From the NCBI RefSeq assembly GCF_001719165.1, contig NZ_CP017057.1:3032501-3096500 (forward strand): a stretch of DNA of 64,000 nucleotides, given 5' to 3'. Position numbers and translations under genes: made by a program. The DNA is from Erythrobacter litoralis (lineage in GTDB: Bacteria > Pseudomonadota > Alphaproteobacteria > Sphingomonadales > Sphingomonadaceae). The notes under the pieces are model-generated. The model was not told the DNA's origin and made no database searches. It saw nothing but the letters and a program-made list of their open reading frames with translations. Positions 1-64,000 of the stretch are shown here, one piece after another; position 1 is the stretch's first letter, and every line of letters starts with the position of its first letter.

Positions 1-218
1 AAGACCCGAAGGAGGCGCTGCCTTCCTATGACGCGATGCTGATGCTCTCCCCCCGCGTTGCCGGCGACGACCGGCTCAAGGCGGCGCTGGAACCGCTCAT
101 CGGCGCGATCGATGTCGAGGCGATGCGCCGCGCCAATTACATGGTCGATCGCAAGGACGAGGAAAAGGTCAGCCCCGCCGAAGCCGCACGCTGGCTGGCG
201 CGGGAGATCGGCCTCTAG
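1..218 (+). CDS. C-terminal end of an osmoprotectant (glycine betaine type) ABC substrate-binding protein, 5' truncated by the window
   Basis: Only the last 71 codons are present; reading is open from base 3 to the TAG at 216-218. The tail has the composition expected at the end of OpuAC/OsmF-like binding domains: a short stretch on the 'PLIGAID' pattern, then 'MRRANYMVDR' and a final 'SPAEAARWL' helix. Known members bind quaternary ammonium compounds in the periplasm and are often fused to the permease. The protein start, ligand pocket and any partner genes lie outside the window, so ligand and fusion state are unknown. Its stop overlaps the convergent DUF2147 gene by 4 bp. Confidence 0.6.
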   Translation, partial: DPKEALPSYDAMLMLSPRVAGDDRLKAALEPLIGAIDVEAMRRANYMVDRKDEEKVSPAEAARWLAREIGL

Positions 219-637
219 CGCGCGCGCTTCCAGACCTGCGTCTGGCAGATGAAAGCGACGCAGCCCTTCACTTCGAGCCGGTCAATCCCCGTGCGGCGGA
301 TGACCGAGCGATAGCTCTTGCCACTTTTCGGATCATAGATCCGCCCGCGCCAGAGGTCCGCCTCCTCGTCGAAGCCATATAGCACCGGCAGGCCGAGCAG
401 CTTTCGCCGGCGCAGCTGGGGATCGGGATTGTTGATGTCGCGCTGGTTGAGCCCATCGGGCGGCGGGACGAGAAACCGCGCGATCCGGCCGCAGGTGGAC
501 TTGCCGCACGCGCCGACCTCGATGATCGCGTCGCCTTCTTCGGTCACCCACCGCCCGGCAATGGGGTCGGCGGCGCTCGCCGGGGCGGCCAGCACGAAGG
601 CGAAAAGGACGAAGCGAAGAATCACGGGCGGGGCCAT
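215..637 (-). CDS. DUF2147 family exported protein
   Basis: A 140-residue protein with an N-terminal signal peptide (hydrophobic stretch ending AAPASA, cleavage before ADPIAGRW). It continues as a DUF2147 domain: GRWVTEEGDAIIEV near the start, 'YDPKSGKSYRS' in the middle and a cysteine-rich end (GCVAFICQTQVW). DUF2147 proteins are small periplasmic proteins of unknown biochemical role, common in Proteobacteria. The ATG at 637 is chosen because it places the signal peptide at the N-terminus; an upstream start at 694 would add a basic leader. It lies 17 bp downstream of the methyltransferase gene and is probably its operon partner. Confidence 0.8.
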   Translation of the reverse strand: MAPPVILRFVLFAFVLAAPASAADPIAGRWVTEEGDAIIEVGACGKSTCGRIARFLVPPPDGLNQRDINNPDPQLRRRKLLGLPVLYGFDEEADLWRGRIYDPKSGKSYRSVIRRTGIDRLEVKGCVAFICQTQVWKRAR

Positions 638-654
638 AGCACGAAGCGGCCGCC

Positions 655-2589
655 TCAGTCGAAGCCCGCCCCGAACGGCCAGCGCCGCCCGCACACCCCC
701 ATGACCTTGAACAGCAGCCCCATCTGATCATCGGCGGTCAGCCGGGCATGCTGCCGCGCGAGCACTTCGGCCTCGGCCGGGTTCTTGCGCTGCAGCGCCT
801 CCAACCGCGTGTCGATGCCGAGCTGGCGAAGCCATTCGCCCTGTGTCTGAAGACCCATCACATCGGCCCCATGCTTTGAGGCGACCATCTGCAGCAGTTC
901 GAAATCGACATGGGCGGTGAGGTCCGCCTCGCCCGGAGAGCTGAGCACGTCGACCTTTTCATGCGCCCGGATCGCCTGCAGGGTCGAGCCTGCGCGCAGC
1001 TCCTTCGCGCCGTAATCGATGACAAGCGCCGCGCCGCCCTGTTCCTTCAGCCGGGTCGCGATTTCGCCCATGACGGTCACGGCGGCCGGGCTGGTTTCGA
1101 TCATCGTTCCCTGCGCGGCGGTAGCCCAGCTCGGCGGGACGACGGCGTCCATCGGTTTGTCCCCGGCGACGAAGACGAGATCGTCGCCTTCGAGCCCGAC
1201 CATGCGTTCGTGCCAGCCCTGCGCCGAGCGGACGAGCTGGTGGATCGGCAGTGCGTCGAAGAATTCGTTGGCGACGATCAGCAGCGGGCAATCCTCGGGC
1301 AGGGTCGAAAGATCGTCATGATGCGTGCAGCCCGGGAAGGCCTCGCGCTGGATCCTGCGCAGGGCGGGACTGCCCTCGACGAAATGAATTTCCGGTTCGA
1401 GCCCATAGCGCCTCGCTGCCCGCAGCGCGTCGGTCGCCAGAGTGCCCCTGCCGGGGCCGAGCTCGACATAATGGGGCTGCCTCTTGGTGCCCATCTTGAC
1501 CCAGACATCGGCGAGCCACAGACCGATGAGTTCGCCGAACATCTGGCTGATTTCGGGCGCGGTGATGAAGTCCGCATCCTCGCCGAGCGGGTCGCGGCTG
1601 GCATAATAGCGCGCATTGCTCTCGCCCATGTATTGCGCGAGGCTGATCGGCCCGGATTCGCGAATGAGCCGGCGGAAGGTCTTGCCGAGATCCTTTGCGG
1701 CGTCCTGCGCTGCAAGCAGGCGGGCCTTTTCCTCTTCCTCAGCCCTGCGCGCGCTTTCCTCGGCGTCCCTGCGCGCTTTTTCTTCGGCTTCCTTGCGAGC
1801 CTTTTCCTCGGCCTCCTTGCGGGCCTTGGCCTCGGCCTCGCGGCGGGCTTTCTCCTCCGCCTCCCGGCGGGCCTTTTCCTCGGCCTCGCGGCGGGCTTTC
1901 TCCTCCGCCTCCCGGAGAGCCTTCTCCTCAGCCTCCCGCCGGGCCTTCTCCTCCGCCTCGCGGCGGGCTTTCTCCTCCGCCTCCCGGCGGGCCTTTTCCT
2001 CGGCCTCGCGGCGGGCTTTCTCCTCCGCCTCCCGGAGAGCCTTCTCCTCAGCCTCCCGCTGGGCCTTCTCCTCCGCCTCCCGGAGAGCCTTCTCCTCCGC
2101 CTCCCGGCGAGCCTTCTCCTCGGCAAGCTTTCGCGCGCGCTCCTCCGCTTCCGCGCGAGCCTTTGCCTCGGCTTCTTCCCTCGCCTTGCGCTCGACTTGC
2201 GCGCGCCGTCTCGCCTCAGCCTCGAGGCGCGCGCGTTCGGCTGCTTCGGCCCGGTCCTTCGCCTCGGCCTCGGCCCGTCGGCGAACTTCCTCCTCGGCCT
2301 GCTTGCGTGCCTTCGCCTCGGCTGCCACACGGGTGCGGGCCTGTTCCTCCGCCTCCCTGCGCTCGGCCGCTTCGGCACGCTTTCGCGCTTGCGCCTCGCG
2401 CCGCGCCGCCTCGTCCCCGGCGAGCGTCTCGCTCCCGTCAGGCTCGATCAGCAGCAGGCCCCGCGGGCGCCACTCCCTTTCGTTCAGGCGGCCTGGGGAT
2501 CCTTGGCCTTGCCGGTTCCCACCGGCTTCCTCGTCACGGCGTAAAACGTGACAATCAATCCAATCACGATCAGCGGTATCGTCAGCCAT
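655..2589 (-). CDS. MidA-family SAM-dependent methyltransferase fused to a long charged single-alpha-helix-like N-terminal region (start uncertain)
   Basis: The open frame encodes up to 644 residues. Residues about 300-640 are a MidA/NDUFAF7-type class I methyltransferase: GPISLAQYM, then YYASRDPLG, an [12 protein letters not shown] motif, the SAM-binding ELGPGRGTL and NEFFDALP. Family members methylate protein arginine and support respiratory complex I in mitochondria; the bacterial role is poorly known. Residues about 58-298 are almost only A, E, K and R. Fifteen octads on the pattern EEKARREA occupy residues 157-276. No ATG, GTG or TTG occurs in frame between GTG codon 88 (2328) and codon 321, so any canonical start includes the repeat. 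The only ATG (2589) lies 105 bp inside lgt; the repeat's purine-rich sense strand gives many weak SD-like sequences. Confidence 0.75.
1762..2121 (-). repeat. Tandem 24-bp repeat (15 units) encoding octads, with a 120-bp higher-order period
   Basis: Fifteen consecutive 24-bp units encode EEKAxREA octads of the methyltransferase gene. On top of this, the block starting at 1861 is repeated at 1981: about 87 bases match exactly and the remainder differ slightly. This implies recent duplication of a five-unit block. The in-frame length (multiples of 24) keeps the protein frame open. Slippage or unequal recombination is the likely origin, and repeat number may vary between strains. Confidence 0.9.
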
Positions 2590-3392
2590 TGCCCCATCGA
2601 CAGTCCGGTTTCGCGCGCCAGCAGCGCCAGTTGTGGGTCGGGTTCGCGGAAGAATTCGTTAACGAAGCGGGCGATCCCGATGCCCAGCGTGAAAATGCCC
2701 ACCAGCAGCCCGCGGCGATAGCGCGCACGCGTCTTCCAGAACAGCGCGAGCAGCACGACGAGCAGCAGGAGCCCCTCGAGCCCGGCCTGGTAGAGCTGGC
2801 TGGGATGGCGGGCCACTTCGCCAGCGCCTGGGAAAATCATCCCCCAGGCGACGTCGGTCTCGCGGCCCCATAGCTCGCCGTTCACGAAATTGGCGAGGCG
2901 GCCCAGCATCATGCCCATCGGCACATTGACCGCGATGTAGTCGCACACGCGCAGGAAATCGAGCTTGCCGCGCCACGACACGAAACCGATCGCTACAAGG
3001 ACGCCGACGAGGCCGCCGTGGAAGGACATGCCCCCGTCCCACAGCCGCAGCAGCTTCCAGCTGACGAATCCCTCGCCCGAGAAATCGGTGAAGGCGGACG
3101 GGATGCCGGTATCGCCCCCGGTGTAAAACGCCGCATAGCCGAGCCTGCCGCCGATGATGACGCCCAGCGTGCAGTAGAAGAACAGGTCGTCCGCGTGGCG
3201 CTGCGCCATCGGCGCGCCTGGCTGCCTGATCATCTTCGACAGGTGCCAGTAAGCGAAGATCACGCCGATCAGATAGGCCAGCGAATAGAAGCGCAGCGTG
3301 AAGGGGCCGATCGGGATGCCGGGCATGAGGCCGAGATCGGACCAGTAGATCGGATCGGCTGCGCCGCTTGCGGCAAGTATCGACAGCACCAA
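2484..3392 (-). CDS. lgt: Prolipoprotein diacylglyceryl transferase
   Basis: A 302-residue inner-membrane enzyme that transfers diacylglyceryl from phosphatidylglycerol to the lipobox cysteine of prolipoproteins. The LGT signature [14 protein letters not shown] is present near residue 165, with several hydrophobic membrane segments, the conserved GGMSFHGG motif and a C-terminal transmembrane helix. Length matches the family. The start is TTG (3392) or GTG (3389); an AAGAGG Shine-Dalgarno sits 5 or 8 nt upstream, so both are possible. It heads a leftward cluster with the MidA-like and DUF2147 genes; its 3' end overlaps the open frame of the methyltransferase. Several lipoproteins in this window are its presumed substrates. 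Confidence 0.96.
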
Positions 3393-3592
3393 GGGAACCT
3401 CTTAATAGATGTTATGCCGCACCGGGCGCCTCGCGCCCGCTGCGGCTCTTTGGCACAGCGCGTTGTCCCATGGAAGAGCCCGTCCGGGCCACGTGGGGCG
3501 AATGCACCATGTGCTCATGGGATGCGCCGGCGCCCCGCTCCCCGCATGGGTGGCCGGCAAGAGACTGGGATCGAGAGGAGAGGTTTTCGCAC

Positions 3593-5314
3593 ATGCCCAC
3601 ACAGCTGGACAATGCGCTCGAGGCAATCATCACCGAGCTGACCAAGGACGGCCAGCCCTTCGCCACCGTGCCGTTCGAGCGCGACGGGGTCACCATGCCC
3701 GCCTTCGCCGGCGCACCGCCGAGCCTGGCGCATTATTTCGCGCATTTCTGCAATGAACACAAAGACGTGCCCTTCCTCGTCGATGGCGATGTGCGGCTCA
3801 CCTTCGGCCAGAGCTGGGCGGCGGCGACCTGCGTTGCCGAAAGCCTCGTGCGCGATCACGGCATCGCAAAGGGCGAGCGGGTCGGTATCGCCGCGCGCAA
3901 TTCGGCGAACTGGATCATCGCCTACATGGGCACGATCATGGCGGGCGGCTGCGCGACGCTGTTGAACGGCTTCTGGTCGGGCGACGAACTCGCCTATGGC
4001 ATTCGCCTCGCCGAATGCTCGCTGGTGCTCGCCGACGAAGCCCGCGCCAAGCGGCTCGAAGGGACCGATCACCCCGCGAAGATCGTCCTGTTCGACCACG
4101 GCAATGCGCCGTCCGAAGGCCTTGCGAACGTGTGGAAGGCCCCCGCCGAGGGCGAGACCCCTGTCGCGATGGCGATGCTCGGCCAGATCGGCCCGGACGA
4201 TCTCGCCACCATCCTCTACACATCGGGTTCGACCGGCCAGTCGAAGGGCGCGTGGTCCGACCATCGCGGGGTGGTCCACGGCGCGATGAGCTATGTCAGC
4301 CAGTCCGCGATGGCCAAGGTCCTGCTCGAAAGCCAGGGCGAACAGATGACCGATCACCCCTGCGCGCTCGTCGCCGTGCCGCTGTTCCACGTCACCGGCG
4401 AAGTGCCGCTGTTCCTCCAGTCCTACGCCATCGCGAGGAAGCTCGTGCTGATGCCGAAATGGGACGCGGGCGAGGCACTGCGCCTGATGGCCGAGGAAAA
4501 GGTGACCTATTTCGTCGGCGTCCCGCTTATGAGCTACGAGATCGCGAACCATCCCGACCGCGAGAAATTCGACCTGTCCGCGTGCAAGAGCTTCGCCGCA
4601 GGCGGTGCGCCGCGCCCGGTCGAACATGTCACGCGCATCAAGGAAGCCTTCCCCGGCGGCTTCCCGCTCCTGGGCTACGGCCTCACCGAGACGAACGGCG
4701 TTGGCTGCGGCAATTTCAACGAGAACTATCTGGCCAAGCCCGGCTCGACCGGCCGCGCAAGCGTGCCGATGGTGGACCTTCGCATCCTCGACGAAGCGGG
4801 CAAGGAATTGCCCCAGGGCGAGATCGGCGAGATCTGCATTCGCTCGGTCGCCAATTTCCGGGGCTACTGGAAGAATGAGGAAGCGACGAAGGCAGCCTTC
4901 ACCGATAACGGTTTCTTCCGCACCGGTGATCTCGGTTATCTCGACGAGGACGGCTATGTCTTCATCGTCGACCGCAAGAAGGACATCATCATCCGCGGCG
5001 GAGAGAATATTGCCTGCATCGAGGTCGAGGACGCGATCTACGCACACGACGCGATCGCGGAATGCTCGGTCTTCGGCATCCCGGACGAGCGTTTCGGCGA
5101 AGTCCCGGCGGCGGTGTTCAACGTCAAGGAAGGCCGCGATCCCGTGAGCCCGGCCGAATTGCGCGAATTCCTGCTCACCCGGATCGCTCCGTTCAAGGTT
5201 CCGCTCGAGGAGCACATCTGGGTCGCGGCCGACAGCCTGCCCCGCCTCGGCACGCAGAAGATCGACAAGCGCACCGTGCGCACGATGTTTGCAGCCGAGC
5301 GGGTCGCCGCCTAG
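3593..5314 (+). CDS. Class I adenylate-forming acyl-CoA synthetase (fatty-acid / CaiC-like)
   Basis: A 573-residue AMP-binding enzyme that would activate a carboxylic acid to its CoA thioester through an acyl-adenylate. Core motifs are in order: P-loop YTSGSTGQSKG (about residues 209-219), YGLTETNG, RTGDLGYLDEDGY, the hinge DRKKDIIIRGGENI and a C-terminal TQKIDKR lysine. The ATG at 3593 follows a GAGAGGAGAGG ribosome site; a longer open frame upstream lacks family similarity and contains the probable promoter. The acid specificity cannot be read from sequence. It stands alone between lgt (divergent) and glnD. Confidence 0.9.
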   Translation: MPTQLDNALEAIITELTKDGQPFATVPFERDGVTMPAFAGAPPSLAHYFAHFCNEHKDVPFLVDGDVRLTFGQSWAAATCVAESLVRDHGIAKGERVGIAARNSANWIIAYMGTIMAGGCATLLNGFWSGDELAYGIRLAECSLVLADEARAKRLEGTDHPAKIVLFDHGNAPSEGLANVWKAPAEGETPVAMAMLGQIGPDDLATILYTSGSTGQSKGAWSDHRGVVHGAMSYVSQSAMAKVLLESQGEQMTDHPCALVAVPLFHVTGEVPLFLQSYAIARKLVLMPKWDAGEALRLMAEEKVTYFVGVPLMSYEIANHPDREKFDLSACKSFAAGGAPRPVEHVTRIKEAFPGGFPLLGYGLTETNGVGCGNFNENYLAKPGSTGRASVPMVDLRILDEAGKELPQGEIGEICIRSVANFRGYWKNEEATKAAFTDNGFFRTGDLGYLDEDGYVFIVDRKKDIIIRGGENIACIEVEDAIYAHDAIAECSVFGIPDERFGEVPAAVFNVKEGRDPVSPAELREFLLTRIAPFKVPLEEHIWVAADSLPRLGTQKIDKRTVRTMFAAERVAA

Positions 5315-5365
5315 ATCAGGGGCTATGCCCCGACCTCGTTTCACAGCCAAGCAGCCGGGGACGCC

Positions 5366-8125
5366 GTGACCGCGCCGCGCGTCCCCGGCCAGCGCGCCAT
5401 CATCGACCGCCGCGAGCTTGCCGAGCGGATCGCGGCGCTTGCCGACGAGAAAGGCGGCGAGGCTCGCCCGCAGGTGGTCGAGGCGCTGCGCGGCGCGCTC
5501 GATCGGGCCCGCGCCGAACTTGCCCGGCGCCTCGCAGAAAAACCGTCGGCCGGGCACGATTGCGCTGCGGGCCATGCCTTTCTCATCGACCAGTTGCTGC
5601 GCGTGATCCACGATTACGTCACCGGATACGTCTATCCGGCGGCGAACCGCACCTCCGGCGAACGGCTCGCGATCCTTGCGGTGGGAGGCTACGGCCGGGC
5701 CGAAATGGCGCCCCATTCGGATGTGGACATCGCCTTCATCACCCCTACGCGCCGCGCGCCTTGGTGCGAACAGGTGATCGAGGCGATGCTTTACCTGCTC
5801 TGGGATCTCGGCCTCAAGGTCGGCCATTCGAGCCGCACCGTCTCGGACACCATGCGCCATGCGCGCGAGGACCTGACCATCCGCACGGCCCTGCTAGAAG
5901 GACGGCTCGTCTGGGGCGACGGCGCGCTTTACGAAGAGCTGCGCGAGCGGTTCTGGAAGGAGGTCGCGAAGGGAAGCGAGCGCGATTTCCTCACCCGCAA
6001 GCTGGCCGAGCGCAGCCAGCGTCACAAGCGGATGGGCGATTCGCGCTATGTCGTCGAACCCAATGTGAAGGACGGCAAGGGCGGGCTGCGCGACCTGCAG
6101 ACGCTCTACTGGATCGGCAAGTACATGCACCGCGTGGAAACCGCCTCGCAACTGGTCGATGTCGGGCTGTTCACGCGATCGGAATATCGCAGCTTCCGGC
6201 GCGCGGAAGGCTTCCTGCTCGCGGTGCGCTGCCACATGCATGTCATCACCGGGCGGGCGGAGGACCGGCTGACCTTCGATCTCCAGCGCGAGGTCGCCGC
6301 CGCGATGAATTTCGCCGAGCGCCCGGGCAAGAGCGCGGTCGAACGATTCATGCAGTATTACTTCATGCAGGCGAAACGGGTCGGCACGCTGACCGGCATC
6401 TTTCTCGCCCATATCGACGACGAATTCGCGCGCACGACGACGCGCTCCGGCTTCTTTGCCGGCTGGACCCAACGCCCGCGCAAGCTCAAGGGCTACATGG
6501 TCGAAGGCGGACGCATCCGTGCGCCGGGCGATGACTGGTTCGCGGATGACCCGGTGCGGCTGATCGAAATCTTCCAGCTCGCCGAGGCGGAGGGGCTGGA
6601 AATCCACCCCCAGACGCTGCGCCAGATCGACCGTGACGCGAAGCATATCGACGGTTCGGTGCGCAGCGACACACGCGCCAACGCGCTCTTCCTCGACCTG
6701 CTGGCCGGCCGCAACGATCCCGAAACCGCCTTGCGCTGGATGAACGAGGCGGGCGTGTTCGGCCGCTTCGTGCCCGATTTTGGGCGGGTCAACGCACAGA
6801 TGCAGTTCGACATGTACCACCACTACACCGTCGACGAACACACGATCCGCGCGATCGGACTGCTCAGTCAGATCGAGCGCGGCCTGCTCGAAAACGACCA
6901 TCCCCGCGCCACGCGCGAGATTCACAAGGTCGGCTCGCGCCGCGCGCTCTATGTCGCGGTGCTGCTGCACGACATCGCCAAGGGACGCGGCGGGGACCAT
7001 TCGGTGCTGGGCGCCGAAGTCGCGCAGAACCTGTGCCCGCGCATGGGCCTGGACGAGCGCGAGACCGACCTCGTCGCTTGGCTGGTCCTCCATCACCTGC
7101 TGATGAGCTCGACCGCGCAGAAGCGCGATTTGACCGACCCCAAGACGATCGAGGATTTCGTCGGCGAGGTGCGCAATCTCGACCGTCTGCGCAATCTCGC
7201 GATCCTGACCGCGGTCGATATCCGCGCGGTCGGCCCCGGCGTCTGGAACAGCTGGAAGGGGCAGCTCCTGGGCGAACTCTACGATGCCTCCGCCGAACGC
7301 CTGCGGCTCGGCCACAAGGAAAAGGGGCGCAAGCAGCGCGTCGGTGTGAAGAAGGACGCGGTGCGCGCGCTGCTCGGCGACAGGGCCACGCTTGTCGACG
7401 AAGTCGGCGCGAAGCTCGGCGATGCCTACTGGATCGCCGAGCCCGAGGACATCATCGCGCGCAACCTCGTCCAGTATGCCGAAGCGAGGGCAATCGAGGA
7501 TCGCCTGTCGATCCATTGCGAAGTCGACGAGGAGCGCGGCGCGACCCTCGTCAGCGTGATCGCGCCCGACCATCCGGGCCTGTTCTACCGGATGGCGGGC
7601 GGCATCCACCTGTCCGGCGCGAACATCATCGACGCGCGCATCCACACCGCGGCATCGGGCTATGCGATCGACAATTTCCTGGTGCAGGACCAGCACGGCG
7701 GACCATTTCGCGAAGACGGACAGATAGCACGGCTCAAAAAGGGAATCCGCGACGCGCTGGCTGGGACCGGCAGCCTCGTGCCCAAGCTCGCCGCGCGCCC
7801 GCTCGCCCATTCTCGCGCCAAGGCATTCCACGTCGCCCCGCGGGTCGATTTCGACAATTCCGCGAGCAACCGCTTCACCGTGATCGAAGTCACCGCGCGC
7901 GACCGCCCGGCCTTGCTAAACCGGCTCGCCCACGCGCTCTACGAAGCGAACCTGATCGTTCAGTCGGCGCACATCACCGCCTATGGCGAGAGCGCGGCGG
8001 ACACGTTCTACGTGACCGATCTCATAGGCAGCAAGGTCACGGCGCCCGAACGCCTCGCCGAGATCGAGGCTCGCCTGCTCGAAGCGGCGAGCGACCGGCG
8101 GCAGGAACAGCTCGAGAAGTCCTGA
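5366..8125 (+). CDS. glnD: Bifunctional [protein-PII] uridylyltransferase / uridylyl-removing enzyme
   Basis: A 919-residue nitrogen sensor that uridylylates PII proteins when glutamine is low and deuridylylates them when it is high. Domain order is complete: nucleotidyltransferase with GGYGRAEMAPHSDVD (residues 107-121); the GlnD linker; an HD domain (about 484-600) containing LLHDIAKGRGGDH; then two ACT domains starting near residues 730 and 837. The start is GTG at 5366, 51 bp after the ligase gene. Length is typical for alphaproteobacterial GlnD. No partner glnB or glnA is in the window. Confidence 0.97.
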   Translation: MTAPRVPGQRAIIDRRELAERIAALADEKGGEARPQVVEALRGALDRARAELARRLAEKPSAGHDCAAGHAFLIDQLLRVIHDYVTGYVYPAANRTSGERLAILAVGGYGRAEMAPHSDVDIAFITPTRRAPWCEQVIEAMLYLLWDLGLKVGHSSRTVSDTMRHAREDLTIRTALLEGRLVWGDGALYEELRERFWKEVAKGSERDFLTRKLAERSQRHKRMGDSRYVVEPNVKDGKGGLRDLQTLYWIGKYMHRVETASQLVDVGLFTRSEYRSFRRAEGFLLAVRCHMHVITGRAEDRLTFDLQREVAAAMNFAERPGKSAVERFMQYYFMQAKRVGTLTGIFLAHIDDEFARTTTRSGFFAGWTQRPRKLKGYMVEGGRIRAPGDDWFADDPVRLIEIFQLAEAEGLEIHPQTLRQIDRDAKHIDGSVRSDTRANALFLDLLAGRNDPETALRWMNEAGVFGRFVPDFGRVNAQMQFDMYHHYTVDEHTIRAIGLLSQIERGLLENDHPRATREIHKVGSRRALYVAVLLHDIAKGRGGDHSVLGAEVAQNLCPRMGLDERETDLVAWLVLHHLLMSSTAQKRDLTDPKTIEDFVGEVRNLDRLRNLAILTAVDIRAVGPGVWNSWKGQLLGELYDASAERLRLGHKEKGRKQRVGVKKDAVRALLGDRATLVDEVGAKLGDAYWIAEPEDIIARNLVQYAEARAIEDRLSIHCEVDEERGATLVSVIAPDHPGLFYRMAGGIHLSGANIIDARIHTAASGYAIDNFLVQDQHGGPFREDGQIARLKKGIRDALAGTGSLVPKLAARPLAHSRAKAFHVAPRVDFDNSASNRFTVIEVTARDRPALLNRLAHALYEANLIVQSAHITAYGESAADTFYVTDLIGSKVTAPERLAEIEARLLEAASDRRQEQLEKS

Positions 8126-8240
8126 ATCCCTGTCCGAAACAGGGCATCAGGCGATGCAAAAAAAGCATGTTGCGGTTTAGTTGCAATTTGGAGTTGCCTC
8201 GTTAATGGCGAGCGACCTACCAAATGGGAGAGCTTGTTTC
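8126..8240 (+). promoter_or_regulatory. Leader region of the first TonB receptor, with a small hairpin after glnD
   Basis: Directly after the glnD stop lies a small perfect hairpin (CCCTGT / ACAGGG, about 8128-8144) without a T-run, then an AT-rich stretch (about 8155-8205) including an A7 tract. This is the most likely promoter region for the receptor. The receptor start at 8241 is preceded by GGGAGAG at 8226-8232. I see no riboswitch consensus here. Confidence 0.35.
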
Positions 8241-10592
8241 ATGACGTTTCGTACCGCTTCGCGGCGCAGCCTTGCGCTGCTGCTTTGCTCCTGCGCCATC
8301 GCCCCCTTCGCCGCGCAGGCCCAGGATACCGATGTCGACACCGAGGATCAGGCCGCCGGCCAGGACGAACAGCCGAGCGAGCGCCGCCAGGGCACGCTCG
8401 AAGGCCTGAACGCGATCGTCGTCACCGGGACCAAGACCCAGAACGTCGAGAACGTGCAGGAAGTGCCGCTCGCCGTTACAGCCTTTAACGAGGACACGCT
8501 CGAAGCCTACAAGATCCGCGACATCCAGGGCCTGCAGTTCCAGGCTCCGAACGTCAGCCTCGACCAGATCGGCACCAGCCGCGGCACCGCGAACTTCTCG
8601 ATCCGCGGTCTCGGCATCAATTCCTCGATCCCGTCGATCGACCCGACCGTGGGCGTGTTCGTTGACGGGGTCTATCTCGGCATCAACGGCGGCGTCGTGT
8701 TCGACCTGTTCGATCTCGACAGCGTGGAAATCCTGCGCGGCCCGCAGGGTGTGCTGTTCGGCCGCAACGTGACCGGCGGCGCGGTGGTGATCAACACCGG
8801 CAATCCGACCGAGGAATTCTCGGGCAAGTTCCGTGCGGCGGTCGACGGCCCGCTGGTAGATGGCGGCCGCGGCGGCGCGAACTACACCGCGAGCGGCGTC
8901 ATCTCCGGTCCGCTGATCGAGGACAAGCTGCTGTTCAAGGTCGGCGCCTATTACAACAACGACGAGGGCTATTTCACCAACCTGTTCGACGGCTCGAACC
9001 ATGGCCAGGCGGAAACCTACATCATTCGCGGCGCTCTCGAAGCGCGTCTGGGCGACCTTACGATTCTCGCCAAGGGCGATTATTTCGACAGCAACGGCGA
9101 TGGTCCCTCGGGCCAGAACCGCGGCTTTTTCGAGCGCGACACCTTCGATTTCGCGATCGACGAACCCGGCTTCTACGACACCGAGATCTACACCGGCTCG
9201 CTTACCGTCGACTGGGACCTCGGCCCGGGCACGCTGACCAACATCTTCGGTTATCGTGACTATTCGGCGGCCACCCGCGGCGACATCGATTCGACACCGG
9301 CCTTCCTGTTCCATTCGAACACGCTGACCGAACAGGAGCAGTATTCGAACGAACTGCGCTATGCGGTCTCGACCGACCGTGTCGACCTGACCGTGGGCGG
9401 GTTCTGGTTCGACCAGACGCTCGCCTATGACGAGAACCGAGAACTGCGCCGCGACCTTCCGCCGGCGCTTCAGCCGCCGATCTTCTTCGGCGGCGGCCGC
9501 CAAGATCACGAAGTGATCGGCGTCTTCGCCAATGCCAAGTGGGAATTCGTCGACAGTCTTTCGCTGATCGCTGGCATCCGCTGGAACCAGGAGACCAAGG
9601 ACGCTGCGATCACCTACATCGTCCCGCGTGCGCCCTGCTCGGTGGTCGGGCAGACCTGCCCGACCGGCACCCAGCCGTTCGATCCCGCGACCGAGACCGA
9701 TGGCTTCACCGACAGCGTCAGGTTCCGCAACCTCTCGCCGCGGCTCGGCCTGCAGTACGAATTCGCGAACAGCCAGGTCTATGGTTCGTGGAGCCGCGGC
9801 TTCCGTTCGGGCGGCTACAATTTCCGCATCACGAGCATTCCAGGCTTCAACTCGGCCTTCGCGCTCACGAACAGCCTGAACTTCGATGAAGAGCAGGTCG
9901 ACACCTTCGAGATCGGCGGCAAGTTCCAGACCTATGACGGTGTCTTCACTCTCAACGTCGCGGCCTACGTGACCAAGGTGAAGGACATGCAACGCGAAGT
10001 GAACGTGGCCGATGCGGGCGCGGGCGTGGTGCAGAACATCCTCAACACCGCCGATGCGACCATCACCGGCTTCGAGGCCGAAAGCACCATCCGCCTGTCC
10101 GACAACCTCGTCTTCAACGCCAACGTAGGCATCATCGACGACGATTATGACGAGATTCTGTTCGACATCTCTGGCGATGGCGTGATTGACGAGGCCGATT
10201 TCGACCTGCGTATCCCGCGCATCCCGGCAGTGACCTGGGGCATGGGGCTCATCCATGAGCTGTTCCTCGGCGACAGCGAGATCGTCACCCGCGTGAACTA
10301 CCAGTACCGCGACGAATTCGCCTTCACCGACGATAATCTCGGCTTCATCCAGGACATCTCGAATCTCGAGGCGAACATCACCTGGGTGACCCCGATCGAA
10401 GGCTTCTCGCTCTCGGTCTACGGGCGCAACCTGTTCGACCAGGTGCAGGCCGGCGGCGATACGCAGCTGCCCTTCGGCGGGCCGCTCAGCACCGGCGTGC
10501 GTCAACCCTTCGCCAACAACCCGACCGGCGGCACGCTTTCGCCGCTGCAGCGTGGACGGAACATCGGCGTGGAGGCGATGTTCGAGTTCTAG
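8241..10592 (+). CDS. TonB-dependent outer-membrane receptor
   Basis: A 783-residue outer-membrane gated transporter. A signal peptide (RRSLALLLCSCAIAPFAAQA) precedes an acidic linker and a TonB-box-like segment (AIVVTGTKT). A plug domain follows (EILRGPQGVLFGRNVTGGAV) and then a 22-strand barrel region ending in a terminal aromatic (MFEF). The ATG at 8241 is preferred over the upstream start at 8181 because it gives a proper signal peptide and has GGGAGAG 8 nt before it. Substrate is not deducible; the family in sphingomonads imports siderophores, glycans or other large nutrients. It is monocistronic and ends at a strong terminator. Confidence 0.93.
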   Translation: MTFRTASRRSLALLLCSCAIAPFAAQAQDTDVDTEDQAAGQDEQPSERRQGTLEGLNAIVVTGTKTQNVENVQEVPLAVTAFNEDTLEAYKIRDIQGLQFQAPNVSLDQIGTSRGTANFSIRGLGINSSIPSIDPTVGVFVDGVYLGINGGVVFDLFDLDSVEILRGPQGVLFGRNVTGGAVVINTGNPTEEFSGKFRAAVDGPLVDGGRGGANYTASGVISGPLIEDKLLFKVGAYYNNDEGYFTNLFDGSNHGQAETYIIRGALEARLGDLTILAKGDYFDSNGDGPSGQNRGFFERDTFDFAIDEPGFYDTEIYTGSLTVDWDLGPGTLTNIFGYRDYSAATRGDIDSTPAFLFHSNTLTEQEQYSNELRYAVSTDRVDLTVGGFWFDQTLAYDENRELRRDLPPALQPPIFFGGGRQDHEVIGVFANAKWEFVDSLSLIAGIRWNQETKDAAITYIVPRAPCSVVGQTCPTGTQPFDPATETDGFTDSVRFRNLSPRLGLQYEFANSQVYGSWSRGFRSGGYNFRITSIPGFNSAFALTNSLNFDEEQVDTFEIGGKFQTYDGVFTLNVAAYVTKVKDMQREVNVADAGAGVVQNILNTADATITGFEAESTIRLSDNLVFNANVGIIDDDYDEILFDISGDGVIDEADFDLRIPRIPAVTWGMGLIHELFLGDSEIVTRVNYQYRDEFAFTDDNLGFIQDISNLEANITWVTPIEGFSLSVYGRNLFDQVQAGGDTQLPFGGPLSTGVRQPFANNPTGGTLSPLQRGRNIGVEAMFEF

Positions 10593-10616
10593 GTTTCGCG
10601 CCAGCGATAATGACAG

Positions 10617-10646
10617 GGGGCGCTCCCGCGAGGGGGCGCCCCTTTT
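10617..10646 (+). terminator. Rho-independent terminator between the TonB receptor and yggS
   Basis: An 11-bp GC-rich stem (10617-10627 with 10632-10642, one G-T pair) closed by the tetraloop GCGA, followed by TTTT. It lies between two convergent genes and can serve the receptor; on the opposite strand the T-run is missing. Confidence 0.88.
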
Positions 10647-10652
10647 CGTTTG

Positions 10653-11333
10653 TCAGGGCTTCGCACGCGCTCCGAACAGCGCGCTGCCGACCCGCACATG
10701 GGTCGCGCCCAGCTGCACCGCGGTTTCGTAATCGCCGCTCATCCCCATCGATAGGCCTTTAAGGCCGTTGTCGCTGGCAAGCTTCGCCAGCAGGGCGAAG
10801 AACGGTGCGGGCTCGGTGTCGGCGGGCGGGATGCACATGAGGCCGGCCACGGGCACGTCCGCCGCGCGGACCTTTTCGAGGAAGGCGGGCACGTCGCCGA
10901 TCGGGCATCCGCCCTTCTGTTCCTCGTCGCCGATATTGACCTGCACGAAACACGGCACGCGCCGTCCGGCCTTGTCCATCGCCTTCGCCAGCGCCTTGAG
11001 CAGGCTCGGCCGGTCGAGCGAGTGGATGCAGTCGAACAGCGCCACCGCGTCCTCGGCCTTGTTCGATTGCAGCTGGCCAATGAGGTGAAGTTCGACGTCC
11101 GGGTATTGCTCGCGCAATTCGGGCCACTTGCCCTGCGCCTCCTGCACCCGGTTTTCGCCGAAGACGCGCTGGCCCGCTTCGAGCAGGGGCACGATCCGCT
11201 CCGGCGGATGGGTCTTCGAAACCGCGATCAGGGTCACCTGCGAAGGCTCGCGCCGCGCGGGCTTGCAGATGCGCGCGATATTGGCTTCGACTTCGGCCAG
11301 CAGTTCTTCGGGGCGGGTGGCTGCGTTTTCCAT
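10653..11333 (-). CDS. yggS: YggS/PLPBP family pyridoxal-phosphate homeostasis protein
   Basis: A 226-residue alanine-racemase-fold protein that binds pyridoxal phosphate and buffers B6 vitamers and amino acid pools; no enzymatic reaction is established. The PLP lysine is K40 in LIAVSKTHP, followed by FGENRVQEA, HLIGQLQSNK and the C-terminal SMGMSGDYETAV and THVRVGSALFG motifs, all family hallmarks. Length is standard. Its start codon is only 16 bp from the divergent ThiE-like GTG start, so both promoters must overlap coding sequence or lie very close. Confidence 0.95.
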   Translation of the reverse strand: MENAATRPEELLAEVEANIARICKPARREPSQVTLIAVSKTHPPERIVPLLEAGQRVFGENRVQEAQGKWPELREQYPDVELHLIGQLQSNKAEDAVALFDCIHSLDRPSLLKALAKAMDKAGRRVPCFVQVNIGDEEQKGGCPIGDVPAFLEKVRAADVPVAGLMCIPPADTEPAPFFALLAKLASDNGLKGLSMGMSGDYETAVQLGATHVRVGSALFGARAKP

Positions 11334-11349
11334 GCGTCGGCGCTATAGC

Positions 11350-11892
11350 GTGGCCGTGCGCGATGCAAATGCCCTTCCCGCGATCTGGCTGCTGTCGGAT
11401 GCCCGCAACGACGCGCGGCTGGAAGAGGCGCTTGAACGCCTGCCGCGCGGGAGCGGGTTCATCTATCGCCATTACCACCTCGATGGGCCGGAGCGGCTGG
11501 CGCGCTTTCTCACGCTGCGACGCATCGCAAGGGCGCACGACCATGTCCTGATCCTCGCCGACAGCGCGCTCACCGCGACCGAATGGGGCGCCGACGGCAT
11601 TTACGGGGCGCCGCGCGCGCTGTGGCCGCGCAGGGAGGGCCTCCTCCACCTCGCCACGGCGCACGACCTCGCTGAAATCGGGCTCGCGGCCCGGCTGGGC
11701 GCGGACGCGGTGCTGCTTTCGCCGGTCTTCCCGACAGCCACTCATCTTGGCGCGCAGACCCTTGGTCCAGTGCGTTTCCGGCTGCTCGCCATGCGCTCGA
11801 GAGCGCCCGTGATCGCGCTCGGCGGGATGGAAGCGGGGCGCGCGCGGCGGCTCGATTGGCCGCGCTGGGCGGCGATCGACGGGCTGAGTTGA
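11350..11892 (+). CDS. Thiamine-phosphate-synthase-like (ThiE/TenI fold) protein
   Basis: A 180-residue TIM-barrel-type protein. The second half matches the ThiE pattern: GADGIYGAPRALW (where ThiE has the DxxHLGQ loop), then ATAHDLAEI, LGADAVLLSPVFPTATHLGA and ALGGM. ThiE joins hydroxymethylpyrimidine diphosphate and thiazole phosphate. The protein is shorter than classical ThiE (about 210), and the substrate-loop residues are degenerate, so activity as ThiE or as a TenI-like paralogue cannot be decided. GTG at 11350 (or 11356) is used; a longer frame upstream overlaps yggS antisense. It may be co-transcribed with ftsK, 105 bp downstream. Confidence 0.7.
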   Translation: MAVRDANALPAIWLLSDARNDARLEEALERLPRGSGFIYRHYHLDGPERLARFLTLRRIARAHDHVLILADSALTATEWGADGIYGAPRALWPRREGLLHLATAHDLAEIGLAARLGADAVLLSPVFPTATHLGAQTLGPVRFRLLAMRSRAPVIALGGMEAGRARRLDWPRWAAIDGLS

Positions 11893-11997
11893 AACACGCG
11901 CCCCGTCGCAGGCGGCTTGACCCGGACTCGCCGAGGATTCATGGTCCGTTCCCACGGCAATGCAAGCTTTGAGAGACCGCCCTTGGCCAGCCGAGCG

Positions 11998-14391
11998 ATG
12001 ACGACCCGCAAATCCAACGCCGAATGGCGCGAAGGCCTGCGCCGCAGCCTGCGCCGTGCGGCCCAGATGACCGGCGCCGGCGTGCTGTTCGCGGCGCTCG
12101 TCTTCCTTACGCTCGCATTGGCCAGCTACACCCAGACCGATCCCAGCCCGTCCACCGCGGCCGCGCCCGAAAGCGTCGCCAACTGGATGGGGCCGGGCGG
12201 GGCATGGATCGCCGACCGCGTGCTGTTCCTGTTCGGCCTGCCTGCGATCCTGCTTCTGCCCCTGCTCTACATCTCCGCCCGCAGGCTGTGGCGCGATGTC
12301 GAGGTCGACGATGAAGGCGAAGCGCGCACTCGCTGGTGGCTGCCTGCGGGCCTGCTGCTGCTGGCAATGATGCTGCTCGGCACGGTGCTCGCGCTGCTTT
12401 TCGACCGCCCGACGGGGACGCTGCCCGCGCAGGCGGGAGGCGTTGCGGGCCTGCTTGGCGCGGCGACGATAGAGGCGGTCGCGACCCGCTTCGGAGGAAG
12501 CTCCGCAGGCTGGGTGACGCTTGGCCTTGCGACCGCATGCATTGCCGGAGCGGCGGCGCTGCTGACGCGGATCTTCGCGATTGACTGGCGGATGCTGCTT
12601 TCCCTGCCGAATTTCCTCGGCGGCGCCTCGCTCGGCCCGGCCATCGGCGCGCTACTGCCTCGCTTCATGCGGCGCGGCGAGCAGCACCTGCCGTTCGACG
12701 ATGACGAGGGCGATGGCGCCCCGGCCCCGCGCGCCCGGCGCAAGGCGGCGGCGCCCGAACCGCGCCCCGCGCCTGAGGCCGAACCGCGCCGCGCGCCCGA
12801 GATCGTCGATCCCTCCGCCCCGCCCAAGCGCGCTGCGGCCGCCGCGTCGCGCACCAGCCAGCGCGACATGTTCGCCGCCTTCGAACTGCCAGGCCTCGAC
12901 CTGCTAGAGGATGCGCCGGAGAATGCCGCGCCCAAGCTCGACAAGCTGGCGCTGGAACGCAATGCTCGCCTGCTCGAGAACGTGCTCGACGATTTCAACG
13001 TCAAGGGCGAGATAACCGCGGTCCGCACCGGGCCGGTCGTCACCATGTACGAACTCGAACCTGCCCCCGGCATCAAGGCGGCGCGCGTGGTCGGCCTGGC
13101 CGAGGACATCGCCCGCAACATGAGCGCGGTCTCCGCGCGGGTTTCGGCGATCCCGGGGCGCACCGTCATGGGGATCGAACTACCCAATGCCGACCGGCAG
13201 ATGGTATCGTTGAAGGAGCTCGCCGCCTGCGCCGCCTTTGCCGAAGCCAAGGGCAACCTGCCGATCATCCTCGGCAAGGACATTGCGGGCGAACCGATCA
13301 TCGCCGACCTTGCCGCCATGCCCCACCTTCTGGTCGCGGGGACCACGGGCTCAGGCAAGTCGGTCGGGCTCAACTGCATCCTGCTTTCACTGCTCTACAC
13401 CTTCACGCCTGCCGAGTGTCGCCTGATCCTGATCGATCCCAAGGTGCTCGAGCTGAAGAGCTATGACGACATCCCGCACCTGCTTTCGCCGGTCGTGACC
13501 GAGCCGCACAAGTCCGTGCGCGCGCTCAAATGGGCGGTCGAGGAGATGGAGCGGCGCTATCGCATGATGAGCTCGATCAATTCGAGGAACATCAACAGCT
13601 TCAACGACAAGGTCCGCGCCGCGATCGCCAAGGGCAAGCCGCTGGGCCGCCGCGTCCAGGCGGGCTTCGATCCCGAGACCGGCGACGAGATCTACGAGGA
13701 AGAACAGCTCGATTACGAACCGCTGCCGCAGATCGTCCTGATCGTCGACGAACTCGCCGACCTGATGGTGACGGTGGGCAAGGAGATCGAGGTCCTGATC
13801 CAGCGCCTCTCCCAGAAAAGCCGCGCGGCGGGCATCCACCTCATCATGGCGACGCAGCGCCCTTCGGTCGACGTCATCACCGGCGTCATCAAGGCCAACC
13901 TGCCGACCCGCATCAGCTTCAAGGTGACAAGCCGGATCGACAGCCGCACCATCCTCGGCGAACAGGGGGCGGAACAGCTGCTGGGCAAGGGCGACATGCT
14001 CTACAAGCCGAATACCGGTGCCATGGTCCGCGTCCACGGTCCGTTCGTTTCCGACGAGGAAGTCGAACGCGTGGCCGATTTCTGGCGCGCGCAGGGCAGC
14101 CCGCAATATGTCGATGCCGTGACCGAGGAACCCGAGGATGGCGGCGGCCTGATGTTCGAGGACGAGCTGACCGCTTCGGACAACCCGGAGGAACGCAAGT
14201 ACCGCCAGGCCTGCCAGATCGTGATCGAGAACCAGAAGGCCTCCGGCTCGTGGCTCCAGCGCCAGATGGGCGTCGGCTACAACACCGCGGCCAAGTGGAT
14301 CGAGCGGATGGAGAGCGAAGGCCTCGTCGGCCCGGCCAACCATGTCGGGCGGCGAGAGATCTTCCGCGATCAGGACGGCAATCCGATCTGA
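11998..14391 (+). CDS. ftsK: DNA translocase FtsK
   Basis: A 797-residue division-site DNA pump that moves the replication terminus and activates XerCD recombination. Four or five N-terminal membrane helices (to about residue 200) are followed by a short acidic/Ala-Pro linker. The motor follows with Walker A GTTGSGKSVG (about 448-457), Walker B IVLIVDELADLM and HLIMATQRPSVDVITG. A C-terminal winged-helix gamma domain (GSWLQRQMGVGYNTAAKWIERME) recognises KOPS. The linker is short compared with E. coli, as usual in alphaproteobacteria. Start ATG 11998 is chosen; ATG 11941 would add 19 residues. Confidence 0.96.
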   Translation: MTTRKSNAEWREGLRRSLRRAAQMTGAGVLFAALVFLTLALASYTQTDPSPSTAAAPESVANWMGPGGAWIADRVLFLFGLPAILLLPLLYISARRLWRDVEVDDEGEARTRWWLPAGLLLLAMMLLGTVLALLFDRPTGTLPAQAGGVAGLLGAATIEAVATRFGGSSAGWVTLGLATACIAGAAALLTRIFAIDWRMLLSLPNFLGGASLGPAIGALLPRFMRRGEQHLPFDDDEGDGAPAPRARRKAAAPEPRPAPEAEPRRAPEIVDPSAPPKRAAAAASRTSQRDMFAAFELPGLDLLEDAPENAAPKLDKLALERNARLLENVLDDFNVKGEITAVRTGPVVTMYELEPAPGIKAARVVGLAEDIARNMSAVSARVSAIPGRTVMGIELPNADRQMVSLKELAACAAFAEAKGNLPIILGKDIAGEPIIADLAAMPHLLVAGTTGSGKSVGLNCILLSLLYTFTPAECRLILIDPKVLELKSYDDIPHLLSPVVTEPHKSVRALKWAVEEMERRYRMMSSINSRNINSFNDKVRAAIAKGKPLGRRVQAGFDPETGDEIYEEEQLDYEPLPQIVLIVDELADLMVTVGKEIEVLIQRLSQKSRAAGIHLIMATQRPSVDVITGVIKANLPTRISFKVTSRIDSRTILGEQGAEQLLGKGDMLYKPNTGAMVRVHGPFVSDEEVERVADFWRAQGSPQYVDAVTEEPEDGGGLMFEDELTASDNPEERKYRQACQIVIENQKASGSWLQRQMGVGYNTAAKWIERMESEGLVGPANHVGRREIFRDQDGNPI

Positions 14392-14555
14392 CGCGCGGAG
14401 GCGGGTCTGCGAACCTGCCGGAAGATGCACAAATGCCACGTCACGAAATTGTAGGCCGCCTGTAATCGAGCGGACACTTCGCAGTCGCAGCAGCGTCACC
14501 ATCGGGTGTCACGGGGGAGTTCCTCTCTCTCTTTCGACAACAGGGATACCCGACA
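14392..14555 (+). promoter_or_regulatory. Promoter region of the second TonB receptor with phased TGTCA-like units
   Basis: The gap before the receptor contains CTGTAAT, a 4-nt spacer and CGGACAC at 14460-14477. This is 11/14 to the two Pho-box half-sites. It sits inside a run of four 11-bp-phased units that each resemble part of TGTCA (from about 14440). A further GTCAC pair at about 14493-14512 has the wrong spacing (13 bp). Binding by PhoB is only a possibility. The ribosome site is GGGA at 14546-14553. Confidence 0.25.
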
Positions 14556-16931
14556 ATGCTTCCCATGCTTTCCAGGCGCGCCGCTCCGGCGCGCTCCGTC
14601 TCGCTGATCGCCCTCGCCTCGACGCTCGCCGCGATGCCGCAGGCAGCGTTCGCGCAGGACAACGAGACGCCGGAGGGCGATGACCAGGGCAACCAGATCA
14701 TCGTTACCGCGCAGAAGATCGAACAGCGCGCGCTCGACGTGCCGATCACCATCTCGGCCACCAGCGGCGAGCGGATCGAGGAACTCGGCGTCACCGATCT
14801 CGACGAGCTGTCGAACTACATTCCGGGCCTGCTGATCCAGGAACAGAGCGCCAACAATCCGGGCATCGTTATCCGTGGGATCACGTCGGACAGCGGCTCT
14901 GCGCAGCAAGGCCCGCGCGTCACGCTCTATTACAACGGCGTCGACATCTCGCGTTCGCGCGGGTCCTACCAGGCGATCTACGACCTCGAGCGCGTCGAGG
15001 TGATCAAGGGCCCGCAGGCGACCCTGTTCGGCACCGCCAGCGCCGTGGGCGCGATCAGCCTCGTCTCCGCCCGCCCGCGCGAGGGTTTCTCGGGCGAGAT
15101 CCGGGGCGGCTACGGCAATTTCAACCAGACGCTGCTGGGCGGCCACATCAATGCCGGCTCGGACGTGCTCGCCGCGCGCATCGCGTTCGAATGGCGCACC
15201 CGCGATGGCTATGTGACCAATCTCAGCCCGAACCAGGAAGAGGACCTCTACGCGCAGGACCAGCTCGGCGTGCGCGGCTCGCTGCGCTACACGCCGAACG
15301 CGGATCTTACGGTCGACCTGATTGCCACCTATGACCAGCAGAGGAATGGCGGCACGCCCTTCATCTCGGGCACCTTCCCGGCCTTCGCGGGCGCTCCGGG
15401 CGGCCCGGCCAATGCCTTCGAGGACGCCAATCTCGGGGGCAACCCGGCGGGCGCGGCGGTGCTGGGCGACGACCAGCTTGGCCTGAACCGCGAAGTCTAC
15501 GACCTCAACCTCACCGCCGAATACGCCTTCTCCGACGACTGGACCTTCACCACGGTCAACGGCTATCGCGAATTCGACAGCCGCGAAGTGTTCGACGCCG
15601 ACGGTTCTGCTGCGCCCTTCCTCGAATTCACCGAAATCGCCGATGGCTGGCAGTTCAGCCACGAAGGCCGTTTCACCTATTCGGGCGACGCCTTGCGGGC
15701 GAGCATGGGCTGGAACCTGTTCATCGAGGACGGCCTCCAGAACGTGCCCTTCGCGACCGAGGAAGGCACCTTTCTCCAGTGCCTTTCCTCGCTCTTCGGC
15801 GCACCGTTGATCCCGGGCATTCCGTGCGTCGCGCCCGATGGCAGCGTACCCGCCGCAGCGGTCACCGGCACGCTCTCCGCGCTGGGCGTGCTGCCGCCGG
15901 GCGTGCAGGCGATCCCCTATTCCTCGGTGTTCGAGAACCAGGGGCGCAACGAGGCCTATTCGGTCTTCGCCGACGCGACCTGGATCGCGACCGACCGGCT
16001 CGAACTGACTGCGGGCGTCCGACTGCTTCAGGAATACCGCCGGTCCGGTTTCCGCGCCGACATTCCGAATTCGGTCATCAGCGGCGCGCCGCTCATCCCG
16101 GGGCAGGTCGACACGAACGGCCAGACCATCACCGCCGAGGAGCGGTTCCAGGCCGTGCTGCCGCGCTTCAACGCGCTCTACCGGATCACCGACGACGTGA
16201 ACGTCTTCGCCACCATCTCCAAGGGCCGCCGCTCGCCTGTGGTGCAGGTCAATGCCGAGGGCGGGACGATCATTCCCGAGGAAGTCGTGTGGAACTACGA
16301 AGGCGGGGTCAAGCTCGCCACCGGCCCGGTTTCGGCCTCGCTCGGCGTCTATTACCAGGTCTACGACGACTTCCAGGTGTCTGTCGCGGAACTCGATGCG
16401 CAGGGCAACCCGACCGGCGCATTCATCACGGCGAGCGCCGGGAGCGCCAAGAATCTGGGCGTCGAAGGCGAACTCGCGGTCGATGTCGCGGACTGGCTGC
16501 AGGTTTTCGGCAATTTCGGCTATATCGACGGCGGCATCGATGAAGACGGCGCGTTCTCGCCCGCCTTCTCTGGCGCGCGCTTCCGGCTCCAGCCGGAATG
16601 GCAGGCTTCGGGCGGCTTCACCGTCGATTACCCGATCACCGACAGCATCCGCTTCTTCGCAACGCCCAGCGTGACGCATCGCAGCCGGATCTTCTTCGAA
16701 GTGCCGAACAACCCGCTGATCAGTCAGGAGGCGGTGACACTGGTCAACGCGCGCGCCGGCGTCTCCTTCGCCGACAACCGGTTCGAGATCGCGGGCTTCA
16801 TCCGCAACGCCTTCGACGAGGAATACCTGCTCGATGCGGGCAATACCGGCGGGGCCTTCGGCATCCCGACCTTCATCCCGGCTGAGCCGCAGTTCTACGG
16901 CGTGCAGCTGACGGCGCGCTTCGGCAACTGA
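14556..16931 (+). CDS. TonB-dependent outer-membrane receptor
   Basis: A 791-residue receptor with a signal peptide ending QAAFAQD, a TonB-box-like QIIVTAQK, a plug domain (LERVEVIKGPQATLFGTASAVGAIS) and a barrel with typical repeats such as NVFATISKGRRSP. It ends in an aromatic-terminated LTARFGN strand. It differs strongly from the receptor at 8241 and so is not a recent duplicate. Its substrate is unknown. The promoter region holds Pho-box-like phased repeats, so induction by phosphate limitation is conceivable but unproven. A very strong hairpin follows the stop codon. Confidence 0.93.
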   Translation: MLPMLSRRAAPARSVSLIALASTLAAMPQAAFAQDNETPEGDDQGNQIIVTAQKIEQRALDVPITISATSGERIEELGVTDLDELSNYIPGLLIQEQSANNPGIVIRGITSDSGSAQQGPRVTLYYNGVDISRSRGSYQAIYDLERVEVIKGPQATLFGTASAVGAISLVSARPREGFSGEIRGGYGNFNQTLLGGHINAGSDVLAARIAFEWRTRDGYVTNLSPNQEEDLYAQDQLGVRGSLRYTPNADLTVDLIATYDQQRNGGTPFISGTFPAFAGAPGGPANAFEDANLGGNPAGAAVLGDDQLGLNREVYDLNLTAEYAFSDDWTFTTVNGYREFDSREVFDADGSAAPFLEFTEIADGWQFSHEGRFTYSGDALRASMGWNLFIEDGLQNVPFATEEGTFLQCLSSLFGAPLIPGIPCVAPDGSVPAAAVTGTLSALGVLPPGVQAIPYSSVFENQGRNEAYSVFADATWIATDRLELTAGVRLLQEYRRSGFRADIPNSVISGAPLIPGQVDTNGQTITAEERFQAVLPRFNALYRITDDVNVFATISKGRRSPVVQVNAEGGTIIPEEVVWNYEGGVKLATGPVSASLGVYYQVYDDFQVSVAELDAQGNPTGAFITASAGSAKNLGVEGELAVDVADWLQVFGNFGYIDGGIDEDGAFSPAFSGARFRLQPEWQASGGFTVDYPITDSIRFFATPSVTHRSRIFFEVPNNPLISQEAVTLVNARAGVSFADNRFEIAGFIRNAFDEEYLLDAGNTGGAFGIPTFIPAEPQFYGVQLTARFGN

Positions 16932-16955
16932 CGTCAGGCCACGATCGACGACCCG

Positions 16956-16986
16956 GGGCGGGGGCCGCGTAGCGCGGCTCCCGCCC
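16956..16986 (+). terminator. Strong intergenic hairpin, probable terminator after the second TonB receptor
   Basis: A 14-bp stem (16956-16969 with 16973-16986, one G-T pair) with a 3-nt loop lies between the convergent receptor and GDYXXLXY genes and touches the latter's stop codon. It is followed on the + strand by TATTCGTT, a weak T-tract. Termination is likely on stability alone; an mRNA-end-protecting role is the alternative. Confidence 0.65.
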
Positions 16987-17588
16987 TATTCGTTGCGATC
17001 GGGTTCCGGCCGGGTCATGATCGGCGGTGCGGCGGGCCGGATGCTGTCCCCTTCGCGCGCCTCGCGCTCCGCCTCCGTCAGGGGGCGAAAGCGGATGTCG
17101 ACCGGGGTGAAGGTTCCGTCCTTGCGCTGGCGGATGGTCACGATTGCGCGCAAGTCGCGTGCCGCAAGCCGCTCCTCGATCGCCCGCGCGCGGTCCTGCC
17201 CGACATAGAACCGCCCGGTGCGAAGGCCGGCCGCGCCATAGACGCCGCCCGGATCGGCGAGGATCGGGTGCGCGCAGGCCTCGAAAACGGCCCGGTCGAG
17301 CGGGTCGAACGCCGCCGCCTGCGTGATCAGGGGCGGATCGCCGGACAGGCACAGCGCTTCGGGCGGCGGCTGAATGCGGGGCGGCCCCTCTTCCTGCCGC
17401 TCGTCATCGCGGATCGGCCAGTCATAGGTGAATTCGACATAATGCCCGCGCAACAAGTCGCGCGGGTCGTAGCCCGCGACCGGCACCTCCCAATCGGTCC
17501 CCTGCCGCGAAATGTGCTCGCTCCACGCCCACAGCGCGGCGAGCCCGGCGAGCGGCAGGAGCGCAGCGGCAAGGCGGGCGAGCTTCAC
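16986..17588 (-). CDS. GDYXXLXY domain-containing membrane-anchored protein
   Basis: A 200-residue protein with one N-terminal membrane helix (LAAALLPLAGLAALWAW). The family motif follows at once as GYDPRDLLRGHYVEFTY. The rest is predicted to be periplasmic and includes repeated patterns such as RTGRFYVGQDRARAIE. The family is of unknown function but is regularly encoded with DUF2157 or DUF4401 membrane proteins, as here: the gene overlaps the upstream DUF2157 gene by 4 bp (ATGA), indicating translational coupling. The two probably act together at the inner membrane. Confidence 0.88.
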   Translation of the reverse strand: MKLARLAAALLPLAGLAALWAWSEHISRQGTDWEVPVAGYDPRDLLRGHYVEFTYDWPIRDDERQEEGPPRIQPPPEALCLSGDPPLITQAAAFDPLDRAVFEACAHPILADPGGVYGAAGLRTGRFYVGQDRARAIEERLAARDLRAIVTIRQRKDGTFTPVDIRFRPLTEAEREAREGDSIRPAAPPIMTRPEPDRNE

Positions 17589-18739
17589 GGTGCCTTCCCC
17601 GCCTCATCGGGAGCGAAGCGGCGGCTTACGCGCCATGCGCCCCAGGCTATGCCGAGGATCAGCAGGCCCGAGACGATCAGGCCGAACCCGCTAAGCAGCA
17701 GGTCGCTCGCCAGTTCGAAACTGAGCACGATGAGCCGCAGCGCAATCACCCCGACGCAAAGCTGGAACACGCCGCGCCAGCCAGCGATCAGGGCCGCCGC
17801 GGCGATCCCTGCCCACAGCGCCATGAACAGCAGCGCGGCGAGAAGCTCGATGCCGTTCGCGCTGGAAACCACCGCGACGATGAGCCCGGCAAGGGCAAGG
17901 ATAGCGCCCGACATCCGGCCCGAAACGCCCCGCCGCCCCCAGGCGACCAGCGCTCCGGCGACGATGATGATTGCGGCCCGCACCAGCTGGCTTGCCGGAT
18001 TGAGCGGCCCGGCCCCGCTTTCGAACGCGCCGACACTAGCCAGCGCCGTCATGATCGAGGCTCCGGCCACCGCATAGGCGAGCGCAGCCTGTTCGAGCCG
18101 GCGCCAGAACGCTTCGCGGGTGCTGCGCGGTCGCAGGAAAGCGCCGAGCGGTGCGAACAGGACGGGCAGAGCGGTGACTAGGGCGAGAAAGGCCCAGGGC
18201 GCGTCCTCGCCGTCACGGCGGCGGGCAAGTTCGCCGAAGGCGAAATTGTATTCCCATGCGCAATATATCGCACCGCCCACAAGCAGTGCCGCGACCGGCC
18301 ATGCGCGCCCGGTGAGAAGCATCAGCGGCGCGAACAGCAGCAGCCAGATGGCGAGCGGCTCCCACAGCGGCGCGCTCGTCTGGTAGACCTGCCCGAGATG
18401 GCCGAAAAAGGTCAGGCCAAGCACGGCGGCGATGAAGACCAGCGCCTCAACCACCCAGGGCGAGGCAGCGGCCAGCCGGTCCTCGCGCAGCCACAGCGCC
18501 GCGAGCGCCCCCGCGATCAGCGCGAGATGGAGCGCGAGGCGCACATTGCCCGGCACCTCTTCCCAGTTCGCCGCCACCAGCGAGACCAGACCGAGCCCGA
18601 TTGCCAGCGCGCCGATGCCGAACACCGCCCACAGGGCGATCGGGCGGGAGTGCTCCTTCTCGTAGGCGATGAGCCGGTCGCGCGTCTCCGCGTCGATCAG
18701 ACCGGCTTCGTGCCAGCGCTCGATCCTCCCCGTCGCCAT
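17585..18739 (-). CDS. DUF2157 domain-containing membrane protein
   Basis: A 384-residue protein. A cytosolic N-terminal helix-rich segment (RIERWHEAGLIDAETRDRLIAYE) is characteristic of DUF2157. It is followed by about ten hydrophobic helices, including the conserved GLGLVSLVAANWEEVP and FFGHLGQVYQTSAPLWEP motifs. Function is unknown. It is the first gene of a two-gene unit with the GDYXXLXY protein. The ATG at 18739 leaves a 37-bp gap to the PstS gene upstream; whether the four leftward genes share a transcript is unclear. Confidence 0.9.
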   Translation of the reverse strand: MATGRIERWHEAGLIDAETRDRLIAYEKEHSRPIALWAVFGIGALAIGLGLVSLVAANWEEVPGNVRLALHLALIAGALAALWLREDRLAAASPWVVEALVFIAAVLGLTFFGHLGQVYQTSAPLWEPLAIWLLLFAPLMLLTGRAWPVAALLVGGAIYCAWEYNFAFGELARRRDGEDAPWAFLALVTALPVLFAPLGAFLRPRSTREAFWRRLEQAALAYAVAGASIMTALASVGAFESGAGPLNPASQLVRAAIIIVAGALVAWGRRGVSGRMSGAILALAGLIVAVVSSANGIELLAALLFMALWAGIAAAALIAGWRGVFQLCVGVIALRLIVLSFELASDLLLSGFGLIVSGLLILGIAWGAWRVSRRFAPDEAGKAP

Positions 18740-18776
18740 GTGTAGGGATTAGGCGCGGGAAGGTCGCCGGCCAAGC

Positions 18777-19832
18777 CTATTCGAGACCGTCCGAAGTCAT
18801 CGCGGTGAGATTCGTGGCCGCCGCCGCGCTCTCGGCGCGGGTTTCCTCGGTCGCGGGGACAAGGCTGATCGCGGCGAGCGGACCGCCTTCGCCCCAGCTT
18901 TCCGCCCATTGCGCAACGAATTGCTCAAGGCCCGGGGTCACGCCCACATGCGCTTTCTTTACGTAGATGTAGAGCGGGCGCGAGGCGGGATAGGACCCGT
19001 CGGCGATCGTCTCTGCCGTCGGCATCACCCCGTTCATCGGCAGCGCCTTCACGAGGTCCTGGTTCTCCTCGAGATAGGAATAGCCGAACACGCCGACCGC
19101 GCGTGGATTGTTGCCGACCTTGCGGACGATGAGGTCGTCCTTCTCGCCCTGTTCGCTGTAGGCCGAATCCCCGCGCAGCGCATCGCAATTGCGGACGAAG
19201 GCGGCCTCGTCGCCATCCTCGAGCGCGGCCATGTCCGCACTGGCGGTGCAGGCGGGCTCCATCACCAGTTTCTGCATCGCCTCGCGCGTGCCGGAGCTTG
19301 CGGGCGGGCCATAGACGATGATCGGCGCATCGGGCAGCGAGGGATCGATGTCGGACCAGTTCTCGGCCGATTGCTGCTCGCCATAGGGATTGGCGGCGAG
19401 CGCGCGGTAGACGATCTCGGGCGTCAGTTCGAGCTCGACCCCGTCATCGACCGCCGAGACGAAGGCGATGCCATCGCGCCCGACCTTGATCTCGACGATT
19501 TCCTCGACCCCGTTGGCCTGGCAGCGGTTGAATTCGTCGAGGTGCATGCGGCGCGAGGCATTGACGATGTCGGGCGTGTCGGGACCGGTGCCGGCGCAGA
19601 ATTCCTCGATCCCTTCGGCGGTCCCGGTGGATTCGATGAGCGGCGCGGCGGCGCCTTCATTGGCGGCGGCGTAATCCCCGGCGACCTTCTGCGCGAAGGG
19701 ATAGACGGTGGACGAGCCGACGATGCTGATCGCGTCGGGGCCGGTATCGGCTTCCTCGCCCCCGCAGGCGGCGAGCAGGGCGAGCGCGGTCCCGGCGAAA
19801 AGAGCCTTCGTGCGGAAAAGCGGGGCGGTCAT
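18777..19832 (-). CDS. PstS-family phosphate-binding lipoprotein (first of two tandem paralogues)
   Basis: A 351-residue lipoprotein: the signal peptide ends in LLAACGG, a lipobox with Cys22 as modification site. The mature part is a PstS-type binding fold with phosphate-contact motifs GSSTVYPF, ESTGTAEG and SSGTREA. It is clearly paralogous to the neighbouring lipoprotein at 19897: both share the SRRMxxxEFxxCQANGV segment, ALAANPYG and VGVFGFSYL-like blocks. No pstC, pstA or pstB is nearby. The intergenic 64 bp upstream has a GGAGA ribosome site but no Pho box, so it is probably transcribed from the upstream paralogue. Confidence 0.9.
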   Translation of the reverse strand: MTAPLFRTKALFAGTALALLAACGGEEADTGPDAISIVGSSTVYPFAQKVAGDYAAANEGAAAPLIESTGTAEGIEEFCAGTGPDTPDIVNASRRMHLDEFNRCQANGVEEIVEIKVGRDGIAFVSAVDDGVELELTPEIVYRALAANPYGEQQSAENWSDIDPSLPDAPIIVYGPPASSGTREAMQKLVMEPACTASADMAALEDGDEAAFVRNCDALRGDSAYSEQGEKDDLIVRKVGNNPRAVGVFGYSYLEENQDLVKALPMNGVMPTAETIADGSYPASRPLYIYVKKAHVGVTPGLEQFVAQWAESWGEGGPLAAISLVPATEETRAESAAAATNLTAMTSDGLE

Positions 19833-19896
19833 GGAAGTCTCCGTATACGTGTGTCGGGTTGGAACCGGGCTGCCAGCGCGCCGGCGGGAGGGCGGG

Positions 19897-21057
19897 TCAT
19901 TCGGTCGCGGCAGGGGCGGTTCCGGCAGGGGCGGTTCCGGCAGGGGCGCTTTCGGCAGAGTCAGGCTCGGCGGGCGCGCTCTCGCCGGTGAGGTCCTCGC
20001 GGGTCATCGTGATGAGTTCATCGACCTTTCGCGCATTGGCCGCGCGGACATCCGGCGGCGAGGCGACGAGGCCGATCCGCGCGAGCGGGCCGTCGCTGTC
20101 CCAGTTCTTGACCCACTCACGGAGATATTCCTGGAGGCCCCGGATCGCGCGCGTGTGCGCCTTCTTGACATAGACGTAGAGCGGCCGGGCGCCGGGATAG
20201 TCGAAGCTCGCGATGTTTTCGTAGGTCGGATCGACCCCGTTCATTGGCAGGCCCTGAACCTTGTCCTTGTTCTCGTCGAGATAGGAGAAGCCGAACACCC
20301 CGACCGAGCGCGGATTGGCCTCGATCTTCTGGACGATCAGGTTGTCCTGCTCGCCCTGGTCCGAATAGGCACCGTCCGAGCGGACCTCGGTGCAGATCTG
20401 CTGGTGCCGGTCGGGATCGCTTTGCTTGAGCGCTTCCATCTCGGGATTGGTGTCGCACCCGGCTTCGAGCACGAGTTCCTTCAATGCATCGCGCGTTCCG
20501 CTCGTGCTCGGCGGGCCGTAGACGAGGATCGGGACGTCGGGCAGCGAGGGATCGACATCGGCCCAGGTCTCGGCCGTCTGTTCGCGGCCATAGGGGTTCG
20601 CGGCAAGCGCTTCGTAGACGATCCGGGGCGAGAGGTTCAGATCGATCCCGCCCTTCTTCGATGCAAAGGCGATCCCGTCGAGGCCGACCTGCAGTTCGAT
20701 GATGTCCCTGACGCCATTGGCCTGGCATTTCTCGAATTCGGCCGGCTTCATCCGGCGCGATGCGTTCGCCATGTCGGGCGTGTCGGCGCCGACGCCCGAA
20801 CAGAACAGCTGGATGCCGCCGCCCGTGCCGGTCGATTCGATCAGCGGCGACTTGAAATCGGGATAGGAGCGCGAAAAGCTCTCGGCGATCTGCTTGGCAA
20901 AGGGATAGACGGTCGAAGAGCCGACCGCGCGGATCGAATCCCTGGAGCCCGAGCCAGAGCCGCCGTCGCATCCGCCGAGGACCATCAATCCGCCGAGCAG
21001 GGCGGGGGCTAGAAGCGCGCGGGCGGCCTTGCGCAGCGAGGTGTTCTGGAGGGTCAT
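19897..21057 (-). CDS. PstS-family phosphate-binding lipoprotein (second paralogue, Pho-box controlled)
   Basis: A 386-residue lipoprotein with signal peptide and lipobox LGGC, then a PstS-type fold (GSSTVYPF, ESTGTGGG, STSGTRDA). It binds phosphate or a similar oxyanion at the outer face of the inner membrane. The C-terminus is extended by an Ala/Pro/Gly-rich tail with three PAGTA-like repeats, encoded by an imperfect 15-bp tandem repeat around 19905-19950. ATG 21057 is chosen because it gives the lipoprotein signal; the open frame runs on upstream. A good Pho box lies 54 bp before this start. Confidence 0.92.
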   Translation of the reverse strand: MTLQNTSLRKAARALLAPALLGGLMVLGGCDGGSGSGSRDSIRAVGSSTVYPFAKQIAESFSRSYPDFKSPLIESTGTGGGIQLFCSGVGADTPDMANASRRMKPAEFEKCQANGVRDIIELQVGLDGIAFASKKGGIDLNLSPRIVYEALAANPYGREQTAETWADVDPSLPDVPILVYGPPSTSGTRDALKELVLEAGCDTNPEMEALKQSDPDRHQQICTEVRSDGAYSDQGEQDNLIVQKIEANPRSVGVFGFSYLDENKDKVQGLPMNGVDPTYENIASFDYPGARPLYVYVKKAHTRAIRGLQEYLREWVKNWDSDGPLARIGLVASPPDVRAANARKVDELITMTREDLTGESAPAEPDSAESAPAGTAPAGTAPAATE

Positions 21058-21110
21058 GATGTCCGGATTTTCGTTCTGGTTTGGTTGGGCAATGGCGCTA
21101 GGTGCGGCGT

Positions 21111-21128
21111 GTGACAGGGCCATGACGG
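21111..21128 (-). promoter_or_regulatory. Pho box upstream of the PstS-like operon
   Basis: Read on the minus strand the site is CCGTCATGGCCCTGTCAC. This is two 7-bp half-sites separated by 4 bp, matching 13 of 14 half-site positions of the PhoB consensus CTGTCAT-N4-CTGTCA(C/T). It ends 54 bp before the start codon, and a TAGCGC element follows 10 nt downstream as a possible -10. The same arrangement occurs at the alkaline phosphatase gene. Confidence 0.72.
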
Positions 21129-21338
21129 GCGCAAGCGCCAGGCTGTGCGGCGGGCGCCATAACCGCTTGCAGGCGGTCCTTCCACCCGCTTTTTCGCCTG
21201 CCCTTCGCGGCCTGTTCGCGGGGGATCGCCCGTCCATGGTAACCATCTGTCCTCGCTGATGAAACGAGGAAGACGCACCTGCGATACGCGCGCCTTCGGT
21301 TTAAGGTCATCGTAAGGCATCGGCGGTATCCGCGGGCC
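21129..21338. promoter_or_regulatory. Divergent intergenic region with a CtrA-like box before the diguanylate cyclase gene
   Basis: The region contains a perfect 11-bp palindrome ATGGTAACCAT at 21236-21246 and a CtrA-like sequence TTAA-N7-GTAA at 21301-21315 (7 of 8 core bases), 24 bp before the cyclase start. No terminator-like T-run is seen. The rest holds no recognisable gene. Confidence 0.3.
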
Positions 21339-23168
21339 ATGGGACGCGCATTCTTTCACCGGACACTCGCAGTGCTCTTGGCACTCCTGGCGACATGTTT
21401 CGCCGTGCCCCTGTCGGCGGCCCACGCCGATGCGGCCGCCGGTGACGCGAAGGGGACCGATTTCGCCGTCGCCCCGGCGCTTTCCGACCACCCCGCCTTC
21501 GTTCCTGCCTGCCATGCGGTGTCCGGCACCGACACCAGCCTGCGCGCCATGACCGCACGCGAGGCATGGACCTGCAATGCCGGCGCGCCGCGCGCCGACA
21601 GCCCGGTCGCATGGCTGCGTTTCGATGCGCAGGCGTGGGACGCGGAGGAACGTCCGCGCCATTTCTTCACTCGCAGCGCCCGGCACCGGTCGATCACCTT
21701 CGCCGCGCTCGACGCCGACGGGACATTGCGGGTGCGTTCCTTCGCCGAGGAAGAAGCCCGGCCGCTAGCCGCGGGACCGGTCTTCACCCTGCCCCTGCCC
21801 GAGATCCGCAAAGAGACCCGCGCGCTGATCGTGCGCGTCGAACGGCCGCATTCGGTCCCGCTTCTGAGCGAGGCACGGCTGATCTACGACGTGGAGGATG
21901 CCGGCTGGTCCGGGCACGAGATGATGCTGCTCGCCATGGTGATCGGCATGCTAATCCTGCCGCTGTTCTTCGATGTCAGCTTCTACGTGGTGCTGCGCGA
22001 ACGCTTTGTCGCGCTGCACGCGGGGATGGTGATGTCGATGATGCTCTATGTCCTGTTCGCGGGCGGGCTAGTCAGCGTGTTCTGGAGCCTGCCGGTCGCG
22101 TTCAGCGCGGTGATCGCGCCGCTGTCATGGGCGCTGGGCTGCGGACTGTCGGCGCTGTTCCTGGCCGAATTTCTGGAGCGCGACGCGCTGTCGCCGCGCC
22201 TGCGCCGCCTGACAGTGGCGGCCGGGCTTTGGACGATCGTCGGGCCGGGCTTCTTCGCGCTGCAATTCCACTGGTCGCAGCCGTTCGACGATCGCGGCTA
22301 TTTCCTCGCCATGATGCCGGCGGCATTCTTTACCACCTTCGCCATCGTGCGCGCCATGATGCGCGGGAGCCGTTCGGCGCGCTATCTGGCGCTCGCCTGG
22401 GCGCCGGCGATCATCGCCTCGATCGAGCGGGCGCTGCGCGGGCTGGGCCTGTATGTCGGCCCCTCCAGCCTCGACCAGATGCTCTATGTCGCCACCGCGA
22501 TCGAGGTGATCGTGATGAGCCTTGCGATCGCCGACCGCTTCCTTGCGATCCGGCGCGAACGCGATGCCGCGCTGACCGAGGCGCGGATGCTCGAACACCT
22601 GTCCTCGCGCGATGCGCTCACGGGCCTCATGAACCGGGGCGCGCTCGAAGCGCGGTTCGACGATCTGCTGAGGCAGGGCTTCGACACCTTCGCGCTGGTC
22701 GATCTCGACCGCTTCAAGCACATCAACGATCGCTACGGCCACCAGGTCGGCGACGGGGCGCTGATCGCCTGCGCGGCGGCGCTGAGCGCGTCAGGCGACC
22801 GGGATTCGGTCGCGGCGCGGCTGGGCGGGGAGGAATTCGTGGTGCTGCTGCGCGGGGAGCGGACGCTCGAACGGGCGGAGAACCTGCGCCGCGCAATCCC
22901 GCTGCGGATCGCCTCGCAGGTGCCCGGGCTCGGCGCGCCCGTCACCGCGAGCATGGGCGTGATCGAATTGCCGCGGGCCTCGGCCCACGCCCTGACATTC
23001 GAGGATTTCTATTCGCGTGCCGACACGCTGATGTACGAGGCCAAGGCTTCGGGCCGCAACCGGATGAGCTATGAGAAGCTCACCATGTTCGACACCGCCC
23101 CGCCAAGCAGGGCGCAGGCGAAAGCGCGTTCGAAAGACCGCAGCAAGGGCTCGCGCGCGGCGGCCTAA
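21339..23168 (+). CDS. Diguanylate cyclase with 7TM-DISM-type sensor region
   Basis: A 609-residue signalling protein. A signal peptide precedes a periplasmic beta-rich DISMED2-like domain (to about residue 190). Seven hydrophobic helices follow (about 200-400), then a short coiled coil and a C-terminal GGDEF domain. The active-site motif is GGEEF (residues 496-500), preceded by DRFKHINDRYGHQVGDGAL, so cyclase activity making c-di-GMP is expected. The RxxD inhibitory site is not in its usual place (RDSV is one residue off), so product inhibition may be absent. The basic tail after residue 585 is unusual. It ends convergent with the thioesterase gene, overlapping by 4 bp. Confidence 0.92.
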   Translation: MGRAFFHRTLAVLLALLATCFAVPLSAAHADAAAGDAKGTDFAVAPALSDHPAFVPACHAVSGTDTSLRAMTAREAWTCNAGAPRADSPVAWLRFDAQAWDAEERPRHFFTRSARHRSITFAALDADGTLRVRSFAEEEARPLAAGPVFTLPLPEIRKETRALIVRVERPHSVPLLSEARLIYDVEDAGWSGHEMMLLAMVIGMLILPLFFDVSFYVVLRERFVALHAGMVMSMMLYVLFAGGLVSVFWSLPVAFSAVIAPLSWALGCGLSALFLAEFLERDALSPRLRRLTVAAGLWTIVGPGFFALQFHWSQPFDDRGYFLAMMPAAFFTTFAIVRAMMRGSRSARYLALAWAPAIIASIERALRGLGLYVGPSSLDQMLYVATAIEVIVMSLAIADRFLAIRRERDAALTEARMLEHLSSRDALTGLMNRGALEARFDDLLRQGFDTFALVDLDRFKHINDRYGHQVGDGALIACAAALSASGDRDSVAARLGGEEFVVLLRGERTLERAENLRRAIPLRIASQVPGLGAPVTASMGVIELPRASAHALTFEDFYSRADTLMYEAKASGRNRMSYEKLTMFDTAPPSRAQAKARSKDRSKGSRAAA

Positions 23169-23575
23169 TCGCCTCTTTGACGGAAGGGGGCGATCACTTC
23201 GGACCGGACACGGGCGAGCCTGCCGCTCTCCCGGTCGAGCATCGCCCAGGTCGTCGCCGCGCCCACCAGCGGCTTGCCCGCATCGTCGGTGAATTCGACG
23301 CGGCGGAGTGATTTGGCGCCTTTAGGATCGCCTTCGATCCACGTTTCGCCATGCGCGGCCTCACCTTGCGCGATATTGCCGCGATAATCGATCTCGTGCC
23401 GGATCACGACCCAGAAGAAGGCGGCGACGTGCTCGGGCTCAGCCGCCGCTTCCCAATGCGCGGTGGCGAGGTCCTGGATCCACTGCACCCAGACGGTGTT
23501 GTTGACGTGGCCGAGCTCGTCGATGTGCTGCGGCTCGGCCACGAAGGTGCGCTTGAAGACCGGCGTGTCGCTCAC
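23165..23575 (-). CDS. Hotdog-fold acyl-CoA thioesterase (4HBT type)
   Basis: A 136-residue single hotdog domain. The family pattern is clear: a FVAEPQHIDELGHVNNTVWVQWIQDLA start containing the catalytic-type Asp/His segment, an IDYRGNIAQGEAAHGETWI strand pair and a C-terminal VIAPFR. It hydrolyses acyl-CoA or aromatic acyl-CoA esters; the specificity is not evident. The start is GTG at 23575, overlapping the TGA of the oligopeptidase gene upstream (GTGA). The two are therefore translationally coupled despite unrelated activities. Confidence 0.85.
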   Translation of the reverse strand: MSDTPVFKRTFVAEPQHIDELGHVNNTVWVQWIQDLATAHWEAAAEPEHVAAFFWVVIRHEIDYRGNIAQGEAAHGETWIEGDPKGAKSLRRVEFTDDAGKPLVGAATTWAMLDRESGRLARVRSEVIAPFRQRGD

Positions 23576-25812
23576 CCGCCCTGCTTCTCGCCCGTTTCCG
23601 GAGCCATTCCCATCTGCCACAGGATGAAGGCGAATTCCTCCGCCGTTTCGTAGAGCGAGTTCCAGCGCCCCGACTTGCCGCCATGGCCTGCGCCCATGTT
23701 GGTTTTCAGCAGCAGGATGTTGTCGTCGGTCTTGGTGTCGCGCAGCTTGGCGACCCATTTGGCCGGTTCCCAATAGGTCACGCGCGGATCGTTAAGCCCC
23801 GCTGTCACCAGCATCGGCGGGTAATCCTGCGCGCTCACCTGATCGTAGGGCGAATAGGACAGGATATAGGCGAAGGCCTGCTTCGATTCGATCGGATTGC
23901 CCCATTCGGGCCATTCGCCCGGGGTGAGCGGCAGGTCCTTGTTGAGCATGGTGTTCAGCACGTCGACGAAGGGCACGTGCGCGACCACCGCGCCGTATTG
24001 CTTGGGATCCTGGTTGACCACAGCGCCCATCAGCTCGCCGCCTGCCGAACCGCCGCTCGCCGTGACCATGCCTTCGGCGGTATAGCCCCTTGCGATCAAC
24101 CCGCGTCCGGCATCGACGAAATCGTTGAACGTGTTGGTCCGCTCATTGAGCTTGCCCTGAAGATACCAGCGCCGCCCGAGATCGTCGCCGCCGCGAATAT
24201 GCGCGATCGCATATGCGAAACCGCGATCGACGAGGCTGAGGCGCGAAGTCGAAAAGCCGGGCTGCACGGCATAGCCATAGGCGCCGTAGGCATAGAGGTG
24301 GAGCGGCCCTGCGCCCTCGATGCCCTGCTCCTTCAGGATTGCCGCGCGGTCCTTGCGCATCACGACACTGACCGGAACCATCGTCCCGTCGCGCGCTTCG
24401 ATGGAAAGGCGCTCGGTCACATATTGCGAGGCGTCGTAGCCCGACGGGATTTCCTGCTGCTTGAGCTGTTCGAGGCTGCCGCTCGCGACGTCGTAGTCGA
24501 AGACCGTCGAAGGCGTGACCATGCTTTCGTAGGACAGGCGCAGCTTCGACTGGTCGTATTCGGGATTGTTCGAAAGCCCGGCGACATAGCTCGCTTCGGC
24601 AAAGGCGATCGGCTTCGCCTCGGTTGGCGAGCCATATTGGCGAAGCTGGATCTGGTCGAGCCCGTCGAGCCGGCCTTCGGTGACGAAGAAGCCCTTGAAC
24701 AGCTCGAAACCGGTCAGGTAAAACTCGTCCGAGCCCGCGATCACCGTCTCCCATTCGCCGGGCGCATCGAGACTGGCCCTGGCGAGGCGGAAATTGATGT
24801 GCTCGTCATTGGTGAGGACGAACAAGTCCCCGTCGTGCACATCCACGTCGTATTCGACGCCCTTTTCGCGCGGGCGAACGAGGATCGGCTCGGCGGTAGG
24901 ATCGTCGGCGGGGACGAGCCGAACCTCGCTCGTCTCGTTGTCGCCGGTGGCGATGATGAGCCAGTCCTCCTGCGCCGAAAGACCGGCATTGACGCCGAAG
25001 CTTTCGTCCTTCTCCTCGTAGAGGGTCACATCCTCGTTGATCGGCGTGCCGATCACGTGCAGCTTCGCCTCCAATGTGCGCCATTCCTCGGTCGACGGGC
25101 CGTAGACCAGCGCGCTGTCGTTCATGACCCAGGTGAGATCGCTGCGAAGGTTGGGGATTTCGTCGGGCAGCAATTCGCCCGTCTCGAGATCCTTGATCCG
25201 CCCGACATAGCGCTCCGACCCGTCGGTGTCGGTGGCATAGGCGAGGAAGCGCCCGTTCCTGCTGATCGAGAACACGCCGAGGCGGAAATATTCGAGCCCT
25301 TCGGCAAGCTCGTTCTCGTCGAGGATCAGCGTGCCCGCCGCATCCTCGGGCGCGCCGACGGGCTTCCTGTAGTGCTTGCGATATTGCGCGCCTTCCTCGA
25401 ATTCGGACCAGTAGAGGTAGTCGCCCCGACGTTGCGGGACGGTGCTGTCGTCCTCCTTGATCCGCGCGCGCATCTCCTTGAACAGCGCCTCGGTGAAATC
25501 CCCCTGCGAGGCCATGTTGGCCTCGAACCAGGCGTTCTCGGCCTCGAGATAGGCGAGCACGTCCTTGTCGTCGACCTCGGGATAGGACTTGTCATAGAGC
25601 CAGTCATAGGGATCGGAAATCGTGATCCCGTGGCGGGTGTAGCTGTGCTCGCGCTTCTCGGCGATCGGCGGGGAAGTGGGCGCGGGCTTGTCTGCTGTCA
25701 CTTGTGTCTCATCCTTGGTTTCGGAGGTGGCCTCGCGGGCCAGTGTCGGGGCGGTCGGAGCGACGAGAGTCGCGGCGGCAGCGGCGATCAGGGCGAGGCG
25801 GGAAATCGTCAT
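23572..25812 (-). CDS. Exported S9A prolyl-oligopeptidase family peptidase (oligopeptidase B type)
   Basis: A 746-residue serine peptidase with an N-terminal signal peptide (ALIAAAAATLVAPTAPTLA), so probably periplasmic. A beta-propeller (about residues 90-480) shields a C-terminal alpha/beta-hydrolase domain. The nucleophile lies in GGSAGG (near residue 588), Asp in LNDPRV (near 672) and His in GAGHGG (near 708). YAYGAYGYAVQPGF and IAHIRGGDDLGR are oligopeptidase B hallmarks, pointing to cleavage of short peptides after basic residues. It is divergent from the aminopeptidase P gene, with 140 bp between the starts. Confidence 0.93.
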   Translation of the reverse strand: MTISRLALIAAAAATLVAPTAPTLAREATSETKDETQVTADKPAPTSPPIAEKREHSYTRHGITISDPYDWLYDKSYPEVDDKDVLAYLEAENAWFEANMASQGDFTEALFKEMRARIKEDDSTVPQRRGDYLYWSEFEEGAQYRKHYRKPVGAPEDAAGTLILDENELAEGLEYFRLGVFSISRNGRFLAYATDTDGSERYVGRIKDLETGELLPDEIPNLRSDLTWVMNDSALVYGPSTEEWRTLEAKLHVIGTPINEDVTLYEEKDESFGVNAGLSAQEDWLIIATGDNETSEVRLVPADDPTAEPILVRPREKGVEYDVDVHDGDLFVLTNDEHINFRLARASLDAPGEWETVIAGSDEFYLTGFELFKGFFVTEGRLDGLDQIQLRQYGSPTEAKPIAFAEASYVAGLSNNPEYDQSKLRLSYESMVTPSTVFDYDVASGSLEQLKQQEIPSGYDASQYVTERLSIEARDGTMVPVSVVMRKDRAAILKEQGIEGAGPLHLYAYGAYGYAVQPGFSTSRLSLVDRGFAYAIAHIRGGDDLGRRWYLQGKLNERTNTFNDFVDAGRGLIARGYTAEGMVTASGGSAGGELMGAVVNQDPKQYGAVVAHVPFVDVLNTMLNKDLPLTPGEWPEWGNPIESKQAFAYILSYSPYDQVSAQDYPPMLVTAGLNDPRVTYWEPAKWVAKLRDTKTDDNILLLKTNMGAGHGGKSGRWNSLYETAEEFAFILWQMGMAPETGEKQGG

Positions 25813-25952
25813 GGCAGGCCATCCTGTGCTTGAATCCCGCCCCGGGACGGGAGGACGGGTGGAAAGCCGCGGTCACGCGGTCTATGTTGATATCTAGACG
25901 AACACATGCGCGCGGCAAGACCGAGCGCGCACCGACAGGACAGGAATTCGCC

Positions 25953-27764
25953 ATGCTGATGCAAACCCACGAAGCCCGCCTCAAGGCGCTGCGCGAGGAA
26001 TTGAAGCGCCGCGATCTCGCGGGTTTCATAGTGCCCATTTCCGACGAACACATGAGCGAATATGTCGGCGACTATGCCCAGCGGCTCCATTGGCTCACCG
26101 GCTTCGGCGGCTCGGCTGGATTCGCCGCGGTGACGCTGACCGGCGCGGCGATCTTCGTCGACGGGCGCTACACCGTGCAGGTGAAGGGGCAGGTCGACAA
26201 TGCCCTGTTCGAATACCGCAACATCCCCAGGGACAGCCTTGCCGACTGGCTGAAGGGCGCGGCCCAGAATGGCGAGCGCGTGGCCTACGATCCGTGGCTC
26301 CATACGCCCGGCTGGGTGGACAGGCTGGAGCGCGGGCTAGAGGGGAGCGGGGTCGAACTGGTCCCCGCCGAAGGCAATCCGATCGACGCGGTCTGGGCCG
26401 ACCAGCCCGAGCCTTCGCCCGCGCAGGCGATCGTTCACGAAAACACGCTCGCCGGACGCTCGTCGGCCGACAAGCGCGGCGAAGTCGCGGACTGGCTGGC
26501 AAAGGAAGGCTTTGACGCGGTCGTCGTACCGGCGCTCGATTCGGTCGCATGGCTGCTCAATATCCGGGGCTCCGACGTGTCGCACACGCCCGTCTCCCAC
26601 GCCTATGTTATCGCCCATGCCGATGGCCATGCCGAGCTGTTCATCGCGCCGGGCAAGGTCACGCCCGAGCTGGCCCAGCATCTCGGCAATGCGGTGACGG
26701 TCAGGGACCGCGACGAATTCGAAGGCGCGCTCGGCACGATGAAAGGCAAGCGCGTCAGCGTCGATCCCGATTTCGGCGTCGCCGGCATCGCGCAGGCGCT
26801 GCGCGCCGGCGGGGCGAGCGCCGCCTTTCGGCAGGACCCGACGATCCTTGCGAAAGCGATCAAGAACGAGGCCGAACAGCAGGGCCACCGCGACGCGCAG
26901 GCCGCCGACGGCGCGGCGGTCTCGCGCTTCCTGCACTGGATCGAGGTAAACGCGCCCAGGGGCGAAGTGGACGAATTGTCCGCCGCTGCAAAGCTCGAGG
27001 CCTTTCGCCGCGAGCACGGCGATCTGCGCGATACCTCATTCGACACGATCTCCGCCGCATCGGGCCATGCCGCGCTGCCGCATTACCGGGTGGACGAGGA
27101 CAGCAACATCACGATCCCGCCCGGCTCCATCTTCCTGTGCGATTCGGGCGGGCAGTATCCGGCGGGCACGACCGACATCACCCGCACGGTCTGGGTCGGA
27201 CCGGGCGAACCGACGGCTGAGATAAAGGACCGCTTCACCCGCGTGCTCAAAGGCCACATCCAGATCGACCGCGCGATCTTCCCGCAGGGAACCAATGGCG
27301 GCCAGCTCGACAGTTTCGCGCGGCAATATCTGTGGGAAGCGGGCGTCGATTACGCCCACGGCACCGGCCACGGCGTCGGCAGCTTCCTGGGCGTTCACGA
27401 AGGCCCGCAGCGCATCGCGAAGCATGCAGGCGGACAGGCCGGAACCGGGCAGGAACTGTTCGCAGGCATGATCCTCTCGAACGAACCTGGCTATTACAAA
27501 CCCGACGCCTTCGGTATCCGGATCGAGAACCTCGTCCTTACCGTGCCCAAGCACATCGAGGGCGCGGAAGGCGAATGGCTCGGTTTCGAGACGCTGACCT
27601 TCGTCCCCATCGATCGCCGCCTGATCGAGCCTGCGCTTCTCACGGACACCGAGATCGACTGGCTCGACGCCTATCACGCCAAGGTGCGCGAAATCGTCGC
27701 CCCGCGCCTTTCGGGCGAGGATCTCGCATGGCTCGAACGCGAGACGCAGCCGCTTCGCGGATGA
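25953..27764 (+). CDS. Aminopeptidase P family M24 metallopeptidase
   Basis: A 603-residue Xaa-Pro aminopeptidase of the long eukaryote-like type: two creatinase-like N-terminal domains, a pita-bread catalytic domain and a C-terminal extension (EGEWLGFETLTFVPIDRRLI). Metal ligands are visible as Asp in DSGGQY (about 397), Asp in TTDITR (about 408), His in GTGHGVG (about 472), Glu in SNEPGYY (about 511) and Glu in ENLVL (about 525). No signal peptide, so cytosolic. ATG 25953 follows an AGGACAGGA ribosome site; a longer open frame reaches back into the divergent region. It releases N-terminal residues before proline. Confidence 0.95.
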   Translation: MLMQTHEARLKALREELKRRDLAGFIVPISDEHMSEYVGDYAQRLHWLTGFGGSAGFAAVTLTGAAIFVDGRYTVQVKGQVDNALFEYRNIPRDSLADWLKGAAQNGERVAYDPWLHTPGWVDRLERGLEGSGVELVPAEGNPIDAVWADQPEPSPAQAIVHENTLAGRSSADKRGEVADWLAKEGFDAVVVPALDSVAWLLNIRGSDVSHTPVSHAYVIAHADGHAELFIAPGKVTPELAQHLGNAVTVRDRDEFEGALGTMKGKRVSVDPDFGVAGIAQALRAGGASAAFRQDPTILAKAIKNEAEQQGHRDAQAADGAAVSRFLHWIEVNAPRGEVDELSAAAKLEAFRREHGDLRDTSFDTISAASGHAALPHYRVDEDSNITIPPGSIFLCDSGGQYPAGTTDITRTVWVGPGEPTAEIKDRFTRVLKGHIQIDRAIFPQGTNGGQLDSFARQYLWEAGVDYAHGTGHGVGSFLGVHEGPQRIAKHAGGQAGTGQELFAGMILSNEPGYYKPDAFGIRIENLVLTVPKHIEGAEGEWLGFETLTFVPIDRRLIEPALLTDTEIDWLDAYHAKVREIVAPRLSGEDLAWLERETQPLRG

Positions 27765-27790
27765 TTGCGGCGCCGCCCATGTTCCTGTAA

Positions 27791-27806
27791 TGTTCCACGT
27801 GAAACA
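27791..27806. other. parS: parS centromere site (ParB binding)
   Basis: TGTTCCACGTGAAACA differs from the palindromic parS consensus TGTTTCACGTGAAACA at one base. It lies between the aminopeptidase gene and the VOC gene. Reading it as protein gives MFHVKH, a well-known artefact of parS sequences in start regions. A half-site GTTTCACG sits 29 bp further on, at 27835-27842. ParB nucleates here to organise origin-proximal DNA; such sites cluster near oriC, which is the basis for placing this window near the origin. Confidence 0.85.
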
Positions 27807-27849
27807 CGAGTCGCGGGGCGCCCGGCTCTGCGGCGTTTCACGGGAGGAC

Positions 27850-28239
27850 ATGACAATGATCGGCTACGTGACACTAGGCACCAACGACCTGCCGCGCGCG
27901 GCGCAGTTCTACGACGCGCTGGCCAAGCACTGGGGCGTCGGGCGAATGATGGAATTCGACCAGTTCATTGCCTGGGGCGACATGGATTCGCCCATGCCCG
28001 GCATCGCCGCGACCAGACCGTTCGACGGCAACGCTGCCACTGTAGGCAACGGCACGATGGTCGCGCTGATGGTGGACAGCCCGGAAAAGGTGCACGCGGT
28101 CTACGACACCGCGCTTTCGCATGGCGGCAGCGACGAAGGCGCGCCCGGACCGCGCGGCGATGACGGCTTCTATGCGGGCTATTTCCGCGACCCCGACGGC
28201 AACAAGCTCAACGTCTTCTGCATGACCGACCCGGGCTGA
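27850..28239 (+). CDS. VOC family (glyoxalase/bleomycin-resistance fold) protein
   Basis: A 129-residue vicinal-oxygen-chelate protein with paired beta-alpha-beta-beta-beta units: IGYVTLGTNDLPRAAQFYDAL opens the first and VALMVDSPEKVHAVYDTAL the second. GYFRDPDGNKLNVFC is the conserved C-terminal strand with the DPDGN turn. Members are metal-dependent lyases, dioxygenases or binding proteins; the substrate is unknown. Start ATG 27850 follows GGGAGGAC; the longer frame from 27790 would translate parS and is rejected. Confidence 0.85.
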   Translation: MTMIGYVTLGTNDLPRAAQFYDALAKHWGVGRMMEFDQFIAWGDMDSPMPGIAATRPFDGNAATVGNGTMVALMVDSPEKVHAVYDTALSHGGSDEGAPGPRGDDGFYAGYFRDPDGNKLNVFCMTDPG

Positions 28240-28379
28240 AACCGGGCGCAGGCTTGCACGCGCATGAACGCCGGGCCGCGCGCGATACAAGCCGCGACAC
28301 TTTCGCCCGCTCCCGGCAAAGTCTTGCGACATTCGGTCTCTAGAAGGGGTCTCATCGAAGCCCCTTACGGAGAACGACC

Positions 28380-29063
28380 ATGAAGACGCTTACCCTTGCC
28401 CTTTCGACCGCCGCTCTTGCCCTGGGCGCAGGCGGCATTGCCTATGCCGCGCAGGACGGACCGCAGCGCGGCGGCGCCGACAGCGACGGCGACGGCGAAG
28501 TCACACTGGCCGAGGCTAAGGCGCGTGCGGACATGCGCTTTGCCCGGATGGACGCCAATAATGACGGCGTGATCGATGCGAGCGACCGCGCCGCGCGGCA
28601 GGCGGACCGTTTCGCGCAAGCCGATGCGGACGGCGACGGCGAAGTCAGCGAGGCCGAAATGGTCGCCATGCGCGAGGGCCGCCAGGCACGCCGAGCCGAG
28701 CGCCGCGCCGAGCGGCAGGCACGCATGTTCGAAACCTTCGACACCGACGCAAGCGGCGGCCTTTCCGAACAGGAACTCGCCGCCATGCGCGAGGCACGCG
28801 GCAAGGACCGCGGAGCCCGCCAGGGCCGCGGCGGCGCTGGCGGCGGTAGGGGCATGGCGATGCTCGCCCGCGCCGATGCCGACGGTGACGGCGCGGTCAG
28901 CCGGGCGGAATTCGATGCCATGGTCGAAGCGCGCTTCGCAGCCCATGACACCGACGGTTCGGGCACGATCAGCGCGGAGGAACGAAGCGCAGCGCGCGCC
29001 GCGATGAAGGCGGAAATGCAGGAACGCCGCGCCCAGCGCAGTAAGGCCCGGCCCTCGGAGTGA
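28380..29063 (+). CDS. Exported EF-hand protein with six calcium-binding loops
   Basis: A 227-residue protein with a signal peptide (LALSTAALALGAGGIAYA). Six canonical 12-residue EF-hand loops start at D34, D58, D82, D121, D166 and D190; all have Asp at position 1 and Gly at position 6 or a close variant. Five end in Glu and the second ends in Asp. Between them are Arg/Ala/Glu-rich helices (e.g. RRAERRAERQAR). This suggests a periplasmic calcium-binding protein, possibly a buffer or sensor. It sits just upstream of a two-component system, separated by a strong hairpin, so functional linkage is plausible. Ribosome site GGAGA, 8 nt before the ATG. Confidence 0.88.
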   Translation: MKTLTLALSTAALALGAGGIAYAAQDGPQRGGADSDGDGEVTLAEAKARADMRFARMDANNDGVIDASDRAARQADRFAQADADGDGEVSEAEMVAMREGRQARRAERRAERQARMFETFDTDASGGLSEQELAAMREARGKDRGARQGRGGAGGGRGMAMLARADADGDGAVSRAEFDAMVEARFAAHDTDGSGTISAEERSAARAAMKAEMQERRAQRSKARPSE

Positions 29064-29069
29064 GACGGA

Positions 29070-29103
29070 GCGGCCCGGCGCGCCCACTTGCGCGCCGGGC
29101 CGC
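29070..29103 (+). terminator. Perfect 14-bp hairpin between the EF-hand gene and the response regulator
   Basis: Stem 29070-29083 with 29090-29103, all 14 pairs Watson-Crick, loop of 6 nt, starting 6 bp after the EF-hand stop. There is no T-run after it. It may be a partial terminator or an RNA-stabilising element that sets unequal levels of the EF-hand and regulator mRNAs. Confidence 0.55.
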
Positions 29104-29124
29104 CTCCTCGCATGAACGCAGCCG

Positions 29125-29871
29125 ATGACAGCCGCCCCCGACAGCCCCCGCATCCTGCTCGTCGATGACGAGCCGTCCCTGCGCGAACCGCTCGCCGAAT
29201 ATCTCGGCCGTCAGGGTTTCGCGGTGAGCGAGGCCGAAAGCGCCGCCGCCGCGCGCAGCCGGATCGCCGAACAGCAGCCCGACCTCGTCCTGCTCGACAT
29301 CATGATGCCGGGCGAGGACGGCCTCTCGCTCTGCCGCCACCTCGTCGAGACGCGCCGCCTGCCGGTGATCTTCCTCACCGCCCGAACCGAGGCGACCGAC
29401 CGTATCGTCGGGCTAGAACTGGGCGCGGACGATTACGTGGTGAAGCCGTTCGAGCCGCGCGAGCTCGTCGCCCGCATCCGCACCGTGCTGCGCCGCGTGG
29501 CGCGCGGTCCCTCTGAGCAGGACGGGGCGGAGGACTGGCACTACCTGTTCGAAGGCTGGCGGCTCGATCCGCTCAAGCGCAAGCTGACCGATCCGGGCGG
29601 CGTGAGCGTACCCCTTTCCACCGCCGAGTTCCGGCTGCTGCGCGCCCTGCTCGACCACCCGCGTGCCGTGCTCGACCGCGACCGGCTGCTCGACATGGTG
29701 CAGGGTCGCACCGCGCACCTGTTCGACCGCGCCGTCGACAACCAGGTCAGCCGCCTGCGCCGCAAGGTCGAGGTCGACAGCCGCAACCCGGCGCTGATCC
29801 AGACCGTGCGCGGCGGCGGCTATCGCCTCGCCGCAGAAGTCCGCCGCGTGCCCCCGGACGCCGCCCGGTGA
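29125..29871 (+). CDS. OmpR/PhoB-family response regulator
   Basis: A 248-residue regulator. The receiver domain has DDE (15-16 and following), phospho-acceptor D58 in LVLLDIMMPG, and K107 in VVKPFEP. A C-terminal winged helix follows (LSTAEFRLLRALLDHPRAVLDRDRLLDMV ... RAVDNQVSRLRRKVE ... VRGGGYRLAAEV). It should bind DNA when phosphorylated by the kinase encoded immediately downstream, whose GTG start overlaps its stop (GTGA). Target genes are unknown; the EF-hand gene upstream is an obvious candidate. Confidence 0.95.
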   Translation: MTAAPDSPRILLVDDEPSLREPLAEYLGRQGFAVSEAESAAAARSRIAEQQPDLVLLDIMMPGEDGLSLCRHLVETRRLPVIFLTARTEATDRIVGLELGADDYVVKPFEPRELVARIRTVLRRVARGPSEQDGAEDWHYLFEGWRLDPLKRKLTDPGGVSVPLSTAEFRLLRALLDHPRAVLDRDRLLDMVQGRTAHLFDRAVDNQVSRLRRKVEVDSRNPALIQTVRGGGYRLAAEVRRVPPDAAR

Positions 29872-31322
29872 GGCGGTTTCTCCCGCACAGCCTCCTTGGT
29901 CAGGTGATGGCAGTGCTCGCCCTGGGCCTGCTGGTTGCGCAGGCGATTTCGGCGGTGCTGCTCTACCGCGCCATGGAGGACCGGCGCGAGGCGGCGATCG
30001 TCAGCTCGCTCGCCTACCGCCTGATCGCCGAGGCGGGCCGATCGGACGAGGAGCTTGCGGAACGCGCCGAACGCCGCCCCGCGCGCGAACGGCACCGGGG
30101 CGAAATCGGGGTCGTGCGCGGCCGCGACATGCCGAACCGGCCGCCCTTTTCCGGAAGGGGCCGGATCCCCGCCGAACGCGGCCCCGCCCCGCCGCCTTTC
30201 GCCGCCGGGGCGCGCAGCGCGGCCTACGAGGAACGGCTGGCCGAGGTCCTCGCCGCGCAGGACATCGCCGCAGCCAGCCTCCTCGTGGCCGAGCGCCGGG
30301 CCGGGGAGGACCCGTTCCTGCGCGCGCTGGTGGAACGTCGCCCGCGCCTCGGGGCTCCGGGATGGGAGGACCGCACGATCGTCCTCGCCTCGATCGAGCG
30401 GCCCGCATCCGGCGAATGGCTCACCGTGCGCCTCCCCGTGCCGGAACGTCCGAGAGGGGGGCCCGCGACGATCCTTTTCCAGACCGCGCTCATATTCGCC
30501 GTGCTCGTCGCGCTGCTCTATTTCGTGCTGAGACGCATCACCCGCCCGCTCGCGGCGCTGACCGCGCGCCTCGCCGATTTCTCGCGCGCGCCGGGAAAGA
30601 TCGCGGTTCTCGCGGAAAGCGGGCCCGCCGACACCCGCCGCCTGATCGCCGCCTACAATGCGATGGAAGCACGGATCGCCGCGCTGCTCGATGAAAAGGA
30701 CGTGATGCTCGGCGCGATCGGGCACGATCTCAAGACCCCGCTTGCCGCCCTGCGCGTCCGGATCGAGAGCGTGCCCGACGCGTCCCAGCGCGAGCGCATG
30801 GCGGCAAGCATCGAGGACATCACCAGAACGCTCGACGACATTCTCGTTCTCGCCCGGATCGGCCATTCGGGCGGGGCAGCCGATGCGGTCGATCTCGCCG
30901 CGTTGGCGGGGGCGGTCATCGAGGAATTCGAGGATCTCGGCGCGCCGGTCGACCTCGCGCATGAGGACAGCTCGCCGCGCATCGTCGCCCGCCTGCGCGA
31001 GACCTTGGCCAAGCGCGCGCTGCGCAATCTCGTCGCCAATGCCGTGCGTTATGGCGGCGGGGCGCGGATCACGCTGCGCAGGGAAAACGAAGCGGCAGTG
31101 ATCGCGGTGGAAGACGACGGCCCCGGAATTCCCGAACCCCTCATCGAGGCGATGATGCAGCCTTTCGCGCGCGGCGAGGCCTCTCGCAACCGGGCGACCG
31201 GCGGGACCGGGCTCGGCCTCACTCTTGCCCGCGCCATCGTCGAGGCCGAGGGCGGCAGTCTCCGTCTCGCGAACCGGGCAGGGGGCGGGTTAAGGGCGGA
31301 ATTGCGCTTCTCGCTCGGCTGA
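29868..31322 (+). CDS. Sensor histidine kinase
   Basis: A 484-residue inner-membrane kinase. Helix 1 (about 10-33) precedes a periplasmic sensor region of about 170 residues, unusually rich in Arg, Pro and Glu (e.g. RGEIGVVRGRDMPNRPPF). Helix 2 lies near 205-225, then a HAMP domain, the phospho-histidine in GAIGHDLKTPLAALR (H near 286) and an HATPase with N-box (LRNLVANAVRYG), DDGPGI and GTGLGLTLARAIVEAEGG. It phosphorylates the preceding response regulator. The charged periplasmic domain may sense cations or peptides; that is a guess. Confidence 0.94.
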   Translation: MRRFLPHSLLGQVMAVLALGLLVAQAISAVLLYRAMEDRREAAIVSSLAYRLIAEAGRSDEELAERAERRPARERHRGEIGVVRGRDMPNRPPFSGRGRIPAERGPAPPPFAAGARSAAYEERLAEVLAAQDIAAASLLVAERRAGEDPFLRALVERRPRLGAPGWEDRTIVLASIERPASGEWLTVRLPVPERPRGGPATILFQTALIFAVLVALLYFVLRRITRPLAALTARLADFSRAPGKIAVLAESGPADTRRLIAAYNAMEARIAALLDEKDVMLGAIGHDLKTPLAALRVRIESVPDASQRERMAASIEDITRTLDDILVLARIGHSGGAADAVDLAALAGAVIEEFEDLGAPVDLAHEDSSPRIVARLRETLAKRALRNLVANAVRYGGGARITLRRENEAAVIAVEDDGPGIPEPLIEAMMQPFARGEASRNRATGGTGLGLTLARAIVEAEGGSLRLANRAGGGLRAELRFSLG

Positions 31323-31363
31323 ACGCGCTTGCCGGGCGCGGGGCGCTTGCTAAGTCTGCGCCT

Positions 31364-32980
31364 ATGAAGGCGGTCCTATCCTGGCTGGCGCGCACCGCCC
31401 TGCTCTATGTCCTGCTGGCGCTCGCGATCGGGCTTGCCCTGCTCGTCCCGGCGGACCTTGCCGGCGACCTTGCGCGCGAGACGGCGAGCCTAGAGGAAGT
31501 GCGGGCCGAAATCGCCACAGAGCGCGCCGCCGCGCAGGAACGGCTCGAAGGCCGGGCGGAAGAGGTCGCGGCGCTCCCGCTTGCGGCGATGGAGGAGCGC
31601 ATCGGCGCGCTGGCCCTTCAGCGGGACAGCCTGAGAGGCGAGATCGACGGGCTCGAAGGCGGCTTCCTGTCCGCCTATCGCCCCTCGCGCGTGCTTGCGC
31701 GCAAGCGGGCCGAGATCGAGCTCGCCCTTGTCACGAGCGAACTCGAACTGCTTGAAGCCGCGCGCGAACCGCGCCGCGAGCTCGGCCGGGCGCGCGAATT
31801 TCTCAAGGCCAATCCCCGCATGCCGACCGAGGCCGCGATCGCGGCCGTGCGCCGTCGCTGCGCGCGCGACAGGGCGGCGCTGGCCGAATTCGAGACGCGC
31901 TGGGACATCGAACAGCAAGCGCGCGAATTGCTGCGCTCGGAACGCAGCGAGCTGGAGCAGGCGGCGCGGGAAAGCTGCGAGCGCGCCGAAAGCCTCGCCG
32001 CGCGACGTGCCCGCGCGCTGGAGGCGATCGCGCAGGCGCGGCAGGCGCGCTCGGCACTGGCCGCCCTCGCACCGGCGGACCTGCCCGATTTCGCGGGCGA
32101 CATTCCGCGCACCCTGCTGCGCGACATCCTCCAGAAGGCGCTTTACGCGCTCCTTGCGATCCTGCTGGTCCCGCCCGCCCTGAGGGTGGTGCTCTATCAC
32201 GGCCTCGCCCCGCTCGCCGAGAAATGGCCGCCGATGCGCTTTCATGCGAATGGGCCCGCCCCCCGATTTCCGCCCGCCGCGCAGAGCCGCGTCTCGATCG
32301 CGATCACGCTGGGCGATAACGAGGAGGCGCTGGTGCGGCAGGACTACCTCCAGTCCTCCTCGCTCAAGGGTGCGAAGCGCACGCGCTGGCTGCTCGACTG
32401 GAGCCATCCGGTCGCGAGCCTTGCCAGCGGGATGCGCTTCCTGACAGCCGCCAGCGGCGCGGGCGAGGAAGTGCTGGTATCGGCGGTGCGGGACCCGCTC
32501 GCCGAACTCGCTTTGCTCGATATCCCGCCGGACGGCGCTGCGGTGGTGAGGCCGAGCGCGCTGGCCGGTCTGGTGCGCAAAGCGGGGGAACCGGTGCGGA
32601 TCACGACCCATTGGCGGCTGTTCTCGCTCCCGGCATGGCTGACCTTCCAGCTGCGCTATTTCGTCTTCCACGGCCCTGCGCTCCTGGTGCTGAAAGGCGG
32701 GCGCGGCGTGCGGATCGAACAGGCAGCGCGCGGGCGGATCGTCGGGCAGGGTCAGCTGATCGGCTTTTCGACCGACTGCGCCTATTCGGTCATCCGGACC
32801 GAGACCTTCTGGCCCTATTTCTTCGGGCGCGAGCCGCTGCTCAAGGACCGGGTCGAACAGGATGAAGAAACAGGAGGTGGCGTGCTGCTGGTCGAGGAAG
32901 CGCCGCTCGCCGGGCGCTCCGGACTGAGGCGCGGTTTCGAGGGTGCGATCGATGCGTTCCTCAAGCTGTTCGGGGTCTAG
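31364..32980 (+). CDS. Unrecognised membrane protein: coiled coil plus AIM24-like C-terminal domain
   Basis: I do not recognise this 538-residue protein with certainty. It has an N-terminal membrane helix (about 9-30). A long charged, predicted coiled-coil region follows (about 40-240, rich in RAE/ERA), then a second membrane helix near 258-280. The C-terminal globular domain (about 300-520) contains DPLAELALLDIPPDG, FHGPALLVLKGGRGVRIEQAARGRIVGQGQLIGFS and a final VEEAP. It loosely resembles AIM24/TIGR00266 proteins, which have repeated glycine-rich beta strands. A periplasmic coiled coil with a cytosolic AIM24-like end would fit two membrane passes. It is 41 bp after the histidine kinase and may be in its operon. 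Confidence 0.6.
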   Translation: MKAVLSWLARTALLYVLLALAIGLALLVPADLAGDLARETASLEEVRAEIATERAAAQERLEGRAEEVAALPLAAMEERIGALALQRDSLRGEIDGLEGGFLSAYRPSRVLARKRAEIELALVTSELELLEAAREPRRELGRAREFLKANPRMPTEAAIAAVRRRCARDRAALAEFETRWDIEQQARELLRSERSELEQAARESCERAESLAARRARALEAIAQARQARSALAALAPADLPDFAGDIPRTLLRDILQKALYALLAILLVPPALRVVLYHGLAPLAEKWPPMRFHANGPAPRFPPAAQSRVSIAITLGDNEEALVRQDYLQSSSLKGAKRTRWLLDWSHPVASLASGMRFLTAASGAGEEVLVSAVRDPLAELALLDIPPDGAAVVRPSALAGLVRKAGEPVRITTHWRLFSLPAWLTFQLRYFVFHGPALLVLKGGRGVRIEQAARGRIVGQGQLIGFSTDCAYSVIRTETFWPYFFGREPLLKDRVEQDEETGGGVLLVEEAPLAGRSGLRRGFEGAIDAFLKLFGV

Positions 32981-34194
32981 CGGGGCCGACGGCCGCGTTC
33001 CTCGAGCAGGCGCATCGCGCGCTGGACCAGCGCGATCTCGCGCCGATCGAAGCCGCTCGTTCCCTCGGCCCCCGTGCGCGGCGGGATTGCGGTGAGAAAA
33101 TAGGCGAGGCCGCGTCCGCTTTCGGGATCGAACCACAGCCCGGCGCGCAGGCCGTAGGCTTCGCCAGGATGACCGAAACGCACCGCGCCGTCACCGAAAA
33201 GATCGTCGAGGCAGGTCCGGCCCGGCGTCTCGATCGCCTGTACGCCGAGCCCGTAGCCGCAGAAAAAGGCCTGACCTTCGACCCCGGGCCGGGCCGAACC
33301 CAGCATCGCGGCGAGGCTTTGCGCGCTCACCAGCCCCTTGCCGCCACCGACCAGTGCCTGCCCGATCCGCGCGAGGTCGACCATGCCGATCCGCACCCCG
33401 CCCTGGGGGCTGAAGACCGAGGCATTGGTGCCGGGCACGTAATCCGAAAGATCGCACGCCGCGCCCTCGGCGACGGGGATCGCGCAATCGGGCGGCAGGT
33501 CGCCGGGAAAATCGCGCGCCGGTTCGCCCGTGTCGCGATAGAGCGCCACCGCGCGGGCGATCCGCTCGGGCGAACAGCGGGTCCAGTTGACGCAGGCCTC
33601 GATCCCGAGCCGGGCGAAGACCAGCCTCTCTAGCAGCGCGTCGTAACGCTCGCCGCTCGCCGCTTCGAGCACGCTGGCGACAAGAGGCGATCCGAGATTG
33701 GCGTATGCGAACGGTGCCTCGCCCGGCGGGGCGTCGGCATGCCAGCTGGCCGGATCGGCAAGCTTTTCGCGCAGGCTTTCGCCGAGGGGAATGATGTAGC
33801 CCCCCGCATCGCGCAGGCCCGCGCGGTGCGAGAGGATCTGCGTCAGCGTGACCGGCGCGTCGGGAAAACCCGGCGCGCGCAGTTTCCAGCCAAGATAGTC
33901 CGACACGTCCGCATCGAGATCCACCACGCCCTCTTCCGCCAGCCGCAGGGCGGCGAGCGCCATGACCAGTTTCGATATGCTCGCGATCCGCACCGGGTCG
34001 TTGGCGGCGACCTCTCGCCCGCTCGCACGCTCGGCGACGCCTTCGGCGATCACCGGTTCGATGCGCTCCCGGTCGAAGGCGACGACGACGCGGGCGGGTT
34101 CGCGGGCCGCATCCCCGGCTGATGCTTTGACCGTTCCGGAAAGGGCGAGGCCGAGCGCGGTCAGCAATCCCAGCGAAGCGAGCCGCAAACCCAT
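32977..34194 (-). CDS. Exported serine hydrolase of the beta-lactamase/transpeptidase-like family
   Basis: A 405-residue class C beta-lactamase-fold hydrolase with a signal peptide (LGLLTALGLALSGTVKASA). The catalytic SxxK is S72-I-S-K75 in RIASISKLVMA; the Tyr motif is YANLG, and FGHPGEAYGLRAG near the C-terminus provides the third HxG-type box. Such proteins act as esterases, D-amino-peptidases or cell-wall enzymes rather than resistance factors in most cases. The start lies 1 bp after the stop of the HerA-like gene, so both are probably on one leftward transcript. The stop overlaps the convergent membrane-protein gene by 4 bp. Confidence 0.9.
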   Translation of the reverse strand: MGLRLASLGLLTALGLALSGTVKASAGDAAREPARVVVAFDRERIEPVIAEGVAERASGREVAANDPVRIASISKLVMALAALRLAEEGVVDLDADVSDYLGWKLRAPGFPDAPVTLTQILSHRAGLRDAGGYIIPLGESLREKLADPASWHADAPPGEAPFAYANLGSPLVASVLEAASGERYDALLERLVFARLGIEACVNWTRCSPERIARAVALYRDTGEPARDFPGDLPPDCAIPVAEGAACDLSDYVPGTNASVFSPQGGVRIGMVDLARIGQALVGGGKGLVSAQSLAAMLGSARPGVEGQAFFCGYGLGVQAIETPGRTCLDDLFGDGAVRFGHPGEAYGLRAGLWFDPESGRGLAYFLTAIPPRTGAEGTSGFDRREIALVQRAMRLLEERGRRPR

Positions 34195-34195
34195 T

Positions 34196-35770
34196 TCAGC
34201 GCATCAGCCCGCCGACGAGGTTGCGCACGAAGCGTCCGGCGACCGGCCCGGCGAGATCGGTCGCGATTGATCCCGCCGCCGAGGTGATGCCCGAGGCGAC
34301 CGGATTGGCGCGGCTTTTCCTGCCGAGCACCTTGGCCGCGGCGACCCCGGCAAGCCCGCCTGCCGCCACCTTGGTCCCGCGCGACAGGGCCTTTTCCCAG
34401 ATCGAGGTCGATTTGCGCGCGCGCTTTCTCACCTCCTCCTCGCCCTGCTGCTCGACCTCCTCGGCGGTGGCGGCGGCGTCCTCGGCCTTGGCGAGCAGCA
34501 CTTCCTCCGCGCTTTCGCGGTCCACCGCCTCGTCATATTTCCCGGCAAGCGGGCTCACCGACTGGATGATCGCGCGCTCCTTGGCATTGACCGGGCCGAG
34601 CCGCGAGCGCGGCGGCTTGATCAGCGTGCGCTGGACCACGCTGGGTGCGCCGTCCTCGTCCAGCGTCGAGACGAGCGCCTCGCCCACCTTGAGTTCGGTG
34701 ATGACCTGTTCGGTGTCGAGCGCCTCGTTGATGCGGAACGTCTCCGCCGCCGCGCGGATCGCGCGCTGGTCGCGCTTGGTGAAGGCGCGCAGGGCATGCT
34801 GGACACGGTTGCCCAATTGCCCCGCGACTTCCTCGGGAATGTCGATCGGGTTCTGCGTCACGAAGAAGACGCCGACGCCCTTCGACCGGATGAGACGCAC
34901 GACCTGTTCGATCTTGTCCTGCAGCGCGTCCGGAGCGTCGTCGAAGAGAAGGTGCGCCTCGTCGAAGAAGAAGACGAGCTTGGGTTTTTCGGGATCGCCG
35001 ACCTCGGGCAGGCTCTCGAACAGTTCGGCGAGCAGCCACAGCAGGAAGGTCGCGTAGAGTTTCGGGCTGCGCATCAGCCGATCGGCGGCGAGCACGTTGA
35101 CGAAGCCGCGGCCCTGTTCGTCCACTTTCAGGAAATCGTCGATCTCGAGGGCAGGTTCGCCGAAGAAATGGTCCGCGCCCTGCGCCTCGAACGAAAGCAA
35201 TTGCCGCTGGATCGCCCCGACCGACGCCTTCGAGACATTGCCGTATTTGCCCGACAGCTCGCTCGCATTCTCGTTCGCCCATTGCAGCATGGCGGTGAGA
35301 TCGCCGAAATCGAGCAGCAGCAGACCGTTCTCGTCGGCATGGCGAAAGACGATCTGGAGCACGCCTTCCTGCGTCTCGTTGAGATCAAGCAGCCGCGCGA
35401 GCAGCAGCGGACCCATTTCCGAGATGGTTGTGCGGATCGGGTGGCCCTGTTCGCCGTAGAGGTCCCAGAAGATCACCGGATTGTCGGAATAGGCATAGTT
35501 CTCCATGCCCAGTTCCTTCGCACGCGCTTCGAGCTTGTCGGCGTGCTTGAAGGTGGGCGATCCCGGCATGGCGATCCCCGACAGGTCGCCCTTCACGTCG
35601 GCGACGAAGACCGGAACGCCCTCGCTCGAAAAGCTCTCGGCAAGGCCCTGCAGCGTCACCGTCTTGCCCGTCCCGGTCGCGCCCGCGATCAGGCCGTGCC
35701 GGTTCGCCCGGCTCAATGCGAGATGCTGGCTCTCGCCATTGCCGCCCAGCCCCAGGAAAATTCCGCTCAT
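34196..35770 (-). CDS. HerA-like/DUF853 P-loop ATPase
   Basis: A 524-residue ATPase of the YjgR/HerA-like branch of the FtsK-HerA superfamily. It opens with [38 protein letters not shown], which holds Walker A. It continues with [13 protein letters not shown], Walker [14 protein letters not shown] and the sensor [13 protein letters not shown]. These conserved blocks define DUF853. The C-terminus is a predicted helix ([17 protein letters not shown]) followed by a Gly/Ala-rich tail ending GLMR. The function in bacteria is unproven; the superfamily pumps DNA. ATG 35770 is chosen; upstream in-frame ATGs at 35797 and 35809 are possible. Confidence 0.9.
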
Positions 35771-35897
35771 CGTGCGCCCATGCCCCCTTGCCGCCATTCG
35801 CTTTGCCATGCTGGTTTGAAAGCCCGGCGCGCGAGGGTCAAGCTTCCCGCCGCAAGCACTCGACTTGGCTCGCATATCGGTTAAGGCATAAAGGGCA

Positions 35898-37754
35898 ATG
35901 GCCGATCCTTCGCCTCCACAGCCATATGTCCTGCTCGACGATGCGCGCCCGCTGCAGGGCGCTGGTGCGCGCGCGCCCGCCGATGCGCTGCTCTACGAAG
36001 GCCCGCGCGCGGTGTTCCGCGCGCTCCGCGCCGAAGATGTCGCCGGAACGCTCGAAGCCGCCGACCGCGCGCGGCGCGAGGAGGGCGGGACGCTCGCCGG
36101 ATATATCGCCTACGAAGCCGGCCTCGCGCTCGAGCCGAAGCTGGCCGCGCTTGCGCAGGCCCGCGCCGGGGCGGCGGGGCCGCTGGTCTGGCTCGGCCTG
36201 TTCGGTGCTGCGCAGCAGATAGCGGCCAAGGATGTGCCCGGCTGGCTGGAGGCGCGGTGCGGCGCGGATGGCGGGTCGGGGGGCGAGGCGCGGATCGGCC
36301 CGCTCGAACCGCAGCTTTCGCCCGGCGGCCATGCCCAGGCCTTTGCCGCCCTGCAGGAAAGGATCGCGGCGGGCGACATCTACCAGGCGAACCTGACCTA
36401 TCCGCTTGCCGGGTCCTATCGCGGCGATCCGGCGGCGCTGTATGCCGCGCTGCGCCCGGCGGCTGAGGCGGGCTATGGCGGGCTGGTGTTCGACGGTTCG
36501 CACTGGCTGCTGAGCTTTTCGCCCGAACTGTTCGTGGCGCTGTCGGGACACGAGGCGAAGGTCAAGCCGATGAAGGGCACGCGCCCGCGCTCCGCCGATC
36601 CGGACGAGGACGCGGAGCTCGCCGGCGAACTGGCGCAATCGGTCAAGGACCGGGCCGAAAACCTGATGATCGTCGACCTGATGCGCAACGACCTCTCGCG
36701 CGTCGCCGTGCCGGGGAGCGTGCGGGTCGATGCGCCGTTCGCAGTCGAAAGCTATCCGACGGTGCACCAGATGGTCTCGACCGTGCGCGCCGAGCTTGCC
36801 GAAGGGCAGAGCGCGATGGACCTCGTGCGGGCGCTGTTCCCGTGCGGGTCGATCACCGGCGCGCCCAAGATCCGGGCGATGGAACTCCTTGGCGAGATAG
36901 AGCGCGATGCGCGCGGGCCCTATTGCGGCGCGGTCGGACGGATCGATGCGGACGGTTCGGCGGCGTTCAACGTTGCGATCCGCACGCTGCGCCTGACCCC
37001 GGTCGAAAACGGGCAGGGCGACGCGGTGCTGGGCGTGGGCTCGGCCATCGTCGCAGACAGCGAAGGCCTTGCCGAACGGCGCGAATGCGAGGTCAAGGCG
37101 GGCTTCGTGCGCCGTGCGTCGCCCGACCTTGCCGCGCCGGCCTGCGACCTCATCGAGACGATGCGCTTCGCACCCGACAGCGGCGTCGAATTGCTCGAAA
37201 AACACCTCGCCCGGATGAAAAGGAGCGCGGCGGAGCTAGGCTTTTCCTTTGATCGTCACGCCGCGCGCAACCAGATCCAGGCGCTGTGTTTCGAGCTTGA
37301 TCAGCCAGCCAAGCTGCGCCTCCTCGCCTCGCGCGCGGGGGCGATCGCGCTCGAGACCTTGGCCCTGCCCGAACCTGTCGCGCAGCCCATGGCGGCGATT
37401 GCCCTGGCGCTGCCGGTGGATCCCTCGGACTGGCGGCTCCGCCACAAGACGTCCGATCGCGGCTTCTACGAGGATGCGCTCGAGGCCGCGCGTTCCATGG
37501 GGGCTGGCGAATGCCTGTTCGTGCGCGAGGACGGGCTCGTGACCGAGGGCTGTTTCACCAATGTCTTCGTGCGAGGCGCGGACGGGACGCTGGTGACCCC
37601 TCCTGCGCGGCTCGGCCTGCTGCTGGGCGTGCTGCGCGAGGCGCTGATCGAGGATGGCGACGCGCGCGAGGGGGAGCTCACGCTCGACGATCTTGCCGAT
37701 GGCTTCCTTGTCGGCAATGCGGTCCGGGGGCTTTTCGAGGCTCGCCTGACATGA
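35898..37754 (+). CDS. pabBC: Fused aminodeoxychorismate synthase component I / 4-amino-4-deoxychorismate lyase
   Basis: A 618-residue folate-pathway fusion. Residues about 100-375 are the PabB chorismate-binding domain: [22 protein letters not shown] (the usual family form is PIKGT), [15 protein letters not shown] and [15 protein letters not shown]. Residues about 380-618 are a class IV aminotransferase-fold lyase: IETMRF, the PLP lysine in RHKTSDR (near 517) and EGCFTNVFV. Together they make p-aminobenzoate from chorismate, with glutamine amidotransferase PabA elsewhere. Such fusions are common in alphaproteobacteria. The stop overlaps the next gene's ATG (ATGA). Confidence 0.94.
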
Positions 37755-38410
37755 CCATCCCCATACTCTTCGAGGACGGCGAAGCGCTGGTGATCGACAA
37801 GCCCGCCGGGCTGCCCGTCGACCGCCCCAAGCGCGGCGGCCCGTGCCTCGAGGACCGGCTGGACGAGCTGAAGCTCGGCTTCCAGCGCGCGCCCATCCCG
37901 GTCCACCGGCTCGACACCGATACCTCCGGATGCCTGCTGCTCGCACGTAATCCCAAGGCGCTGAAACGCTTCAACCGCGCGTTCGAGGAACGGCTGGTCG
38001 AAAAGACCTATCTCGCCGTCCTCGCAGGCCACCCGGCGGAGGAATCGGGAACCATCGAACTCGCGCTGGCCAAGATCAGCTCGGCCGAGAAGGGCTGGCG
38101 CATGATCGCGGCGAAGAAGGGCAAGGCCGCCATTTCGCACTGGCAAAAGGTGGAGACGCTGGGCGAGCACAGCCTGATCCGCTTCCGTCCCGAAACCGGG
38201 CGCACCCACCAGCTGCGCGTCCATGCGCTCAAGGGCCTTGGCGCAGCCCTGCTGGGCGATCCGATCTATGGCGCGGGCGTCGTGCCGGGGGCGAGCCGCA
38301 CCATGCTCCACGCCGCCAGCATCGTGGTCCCGCGCGACGGCAAGCCGCCGATCGAGGCACACGCACCGCTGCCGGCCGATTTCATCGCGCTCGGGGCGAG
38401 CGATGGATAG
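37751..38410 (+). CDS. RluA-family RNA pseudouridine synthase
   Basis: A 219-residue pseudouridine synthase lacking an S4 domain. The catalytic Asp is D55 in VHRLDTDTSGCLLLA; other motifs are VIDKPAGLPVD at the start, KTYLAVLAG and RFRPETGRTHQLRVHALKG. It isomerises uridine in rRNA or tRNA; the target position cannot be told from sequence alone (RluA-like or TruC-like). It overlaps pabBC by 4 bp and the release-factor-like gene by 8 bp, forming a tight rightward operon. Confidence 0.93.
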   Translation: MTIPILFEDGEALVIDKPAGLPVDRPKRGGPCLEDRLDELKLGFQRAPIPVHRLDTDTSGCLLLARNPKALKRFNRAFEERLVEKTYLAVLAGHPAEESGTIELALAKISSAEKGWRMIAAKKGKAAISHWQKVETLGEHSLIRFRPETGRTHQLRVHALKGLGAALLGDPIYGAGVVPGASRTMLHAASIVVPRDGKPPIEAHAPLPADFIALGASDG

Positions 38411-38819
38411 GGACCTTCTCGACCGCGCCCATGCGCTCGCCGAGGAAAGCTTTCTCGCAGGGTCGGGGCCGGGCGGTCAGAACGTCAACAAGGTCGCGAC
38501 CGCGGTCCAGCTCCGGGTGAACATCTATGCCCTGCGGCTTCCCCCGCCGGTCTTCGCGCGTCTGCGCGACCTCGCGGGGTCGAAACTGACGGCTGCCGGA
38601 GACCTTCTCATCACCGCGCGCCGCCACCGCTCGCAGGAGGCGAACCGGGCCGAGGCGCGCGAGAAGCTGGGCGAATTGCTCGAGCAAGCGCACCGCCAGC
38701 CGCGCCGCCGGGCGAAGACCCGCGTCAACCGCGTCGGCAAGGTCCAGCGCCTCAAGCACAAGAAGGCGCGCGGCGCGGTCAAGGCGAAGCGCGGCAAGGT
38801 GGACCGCTCCGACTGGTGA
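38403..38819 (+). CDS. arfB: Alternative ribosome-rescue peptidyl-tRNA hydrolase ArfB
   Basis: A 138-residue protein with a class I release-factor catalytic domain: GSGPGGQNVNKVAT (GGQ at residues 24-26) followed by LRVN and ARRHRSQEANR. There is no codon-recognition domain. The C-terminal tail is strongly basic (KTRVNRVGKVQRLKHKKARGAVKAKRGK), as needed to enter the empty mRNA channel of stalled ribosomes. It hydrolyses peptidyl-tRNA on non-stop complexes. ATG 38403 lies inside the end of the pseudouridine synthase gene. Confidence 0.95.
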   Translation: MDRDLLDRAHALAEESFLAGSGPGGQNVNKVATAVQLRVNIYALRLPPPVFARLRDLAGSKLTAAGDLLITARRHRSQEANRAEAREKLGELLEQAHRQPRRRAKTRVNRVGKVQRLKHKKARGAVKAKRGKVDRSDW

Positions 38820-38904
38820 GGCGCGCAGCCCGGGCATGGAGCACTGCTTGACTTTTCCCCGGGAATCGCCCAATGGCGCGCCTCTGCAAGGCGGCGATCC
38901 CCAC

Positions 38905-38930
38905 AAGGGCACGCGTCGCCCTTTGTTTTT
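38905..38930 (+). terminator. Rho-independent terminator between arfB and rpmG
   Basis: A 6-bp stem (38905-38910 with 38918-38923) with a 7-nt loop, followed by TTGTTTTT. It lies 86 bp after arfB and 40 bp before rpmG. A TTGACT hexamer at 38848-38853 lies upstream of it, so if that hexamer is the rpmG promoter the terminator would sit in the rpmG leader. Confidence 0.6.
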
Positions 38931-38969
38931 GGGCCATGAGGCCCCAGCCTTTTTCGACAGGATACCGCC

Positions 38970-39137
38970 ATGGCGAAGCCCGCAACCGTCAAGATCAAGC
39001 TCGTCTCGACCGAGGGCACGGGCTTCTATTACGTGACGAAGAAGAACCCGCGCAACATCACCGAGAAGATGACCTTCCGCAAATACGACCCCGTCGTGCG
39101 CAAGCATGTCGAGTTCAAGGAAGCGAAGATCAAGTAA
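38970..39137 (+). CDS. rpmG: 50S ribosomal protein L33
   Basis: A 55-residue protein, short enough to be missed by length filters. It reads [20 protein letters not shown] and continues with a YVTKKNPRN segment and a final FKEAKIK. This is the typical Cys-free (zinc-independent) alphaproteobacterial L33: the CxxC pairs of zinc-binding forms are absent. Start ATG at 38970, stop TAA at 39135-39137. It is probably transcribed on its own between the arfB terminator and lolA. Confidence 0.96.
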
Positions 39138-39220
39138 GCCTGACGGGCCGCCCACCGGCTCATGCCTGCAGCTTGCGCAGTTCACGCCCGGTTCAATGCC
39201 CCGCCGCTAATCCGCGAGGC

Positions 39221-39892
39221 ATGATGGACTTCTCTCCTTTCCGCATCCGCTCCCGCCTGATGGTCGGCGCGCTTGCGCTCGGCCTTGCCGGTGCGCTGCC
39301 TTTCGCCGCGCCGCTCGCGCCGCCTGCCCATGCCCAACAGGCGAGCGGGAGCATCGATGCGGCGGTCGGCGCACTGCGCGGCATTTCGACCATGCGCGCG
39401 GATTTCACCCAGATCGACCGCGAGGGCCGCCGCGCGGCGGGCACGATGACGTTGAAGCGGCCCGGCAAGATCCGTTTCGACTATGGCAAGGATTCGGACT
39501 TCCTCGTCGTCTCGAACGGCAAGTCGCTCTATGTCGTCGATTACGAGGTCCGGCAGGTCGAACGCTACCCGATCAGGCGCTCGCCGCTCGGCGCGCTGCT
39601 CGATCCCTCGCGCGATGTCGGCAAGTACGGCAAGCTCGTCCCCACCCTGCGCGACGACGTGATGAGCATCGAGGTACGCGATCCCTCGCGGCCCGAATTC
39701 GGGGTCATCACGATGATCTTCGTCAAGAACGCCAGCGCGCCGGGCGGATGGGAATTGAACAGCTGGGTCGCTCTCGACGCGCAGAACCACCGCACCACGG
39801 TGCGGCTGTCGAATCATCGCTATGGCCTGTCGGTCGCCGAAAGCACGTTCGATTTCGACGATCCGCGCCGGACATCCCGTCGCCCGCGCTGA
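39221..39892 (+). CDS. lolA: Outer-membrane lipoprotein carrier protein LolA
   Basis: A 223-residue periplasmic chaperone. The signal peptide ends PPAHAQQ. The LolA fold shows SIDAAVGALRGISTMRADFTQIDREGRRAAGTM, then LKRPGKIRFDYGKDSDFLVVSNGKSLYVVDYE, as expected for the hydrophobic cavity that shields lipoprotein acyl chains. It accepts lipoproteins from LolCDE and passes them to LolB. Many probable clients (PstS-like and small lipoproteins) are encoded in this window. ATG 39221 or 39224; a GCGAGG ribosome site precedes both. Confidence 0.93.
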   Translation: MMDFSPFRIRSRLMVGALALGLAGALPFAAPLAPPAHAQQASGSIDAAVGALRGISTMRADFTQIDREGRRAAGTMTLKRPGKIRFDYGKDSDFLVVSNGKSLYVVDYEVRQVERYPIRRSPLGALLDPSRDVGKYGKLVPTLRDDVMSIEVRDPSRPEFGVITMIFVKNASAPGGWELNSWVALDAQNHRTTVRLSNHRYGLSVAESTFDFDDPRRTSRRPR

Positions 39893-40108
39893 ACGGCTGG
39901 TCGCCGCTCAGTTGTAGAATTGCGACAAACCTAGGTCGCCGTTCATTTACCCGAAAGCCATCCTCGCGTATTCGGGTTCTCGACAAGGCGGTCGAAGGCG
40001 GGTTTCCCCCCTGTTGCCCCAACCTTCGCAAAGGTCGCCTTGCACAAGCGTGACGAACGCTCACAACGGACCCCTGACCCATCGCCCCCGGGTCAGGGGT
40101 TTTTGTTT
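39893..40108 (+). ncRNA. Candidate structured small RNA or long 3' UTR after lolA
   Basis: This 216-bp gap has no coding signal but contains several hairpins (ACCCGAA / TTCGGGT around 39950-39980; ACCTT-CGCA-AAGGT around 40022-40036). It ends in the best terminator of the window. The distance of about 180 bp between the lolA stop and this terminator is longer than a simple 3' UTR needs. It does not show SRP, 6S, tmRNA or RNase P hallmarks that I can recognise. A TTGCGA hexamer near 39917 is a weak promoter candidate. Confidence 0.3.
40070..40108 (+). terminator. Strong Rho-independent terminator
   Basis: A perfect 11-bp stem (ACCCCTGACCC at 40070-40080 with 40090-40100) with a 9-nt loop, followed directly by TTTTGTTT. 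It ends the lolA transcript or the candidate small RNA. Confidence 0.92.
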
Positions 40109-40133
40109 GCAGCGGTTTTGTTTTGCGCAGCGC

Positions 40134-40339
40134 ATCCGCGCTGCGATATCCTCGGCCCTGGCGGGCCTGCGGGCGGGCAGTCGCCCTTGCGGCGGCTACG
40201 CCGCCAGGACAGCGCTACACGGCCGACACATCGCTAATCCACCAATCGTATCGCGCTGGTCCGGCCCGCAGCGCGGCCGGCAAGGCCGACCGGCCGACCG
40301 CAGCGATGCGGCCGCCAGGTAGCGTGAGCGGGGAAATCA
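40134..40339 (+). repeat. Dispersed intergenic repeat, copy 1
   Basis: About 206 bp with near-matches to 54939-55124 in the same orientation. Conserved blocks are CTGCGATnTCCTC at the left, CTGCGGGCG, a central hairpin, and CCGCAGCGATGCG followed by GCGTGAGCG at the right. The central hairpin here is GGCGGC-TAC-GCCGCC (40191-40205). The other copy has a different but equally paired stem. It ends 21 bp from the stop of the minus-strand alkaline phosphatase gene. Confidence 0.8.
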
Positions 40340-40360
40340 CGGCGCTAATGCGCTGTGCCT

Positions 40361-41794
40361 TCAGAAAAGCGCCTCTCGTATGATGTCGTAGATCACGTTC
40401 TGCTCGATCACCCCGCGCGCCCGGTTCGCCCCCGGCCCGGTGGCATAGAGCGCGACATCCTCGCCCGCATGGGTCTCGCTGCCGAGCGGCACGGTTGCCT
40501 GCTGCTGCGCCTCGATCCCGGTCTCGGGCACCGGGCGTTCGGCCAGCCCCGCGATCGCGCCCGGACCGTTGGCATAGCCCAGCGTCGTATAGGGCGTGCC
40601 GTCCCCGGCGATGATAGGCTCTTCGTCGCTGCCGGATTCCCCCGCAGGCGGGACGACAAGACCGAGGATGTCGTTGCCGCGCCGGGGATAGCCCGCAATG
40701 GTGAAGACGTGGCTGTGATCGGCCGTCACCAGGATCAGCGTCTCGGCCGGATCGGTATTCTCGACCGCGTACCGGATCGCGCGGGCGAACTCGACCGTCT
40801 CCTCCAGCGCATAGCCGGCCTTGCCGGCGTGGTGCGCGTGGTCGATCCGGCCGCTTTCGACCATCAGGTAGAAACCGTCCGGGTCGCGCTCCAGCCGCTC
40901 GATCGCCTGAGCGGTCATCCCGGTCAGCGTCGGTTCGCTCGAATCCTCCGCACGGTCGGCGACATAGGTCATGTGGCTGGGCGAAAAGATGCCGAGCACC
41001 GGCTTGTCCACCGGCGCAGCGGTCAGCCCGGCGGCGTCGCGCACGACGGTTCCGCCGGTCCTCGCGGCCCATTCAGCCGGCAGGTCGGCGGCGCTGTCAG
41101 GGCGGCGCCCGCCCCTGTCTCCGCCGAAGAACACGGCAGTTCCCCCGCCGAGCGCCACGTCCCAGTCGGCCTCGATCAACTGGGTGGCGATGTCCTTGCA
41201 ACCATGCTGCGCCTCCGCTTCGGGCACGTCTCCTTCCCAGTCGCGGTCGGCGCTGCGGGCATATACGCTCGCGGGCGTCGCATGGGTTATCCGTGCGGTC
41301 GACACGATGCCGAGCGCAAGGCCCCTTTCCTTCACTCCCTCGCCCAGCAGCGGGAGCGGATGGGCGAGTGCGTCGCGGCACGACCCGCGCTGCGCCTCCG
41401 GCCCGATGCCGAGCACGCCGATGCGCGTCTTCTTCCCCGAATGCATGGCGGTCGCGGTCCCGGCGCTGTCGGGGACCTGTGCATTGGTGTTGTAGGTCTT
41501 GACCAGCGCGACATTGGGAAATGCCTCGAAGGACAGCGTGTTCTCCTCGCCGCTTTCCCCGCGCTTCTGGCCTTCGTAGATACGCGCGGCAGTGATGGTC
41601 GAAATGCCCATGCCGTCGCCGATGAACAGGATGACGTTCTTCGCCTTGCCGCTTTGCCGCAGCGCGTCCCCGTTCCCCGTCACCAGCGCGTCGCGCCCGG
41701 GCTCCTCGGCATAGTTGTAATTGTTGGTGGTCGAACAGGCCGCGAGCGGAAGGGCGGCGGCGGCGAGCGCGATGAGCGGGCGAATGGTCGGCAT
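40361..41794 (-). CDS. phoA: PhoA-family alkaline phosphatase, lipoprotein
   Basis: A 477-residue metallo-phosphomonoesterase. A lipobox LAAC at about residues 17-20 predicts membrane anchoring. Active-site blocks are present: LFIGDGMG (metal Asp), PDSAGTATAM with the nucleophilic Ser, VESGRIDHAHHAG, LVTADHSHVF and the terminal ETHAGEDVALYATGPGA. It releases phosphate from organic esters in the periplasm. ATG 41794 has GAGGAG 8 nt upstream; ATG 41809 is an alternative. A Pho-box-like site lies 39 bp before the start, fitting induction by phosphate limitation. The gene is divergent from xth. Confidence 0.95.
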   Translation of the reverse strand: MPTIRPLIALAAAALPLAACSTTNNYNYAEEPGRDALVTGNGDALRQSGKAKNVILFIGDGMGISTITAARIYEGQKRGESGEENTLSFEAFPNVALVKTYNTNAQVPDSAGTATAMHSGKKTRIGVLGIGPEAQRGSCRDALAHPLPLLGEGVKERGLALGIVSTARITHATPASVYARSADRDWEGDVPEAEAQHGCKDIATQLIEADWDVALGGGTAVFFGGDRGGRRPDSAADLPAEWAARTGGTVVRDAAGLTAAPVDKPVLGIFSPSHMTYVADRAEDSSEPTLTGMTAQAIERLERDPDGFYLMVESGRIDHAHHAGKAGYALEETVEFARAIRYAVENTDPAETLILVTADHSHVFTIAGYPRRGNDILGLVVPPAGESGSDEEPIIAGDGTPYTTLGYANGPGAIAGLAERPVPETGIEAQQQATVPLGSETHAGEDVALYATGPGANRARGVIEQNVIYDIIREALF

Positions 41795-41833
41795 GGGTCG
41801 TCTCCTCATGGCCCTGCGCTATCCTCTCGCATT

Positions 41834-41851
41834 GTGACGGTAAAGGGACGG
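41834..41851 (-). promoter_or_regulatory. Pho-box-like site upstream of the alkaline phosphatase gene
   Basis: On the minus strand: CCGTCCCTTTACCGTCAC, i.e. two 7-bp half-sites with a 4-bp AT-rich spacer; 10 of 14 half-site bases match the consensus. TAGCGC follows 12 nt downstream, the same hexamer found 10 nt after the Pho box of the PstS operon. Confidence 0.55.
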
Positions 41852-41915
41852 CGTGCATCCCGGGGCGATCGCGCTGGCTGGATTTTGCCCGCCGCGGCGC
41901 TTAAGTGCCCCAGCC

Positions 41916-42704
41916 ATGCTGTCTGTCGCCACCTGGAACATCAATTCGGTCCGCCTGCGCCTGCCGCTGGTGCAACGTTATCTGGCCGAGCACGCCCCCG
42001 ACATCCTGTGCCTGCAGGAGATCAAGTGCCAGGAGGACCAGTTCCCGGCACAGGCGCTCGCGGAAATGGGCTATGAACACCAGGCGATCTGCGGGCAGAA
42101 GGGCTATCACGGTGTCGCCACCGTCAGCCGCGTGCCGATCCGCGAGATCACCCGCCACGACTGGCAGGACAATGGCGAGGCGCGCCATGTCGGCATCGAG
42201 GTGGTCGGGCGCGACCTGTTTCTTGAAAACGTCTATGTCCCGGCCGGCGGCGATGTGCCCGACCGCGAGGTCAACGTGAAATTCGGCCAGAAGCTCGACT
42301 TCCTCGAACGCATGGCGCGCTGGGCGGACAGCGTGGACAAGCCCACGCTTATCGTCGGCGATTTCAACGTCGCCCCGCTCGAATCCGATGTCTGGAGCCA
42401 CAAGCAGCTTTTGAAGGTCGTCAGCCACACGCCGATCGAGGTCGAGGCGCTGGACCGCTTTCGCCACGCCCATGGCTGGGTCGATATCGGGCGCGAGCAC
42501 GTGCCCCATCCCGAACGCTATTACAGCTGGTGGAGCTATCGCTCGCCCGACTGGAAGAAGAACGACCGCGGGCGGCGGCTCGATCACATGTGGGCGTCTC
42601 CCGCGCTCGCCGCGCAGGCACGCTCGCACGGTGTGCTCGAGGAAGCGCGCAACTGGGAGAAGCCATCCGACCACGTCCCGCTCGTCACCGGGTTCGACGT
42701 GTGA
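41916..42704 (+). CDS. xth: Exodeoxyribonuclease III
   Basis: A 262-residue EEP-family nuclease: TWNINSVRLRLPLV, CLQEIKCQEDQFP (metal Glu), YHGVATVSR, VYVPAGGD, LIVGDFNVAP (catalytic Asp/Asn) and the C-terminal KPSDHVPLV with catalytic His. It is an AP endonuclease and 3' repair diesterase in base-excision repair. ATG 41916 gives the standard N-terminus. Its stop overlaps the GTG start of ribA (GTGA), so repair and riboflavin genes share an operon. Confidence 0.96.
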   Translation: MLSVATWNINSVRLRLPLVQRYLAEHAPDILCLQEIKCQEDQFPAQALAEMGYEHQAICGQKGYHGVATVSRVPIREITRHDWQDNGEARHVGIEVVGRDLFLENVYVPAGGDVPDREVNVKFGQKLDFLERMARWADSVDKPTLIVGDFNVAPLESDVWSHKQLLKVVSHTPIEVEALDRFRHAHGWVDIGREHVPHPERYYSWWSYRSPDWKKNDRGRRLDHMWASPALAAQARSHGVLEEARNWEKPSDHVPLVTGFDV

Positions 42705-43801
42705 GTGATCCCCCGTCGAGCCTTGGGCAGCCGTCCCCCGAACGCCGCGCGGCGCAGGCCGTCGACGCGCTGCGCCATGGCTGGCCGCTCGCTTTCGGGG
42801 CGGGAACGCCCGATGCGGTCACGCTGCTGCCGATCGAGACCGCCATAGCGAGCGAGGCGACCTCCGGACGCCTGCTGATTTCCGCCGCGCGCGCCGCCAC
42901 CCTGAAACTCGCCAACCAGCGCGAGGCCGCCGTGCCGCATGCGCCGGTCCTCATCCACGGGGGCGAGCCCTTCACGCTGGCCGACGCGACCCCCATCGCC
43001 GACCCGGCGCTCGACCTTGCCAATCCGCTCAAGGGCCCCTTCCGCGCCGAGCCGCTGGCATGGGAGGAGACCGCGCGCACGGCGATGGAGCTTGCCCGGG
43101 TCGCGGGAATCCTGCCCGCCTTCATGGTCGATCCGCGCGACGCGGGCGAGCCGCACCCGCTCCTCGCGCAAGACCTCGCCGCCTACAGCGAGGCGGCGCG
43201 GCTGCGCATCGTCACCCGCGCGCGCCTGCCGATCGCGGCGAGCGAGACCTGCGAGATCGTCGCCTTCCGATCGCCCGCCGACACGCGCGAGCATATCGCA
43301 CTGATCATCGGGCGACAATCGGGCGAGAAAGCGCCGCTGGTGCGGCTTCATTCGGAATGCCTGACAGGCGACATTCTCGGCAGCCTCAAATGCGATTGCG
43401 GGCCGCAACTGGACGCTGCTCTCCATGCCATGGCGACCGAAGCGCGCGAGGGGAGCGGTTGGGGCATATTGCTCTATCTGAGGCAGGAGGGGCGCGGGAT
43501 CGGGCTCGTCAACAAGCTGCGCGCCTACCGGCTCCAGGACCAGGGCTTCGACACGGTCGAGGCGAACCAGCGCCTCGGCCTTCCCGACGAGGCGCGCGAT
43601 TTTCCGACCGCGGCGCGGATGCTCGACCTATTGGGGGCGGGCGCGATCCGGCTGCTCACCAACAACCCGGCCAAGGTCGCAGCGCTCGAGGCGGCGGGAA
43701 TCACGGTCGCCGAACGGGTCGCGCACCAGCTTCCCGAAAACCCGCACAATGCCCGCTATCTTGCGACCAAGCGCGACCGTTCGGGCCATCTTCTGACATG
43801 A
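42701..43801 (+). CDS. ribA: GTP cyclohydrolase II with a degenerate RibB-like N-terminal domain
   Basis: A 366-residue protein. The C-terminal 200 residues are RibA: zinc cysteines in HSECLTGDILGSLKCDCG (about 219, 230, 232), RQEGRGIGLVNKLRAY and LLTNNPAKVAALE. It opens GTP to start riboflavin synthesis. The N-terminal about 160 residues resemble DHBP synthase only in outline (LKLANQREAA, TARTAMELARVAGILPAFMVD near the domain end) and lack its acidic catalytic motifs, so the domain is likely inactive. Start GTG 42701 overlaps the xth stop; the end overlaps the acetyltransferase start (ATGA). Confidence 0.92.
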   Translation: MSDPPSSLGQPSPERRAAQAVDALRHGWPLAFGAGTPDAVTLLPIETAIASEATSGRLLISAARAATLKLANQREAAVPHAPVLIHGGEPFTLADATPIADPALDLANPLKGPFRAEPLAWEETARTAMELARVAGILPAFMVDPRDAGEPHPLLAQDLAAYSEAARLRIVTRARLPIAASETCEIVAFRSPADTREHIALIIGRQSGEKAPLVRLHSECLTGDILGSLKCDCGPQLDAALHAMATEAREGSGWGILLYLRQEGRGIGLVNKLRAYRLQDQGFDTVEANQRLGLPDEARDFPTAARMLDLLGAGAIRLLTNNPAKVAALEAAGITVAERVAHQLPENPHNARYLATKRDRSGHLLT

Positions 43802-44310
43802 GCGGTCCCGACCTCGCCATCGCGATCCGGCCCGAGGCGCCGGGAGAGGAAGAGGCGATACACCGCCTGACCGCGGCGGCTTTCAGGGATGTGCCGCACA
43901 GCGACGGCAGCGAACCCGCCATCGTCGAGCGCCTGCGCCGGGACGGCGACCTCGCGCTTTCGCTGGTGGCTGAGGTCGCGACGGGGATCGTCGGCCATAT
44001 CGCCTTTTCGCGCGTGTCGATCAGCGACGGAGCGAAGGACTGGTACGGCCTTGCCCCTGTTTCGGTCCGGCCCGACCTGCACCATCGCGGCGTGGGCAGC
44101 GCTCTCATAAGGCGGGGGATCGCCGACATTGCCGAACGCGGCGCGCGAGGCATCGTGCTGCTGGGCGAACCGGCCTATTACGCACGCTTCGGCTTTGCCC
44201 ACGAACCGCAGCTTGCCTATCCCGGCCCGCCGAGCGAATATTTCCAATGTCTTCTTATCGAAGGCGACCTGCCGCGGGGCGAAGTCTCCTATGCCCCCGC
44301 TTTCGGCTAG
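43798..44310 (+). CDS. GNAT family N-acetyltransferase
   Basis: A 170-residue acetyltransferase. The fold is evident from IRPEAPGEEEAIHRLTAAAF, a VGHIAFSRVSI strand, and the acetyl-CoA binding motif LAPVSVRPDLHHRGVGSALIRRGI (Q/RxxGxG/A type). The second half (VLLGEPAYYARFGFAHEP) matches the YhbS-like subgroup. The acceptor is unknown. It is the third gene of the xth-ribA operon with an ATGA overlap, and converges with the beta-helix gene by 4 bp. Confidence 0.9.
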   Translation: MSGPDLAIAIRPEAPGEEEAIHRLTAAAFRDVPHSDGSEPAIVERLRRDGDLALSLVAEVATGIVGHIAFSRVSISDGAKDWYGLAPVSVRPDLHHRGVGSALIRRGIADIAERGARGIVLLGEPAYYARFGFAHEPQLAYPGPPSEYFQCLLIEGDLPRGEVSYAPAFG

Positions 44311-45293
44311 CGCCGGTCGTAATCCCTGATTCCCTCCGCGAGGCGGTTGTCGGAGAGCGTAACCTTCTCCCCCGTCCAATCGGCGAAAAAGGTGCTCGAC
44401 CGCTTGAGCCCCGGCACGAAACGCGCTTCGTTGCCCGTTATCTCCAGCCCGGACGAGGGATGCAGCCGGTCCTCCGCGCCCAATGCGATGAAGGCGGAAT
44501 AATTCTCCTTGTCGCGCCCCTGCACGAACCAGTTGCCCGCGATCCGCCCGCGCGTTCCTGCGGGCAGGTCGATCATGTAGTTGGTCGCGCTACCGGCGGA
44601 ATCGTCGAAGGAATTGCTCTCGATCACGTTCACGGCCGCGCGCGACTTGAGGTAATGGCCGCCCGTCCCCTTCTCGAACCGGCTTTCGCGCACGGTCAGT
44701 TCGGGCACGTCGCCGACATAGATCGAATGCGCGCACCCGGCCGAATTTTCGCAGGTGCCGAGCCGGGTGAAGGTCGATCGGGTGATGTAGATCCGCGCAT
44801 TCGGGACGACGCCCGTGAGCAGGCCCTGCTGGCTGTCGGCAAAAGTCGTCAAGGCGACGTTGAGCGCGCCGTTTTCGAGCCGGATTCCCGCCCCGTTGCC
44901 GTCGCCCACGTAAATCCCGCGCAGCACGAGGCCGCGCACTTCCGCGCCCGTCCCGCGCAGGACCAGCGCCGCCTTGCCTTCGCAGGCGCGCCCTTCGAGC
45001 ACCGCCTTGCCGTATTCGCGCGCGGCGTAGGTGACGACGCCCGCATCCTGCACCGCGCACTGATCGTAACGCCCGGGCGCGATCGTGATCGTGCCGCGCG
45101 AATTGCCGATCGCGTCGACGGCCTGTTGCAGGCTCGCATAGGACCGTCCGGTCTCCTCCACCGTGAAAGGCCCTGACGGCGCCTGCGCAAGGAGCGCGGC
45201 AAGGGGAATCGCCAGCACCGCCAGCGCCGCGACTGCAGCCACGGCAACGGGAGAGGGGCGCACAGGCGGCGCGATCGTGCGGGTGCGTGTCAT
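44307..45293 (-). CDS. Predicted right-handed beta-helix exported or membrane-anchored protein
   Basis: A 328-residue protein with an N-terminal membrane helix (VAVAAVAALAVLAIPLAALLA) that may be uncleaved. It then has periodic short beta strands typical of parallel beta-helix proteins: ASLQQAVDAIGNSRGTITIAPGRYDQC, VRGLVLRGIYVGDGNGAGIRLENGALNVALTTF, ARIYITRSTFTRL, LTVRESRFEKG, VNVIESNSFDDS and LEITGNEARF. Such folds bind or cleave polysaccharides, but I see no conserved lyase triad. The function is unknown. A CtrA-like box lies 25 bp before its start. Confidence 0.75.
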   Translation of the reverse strand: MTRTRTIAPPVRPSPVAVAAVAALAVLAIPLAALLAQAPSGPFTVEETGRSYASLQQAVDAIGNSRGTITIAPGRYDQCAVQDAGVVTYAAREYGKAVLEGRACEGKAALVLRGTGAEVRGLVLRGIYVGDGNGAGIRLENGALNVALTTFADSQQGLLTGVVPNARIYITRSTFTRLGTCENSAGCAHSIYVGDVPELTVRESRFEKGTGGHYLKSRAAVNVIESNSFDDSAGSATNYMIDLPAGTRGRIAGNWFVQGRDKENYSAFIALGAEDRLHPSSGLEITGNEARFVPGLKRSSTFFADWTGEKVTLSDNRLAEGIRDYDRR

Positions 45294-45317
45294 GCATGCG
45301 GCTTTACCCGGGAGAGG

Positions 45318-45333
45318 TTAATCGCCGTCTAAC
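45318..45333. promoter_or_regulatory. CtrA-box-like site
   Basis: TTAATCGCCGTCTAAC fits the CtrA pattern TTAA-N7-TTAAC at all but one core base, within a GGTTA/TAACC inverted repeat. It lies between the divergent beta-helix gene (25 bp away) and the small lipoprotein gene (124 bp away). Single matches of this length arise by chance at moderate frequency. Confidence 0.35.
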
Positions 45334-45456
45334 CATGCGCCCGGTCCCGATTTGCGCTTGGCGTTTGCCGCCCGCCTTGGCTACACCCTTGCGCGCCCGT
45401 CCCGGCGCCCATGTTTACGGGCATCCCGGGCACGTCATTTGGAGGAGGATGACCCG

Positions 45457-45783
45457 ATGAAAAAGTTCGCCAGGCTGGCCGCGCTCGCCGGCGTTTCGCT
45501 CGCGCTTGCGGCGTGTGGGGGGACCGACAACGCGTCCGAGGACGCGATGGCAGACACGGTCGAGGAACCGGCCGAGGACGCGCTCGCCGACGTGACGGAG
45601 GAGCCGGTCGAGGACCCCGGAATCGACGAGCCGGTGGAAGCGGAAACCCCCGCCCCCGTCAGCGAGCAGACCGCCAACCAGGCGGCCGACAACGCCGTCG
45701 ACGCCGCCGCCGAGATCGAGGCGATGATGGGCGACGCCGAGGCGACCGCCGACGCCGCCCGCGACGAACTCGACAACGAGTAG
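45457..45783 (+). CDS. Small acidic lipoprotein
   Basis: A 108-residue lipoprotein: MKKFARLAALAGVSLALAAC gives a perfect signal with lipobox LAAC. The mature part is extremely acidic, with repeats of the type EEPAEDALAD/EEPVEDPGID, then an Ala-rich helix (NAVDAAAEIEAMMGDAEATADAARDELDNE). No known domain is visible. It may be a surface-exposed or periplasmic charged spacer protein. A strong GGAGGAGG ribosome site precedes the ATG at 45457. It is followed immediately by a second small lipoprotein frame. Confidence 0.82.
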   Translation: MKKFARLAALAGVSLALAACGGTDNASEDAMADTVEEPAEDALADVTEEPVEDPGIDEPVEAETPAPVSEQTANQAADNAVDAAAEIEAMMGDAEATADAARDELDNE

Positions 45784-45790
45784 ACCCGCC

Positions 45791-46018
45791 ATCGCCCGCG
45801 CGCTGCTCCTGCTTGCCGCCCTTGCCGTGTGCCCGGTTCTGACCGCCTGTAGCGGCGATGCGGGCGGGCCGCCGACAGGCGTGAGCGAGGGCGAGGCGCA
45901 GGCGCTCGAGCAAGCAGCCGAAATGCTGGAGGCCGAGCGCCTGCCCGAGGGGGTCGTCCCCGGGACGCAGGCGCCGGAAGCAGCCGGCCCCGAAACCGCG
46001 CCCGAAACCGCTTCGTAG
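45791..46018 (+). CDS. Second small lipoprotein frame with no canonical start at its signal peptide
   Basis: From the ATC at 45791 the frame reads x-ARALLLLAALAVCPVLTAC, an excellent lipoprotein signal with lipobox LTAC and Cys at 45848-45850. It continues with an acidic helix (SEGEAQALEQAAEMLEAERL) for about 55 residues. The only canonical start in frame after the previous stop (45725) is GTG 45827, which would leave a 7-residue leader too short for export. Thus initiation is at ATC or CTG (45803), or the start codon has been lost by mutation. It follows the first lipoprotein by 7 bp. Confidence 0.45.
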   Translation: MARALLLLAALAVCPVLTACSGDAGGPPTGVSEGEAQALEQAAEMLEAERLPEGVVPGTQAPEAAGPETAPETAS

Positions 46019-46060
46019 TTTCCGCGCGCCCGAACCAATCCAAGCAATCGAGACTGACCC

Positions 46061-47266
46061 ATGAATGCCCCTATTGCCAACCCCGCCCGCACCAATCCCG
46101 GAATGGACGAGGAGACTTTCGAGCAATTCGCCGAACAGCTTCAGCGCTATGTCCGTGAACGGCTGATCCCGGCGGAAAAGGACGTGATCGAAAACGACCG
46201 CGTGCCCGAGGACATTCTAAACGAGATGCGCGAGATGGGCCTGTTCGGCATCTCCGTTCCGCAAGAATATGGCGGAGCGGGGCTCAACACCCGGCAATAT
46301 GCGCGTGTCGTCAATATCATGAGCTACGCCGCGCCCGCCTTCCGCTCGATCTTCTCGATCAATATCGGCATGTTCGCGAGCGCGCTGAAGAACGGCGGGA
46401 CCGAGGCGCAGCGCCAAGAATGGTATCCCAAGCTGATCGAGGGCAGGATCGCCTGCTTCGGCCTCACCGAGCCGGGATCCGGTTCCGACAGCGCGGCGAT
46501 GCAGACGACCGCCGTGCCCGACCCGGACGGCAATGGCTGGATTCTGAACGGATCGAAACGCTACATCACCAACGCTCCGCATGCCGATGTCGCGCTGATC
46601 ATGGCGCGCACGGAAAAGGAGGCGCTGCCCAAGAACGCGCATGTTTCCGCCTTCATAGTGCCGATGGATACGCCCGGCATCTCGACCGGATCGCCCGATA
46701 AAAAGATGGGGCAGGCAGGCTCCCACATCTCCGACATCATGCTCGACGATGTGAAGGTGCCGGGCGATGCGCTCTTGGGCGGAGAGACGGGACAGGGCTT
46801 CCGCTTTGCCATGCAGAGCCTCGACAATGGCCGCATTTCGGTGGGCGCGGCAGCGACCGCCTATGCCCGCCGCGCGCTCGATTCGGCGCTGCGCTATGCC
46901 AATGAACGCAAGGCATTCGGCGAACCGATCGCGCGTTTCCAGCTTATTCAGGCGATGCTCGCCGACAGCGAGACCGAGATTTACGCCGCCGAATGCATGA
47001 TGAAGGACGTGACCGAACGCGTCGACCGGGGCGAGAACACCATCGCCAAGGCCGCCGCCTTCAAGGTCTTCGCCTCCGAGATGTGCGGCCGCGTGGTCGA
47101 CCGGGTGGTGCAGATCTATGGCGGGGCGGGCTATCTCGCCGAATACGATGCGGAACGGTTCTATCGCGATGCACGCATCTACCGCATCTACGAAGGCACG
47201 ACGCAGATCCTCCAGCTCCAGATCGCCAAGCACATGCTGCGCGAATGGGAGAAGGTGCACGGCTGA
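46061..47266 (+). CDS. Acyl-CoA dehydrogenase
   Basis: A 401-residue FAD flavoenzyme that introduces the alpha-beta double bond in acyl-CoA. Visible motifs: MGLFGISVPQEYGGAGL, CFGLTEPGSGSDSAAM (FAD/CoA contacts), WILNGSKRYITNAPHAD, VQIYGGAGYLAEYDAERFYRDARI and the catalytic-Glu region IYEGTTQILQLQIA. Electrons pass to ETF. It is the first gene of a four-gene rightward cluster with a CoA-transferase, thiolase and hydratase. Chain length and substrate are not inferable, though the CoA-transferase suggests a dicarboxylic or branched acid. Confidence 0.95.
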   Translation: MNAPIANPARTNPGMDEETFEQFAEQLQRYVRERLIPAEKDVIENDRVPEDILNEMREMGLFGISVPQEYGGAGLNTRQYARVVNIMSYAAPAFRSIFSINIGMFASALKNGGTEAQRQEWYPKLIEGRIACFGLTEPGSGSDSAAMQTTAVPDPDGNGWILNGSKRYITNAPHADVALIMARTEKEALPKNAHVSAFIVPMDTPGISTGSPDKKMGQAGSHISDIMLDDVKVPGDALLGGETGQGFRFAMQSLDNGRISVGAAATAYARRALDSALRYANERKAFGEPIARFQLIQAMLADSETEIYAAECMMKDVTERVDRGENTIAKAAAFKVFASEMCGRVVDRVVQIYGGAGYLAEYDAERFYRDARIYRIYEGTTQILQLQIAKHMLREWEKVHG

Positions 47267-47350
47267 CGACCGGTCCCGCCCGCGCTGGCGGGAAGCCGGA
47301 AAGGACATGTCCTGCGGGCGGCCCCGGCCCCCGCTTTCGGGGGATCACAC

Positions 47351-48592
47351 TTGTACAACCTGCTGAGCGACCTTTCGATCATCGAAGTCTCGAGCTTCGT
47401 CGCCAGCCCGACCGCCGGTCTCTATTGCGCGCAGCTGGGCGCGGAGGTGATCCGCGTCGACCACACGGCGGGCGGGCTCGATTACGACCGCTACATGCTG
47501 ACCAAGGAAGGCCGCTCGCTCTCTTGGGAGAATCTCAACCGGGCGAAGAAATCGGTGGCATTGGACCTGCGCAGCGGCGAGGGGCGCGAGCTGTGCGTCG
47601 AGCTTGCGGCGAGGACCGGGCAGATGATCACCAACCTGCCGGAAAAGAGCTTTCTCGGCCACGATACGGTGAAGGCGAAGCAACCCGCCGAAGCGCCCGA
47701 ACTCGTCTCGGTCAGGATCATGGGCTGGCATGACGGGCGCCAGGCGATGGATTTCACCGTCAACGCGGCCTCGGGCTACCCGCTGATGTGCGGGCCCGAA
47801 GAGTGGGAGATGGAAACCGCGCCTCCGGTGAACCAAGTCCTGCCCGCGTGGGACTTCATCACTGGTGCCTACTCGGCCTTCGCTCTGATGGCGGCGCTGC
47901 GCCACCGTGACGCCACCGGCGAGGGTAGCGAGGTGCGCATTCCGCTCGGCGACGTTGCCATCGGCACGCTCGCCAATTCGGGGACGATGGCCGAAATGCT
48001 CTATCGCAAGGCTGACCGCGAACGGCTCGGCAATGCGATCTGGGGCGCGTTCGGGCGCGATTTCCGCAGCAAGGACGGCAAGCGCTTCATGGTCGCCGCG
48101 CTTACGCCCAAGCAATGGAACGGCCTCGTCGAAGCCTTCGGGCTGGAGACGCCCATCGCACAGCTTGAAGCCGAGGTCGGGGTGAAATTCGCCGATGGGG
48201 ACCGCCCGCGCTTCGAACATCGCCACCGCCTGTTCGACCTATTCCAGCGCGTCGCGGGGAGCCACGATTACGAGGCCCTCGAAGCGCGCATGGCCGCGAA
48301 TGGCTGCACGTTCGAACGTTACCGCACCGCGCACGAAGCGGCGAACGATCCGGTCCTCGTCGCGGACAACCCGTTGTTCGGGCCATCGCCCGCCAACCCT
48401 TCGGGTTTCGAATATCCCGCCACCCGCAGCTTCGCCAACCTGCCCGCGCGGGAGCCGGGCGACCCCGCCCCCGCGCCCTACCTCGGCCAGCATTCGGAAG
48501 AAGTGCTCGCCGAACGGCTCGGCCTATCGAGCGGCGCGATCGGCAAGCTTGTCGATGCCGGGACCGTCGCCCTTTCGGACAAGGATCGCTGA
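47351..48592 (+). CDS. CaiB/BaiF family class III CoA-transferase
   Basis: A 413-residue transferase: LSDLSIIEVSSFVASPTAGLYCAQLGAEVIRVD at the start, then ENLNRAKKSVALDLRSGEGRE and the small-domain segment PAWDFITGAYSAFALMAALRHRDATGEGSEVRIPL. It moves CoA between carboxylic acids through an Asp-linked anhydride. The catalytic Asp is likely the one in AWDFITG. The start is TTG at 47351, in an 84-bp gap with several palindromes after the dehydrogenase. Its TGA is directly followed by the thiolase ATG. Confidence 0.92.
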   Translation: MYNLLSDLSIIEVSSFVASPTAGLYCAQLGAEVIRVDHTAGGLDYDRYMLTKEGRSLSWENLNRAKKSVALDLRSGEGRELCVELAARTGQMITNLPEKSFLGHDTVKAKQPAEAPELVSVRIMGWHDGRQAMDFTVNAASGYPLMCGPEEWEMETAPPVNQVLPAWDFITGAYSAFALMAALRHRDATGEGSEVRIPLGDVAIGTLANSGTMAEMLYRKADRERLGNAIWGAFGRDFRSKDGKRFMVAALTPKQWNGLVEAFGLETPIAQLEAEVGVKFADGDRPRFEHRHRLFDLFQRVAGSHDYEALEARMAANGCTFERYRTAHEAANDPVLVADNPLFGPSPANPSGFEYPATRSFANLPAREPGDPAPAPYLGQHSEEVLAERLGLSSGAIGKLVDAGTVALSDKDR

Positions 48593-49819
48593 ATGACCAG
48601 AAGAGCCGCCATCTGCACCCCGCTCCGCACCCCCGTGGGCAAGTTCCTCGGCGGATTGTCGAGCATGGACGCGGGCCAACTGGGCGCTGTGATCCTCAAG
48701 GCATTGGTCGAGCGTTCGGGCATCGATCCCGCGCGGGTCGACGATGTCGTCTTCTCGCAGGGCTACGGCAATGGCGAGGCCCCGGCGATCGGGCACTGGT
48801 CGTGGCTCGCCGCCGATCTCCCGCTCGAAGTGCCGGGCTTCCAGCTCGATAGACGCTGCGGGTCGGGCGTTCAGGCGATCGCGACCGCGGCGATGATGGT
48901 CGAGACCGGCATGGCCGACATGGTCGTCGCGGGCGGCGTCGAATCCATGTCCAATGTCGAGCATTACACCCTGCAGGGCCGCGGCGGGGCGCGGATGGGC
49001 GACATCACGCTGCATGACCGGCTGTCGCGCGGGCGGGTGCGCAGCCAGCCGATCGAACGCTTCGGCGTCATCAGCGGAATGATCGAGACCGCCGAAAACC
49101 TCGCCAAGGATTACGGCATCACCCGCGAACAGGCCGACGCATACGCCGTGCGCTCGCACCTGAACGCGGCGAGGGCGTGGGACGAGGGCCGGTTCGACGC
49201 ACAACTGGTCCCGGTGGACGTGCCGCAGCGCAAGGGCGATCCGGTGCTTTTCGCAAAGGACGAGGGCTTCCGCCCCGATGCCTCGATGGAGACGCTGGGC
49301 GCCCTGCGCGCCATCGACGGCAGGCGCGACGCACAAGCGATCGTGACGGCGGGCAATGCCAGCCAGCAGAACGACGCGGCCGCAGCCTGCCTCGTCGTCG
49401 CGGAGGACAAGCTCGAGGAACTCGGCCTCGAACCCATGCTGTGGTTCGGCGGCTGGGCAGCGGCGGGCTGCGATCCTTCGCGCATGGGGATCGGCCCTGT
49501 CCCGGCGGTCGAGCGCCTTTTCGCGCGCCGGGGCTACAGCTGGGCCGATATCGGCCTTGTCGAGCTCAACGAAGCCTTCGCTCCGCAGGTGCTCGCCGTG
49601 CTCAAGGGCTGGGGCTGGAGCGAGGACGACAGCCGCCGCGAGATCCTCAATGTCAATGGCTCGGGCATCAGCCTCGGCCACCCGATCGGCGCGACCGGCG
49701 GGCGCATCCTTGCAGACATGGCGCACGAGATGAAGCGCCGGGATGTGCGCTATGGGCTTGAGACCATGTGCATCGGCGGGGGTCAGGGCATCGCCGCGGT
49801 GTTCGAGAACGCCCAATGA
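48593..49819 (+). CDS. Thiolase (acetyl-CoA C-acyltransferase)
   Basis: A 408-residue thiolase with the acyl-enzyme Cys in LDRRCGSGVQAIATA, His in GHPIGATGGR and the second Cys in MCIGGGQGIA. NEAFAPQVLAV is also present. It cleaves beta-ketoacyl-CoA or condenses acetyl-CoA units. It directly abuts the CoA-transferase gene (TGA then ATG) and is 10 bp from the hydratase gene, so it belongs to the operon. No 3-hydroxyacyl-CoA dehydrogenase is in the cluster; that step must be done elsewhere. Confidence 0.94.
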   Translation: MTRRAAICTPLRTPVGKFLGGLSSMDAGQLGAVILKALVERSGIDPARVDDVVFSQGYGNGEAPAIGHWSWLAADLPLEVPGFQLDRRCGSGVQAIATAAMMVETGMADMVVAGGVESMSNVEHYTLQGRGGARMGDITLHDRLSRGRVRSQPIERFGVISGMIETAENLAKDYGITREQADAYAVRSHLNAARAWDEGRFDAQLVPVDVPQRKGDPVLFAKDEGFRPDASMETLGALRAIDGRRDAQAIVTAGNASQQNDAAAACLVVAEDKLEELGLEPMLWFGGWAAAGCDPSRMGIGPVPAVERLFARRGYSWADIGLVELNEAFAPQVLAVLKGWGWSEDDSRREILNVNGSGISLGHPIGATGGRILADMAHEMKRRDVRYGLETMCIGGGQGIAAVFENAQ

Positions 49820-49829
49820 GGAATTCGGC

Positions 49830-50678
49830 GTGAATTACGACGCCTGGATCGGGCGCGAGCAAAGGGCGCGCGACACGCTGACCCCGGCGCTCGCGGCGCG
49901 TTTCCATGCAACCTTCGACCTCGGCGCGCCCGAGAGCAAGCTGATGCCGCAGGGCATCCATTTCTGCCTGTGCACGCCCGAGGCCCCGACCGCCATGCTG
50001 GGCAAGGATGGCCACCCGGCACGCGACGAGACCCCGGCAAGTTTCCTGCCGCCCTTCCCGATGGAGCGGCGGATGTGGGCCTCGAGCGCCATCGAATTCC
50101 GCGCGCCTCTGATTGTCGGCGCCGCTATCGAGCGCGTCAGCCGGGTCGTCTCGATCAGGCGGAAGGAAGGCTCGAGCGGCCCGCTCGCCTTCGTCGACGT
50201 CGCGCATGAAACCAACGCCAACGGCACGCTATCGGTTATCGAGACGCAGACGCTGGTCTATCGCGAGGCCGCCCCGCCCGACGCGCCGCTCGGGCCTCCG
50301 GAGCCGGGCGAGGCGCGCTTCGACAAGGCCGCATGGGACGCGCACACCGCGCTTACTCCGGACCCGCGGCTGCTGTTCCGCTATTCGGCGCTGACCTTCA
50401 ACACCCACCGCATCCATTACGACGCGCCCTATGCGCGCGGGGTCGAGCGTTATCGCGGGCTCGTCGTCCACGGCCCGTTGACCGCAAGCCTGCTGTTGCA
50501 GCTGGCCGCGCGCGAGCTGGGTGCGAACGCGCTGCGGACCTTCGCCTTTCGCGGGCGTTCACCTGCCATTGCGGGCGATCTCCTCCACCTTGCCATGCGT
50601 CAAGGCGAGGACGGCCATGATCTCGGCGCCTTTGCGGCGGACGGGCGGCAGGTCATGAGCGCCTCGGCGGCGGTCTGA
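49830..50678 (+). CDS. HTD2/MaoC-like hotdog acyl-CoA hydratase
   Basis: A 282-residue double-hotdog protein: an N-terminal FAS1-type dehydratase-like half (WIGREQRARDTLTPALAARFHATFDL ... RMWASSAIEFRAPLIVGAAIERVSRV) and a C-terminal half with LLFRYSALTFNTHRIHYDAPYA and LVVHGPLTASLLLQLAARELG. This pattern is that of HTD2 and mesaconyl-C4/itaconyl-type hydratases, which hydrate unsaturated CoA esters. The start is GTG 49830 with GAGGA 8 nt upstream. It closes the four-gene operon and ends 2 bp from the convergent RHH gene. Confidence 0.85.
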   Translation: MNYDAWIGREQRARDTLTPALAARFHATFDLGAPESKLMPQGIHFCLCTPEAPTAMLGKDGHPARDETPASFLPPFPMERRMWASSAIEFRAPLIVGAAIERVSRVVSIRRKEGSSGPLAFVDVAHETNANGTLSVIETQTLVYREAAPPDAPLGPPEPGEARFDKAAWDAHTALTPDPRLLFRYSALTFNTHRIHYDAPYARGVERYRGLVVHGPLTASLLLQLAARELGANALRTFAFRGRSPAIAGDLLHLAMRQGEDGHDLGAFAADGRQVMSASAAV

Positions 50679-50680
50679 CG

Positions 50681-50884
50681 TCACTCCGCCTTGGGCGGCC
50701 TGCCGCGGCGCGGCGGCGGCGTGCGCTTGACCTCGATCCCGCGCGCGGAAAGAGCCTCGCGCAGCAGCATCTCGATCTCGGCATTGGCCGATCTCAGTTC
50801 CGCCGCGGCGAGGCGCTCTATGGCCTTGTGCACCTCCGGGTCGAGCCTGAGGGCGAAGGCCTTTTTCGCTGAGGGTGCAGCCAT
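50681..50884 (-). CDS. Small ribbon-helix-helix-like protein with basic tail
   Basis: A 67-residue protein: KKAFALRLDPEVHKAIERLAAAELRSANAEIEMLLREAL is a classic RHH (Arc/TraY/HicB-tail) DNA-binding unit, followed by a basic Pro/Arg tail (KRTPPPRRGRPPKAE, an AT-hook-like GRPPK element). It lies 22 bp after the SPFH gene on the same strand, so it is probably the second gene of that operon. No toxin gene is adjacent, so an antitoxin role is not supported. Autoregulation of the palindromic promoter upstream of the SPFH gene is a plausible role. Confidence 0.75.
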   Translation of the reverse strand: MAAPSAKKAFALRLDPEVHKAIERLAAAELRSANAEIEMLLREALSARGIEVKRTPPPRRGRPPKAE

Positions 50885-50906
50885 GGCTGCCTCCTTGGGT
50901 CACGGA

Positions 50907-51800
50907 TTACTGGTAGAGCGTCCCGGTGTTCACGACGGGCTGAGCCTCGCGGTCGCCGCACAGGACGACCAGCAGGTTCGAGACCATCGCGGCGCGCCGT
51001 TCCTCGTCGAGTTCGACGATGCCGTCATGGCTCAGTTTCTGGAGCGCGTCCTCGACCATGCCGACCGCGCCGATCACGACCTTGCGCCGGGCGGAAATGA
51101 CGGCATCGGCCTGCTGGCGGCGCAGCATCGCCCCGGCGATTTCGGGCGCATAGGCGAGGTGGGTAAGGCCCGCCTCGTCCACCGTGATCCCGGCAACCTG
51201 GAGCCTTTCGTTGAGTTCGACGATCAGTTCGCGGTTCACCACGTCGCCGCTGCCGCGCAGGGTCGTTTCGTCATCGTCGGACATGTCGTCATAGGGATGG
51301 CGCGATCCGACCGTGCGCAGGCCCGCCTCGATCTGGATATTGGTGAATTCCTTGTAGTCGTCGACATCGAACACGGCCTGCGCCGTGTCGGCGACGCGCC
51401 AGACGACGTTGCAGGCGATTTCGATCGGATTGCCGCGCAGATCGTTGATCTTGACCCGTTCGGAATGAATGTTGTGGGCGCGCACGGAGACCTTTTCCTT
51501 GCCGAACCACGGCCACACCCAGTGCAGCCCGTCCTTGCGCACCGTCCCGCGATATTCTCCGAACAGGGTGAGCACGACCGCCTGGTTGGGCTGGATCATG
51601 AAGAAGCCAGTGAGGATGAAAAGGATCACCACCACGCCCGCGATTGCCGCAATGAGCGTCGGCTCCCCCTCGCCAAGCGCGATGTACACCAGCGCGGGCA
51701 CGAGCAGCAAAGCCAGCATCAGGACCAGCATCACATAGCCGTTGGAGGCGCTGCCCTTGCGTTCGCTGCTGGCAGCCATCGAATTCACGCGTTCAACCAC
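50907..51800 (-). CDS. SPFH/band 7 domain membrane protein
   Basis: A 297-residue protein with two N-terminal hydrophobic segments (about 22-45 and 47-70) and an SPFH domain ([33 protein letters not shown] ... [35 protein letters not shown]). The C-terminal part contains [36 protein letters not shown]. Family members form large membrane-associated ring cages and organise microdomains or protease complexes. GTG 51800 has a GAGGGGAAG ribosome site; ATG 51782 is the alternative. The promoter region is strikingly AT-rich and palindromic. No NfeD partner is present. Confidence 0.9.
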
Positions 51801-51815
51801 GTCGCTTCCCCTCTC

Positions 51816-51846
51816 TGATATAACTAAGATATCATATTTATATCAA
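51816..51846 (-). promoter_or_regulatory. AT-rich promoter with overlapping palindromic operator (SPFH operon)
   Basis: On the minus strand TTGATA (51846-51841) is followed 17 nt later by TTATAT, a plausible -35/-10 pair. The spacer and -10 carry the perfect inverted repeat TGATATCTTAGTTATATCA (51834-51816). A third TGATAT half-site (51845-51840) is phased 11 bp from the next. This patch is far more AT-rich than its surroundings. Binding by a dimeric repressor, possibly the RHH protein of the same operon, is inferred. Confidence 0.5.
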
Positions 51847-51859
51847 ACAGCCCGCCCTG

Positions 51860-52660
51860 TCAATCGCGCGCCCCGTCGACGTCGGTGGCGTAGGGCGCGA
51901 TCGGCGCAAGCACCTCGTAACTTTCCGCTTTCGGCTCCCGTCCGAGCTCGGGAAAGGCGATCGGCGCGGGCTCGACATGGGTATCGGGCAGGCGGTCGAG
52001 CAGGTTGCGGATCAGCGTCAGCCGCCCGCGCTTCTGGTCGTTGAAATCGACCAGCGTCCAAGGGGCGTGGCGGGTGTGGGTCTCGCGCAGCATGTTCTCG
52101 CGCGCATGGGTGTAGGCATCGTATTTCTCCCGCGCGGCCAGATCGACCGGCGACAGCTTCCAGCGCTTGAGCGGGTCTTCGAGCCGTTCGCGCAGGCGAT
52201 CTTCCTGCCGGTCCTGATCGGTCGCCAGCCAGTATTTGAACAGCAATATGCCGTCATCGACCAGCAGACGCTCGAAATCGGGAACCTGCCGCAGGAAATG
52301 GGCGACCTGTTCCTCGTCGGCATAGCCCATCACCTTTTCGACCCCGGCGCGGTTGTACCATGACCGGTCGAACAGGATGATCTCGCCCGCGCTTGGCAGG
52401 TGAGCGACATAGCGCTGGAAATACCATTGCGTGCGCTCGTCCTCGCTCGGTTTCGACAGCGCCACGGTGCGGCACTGGCGCGGGTCGAGCCGGTCGCGCA
52501 CGGCCCGGATGGCGCCGCCCTTGCCCGCCGTGTCGCGGCCCTCGAACAGGACCACGATCCGTGCCCCCGTCGCTTTCGCCCAGCGCGCCATGCCGACCAG
52601 TTCCGCGGTCAGCGGCTCCAGCGCCCTGCGATATTCCTTGCCCTTCAGCCTGTCCGCCAT
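51860..52660 (-). CDS. ppk2: Polyphosphate kinase 2
   Basis: A 266-residue PPK2-family kinase that transfers phosphate between polyphosphate and nucleotides. Walker A is GRDTAGKGG (41-49), the lid/Walker B region FDRSWYNRAGVEKV (from 97), and the conserved KYWLATDQDRQEDRLRERLEDPLKRWKLSP. The C-terminal DFNDQKRGRLTLIRNLLDRLP is typical of class I PPK2. Start ATG 52660 follows an AAAGGGG ribosome site; a longer frame upstream is antisense to the hydroxylase gene. Together with the Pho-type genes it adds to the phosphate theme. The gene is divergent from phhA. Confidence 0.95.
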   Translation of the reverse strand: MADRLKGKEYRRALEPLTAELVGMARWAKATGARIVVLFEGRDTAGKGGAIRAVRDRLDPRQCRTVALSKPSEDERTQWYFQRYVAHLPSAGEIILFDRSWYNRAGVEKVMGYADEEQVAHFLRQVPDFERLLVDDGILLFKYWLATDQDRQEDRLRERLEDPLKRWKLSPVDLAAREKYDAYTHARENMLRETHTRHAPWTLVDFNDQKRGRLTLIRNLLDRLPDTHVEPAPIAFPELGREPKAESYEVLAPIAPYATDVDGARD

Positions 52661-52721
52661 ACGCGCCCCTTTCGCCTCTTTGCCCTTGCACGCCCGGGTG
52701 ATTGGTATCAGATGCAACCAC

Positions 52722-53660
52722 ATGGCCACCCTTGCTGATACCGAGCCCGATTTCACCAAGCTGCCCGAAATGTCGGGAGATGTCTTTACCGCTCCGCTCA
52801 CCCGCCCGTCGCATGTCGGCGAGGACTGGCTTGAAAAGGAGCAGACCGCTTACGGCAGCGAGGATCATGCGGTCTGGAACGACCTGTTCGCGCGCCAGAT
52901 GGAAATTCTGCCCGGCCGCGCGGCGAGCGCTTTCATGGCGGGGCTCGACAAGCTCGATCTCGGTCGCGGCGGCGTGCCCGAATTCGCCCGGCTGTCCGAG
53001 GAACTGGGCGCGCTGACGGGCTGGAGCGTCGTGCCAGTGCCGATGCTCATCCCCGATCACGTGTTTTTCTGGCACCTCGCCAACCGGCGCTTTCCCGCGG
53101 GCAATTTCATCCGCACGCGAGAGACCTTCGACTACATCCAGGAACCCGACGTCTTTCACGACGTCTTCGGCCATGTGCCGATGCTGACCGATCCGGTCTA
53201 TGCCGCTTACATGCAGGAATATGGCCGCGCCGGGTGGAAGGCGATGCGCTACAACCGGCTGAAGGCGCTGGGCGCGCTCTACTGGTACACGGTCGAATTC
53301 GGCCTGATCGAGGAAGAAGCGGGCATTCGCGCCTACGGTGCGGGCATCCTCTCCGGCCCGACCGAGGCGCGCTTTGCGGTGGAGGCGGAAAGCCCCAACC
53401 GCATCATGCTCAATGTCGACCGGGTGATGCGCACCGATTACGTCATCAGCGACCTGCAGCCGACCTATTTCGTGATCGAGAGTTTCGAGGACCTCTACCG
53501 CCAGACGGTGGAGCGCGATTTCGACCGGCTCTACCGCAATCTCGCGCCCGGCTTCACCTACGCCAATTCAGCGGTGATCGATGTCGACAATGTCGTGAAC
53601 CGGGGCAGCCAGGAATACCACCTGCGCGGCGGACGCGGAAGCGGGGCGAAACCGGTCTAG
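52722..53660 (+). CDS. phhA: Phenylalanine 4-monooxygenase
   Basis: A 312-residue pterin-dependent aromatic amino acid hydroxylase converting phenylalanine to tyrosine. The iron ligands are visible as the two His in EPDVFHDVFGHVP (about 146 and 151) and the Glu in YWYTVEFGL (about 191). GWSVVPVPMLIPDHVFFWHLANRRFP and GILSGPTEA are further family blocks. It lacks the regulatory ACT domain, as usual in bacteria. ATG 52722 is chosen; there is no recycling gene (phhB) nearby. Transcribed alone, divergent from ppk2. Confidence 0.95.
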   Translation: MATLADTEPDFTKLPEMSGDVFTAPLTRPSHVGEDWLEKEQTAYGSEDHAVWNDLFARQMEILPGRAASAFMAGLDKLDLGRGGVPEFARLSEELGALTGWSVVPVPMLIPDHVFFWHLANRRFPAGNFIRTRETFDYIQEPDVFHDVFGHVPMLTDPVYAAYMQEYGRAGWKAMRYNRLKALGALYWYTVEFGLIEEEAGIRAYGAGILSGPTEARFAVEAESPNRIMLNVDRVMRTDYVISDLQPTYFVIESFEDLYRQTVERDFDRLYRNLAPGFTYANSAVIDVDNVVNRGSQEYHLRGGRGSGAKPV

Positions 53661-53665
53661 GGCGC

Positions 53666-53923
53666 TCAGGCGCCGACCTGCCGGCGGATCACCGCGTGGT
53701 AGAGCACCAGCGCCCCGACCGTCGCGGCAAGAGCCACGCCGAGCGCGACGAGCGAGAGCCCGCCCAAGACCACCCCGCCATTGACGAGCAGGCCCGAAAT
53801 CAGCGCGACCAGCAGGCCGGCAGCGGCCTGGCGCAGGATCTCGCCCGGCTCCTCGGTGCGGGCGATGATCGAGGATAGCCAGCCCAGCGTCGTCCCCAAT
53901 ACAATCAACACCAGTAAAGCCAT
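53666..53923 (-). CDS. Small membrane protein of the GlsB/YeaQ/YmgE type
   Basis: An 85-residue protein with three membrane helices: ALLVLIVLGTTLGWLSSIIA, AAAGLLVALISGLLVNGGVV and LSLVALGVALAATVGALVLYHAV. The GWLSSIIARTEEPGEILRQ loop resembles the GWLASxIxxT loop of transglycosylase-associated (GlsB) stress proteins, whose biochemistry is unknown. The family is often under general-stress control; an EcfG-like promoter lies upstream. Start ATG 53923 is used; the longer frame (from 53992) is less likely. Confidence 0.6.
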   Translation of the reverse strand: MALLVLIVLGTTLGWLSSIIARTEEPGEILRQAAAGLLVALISGLLVNGGVVLGGLSLVALGVALAATVGALVLYHAVIRRQVGA

Positions 53924-53987
53924 CGCAAAATTATTGCCTTTGTCTCGATTGGAAATGCGACCCCTTCGAAGGGCACTATGATTGCAA

Positions 53988-54013
53988 AACACGCATGGAG
54001 CGCAATCGGTTCC
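53988..54013 (-). promoter_or_regulatory. EcfG (general stress sigma factor)-like promoter for the GlsB-like gene
   Basis: On the minus strand GGAAC (54013-54009) is followed after 17 nt by TGTT (53991-53988), against the EcfG consensus GGAAC-N16/17-CGTT (one mismatch in the -10). It lies 65 bp upstream of a small stress-type membrane protein gene, in the uppP-GlsB gap. Single-site matching without transcript data keeps confidence modest. Confidence 0.4.
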
Positions 54014-54038
54014 CCCGCTGGCTGCGCCGATGCGCTCC

Positions 54039-54884
54039 TCAGAAGAAATAGAACAGCGCCGTGCCCATCAGGACACGGTAGACGACGAAGACCATCATCG
54101 AGGCGCGCTTCAGGAAATTCATCAGGAATGCCATCGTCGCGAAGGCCGCGATAAAGGTCAGCGTGCCAGTCACGATCGCATCCATCAGCAGCGCACTGTC
54201 CGCTTCGAGGAGGTCGGGCACGATCAGCACGCCTGCCCCCGCGACCGCCGGGATCGACAGCAGGAAGGAAAAGCGAGCCGCCTCGAACCGGCCATAGCCC
54301 AGCAGCCGCGCCGCCGTCATCGTGACGCCCGACCGGCTCGTTCCCGGGATCAGCGCCAGCGCCTGCGCGCAGCCGACGATCAGCCCGTCGCGCCAGGTCA
54401 TCTGTTCGAACGTCTTTTCCTGCCGCCCGAAACGGTCGGCAAGGCCGAGCAGGATGCCGTAGACGATCAGGTTTGTGGCAATCAGATCGGTGAAGCGGAT
54501 CGAGGCGAGCAGGTCGTCCTCGACGATCCGGATGCCGAAGGTCGCGCTCACCACGCCGTTGAGAAAGCCGAGCTTGATCGCCAGCCCGAAGATCACGGCG
54601 GGGATCGTGCCGAGCAGGATCCACCAGAACAGCCGCCGCTGCTCGGGCGCCTTGCCGATGCCGATGGTGGCGAAACCGCCCCGCGCGAGACCGGCGACAT
54701 CCTTGAAGAAATAGACGATGATCGCGAGCAGCGAGCCGACATGGACCGCGATGTCTATCATCGGGCCCTGGTCGGGGAAATCGGTCAGGAACGGGATCAG
54801 GATAAGGTGTCCGGACGAGGAGATCGGCAGGAATTCGGTGATCCCCTGCACCACCGCGATCAGAAGCATCTGGAAGAATGTCAT
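54039..54884 (-). CDS. uppP: Undecaprenyl-diphosphatase
   Basis: A 281-residue polytopic membrane phosphatase (BacA family) that recycles undecaprenyl pyrophosphate for peptidoglycan synthesis. Signatures: VVQGITEFLPISSSGHLIL near the N-terminus and ALIPGTSRSGVTMTAARLLG with the conserved Ser/Arg. Eight membrane helices are apparent. Start ATG 54884 is chosen over an upstream open frame that crosses a hairpin and a repeat. There is no clean Shine-Dalgarno: the nearest AAGG is in the 3' arm of a 9-bp hairpin directly upstream. Confidence 0.95.
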   Translation of the reverse strand: MTFFQMLLIAVVQGITEFLPISSSGHLILIPFLTDFPDQGPMIDIAVHVGSLLAIIVYFFKDVAGLARGGFATIGIGKAPEQRRLFWWILLGTIPAVIFGLAIKLGFLNGVVSATFGIRIVEDDLLASIRFTDLIATNLIVYGILLGLADRFGRQEKTFEQMTWRDGLIVGCAQALALIPGTSRSGVTMTAARLLGYGRFEAARFSFLLSIPAVAGAGVLIVPDLLEADSALLMDAIVTGTLTFIAAFATMAFLMNFLKRASMMVFVVYRVLMGTALFYFF

Positions 54885-54893
54885 GGCCCGGGC

Positions 54894-54915
54894 CTTGGCA
54901 TCTGCCGATGCCAAG
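54894..54915. promoter_or_regulatory. Perfect 9-bp hairpin in the uppP leader
   Basis: CTTGGCATC (54894-54902) pairs with GATGCCAAG (54907-54915) around a 4-nt loop, starting 9 nt before the uppP start codon. In the uppP mRNA it would hold the only SD-like AAGG; on the opposite strand it is followed by a TTCTTTTT run and could terminate transcription entering from the other side. Confidence 0.5.
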
Positions 54916-54938
54916 TCAATTCTTTTTGCTCGAGGTCC

Positions 54939-55124
54939 ATCCGGGCCTGCGATTTCCTCATCCCTTGGGGGCTGCGGGCGCACGGTCGCGCTTACGACGC
55001 CTGCGGCGTCGGACCAGCGCGGTTACGCCGCCGTCATCGCGAAGTACGCTCGCTTCAGCGACCGCAAGGCCGAGCGGCCGCCCGCAGCGATGCGACCTTC
55101 AGGTCGCGTGAGCGAGGACATGGC
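54939..55124 (+). repeat. Dispersed intergenic repeat, copy 2
   Basis: About 186 bp related to 40134-40339, same orientation. CTGCGGGCG near the left is the exact reverse complement of CGCCCGCAG at the right, so the element can fold on itself. The central hairpin is GACGCC-TGC-GGCGTC (54996-55010). It ends 17 bp from the stop of the minus-strand M13 peptidase gene, matching the position of copy 1 relative to the alkaline phosphatase gene. Confidence 0.8.
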
Positions 55125-55141
55125 AGCCCGGATGGGCTGCC

Positions 55142-57316
55142 TCACCAAATGCGCACGCGCTCTTCGGGGGGGATGTACAGCGCGTCGTCCTCGGTCACGC
55201 CGAAGGCTTCGTACCATTCGTCGAGATTCCTGACGACGCCGTTGACCCGGTATTCCTCCGGGCTGTGCGGGTCGGTGCGCAGGCGCTGGCGATAGTTTTC
55301 CTCGCGCTGCATCGAACGCCACACCTGCGCCCAGGCGAGGAAGAAGCGCTGGTCGCCGGTCAGCCCGTCGATCACCGGCACGTCCTTGCCCTCGGTCGCG
55401 ATCCTGTACGCGCGGTAGGCGAGGGATAGCCCGCCCAGATCGCCGATATTCTCGCCCAGGGTGAAGCGGCCGTTGACGCAGGTCTTGCCCTCGTCGAACG
55501 GGCAGAACGCATCGTATTGCGCGACCAGCGCGTCGGTCCTGGCATCGAAATTGGCGCGGTCCTCGTCGGTCCACCAATTGCGCAGCTTGCCGGTGGCGTA
55601 GTATTTCGAACCCTGATCGTCGAAGCCATGGCCGATCTCGTGCCCGATGACGCCGCCGATCGCGCCGTAATTCACCGCCGGGTCCGCGCTCATCCCGAAG
55701 AAGGGCTGCTGCAGGATAGCGGCGGGGAAGACGATCTCGTTCTTGGTCGGATTGTAATAGGCGTTCACCGTCTGGGGCAGCATGAACCATTCGGTCCGGT
55801 CGATCGGCTGGCCGAGCTTGGCGACATTGTCCGCCCGCGCCCATTGCGCCGCGGCCATGGCATTGGCGATCGGGTTGCCGCGCGTGATGACGAGCCCGTC
55901 ATAGGTTTCAAGGTTGTCGCGATAGCCGATCTTGGGATCGAAGCTCGCCAGCTTTTCGAGCGCCTGGGTCTTCGTCTCCTCGCCCATCCATTCGATCTCC
56001 CCGATCGAGACGGCGACGGCCTTGCGCAGATTGGCGACCAGCTCCTCCATCGCCGCCTTGTTCTCCGGCGGGAAGTAGCGCTCGACATAGGACTTGCCGA
56101 TCAGCTCGCCCAGCATCCCCTCGGCAGCATCGATTGAACGCTTCCAGCGCGGGCGCTGCTCGGGCGTGCCGCGCAGGGTCTTGCCGTAGAAGGCGAAAGT
56201 CGCCTCGTCGAAGCGGGTCGGCAGGATGTCGGCATTGTCCGACAGCATTTCCTTGACGGTCCACGCCTGCAGCGTCGCGACCGGGGTCTGGCCGAGGACC
56301 TCGAACATGCCGGGCAGGCCGGTGCCGATCTTCGCCAGCGTCTCGGCATTGAGACCGAGTTCCTCGATCTCCTCGTCGGTCGGCGGCATCATGCTGACGA
56401 CAAAGGTCGGCGATTGCGACAGGCCCATCGCCTCGATCATCGCGGTGACGGGCAGCGGCCCCGCCAGCGCCGCCATCTCGTCCGCCGAGACGCGGTTGTA
56501 GGTGAGGTCGCGATTGCGGCGCGCGGTGCGGTCCCACATCACTTCGCGGGCGAGCCGATCCTCGAAGGCGTAGACCGCGGCCGCGGCGGTTTCGGGGTCG
56601 GAATAGCCCGCCTCGCCCAGCAGGAAGGCGAGATAGTCGCGATACTTGCGCTGGATTTCGCGGCCTTCCTCGCTCTCGTCGAGGTAATAGTCGCGGTCGG
56701 GCAGGCCCAGACCGCCAATGCCGATCTGCGCGACATAGCGGTCGGGCTGCTTGGCATCGACGCCGACGAAGCCTCCGACCGGGCTGGCAATCCCGGGACG
56801 AGCCCAGATCATCGCCAGCCGATCGAGCGAGGTCGCGGCGAAAATCTCGTTCAGATAAGGCCGCGCCGGGTCGAGCCCGGCGGCATCGATCGCGGCGGTG
56901 TCGAGATGGGTTTCATAGGCATCGACGATCCGGCGTTCGTTGGCGGACAGTTCCGCGCGCGGCTTGGCCGTGAGCTCGTCCATCAGCGCCTTGACGTCGC
57001 TGGTGGACTTCTCACCAAGCAGGGTGAACGCGCCGAAACGGCTGTATTCCGCCGGCAGCGGGTTCGCATCGAGCCATTCCTGGTTGACGTAGGCGAAGAA
57101 ATCGTCGCCCGGATCGATCTCGTCCGAAAGCAGCTCGGGATCGACGCCCCATTCGCCGAAGCTCATGGTGGGCGCCTCGGTCTCGGCGCTTTCCCCTGCC
57201 TCCTTATCGATCAGCGTTTCGATCGTGCCGTCATCCTCATGCGCCGAAGCGGGCAGGGCGATGGCAAGGGCAAGCGCAAGCGCGCTGGCGCCGGAAAGGG
57301 CGGTGTGTGTGATCAT
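55142..57316 (-). CDS. M13 (neprilysin-like) zinc metallopeptidase
   Basis: A 724-residue exported peptidase with a signal peptide (ALSGASALALALAIALPASA). The zinc site is HEIGH (residues 559-563) in IGHEIGHGFDDQGS, the third ligand region is ENIGDLGGLS, and substrate-site NAYYNPTKNEIVFPA is present. The long N-terminal domain (DPGDDFFAYVNQEWLDANPLP) restricts substrates to peptides. PepO-like enzymes degrade periplasmic or external peptides. The start ATG 57316 is chosen for the signal peptide. Confidence 0.94.
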   Translation of the reverse strand: MITHTALSGASALALALAIALPASAHEDDGTIETLIDKEAGESAETEAPTMSFGEWGVDPELLSDEIDPGDDFFAYVNQEWLDANPLPAEYSRFGAFTLLGEKSTSDVKALMDELTAKPRAELSANERRIVDAYETHLDTAAIDAAGLDPARPYLNEIFAATSLDRLAMIWARPGIASPVGGFVGVDAKQPDRYVAQIGIGGLGLPDRDYYLDESEEGREIQRKYRDYLAFLLGEAGYSDPETAAAAVYAFEDRLAREVMWDRTARRNRDLTYNRVSADEMAALAGPLPVTAMIEAMGLSQSPTFVVSMMPPTDEEIEELGLNAETLAKIGTGLPGMFEVLGQTPVATLQAWTVKEMLSDNADILPTRFDEATFAFYGKTLRGTPEQRPRWKRSIDAAEGMLGELIGKSYVERYFPPENKAAMEELVANLRKAVAVSIGEIEWMGEETKTQALEKLASFDPKIGYRDNLETYDGLVITRGNPIANAMAAAQWARADNVAKLGQPIDRTEWFMLPQTVNAYYNPTKNEIVFPAAILQQPFFGMSADPAVNYGAIGGVIGHEIGHGFDDQGSKYYATGKLRNWWTDEDRANFDARTDALVAQYDAFCPFDEGKTCVNGRFTLGENIGDLGGLSLAYRAYRIATEGKDVPVIDGLTGDQRFFLAWAQVWRSMQREENYRQRLRTDPHSPEEYRVNGVVRNLDEWYEAFGVTEDDALYIPPEERVRIW

Positions 57317-57481
57317 GGTGCGAAGTCCCGTTTTCTCTCGTGCCCGTTTTCTCAAGGGTTCACCGCCCGCCAAGCCCCCCCGGCCTTGCGATGCGATCTG
57401 TCGGAGCGAGATAGGGCGTGCGCGCGTGAACGGGGGGCCGCTCGTCCGAGCGGGATCGCATTTCATCGAAAAGCGAAGGGG
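57317..57481. promoter_or_regulatory. Leader and promoter region of the M13 peptidase gene
   Basis: This 165-bp gap separates two leftward genes. Two copies of CCCGTTTTCTC, 18 bp apart (about 57328 and 57346), lie just upstream of the M13 start and could be a regulator site. The rest is GC-rich with no hairpin-T-run terminator for the peptidase side. I see no small gene here. Confidence 0.25.
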
Positions 57482-59362
57482 TCAGGCGGCCTCGGTATCG
57501 GCGAATTGCAGCCTGGCGAGCCGTGCATAGAGCCCGCCCGCAGCGGCGAGTTCGGCATGAGTTCCCTGCTCGACCACCTCGCCCTTGTCGAGCACCACGA
57601 TCCGGTCGGCGGCGCGCACGGTCGCCAGCCTGTGAGCGATGACGAGAGTGGTGCGCTGGGCCATCAGTTTCTCGAGCGCGTCCTGCACCAGCCGCTCGCT
57701 TTCGGCATCGAGCGCGCTCGTCGCCTCGTCGAGCAGCAGGATCGGCGCATCGCGCAGCAGCGCGCGGGCGATCGCGACCCGCTGCTGCTGGCCGCCCGAC
57801 AATTGCGTGCCGCCTTCGCCGAGATAGGTGTCGAGCCCGTCGGGAAGCTCGCGCAGGAAGGCTTCCGCATTGGCCGCGCGCGCCGCTTCCCAGATTTCCT
57901 CGTCGCCCGCGTGCCACTTGCCGTAGCGCAGGTTGTCGCGCGCATCGGCGCTGAACAGCACCCCGTCCTGAGGCACCAGCGCGAGCCGGTCGCGGATGTC
58001 GGCGGGATCGGCCTTGGTTAACGGCACGCCGTCGATGCGGATCGTGCCGGCCTGCGGATCGTAGAAGCGCTCGACCAGCTGGAAGATTGTCGATTTTCCC
58101 GCCCCCGAAGGCCCGACGATGGCGACGGTTTCGCCCGGCTCGATTTCGAGCGTGAAGTCCCTGAGCGCGGCGGTTTCGGGCCGCGCGGGATAACGGAAGG
58201 TCACATTGCGGAACGACAGGCTGCCGCGCGGCGGTTCGGGCAGCCTTTCGGGCCGCGCGGGCGGCGCGATCGCGGGCTTCGCCTCGAGCAGTTCGGCGAG
58301 CCGGCTTGCCGCCCCCGCGCCGCGCAACAGGTCGCCATAGACCTCCGTCAGCGCGGCGAACGAACCCGCCACGACCGCCGCGGTAAAGACGAAGGACACG
58401 ATCGTCCCGCCGGTGATCTCGCCGCTCGCGACGCCTTCCGCCCCGCGCCACAGCAGCAGGACGATCGAACCGAAGATCGCGAGGATGAACATCGCGGTCA
58501 TCGCCGAACGCAGCACGATCCGCCGCTTGGCAGTCTCGAAGGTGCGCTCCACCGCCGCGCTGAAGCGGTCGGTCTCGCGCGGCTGCTGGTTGAAGCCCTG
58601 GACGATTTTCATCGCGCCCAGCACCTCGGTCACCATGGCGCCGACATCGGCCACCCGGTCCTGGCTGTCGCGCGAGATGGTGCGGATGCGGCGGGCGAAG
58701 ATGACGATCGGCAGGATCACTGCCGGAATGCCGAGCGCGAGCCAGATGGTGAGTTCGGGCAGCAGCCAGAACATGTAGGCCGTCCCGCCGATCCCGAGAA
58801 AGGCGTTGCGCAGCGCGACCGACACGGTCGTCCCCACGACGGTCTCGATGATCGCCGTGTCGGCCGTCATCCGGCTCGAGATTTCCTTGGGGCTGTTGGC
58901 CTCGTAGAAGCTGGGCGAGAGGCGCATCAGGTTCGCGTGGACCTTGCACCTCAGGTCGGCGACGACCCGTTCGCCAAGCCAGCTGACGTAGTAGAACCTC
59001 ACCGCCGTCCCGATCGCGATGACGGCGACGATGACCAGCAGATAGCGAAACCAGCGCCCGATATCGCCCGCGCCGTCCGCGCCGAAACCGCGATCGACGA
59101 TAAGCTGCAGCGCCGCGGGTATCGCAAGCGTGCCCGCGGCGGTGACGGTAAGAGCAATGATCGCAAGGATGACCTCGCGCGGATATTTCGCCGCCTCGCG
59201 GTACACCATCCGCAGCGGGGCGAGCGAACGCGGCTTGTGCTCGCCCTCATCGGCGAAGGTCTCGAGCTCGGCTTCCTCGGCGATCTCGCGCGCTTCGAGC
59301 GCCTCGGCACCGGGGGCGTCGCCATCGTCGGGGAGCCGCGGGGGCGCGCTCCGTGCTGTCAT
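57482..59362 (-). CDS. ABC exporter, fused membrane and ATPase domains (MsbA/LmrA-like)
   Basis: A 626-residue half-transporter. A charged N-terminal tail (about 45 residues) precedes six membrane helices (FRYLLVIVAVIAIGTAVRFYYVSWLGERVVADLR; coupling-helix region SRMTADTAIIETVVG). The ATPase domain follows with Walker A GPSGAGKS, Q-loop PQDGVLF, signature LSGGQQQR and Walker B ILLLDEATSALD, then the His loop VIAHRLATV. It would work as a homodimer exporting lipids, drugs or peptides. ATG 59362 with GGACGGGGAT just before it is preferred over 59374 and 59395. Confidence 0.92.
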   Translation of the reverse strand: MTARSAPPRLPDDGDAPGAEALEAREIAEEAELETFADEGEHKPRSLAPLRMVYREAAKYPREVILAIIALTVTAAGTLAIPAALQLIVDRGFGADGAGDIGRWFRYLLVIVAVIAIGTAVRFYYVSWLGERVVADLRCKVHANLMRLSPSFYEANSPKEISSRMTADTAIIETVVGTTVSVALRNAFLGIGGTAYMFWLLPELTIWLALGIPAVILPIVIFARRIRTISRDSQDRVADVGAMVTEVLGAMKIVQGFNQQPRETDRFSAAVERTFETAKRRIVLRSAMTAMFILAIFGSIVLLLWRGAEGVASGEITGGTIVSFVFTAAVVAGSFAALTEVYGDLLRGAGAASRLAELLEAKPAIAPPARPERLPEPPRGSLSFRNVTFRYPARPETAALRDFTLEIEPGETVAIVGPSGAGKSTIFQLVERFYDPQAGTIRIDGVPLTKADPADIRDRLALVPQDGVLFSADARDNLRYGKWHAGDEEIWEAARAANAEAFLRELPDGLDTYLGEGGTQLSGGQQQRVAIARALLRDAPILLLDEATSALDAESERLVQDALEKLMAQRTTLVIAHRLATVRAADRIVVLDKGEVVEQGTHAELAAAGGLYARLARLQFADTEAA

Positions 59363-59458
59363 ATCCCCGTCCATGATGGGGTGATCTAATGGCACAGCCG
59401 GCGGATTTCACGTGTAAAAAGTGCATGGGAAGCGCCGACGGCGCGGTTTCCTGCCGAA

Positions 59459-59475
59459 TTGTGCATTGCACAATG
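59459..59475 (+). promoter_or_regulatory. 17-bp perfect palindrome overlapping a -35 element, candidate PhaR operator
   Basis: ATTGTGCATTGCACAAT is perfectly palindromic. TTGCAC within it (59467-59472) is a reasonable -35 with a weak CATCTA 17 nt on. Its core TGC-N3-GCA resembles sites described for PhaR/PhbF repressors of polyhydroxyalkanoate genes, and the next gene is a PHA depolymerase, 104 bp downstream. Confidence 0.5.
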
Positions 59476-59578
59476 GCCATCAAGGCTCCATCTAGCTCGC
59501 GCAGGGCGCCGATCCGCGCCACACGATTCACGGCCCGCGCGATGGGGATCCGCCCGGGCCACACAAGACGGGAGCGAC

Positions 59579-60838
59579 ATGCTTTACCAGGCCTATGAAC
59601 TCCAGCGCAGCTGGCTCAACGGCGCGAGCCTTTGGGCGACCATGAGCATGGAAGCGCTGACCAACCCTTCCAATCCGATCGGCTACACCCCCTTCGCCGG
59701 CATCGCTGCCAACGCGCTCGACGTGTTCGCCCACGCGACCGCGACCTATGGCAAGCCGGCTTTCGGCATCACCGAGGTCGAAAGCGGCGGCAAGACCTGG
59801 CCGGTGATCGAGGCGACGGTGGTGAACAAGCCGTTCGGCGATCTCAAGCGCTTCCGGCTCGACGGGATCGAGGAGCACGAGGGGAAACCACGCCAGAAGC
59901 TGCTGATCGTCGCCCCGATGAGCGGGCATTTCGCGACCCTGCTGCGCGGCACGGTGCGCCGGATGCTCGAAAGCTACGAGGTCTACATCACCGACTGGGC
60001 CGATGCGAAGCTGGTTCCCCTCCACGAAGGCAGCTTCGATCTCGACGATTACATCGACTACCTGATCGAATTCCTCGAATATATCGAAAGCGTCGAGCCC
60101 GACGCAAAGAAGCGCCAGCGCCCGCACATGATGGCGGTGTGCCAGCCGAGCGTCCCGGCCTTCGCCGCGACCGCGCTGATGAACCTCCACAAGTCGAAGG
60201 CGACGCCCGCCACGCTGACCATGATGGGCGGCCCGATCGACACGCGCGAAAGCCCGACCAGCGTCAACAACCACGCGATGAACCGCCCGATCGAATGGTT
60301 CCGCCAGTCGGTCATCGCCACCGTGCCGATGAATTATCGCGGCGCGGGCCGGCGGGTCTATCCCGGTTTCATGCAGCTTTCCGCGTTCATGAGCATGAAC
60401 CTGCAGAGCCACATGATGAGCCATTACGAGATGTTCAAACACCTCACCGAAGGCGACGAGGACAGCGCGAACGCGACCAAGGATTTCTACGACGAATATC
60501 GCAGCGTGTGCGACATGACCGCGGAATTCTATCTCCAGACGGTGGAGGAAGTGTTCCAGAAGCACTCGATCCCCACGCGCACCTTCGAACACAAGGGCGA
60601 GATCGTCGACATCACCGAGATCACCGACACCGCGCTGCTGGCGATCGAGGGCGAGCGCGACGACATTTCAGGGCTCGGCCAGACCAAGGCGGCCTTGAAG
60701 CTGACGCCCAAGCTGCCCGACGACATGAAGCGTTACTACATGGCCGAAGGCGCGGGGCATTACGGCATCTTCAACGGCAGCAAGTGGCGCAAGAAGATCG
60801 CGCCGGTGGTCGAGGAATTCATCGCCGCGCATTCCTGA
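59579..60838 (+). CDS. phaZ: Intracellular polyhydroxyalkanoate depolymerase
   Basis: A 419-residue alpha/beta-hydrolase of the intracellular PhaZ family that mobilises native PHA granules. The nucleophile is Cys188 in MAVCQPSVPAF, replacing the usual lipase Ser as in other PhaZ1-type enzymes. The catalytic Asp and His are likely in AIEGERDDISG and EGAGHYGIF. VAPMSGHFATLLRGTVRRML and VYITDWADAKLVP are conserved. The ATG at 59579 is used. No phaC is in the window; the thiolase at 62679 could feed PHA synthesis. Confidence 0.94.
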   Translation: MLYQAYELQRSWLNGASLWATMSMEALTNPSNPIGYTPFAGIAANALDVFAHATATYGKPAFGITEVESGGKTWPVIEATVVNKPFGDLKRFRLDGIEEHEGKPRQKLLIVAPMSGHFATLLRGTVRRMLESYEVYITDWADAKLVPLHEGSFDLDDYIDYLIEFLEYIESVEPDAKKRQRPHMMAVCQPSVPAFAATALMNLHKSKATPATLTMMGGPIDTRESPTSVNNHAMNRPIEWFRQSVIATVPMNYRGAGRRVYPGFMQLSAFMSMNLQSHMMSHYEMFKHLTEGDEDSANATKDFYDEYRSVCDMTAEFYLQTVEEVFQKHSIPTRTFEHKGEIVDITEITDTALLAIEGERDDISGLGQTKAALKLTPKLPDDMKRYYMAEGAGHYGIFNGSKWRKKIAPVVEEFIAAHS

Positions 60839-60857
60839 CGCGGCCTTTCGCGTCAGG
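60834..60857. terminator. Symmetric hairpin between phaZ and the agmatine-deiminase-like gene
   Basis: A 9-bp stem (60834-60842 with 60849-60857) with a 6-nt loop spans both stop codons of convergent genes. It lacks a T-run on either side. It may end transcripts from both directions, or protect 3' ends. Confidence 0.45.
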
Positions 60858-62148
60858 CGGGCACCGCCGGCTGCTGCTGCGTCAGGCAGTGGACCCCGCC
60901 GCCGTCCCAGTTCGCGGCCAGCGGATCGATCTGCACCACCTCGCGATCCGGGAAATGCTCCTTGAGGATTTCGGCCGAGCGCTCGTCGCTTTCGGCAAGA
61001 TGGTCGGGCCGCCCCTCCCCGCCATAGCGCGCGCCCACCACCACGCCATTGGTGACGAGGAAGTTGCAGTAACTCACCGCGGGCACGTCGATCACCTCGT
61101 CGCCGACCTTGAAATCGCGATAGACCGAGCGCGCATCGAAACCCCGGGGAGCGGCGGTGAAGTCGCGCTCGGTCAGTGTGCGCCGCCGCAGGAACGGCTC
61201 GACATCGGGGACCGGCATGGTGACGACGTTGAACGGCCTGCCGTCGGGATCGCGCGCCTGTTCGAGCTGGCGGCGGTTTTCGGCGAGGATTTCGTGATCG
61301 AGCCGCATCAAAGCATCGCGGTCCCGCTCGCGCTCGCTCACTTCGGCGACGAGGATCGTGTCCTCGCTCACGAAGCGGACATATTCATCGACATGGCCGT
61401 TCGCGCCCCAGCCGAAGAAATTGCCGACCTTGGGCCCGGCAAAGACGCGGTCGGTGATCGGCGCGCGGTCGAGCCAGATAACCTGGTCCTTGCCATAGAG
61501 CCGCATCATTTCGCGCTCGATCTCTTCGAGCGGCTTGCCGGGATTGCGGTGCAGCGTGGCGTCGCGATAGGCGACGAGGCTGCGCGAATTGACGTCGATC
61601 CCGCCGCCCTCCGCGATCACGTCGGAAGGAACGAGGCGATAGCCGCGCCTTTCCGCGATCTGGCGCGGCGCCTTGCCCCGCGCGAGCTGGCCCGAGCTGC
61701 TCCACGGCCAGGGAAAGCCGTAATTGCCCCATGTGAAACCCGCGATCTGCAGCCGCTGGCCGTTCGAGACGAAAAGCGGCCCGGTGTCCCTGACCCATAG
61801 ATCGACCGTGTCCTGGATGTGGAAGTCGATCCTGTCGGGCAGGATCTTCCTTTCCGCCATCAGTGCGCGGATTTGCCCGGCGCTCGCCTCGTCCTCGATA
61901 TTGATCGTGACCGGGACATGAGGCGTGAGCGCGGCGAGCATGTCGAGCCGCAGGCGCACGTGGTCGGGCTCGTCGAAAAGGCCCTTGGTCCAGCCGATCC
62001 AGACCGCTTCGTGAGCGTGCCATTCGGGCGGGAAGGTGAAGCCCGCCGCACTTTCGCCCCCGGAAGCGGCAGCGCCCGTACCCGCAAGGCCCGTCCCCGT
62101 GGCCAGCGAAGTGGCCGCAGCGCTCGCCAGAAATTCGCGTCTGTCCAT
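60853..62148 (-). CDS. Tat-exported agmatine deiminase / peptidyl-arginine deiminase family protein
   Basis: A 431-residue amidinotransferase-fold protein. The N-terminus MDRREFLASAAATSLATGTG carries a Tat motif (RREFL), so it is exported folded. Family blocks: HEAVWIGWT, FHIQDTVDLWVRDTGP (catalytic acidic residues), IAEGGGIDVN, GANGHVDEYVRFV (catalytic His) and the active-site Cys in DGGGVHCLTQQQP (about 421). The family hydrolyses guanidino groups of agmatine or arginine. Most agmatine deiminases are cytosolic, so an exported one may act on external or protein substrates. Confidence 0.88.
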   Translation of the reverse strand: MDRREFLASAAATSLATGTGLAGTGAAASGGESAAGFTFPPEWHAHEAVWIGWTKGLFDEPDHVRLRLDMLAALTPHVPVTINIEDEASAGQIRALMAERKILPDRIDFHIQDTVDLWVRDTGPLFVSNGQRLQIAGFTWGNYGFPWPWSSSGQLARGKAPRQIAERRGYRLVPSDVIAEGGGIDVNSRSLVAYRDATLHRNPGKPLEEIEREMMRLYGKDQVIWLDRAPITDRVFAGPKVGNFFGWGANGHVDEYVRFVSEDTILVAEVSERERDRDALMRLDHEILAENRRQLEQARDPDGRPFNVVTMPVPDVEPFLRRRTLTERDFTAAPRGFDARSVYRDFKVGDEVIDVPAVSYCNFLVTNGVVVGARYGGEGRPDHLAESDERSAEILKEHFPDREVVQIDPLAANWDGGGVHCLTQQQPAVPA

Positions 62149-62203
62149 AATTCCCCCTGTTCGGGGCGAACTTGCGACAAATGCGCGCGATCGGCAAGCG
62201 CGC

Positions 62204-62674
62204 CTAGGCGCGGCTCGGCGGGGGGCGGAAGAGCTGGCGGGCGAACAGGAACAGCCCGCGGTAGAAGAGATAGGTCAGCGTGCCCGCGAGGACCGGGAGG
62301 CCGGGCGCGTCGAAGATCACGCCCTCTACCCACAGCGTCCGCGCCCACAGCGGTCCCGTCAGCATCAGGTGCGCCGCAATGGCGAGCGCGACGCCCGCCG
62401 TATCGGCGGCGAGCTGCGGGATCGGCAGCTTGCCCAGCACCCATGCCAGCCCCCACGCGAGCGCGCACAGCGTCACCGTGCTCGCCAGCGTGAAGCCGAG
62501 CCATGCAAGCGGCGCGGCGGCGAAGGGGGATCCTTCGCGGCTCACGTGATCCCAGTAATCGAAGAGGCTCGAAACGCCGACCAGCGCGAACAGCCAGAAC
62601 CAGTGGGAGGCCAAGAGCGAAACGGGCAGCGACCCGCTCGCCCCGCCTTCACCGGTCCCGGCCTCGCCAGTCAT
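62204..62674 (-). CDS. Small integral membrane protein of unknown function
   Basis: A 156-residue protein with four hydrophobic helices (WFWLFALVGVSSLFDYWDHV; WLGFTLASTVTLCALAWGLAWVLG; AGVALAIAAHLMLTG; LPVLAGTLTYLFYRGLFLF) and a Pro-rich basic end. I do not recognise a family. ATG 62674 lies 4 bp after the thiolase stop, so it is probably co-transcribed with that gene. It is separated by 55 bp from the agmatine-deiminase-like gene downstream. Confidence 0.7.
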   Translation of the reverse strand: MTGEAGTGEGGASGSLPVSLLASHWFWLFALVGVSSLFDYWDHVSREGSPFAAAPLAWLGFTLASTVTLCALAWGLAWVLGKLPIPQLAADTAGVALAIAAHLMLTGPLWARTLWVEGVIFDAPGLPVLAGTLTYLFYRGLFLFARQLFRPPPSRA

Positions 62675-62678
62675 CGCC

Positions 62679-63860
62679 TCAGAAGACCTCGAACAGGCCG
62701 GCCGCGCCCATGCCGCCGCCAACGCACATGGTGACGACGACATACTTGGCACCGCGGCGCTTACCCTCGATCAGCGCGTGGCCCGTGCAGCGCGCGCCGG
62801 TCATGCCGTAGGGATGGCCGATCGAGATCGAACCGCCATTTACGTTGAGGATGTCGTTGTCGATGCCGAGCTTGTCGCGGCAGTAGAGCACCTGCACCGC
62901 GAAGGCCTCGTTCAGCTCCCACAGGCCGATATCGTCCATCTTGAGACCCGTCGCCTTGAGCAGCTTGGGGATCGCGAAGACCGGGCCGATGCCCATTTCA
63001 TCGGGCTCGGTGCCGGCCACCGCCATGCCGACATAGCGGCCGAGCGGTTCGAGGCCCTTCTTCTCGGCGAGCTTGGCTTCCATCAGCACGGCGGCCGAGG
63101 AACCGTCCGAAAGCTGCGAGGCGTTGCCCGCGGTGATGAACTTGTCCGGGCCCATCACGGGGTTCAGCGACTGGAGGCCCTCCAAAGTGGTCGAGGGACG
63201 GTTGCCCTCGTCCTTGGTGATGGTGACTTCCTGCTGGCTGACCTCGCCGGTTTCCTTGTCCTTGACCATCATCGTGGCCGTCACCGGCACGATCTCGTCG
63301 TCGAACCGGCCCGCTTCCTGCGCGGCGGCGGTGCGCATCTGCGATTGCAGCGCGTATTCGTCCTGTGCATCGCGGCTGATGTTGTAGCGCGCGGCGACGG
63401 TTTCCGCCGTGCCGAGCATCGGCATGTAGATGTCCTTGTGCATCGCGATCAGCGAGGGATCGGGCGCGACGCGCATTTCGGGGGTCTGGACCATCGAGAT
63501 CGAATCCTGACCGCCGCCGACGACGACATCCATGTTGTCGACCGTGATCTGCTTGGCCGCCGTGGCGATCGCCATCAGGCCCGAGGAACACTGGCGGTCG
63601 ATCGTCTGGGCCGCGACCGTCACCGGGGCGCCGCCACGCAGCGCGACCTGGCGGCCGATATTGCCCGACTGGGTGCCCTGCGTGAGGACGCAGCCCCACA
63701 CCACGTCGTCGATCTCGGCCGGATCGATCCCGGCGCGCTCGACCGCGGGCTTGAACGAATAGGCGCCCAGCGTCGCTCCGGGCGTGGCGTTGAAGCCGCC
63801 CTTGTAGGCGCGGCCGATGGGGGTGCGGGCGGTGGAGACGATGACGGCGTCACGGGTCAT
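62679..63860 (-). CDS. Acetyl-CoA C-acetyltransferase (thiolase)
   Basis: A 393-residue thiolase. The acyl-enzyme Cys lies in [17 protein letters not shown]; His in [27 protein letters not shown]; the second Cys in [33 protein letters not shown] and NEAFAVQVL are standard. It condenses acetyl-CoA or cleaves beta-ketoacyl-CoA. It is clearly different in sequence from the thiolase at 48593. It is followed by a membrane protein gene, 4 bp away. Confidence 0.95.
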
Positions 63861-63890
63861 GGGTGGGGGTATCCTTGCATTGGGTGGGTA

Positions 63891-63908
63891 CGCCCCCGCA
63901 CGGGGGCG
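63891..63908. other. GC palindrome upstream of the second thiolase
   Basis: CGCCCCCG-CA-CGGGGGCG is a perfect 8-bp inverted repeat in the gap between the thiolase start and the next leftward gene. There is no T-run, so it is not a standard terminator. Confidence 0.4.
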
Positions 63909-63955
63909 GGGGCGCGGTCATTCACAGGCTCGCGCCGCGATGGGCGCGGGTTGGT

Positions 63956-64000
63956 TCAGACGAAATACTGCGTGATCCATTCGCAGATCAGGGCAGGCTT
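63956..64000 (-). CDS. C-terminal end of an unidentified leftward gene
   Basis: The last 14 codons (KPALICEWITQYFV then TGA) of a gene entering from the right. The tail looks like the end of a hotdog or dehydratase-type CoA enzyme but is too short to identify. It lies 95 bp upstream of the thiolase start, in the same direction. Confidence 0.4.
   Translation of the reverse strand, partial: KPALICEWITQYFV

Follow-up and report, generated by a model that had tools for sequence, protein, structure and literature searches.

A charged rod and a conserved tip on the MidA-type methyltransferase of Erythrobacter litoralis, with a probable translation start inside lgt

The window analysed here is a stretch of 64,000 nucleotides of the Erythrobacter litoralis genome. 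It carries a midA gene in which a conserved tip and a long charged rod precede a methyltransferase part (Table 1). The neighbours of midA are lgt (PF01790) upstream and a DUF2147 gene downstream. The mechanically assigned start of the DUF2147 reading frame (694) overlaps the end of midA (window 655–694), and the true start of this gene is probably an internal ATG.

Table 1. Features of the midA locus (positions in the window)
Feature	Position	Strand	Remark
Whole midA reading frame	655..2589	(-)	644 codons and a stop, read from the lgt-internal ATG
Out-of-frame overlap of midA with the 3' end of lgt	2484..2589	(-)	106 nt
lgt, prolipoprotein diacylglyceryl transferase	2484..3392	(-)	PF01790; mechanical start TTG
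Tip element a, residues 1-17	2539..2589	(-)	overlaps lgt in the second frame
Tip element b, residues 40-52	2434..2472	(-)	LxL[IV][DE]P, just past the lgt stop
Charged rod, residues 59-297	1699..2415	(-)	single alpha-helix by sequence pattern
15 in-register octads, residues 157-276	1762..2121	(-)	consensus EEKARREA
MidA/NDUFAF7 methyltransferase part, residues 302-644, plus stop	655..1686	(-)	PF02636 over residues 354-579; 1zkd aligned from residue 302
GTG, residue 88	2326..2328	(-)	start of database entry P0002

The C-terminal part of the product matches PF02636 in a profile search (E 1.6e-54; 185.4 bits against a curated cut-off of 23.3). Its best six Foldseek hits are 1zkd (two chains), 5zu0, 5ztz, 4f3n and 4g67, with 1zkd and the NDUFAF7 homologue 5ztz as the nearest solved structures, and the MidA-type methyltransferase named in the initial annotation is borne out by these matches. 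Enzymes of this type take part in assembling respiratory complex I. No second PF02636 match is found in the 3.25-Mb single-contig genome. The same genome encodes a NuoD containing GPQHPAAHGVLR, the segment that we take to hold the methylated arginine. According to an excerpt of PMC3829151, the 49-kDa/NuoD subunit of complex I is the usual substrate of the family, and activity of the human enzyme has been reported. NuoD of complex I is most likely also the substrate of the rod-bearing MidA.

The rod of 239 residues consists of 93% A/E/K/R/Q and 4.2% ILVMFWY, contains no Gly or Pro, and has a net charge of −2 (median +5 over 77 rod-bearers); about 240 Ala/Glu/Lys/Arg residues had been described ahead of the enzyme, and a rod of this kind is kept in relatives. 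Nineteen octads stand in one register at residues 133–284, counted at 4 or more of 8 matches, and eight of them are exactly EEKARREA. At 6 or more of 8 matches, the 15 octads originally proposed are recovered. At the distance i,i+4, where opposite charges had been predicted, the 124 charge pairs are all opposite, with no like pair among them (z = 13 relative to 300 same-residue shuffles, a value inflated because the copies of one repeat are not independent). At i,i+3, 43 pairs are opposite and 41 alike (z = 0.2), and no excess of opposite charges is seen at distances 1, 2, 3 and 7. In the 75 AEKR rods whose contig includes lgt, this one among them, the counts are 7111 opposite versus 575 alike at i,i+4, and 2123 versus 1547 at i,i+3.

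Is this helix a spacer or a coiled coil? A coiled coil that dimerises MidA, or that binds another coil, would find some encouragement in the superficial likeness of this low-complexity helix to coiled-coil repeats and in a Fibrinogen_BP match, which lies below the cut-off. However, few hydrophobic residues are present, the main charge period is 8.09 residues and that of Ala 3.99, no 3.5-residue heptad peak occurs among the periods listed, and composition and periodicity reveal no hydrophobic heptad seam. The proline-rich rods of relatives, described below, cannot form a coiled coil at all, and we regard this explanation as very improbable. At the level of sequence, the salt-bridge pattern favours a single alpha-helix over a heptad coiled coil, as the initial annotation had argued, and the rod may be a stiff monomeric single alpha-helix that is unbroken in the cell; as one helix, at 0.15 nm per residue, it would measure about 36 nm. 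AlphaFold places helices at residues 61–179 and 207–312, in a model (mean 69.3, pTM 0.52, alignment of 30 rows) whose confidence is low in the middle of the repeat, where pLDDT is below 50 across most of residues 172–241, and in the tip (residues 1–47).

At the DNA level, Tandem Repeats Finder detects a 24-nt array in midA, a slippage-prone repeat of 24/48/120 nt. Differences between the octad copies fall at codon positions 1, 2 and 3 in the numbers 166, 274 and 658 (all pairs, 19 copies). We rejected the idea that the rod is a common repeat of the genome: an octad query, with 150 of 478 candidates scored, gave no hits at E up to 1 beyond the rod (two matches) and its antisense.

How widely is the rod distributed? 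MidA matches were obtained in 113 of 114 genomes of the genus, and 101 loci were examined (100 fetched regions and our own locus; the other 12 were left out). A rod was seen in 83 of them, unbroken in 78, interrupted in one (L162), and separated from lgt by the end of the contig in four; the remaining 18 have none. The search of homologues for the same extension thus shows it to be real and in frame. Outside the genus, no rod occurs in the 40 family loci fetched, out of 280 matching non-genus family genomes. These loci were mostly picked for long open frames (34 were parsed and six read with a second motif, while G230 was among the long frames left out), and such frames in other genera were discarded as candidate rods, none of the 40 having one.

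In a tree of the enzyme part (135 rows, quick method), a single clade with a support of 100 holds the 79 AEKR rows and no rod-less row, and the rod is kept in all 79 genome loci of this helical clade. Just outside it, four rows have the same tip motifs joined to the enzyme by a proline-rich rod, made of Pro/Lys/Glu in L163, L166 and L167 and of (EP)n in L162; together with one short row, L165, they make up a loose group (87, drawn open). The L162 rod comprises two (EP)n runs, the second of which is interrupted by a 10-N assembly gap. On this tree, presence versus absence of a rod requires two changes, which may both be gains or a gain and a loss. The stem of the AEKR clade is a long branch (0.24) for the enzyme part, as though the enzyme had changed when the helical rod was fixed.

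A second tree, to which 10 unusual database proteins were added, placed all 10 inside the helical clade. Four of them (P0014, P0088, P0053 and P0097) have proline-rich rods, with tip element a recognisable in P0014 and P0088. Four others (P0026, P0036, P0041 and P0091) have just 42–52 residues ahead of the core, and three of these four records start inside the protein. Truncated annotation seems to account for P0038 and P0061, the latter of which goes with the rod-bearer L112. Most of the unusual proteins fall around L134 (support 99) and P0053 elsewhere (83); P0014, P0088, P0053, P0097 and P0036 sit near L134 and L099. From these places in the tree we deduced that rod chemistry has switched more than once and that rods can shrink, which strengthens the view of an exchangeable rod and weakens the claim of a required length. 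We therefore dropped the statement that no rod of the helical clade was ever lost or altered, which is true of the fetched genomes only, since the database proteins show proline-rich and very short linkers. Close relatives whose MidA starts near residue 295 or is frameshifted in the octads, against which the initial annotation had set its reading, are absent from the 79 helical-clade loci, although a few database relatives do have a linker of about 40 residues. Among the genome loci, the length after the lgt stop ranges from 85 to 507 residues (median 321), and P0003, with an enzyme part identical to ours, has 7 octads fewer.

Where does translation of midA begin? At our locus the ATG lies inside lgt, and all 79 rod-bearers whose contig includes lgt have such an lgt-internal ATG, the overlaps spanning 85 to 118 nt including the stop. 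In 14 of the 18 short genus loci, midA starts instead at an ATG overlapping the lgt stop (ATGA). Across 75 rod-bearing loci the codon at this site is never ATG or GTG; it is CTG in 44, CTA in 14, GTA in 11, TTA in 4 and TTG in 2. A CTG start at the ancestral NTGA site was set aside because the codon varies in this way among rod-bearers. The ordinary ATGA start is read as ancestral and is gone in rod-bearers, in which translation of midA most likely starts at the lgt-internal ATG.

Three lines of evidence bear on this start. First, the lgt-internal ATG exists only because the Gln codon of the lgt segment G-Q-W is CAA, which holds for 79/79 rod-bearers, 13/18 short genus loci and 6/34 short family loci; at the other Gln codons in the aligned lgt part of rod-bearers, CAA makes up 139 of 340. 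Second, within the overlap each third codon position of lgt is a first codon position of midA, and we scored synonymous variation in 20-codon windows. In rod-bearers, the six least variable of 181 lgt windows start no more than five codons from the G-Q-W Gln, and in the two short groups the matching window comes at rank 132 of 181 and 113 of 180 (counting from 0). Synonymous sites in about the first 20 lgt codons of the overlap are under constraint in rod-bearers and not in rod-less relatives. For the overlap as a whole, the mean drop is modest (0.36 versus 0.43 upstream; fourfold sites 0.41 versus 0.46), since its distal part varies freely. At single bases, the contrast is strong at M1, T5, W10, D12, C13 and R17, weaker at D9 and A6, and missing at D3 and L16; third-base contrasts at T5, W10, D12, C13 and R17 give Fisher p values of 2e-10 to 8e-21, which ignore relatedness. 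Third, other start codons are scarce. The residue-88 GTG is the only other in-frame ATG, GTG or TTG between the lgt-internal ATG and the enzyme core at our locus, and P0002, the 557-residue database entry for this genome, begins there; several rod-bearers (L084, L087, L095, L099 and L118) list no other start codon ahead of the enzyme. Among the 120 database homologues listed, the pattern puts the start of 43 at the tip, or 44 with P0014, and the other 76 begin elsewhere, some being fragments, which suggests that many database entries for rod-bearing MidA carry a wrong start.

The constraint on lgt might alternatively reflect a promoter or RNA element for midA, with translation starting further down. 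Bases upstream of the ATG are constrained too, and CTATCG stands just upstream of it in 63/79 rod-bearers versus 0/18 short genus loci. Yet our own locus lacks CTATCG and has the ATG, which is universal among the rod-bearers; in the several rod-bearers named above, no other start codon is listed before the enzyme; and the variation left in the tip is often mild for the peptide (T/S5, I/V11). We consider this explanation rather improbable as an account of the constraint. A GGCTGACTTT-like stretch occurs about 20 nt before CTATCG (window 2590–2640 on the minus strand and the equivalent in L081–L167), and the two together might form an internal promoter that gives a leaderless midA mRNA. By eye, no clear Shine-Dalgarno sequence precedes the lgt-internal ATG, and a promoter scan for midA gave no match.

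Read from the lgt-internal ATG, tip element a is M-A-x-x-[TS]-A-x-x-D-W-[IV]-D-C-x-x-L-R, and M1, A2, D12, C13, L16 and R17 are present in 79/79 rod-bearers. A loose pattern finds element b in 73 of the 79, and it is readable in the other six. By reading, the tip is polar, and no transmembrane helix was seen in our protein. An origin of the tip by copying from elsewhere in the genome was rejected, the best other match having an E value of 0.44. There is a faint likeness between element b (LRLI[DE]P) and the first MidA-core helix (FRRLIRETGP), and it is conceivable that element b is a duplicated enzyme start.

How might these parts work together? Because both ends are conserved and the middle is exchangeable, we read the product as a docking tip, a stiff rod and MidA at the far end. 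We consider it fairly probable that it is a three-part protein of this kind with translation starting inside lgt. The N-terminal tip, some 55 residues long and marked by two short conserved motifs, would dock on a putative partner, and the rod would act as a spacer that determines how far the enzyme reaches, most likely to NuoD in complex I at the membrane. If translation starts inside lgt, the DNA that specifies the Lgt C-terminus also encodes, in another frame, the first half of the tip. The conserved tip and the rod suggest that the enzyme works at a distance from its anchoring point, and the rigid spacer to another site that was originally proposed is favoured by the exchange of helical and proline-rich rods together with the conserved tip. 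The analysis found no docking partner for the tip, whose binding to one is predicted from its conservation, and nothing in it points to Lgt itself as that partner.

Two further explanations make no use of a spacer. The rod might be a neutral or selfish tandem repeat, grown in a permissive N-terminus and translated to no effect. The slippage-prone array, the wide range of lengths, the 7-octad difference between identical cores and the linkers of about 40 residues in a few database relatives all agree with this. No fixed reach is kept across these lengths or in the four proteins with 42–52 residues, and it is in this freedom of rod length that the spacer reading is weakest. Nevertheless, the rod persists in every genome locus of the helical clade, the i,i+4 rule holds in diverged rods (7111:575), octad copies differ mainly at third positions, and a constrained tip stands ahead of the rod. 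Regular replacement by another extended chain, rather than loss, is also unlike a neutral repeat, and we think this explanation unlikely. Alternatively, the helix might be an interaction surface for RNA, ribosomes or DNA. It resembles IF-2 (3jcj, residues 11–214, E 1.9e-07), and excerpts of two papers report that a Wolbachia MidA methylates DNA (PMC12455994) and that a single helix of CAF-1 binds DNA (PMC10335832). Against this, the IF-2 match rests on low-complexity sequence, the net charge of the rod is −2 here and its median +5, and proline-rich rods take the place of the helix; we judge such a role to be quite improbable. An exchangeable middle is predicted by a spacer, and not by a coiled coil or a specific binding helix.

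The enzyme family and the helix type are each already known. Among the matches listed from an open-licence library, no paper deals with a rod-bearing MidA, its tip, its lgt-internal start or the swaps of rod chemistry. One orthologous enzyme here provides a natural series in which the linker goes from none to proline-rich to single alpha-helix and back, its length varying freely while both ends are kept; selection on stiff spacers is therefore testable by rod swapping. The locus also exemplifies how a new protein end can originate within another gene, and its rod-less relatives are available as a comparison.

How does this protein compare with known systems? It shares with MidA/NDUFAF7 proteins (PF02636, COG1565; 1zkd, 5ztz, 4g67) the family match, the C-terminal fold, the single copy and the presence of NuoD. 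In contrast to the 18 short genus and 40 family loci, which begin near the core, it has about 300 residues of tip and rod before the core. In overlapping, dual-coded gene pairs, the second frame appears as a synonymous-site constraint on the first, and the lgt overlap has this constraint; the difference is that here the overlap supplies the tip of the rod protein, where relatives have an ordinary 4-nt ATGA overlap. Single alpha-helix domains are described, in an excerpt of PMC5378345, as having dense i,i+4 opposite charges, few hydrophobics and a linker position. Our rod agrees with such SAH/ER-K domains in these features and in the lack of Gly and Pro, but its octad is almost purely i,i+4 without an i,i+3 signal, and it is carried by a bacterial enzyme, clade-wide and with large variation in length.

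The TolA/TonB spacers are similar in that an Ala/Glu/Lys/Arg helix or a proline-rich rod joins two functional ends, both kinds having been exchanged in evolution (PMC12204202, in excerpt). Unlike TolA, the rod-bearing MidA has no C-terminal domain III, its C-terminus being MidA, and it carries an enzyme. Membership in the TolA family was rejected, as domain III and, by reading, an N-terminal transmembrane helix are lacking and the TolA equivalog models gave no match for P0001 and scores far below cut-off for P0010 (30.5 versus 213 and 24.6 versus 59.45 bits). The TolA-like character initially proposed thus stands as a way of working and not as a membership. The rod-bearing MidA is presumably cytoplasmic. 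We tentatively suggest, at somewhat less than even chances, that it is a cytoplasmic counterpart of the TonB/TolA design, in which an enzyme sits on an exchangeable stiff rod, either proline-rich or a salt-bridged single helix, its docking tip having come from a start moved into lgt, with the tip and the C-terminus of Lgt thereby co-coded.
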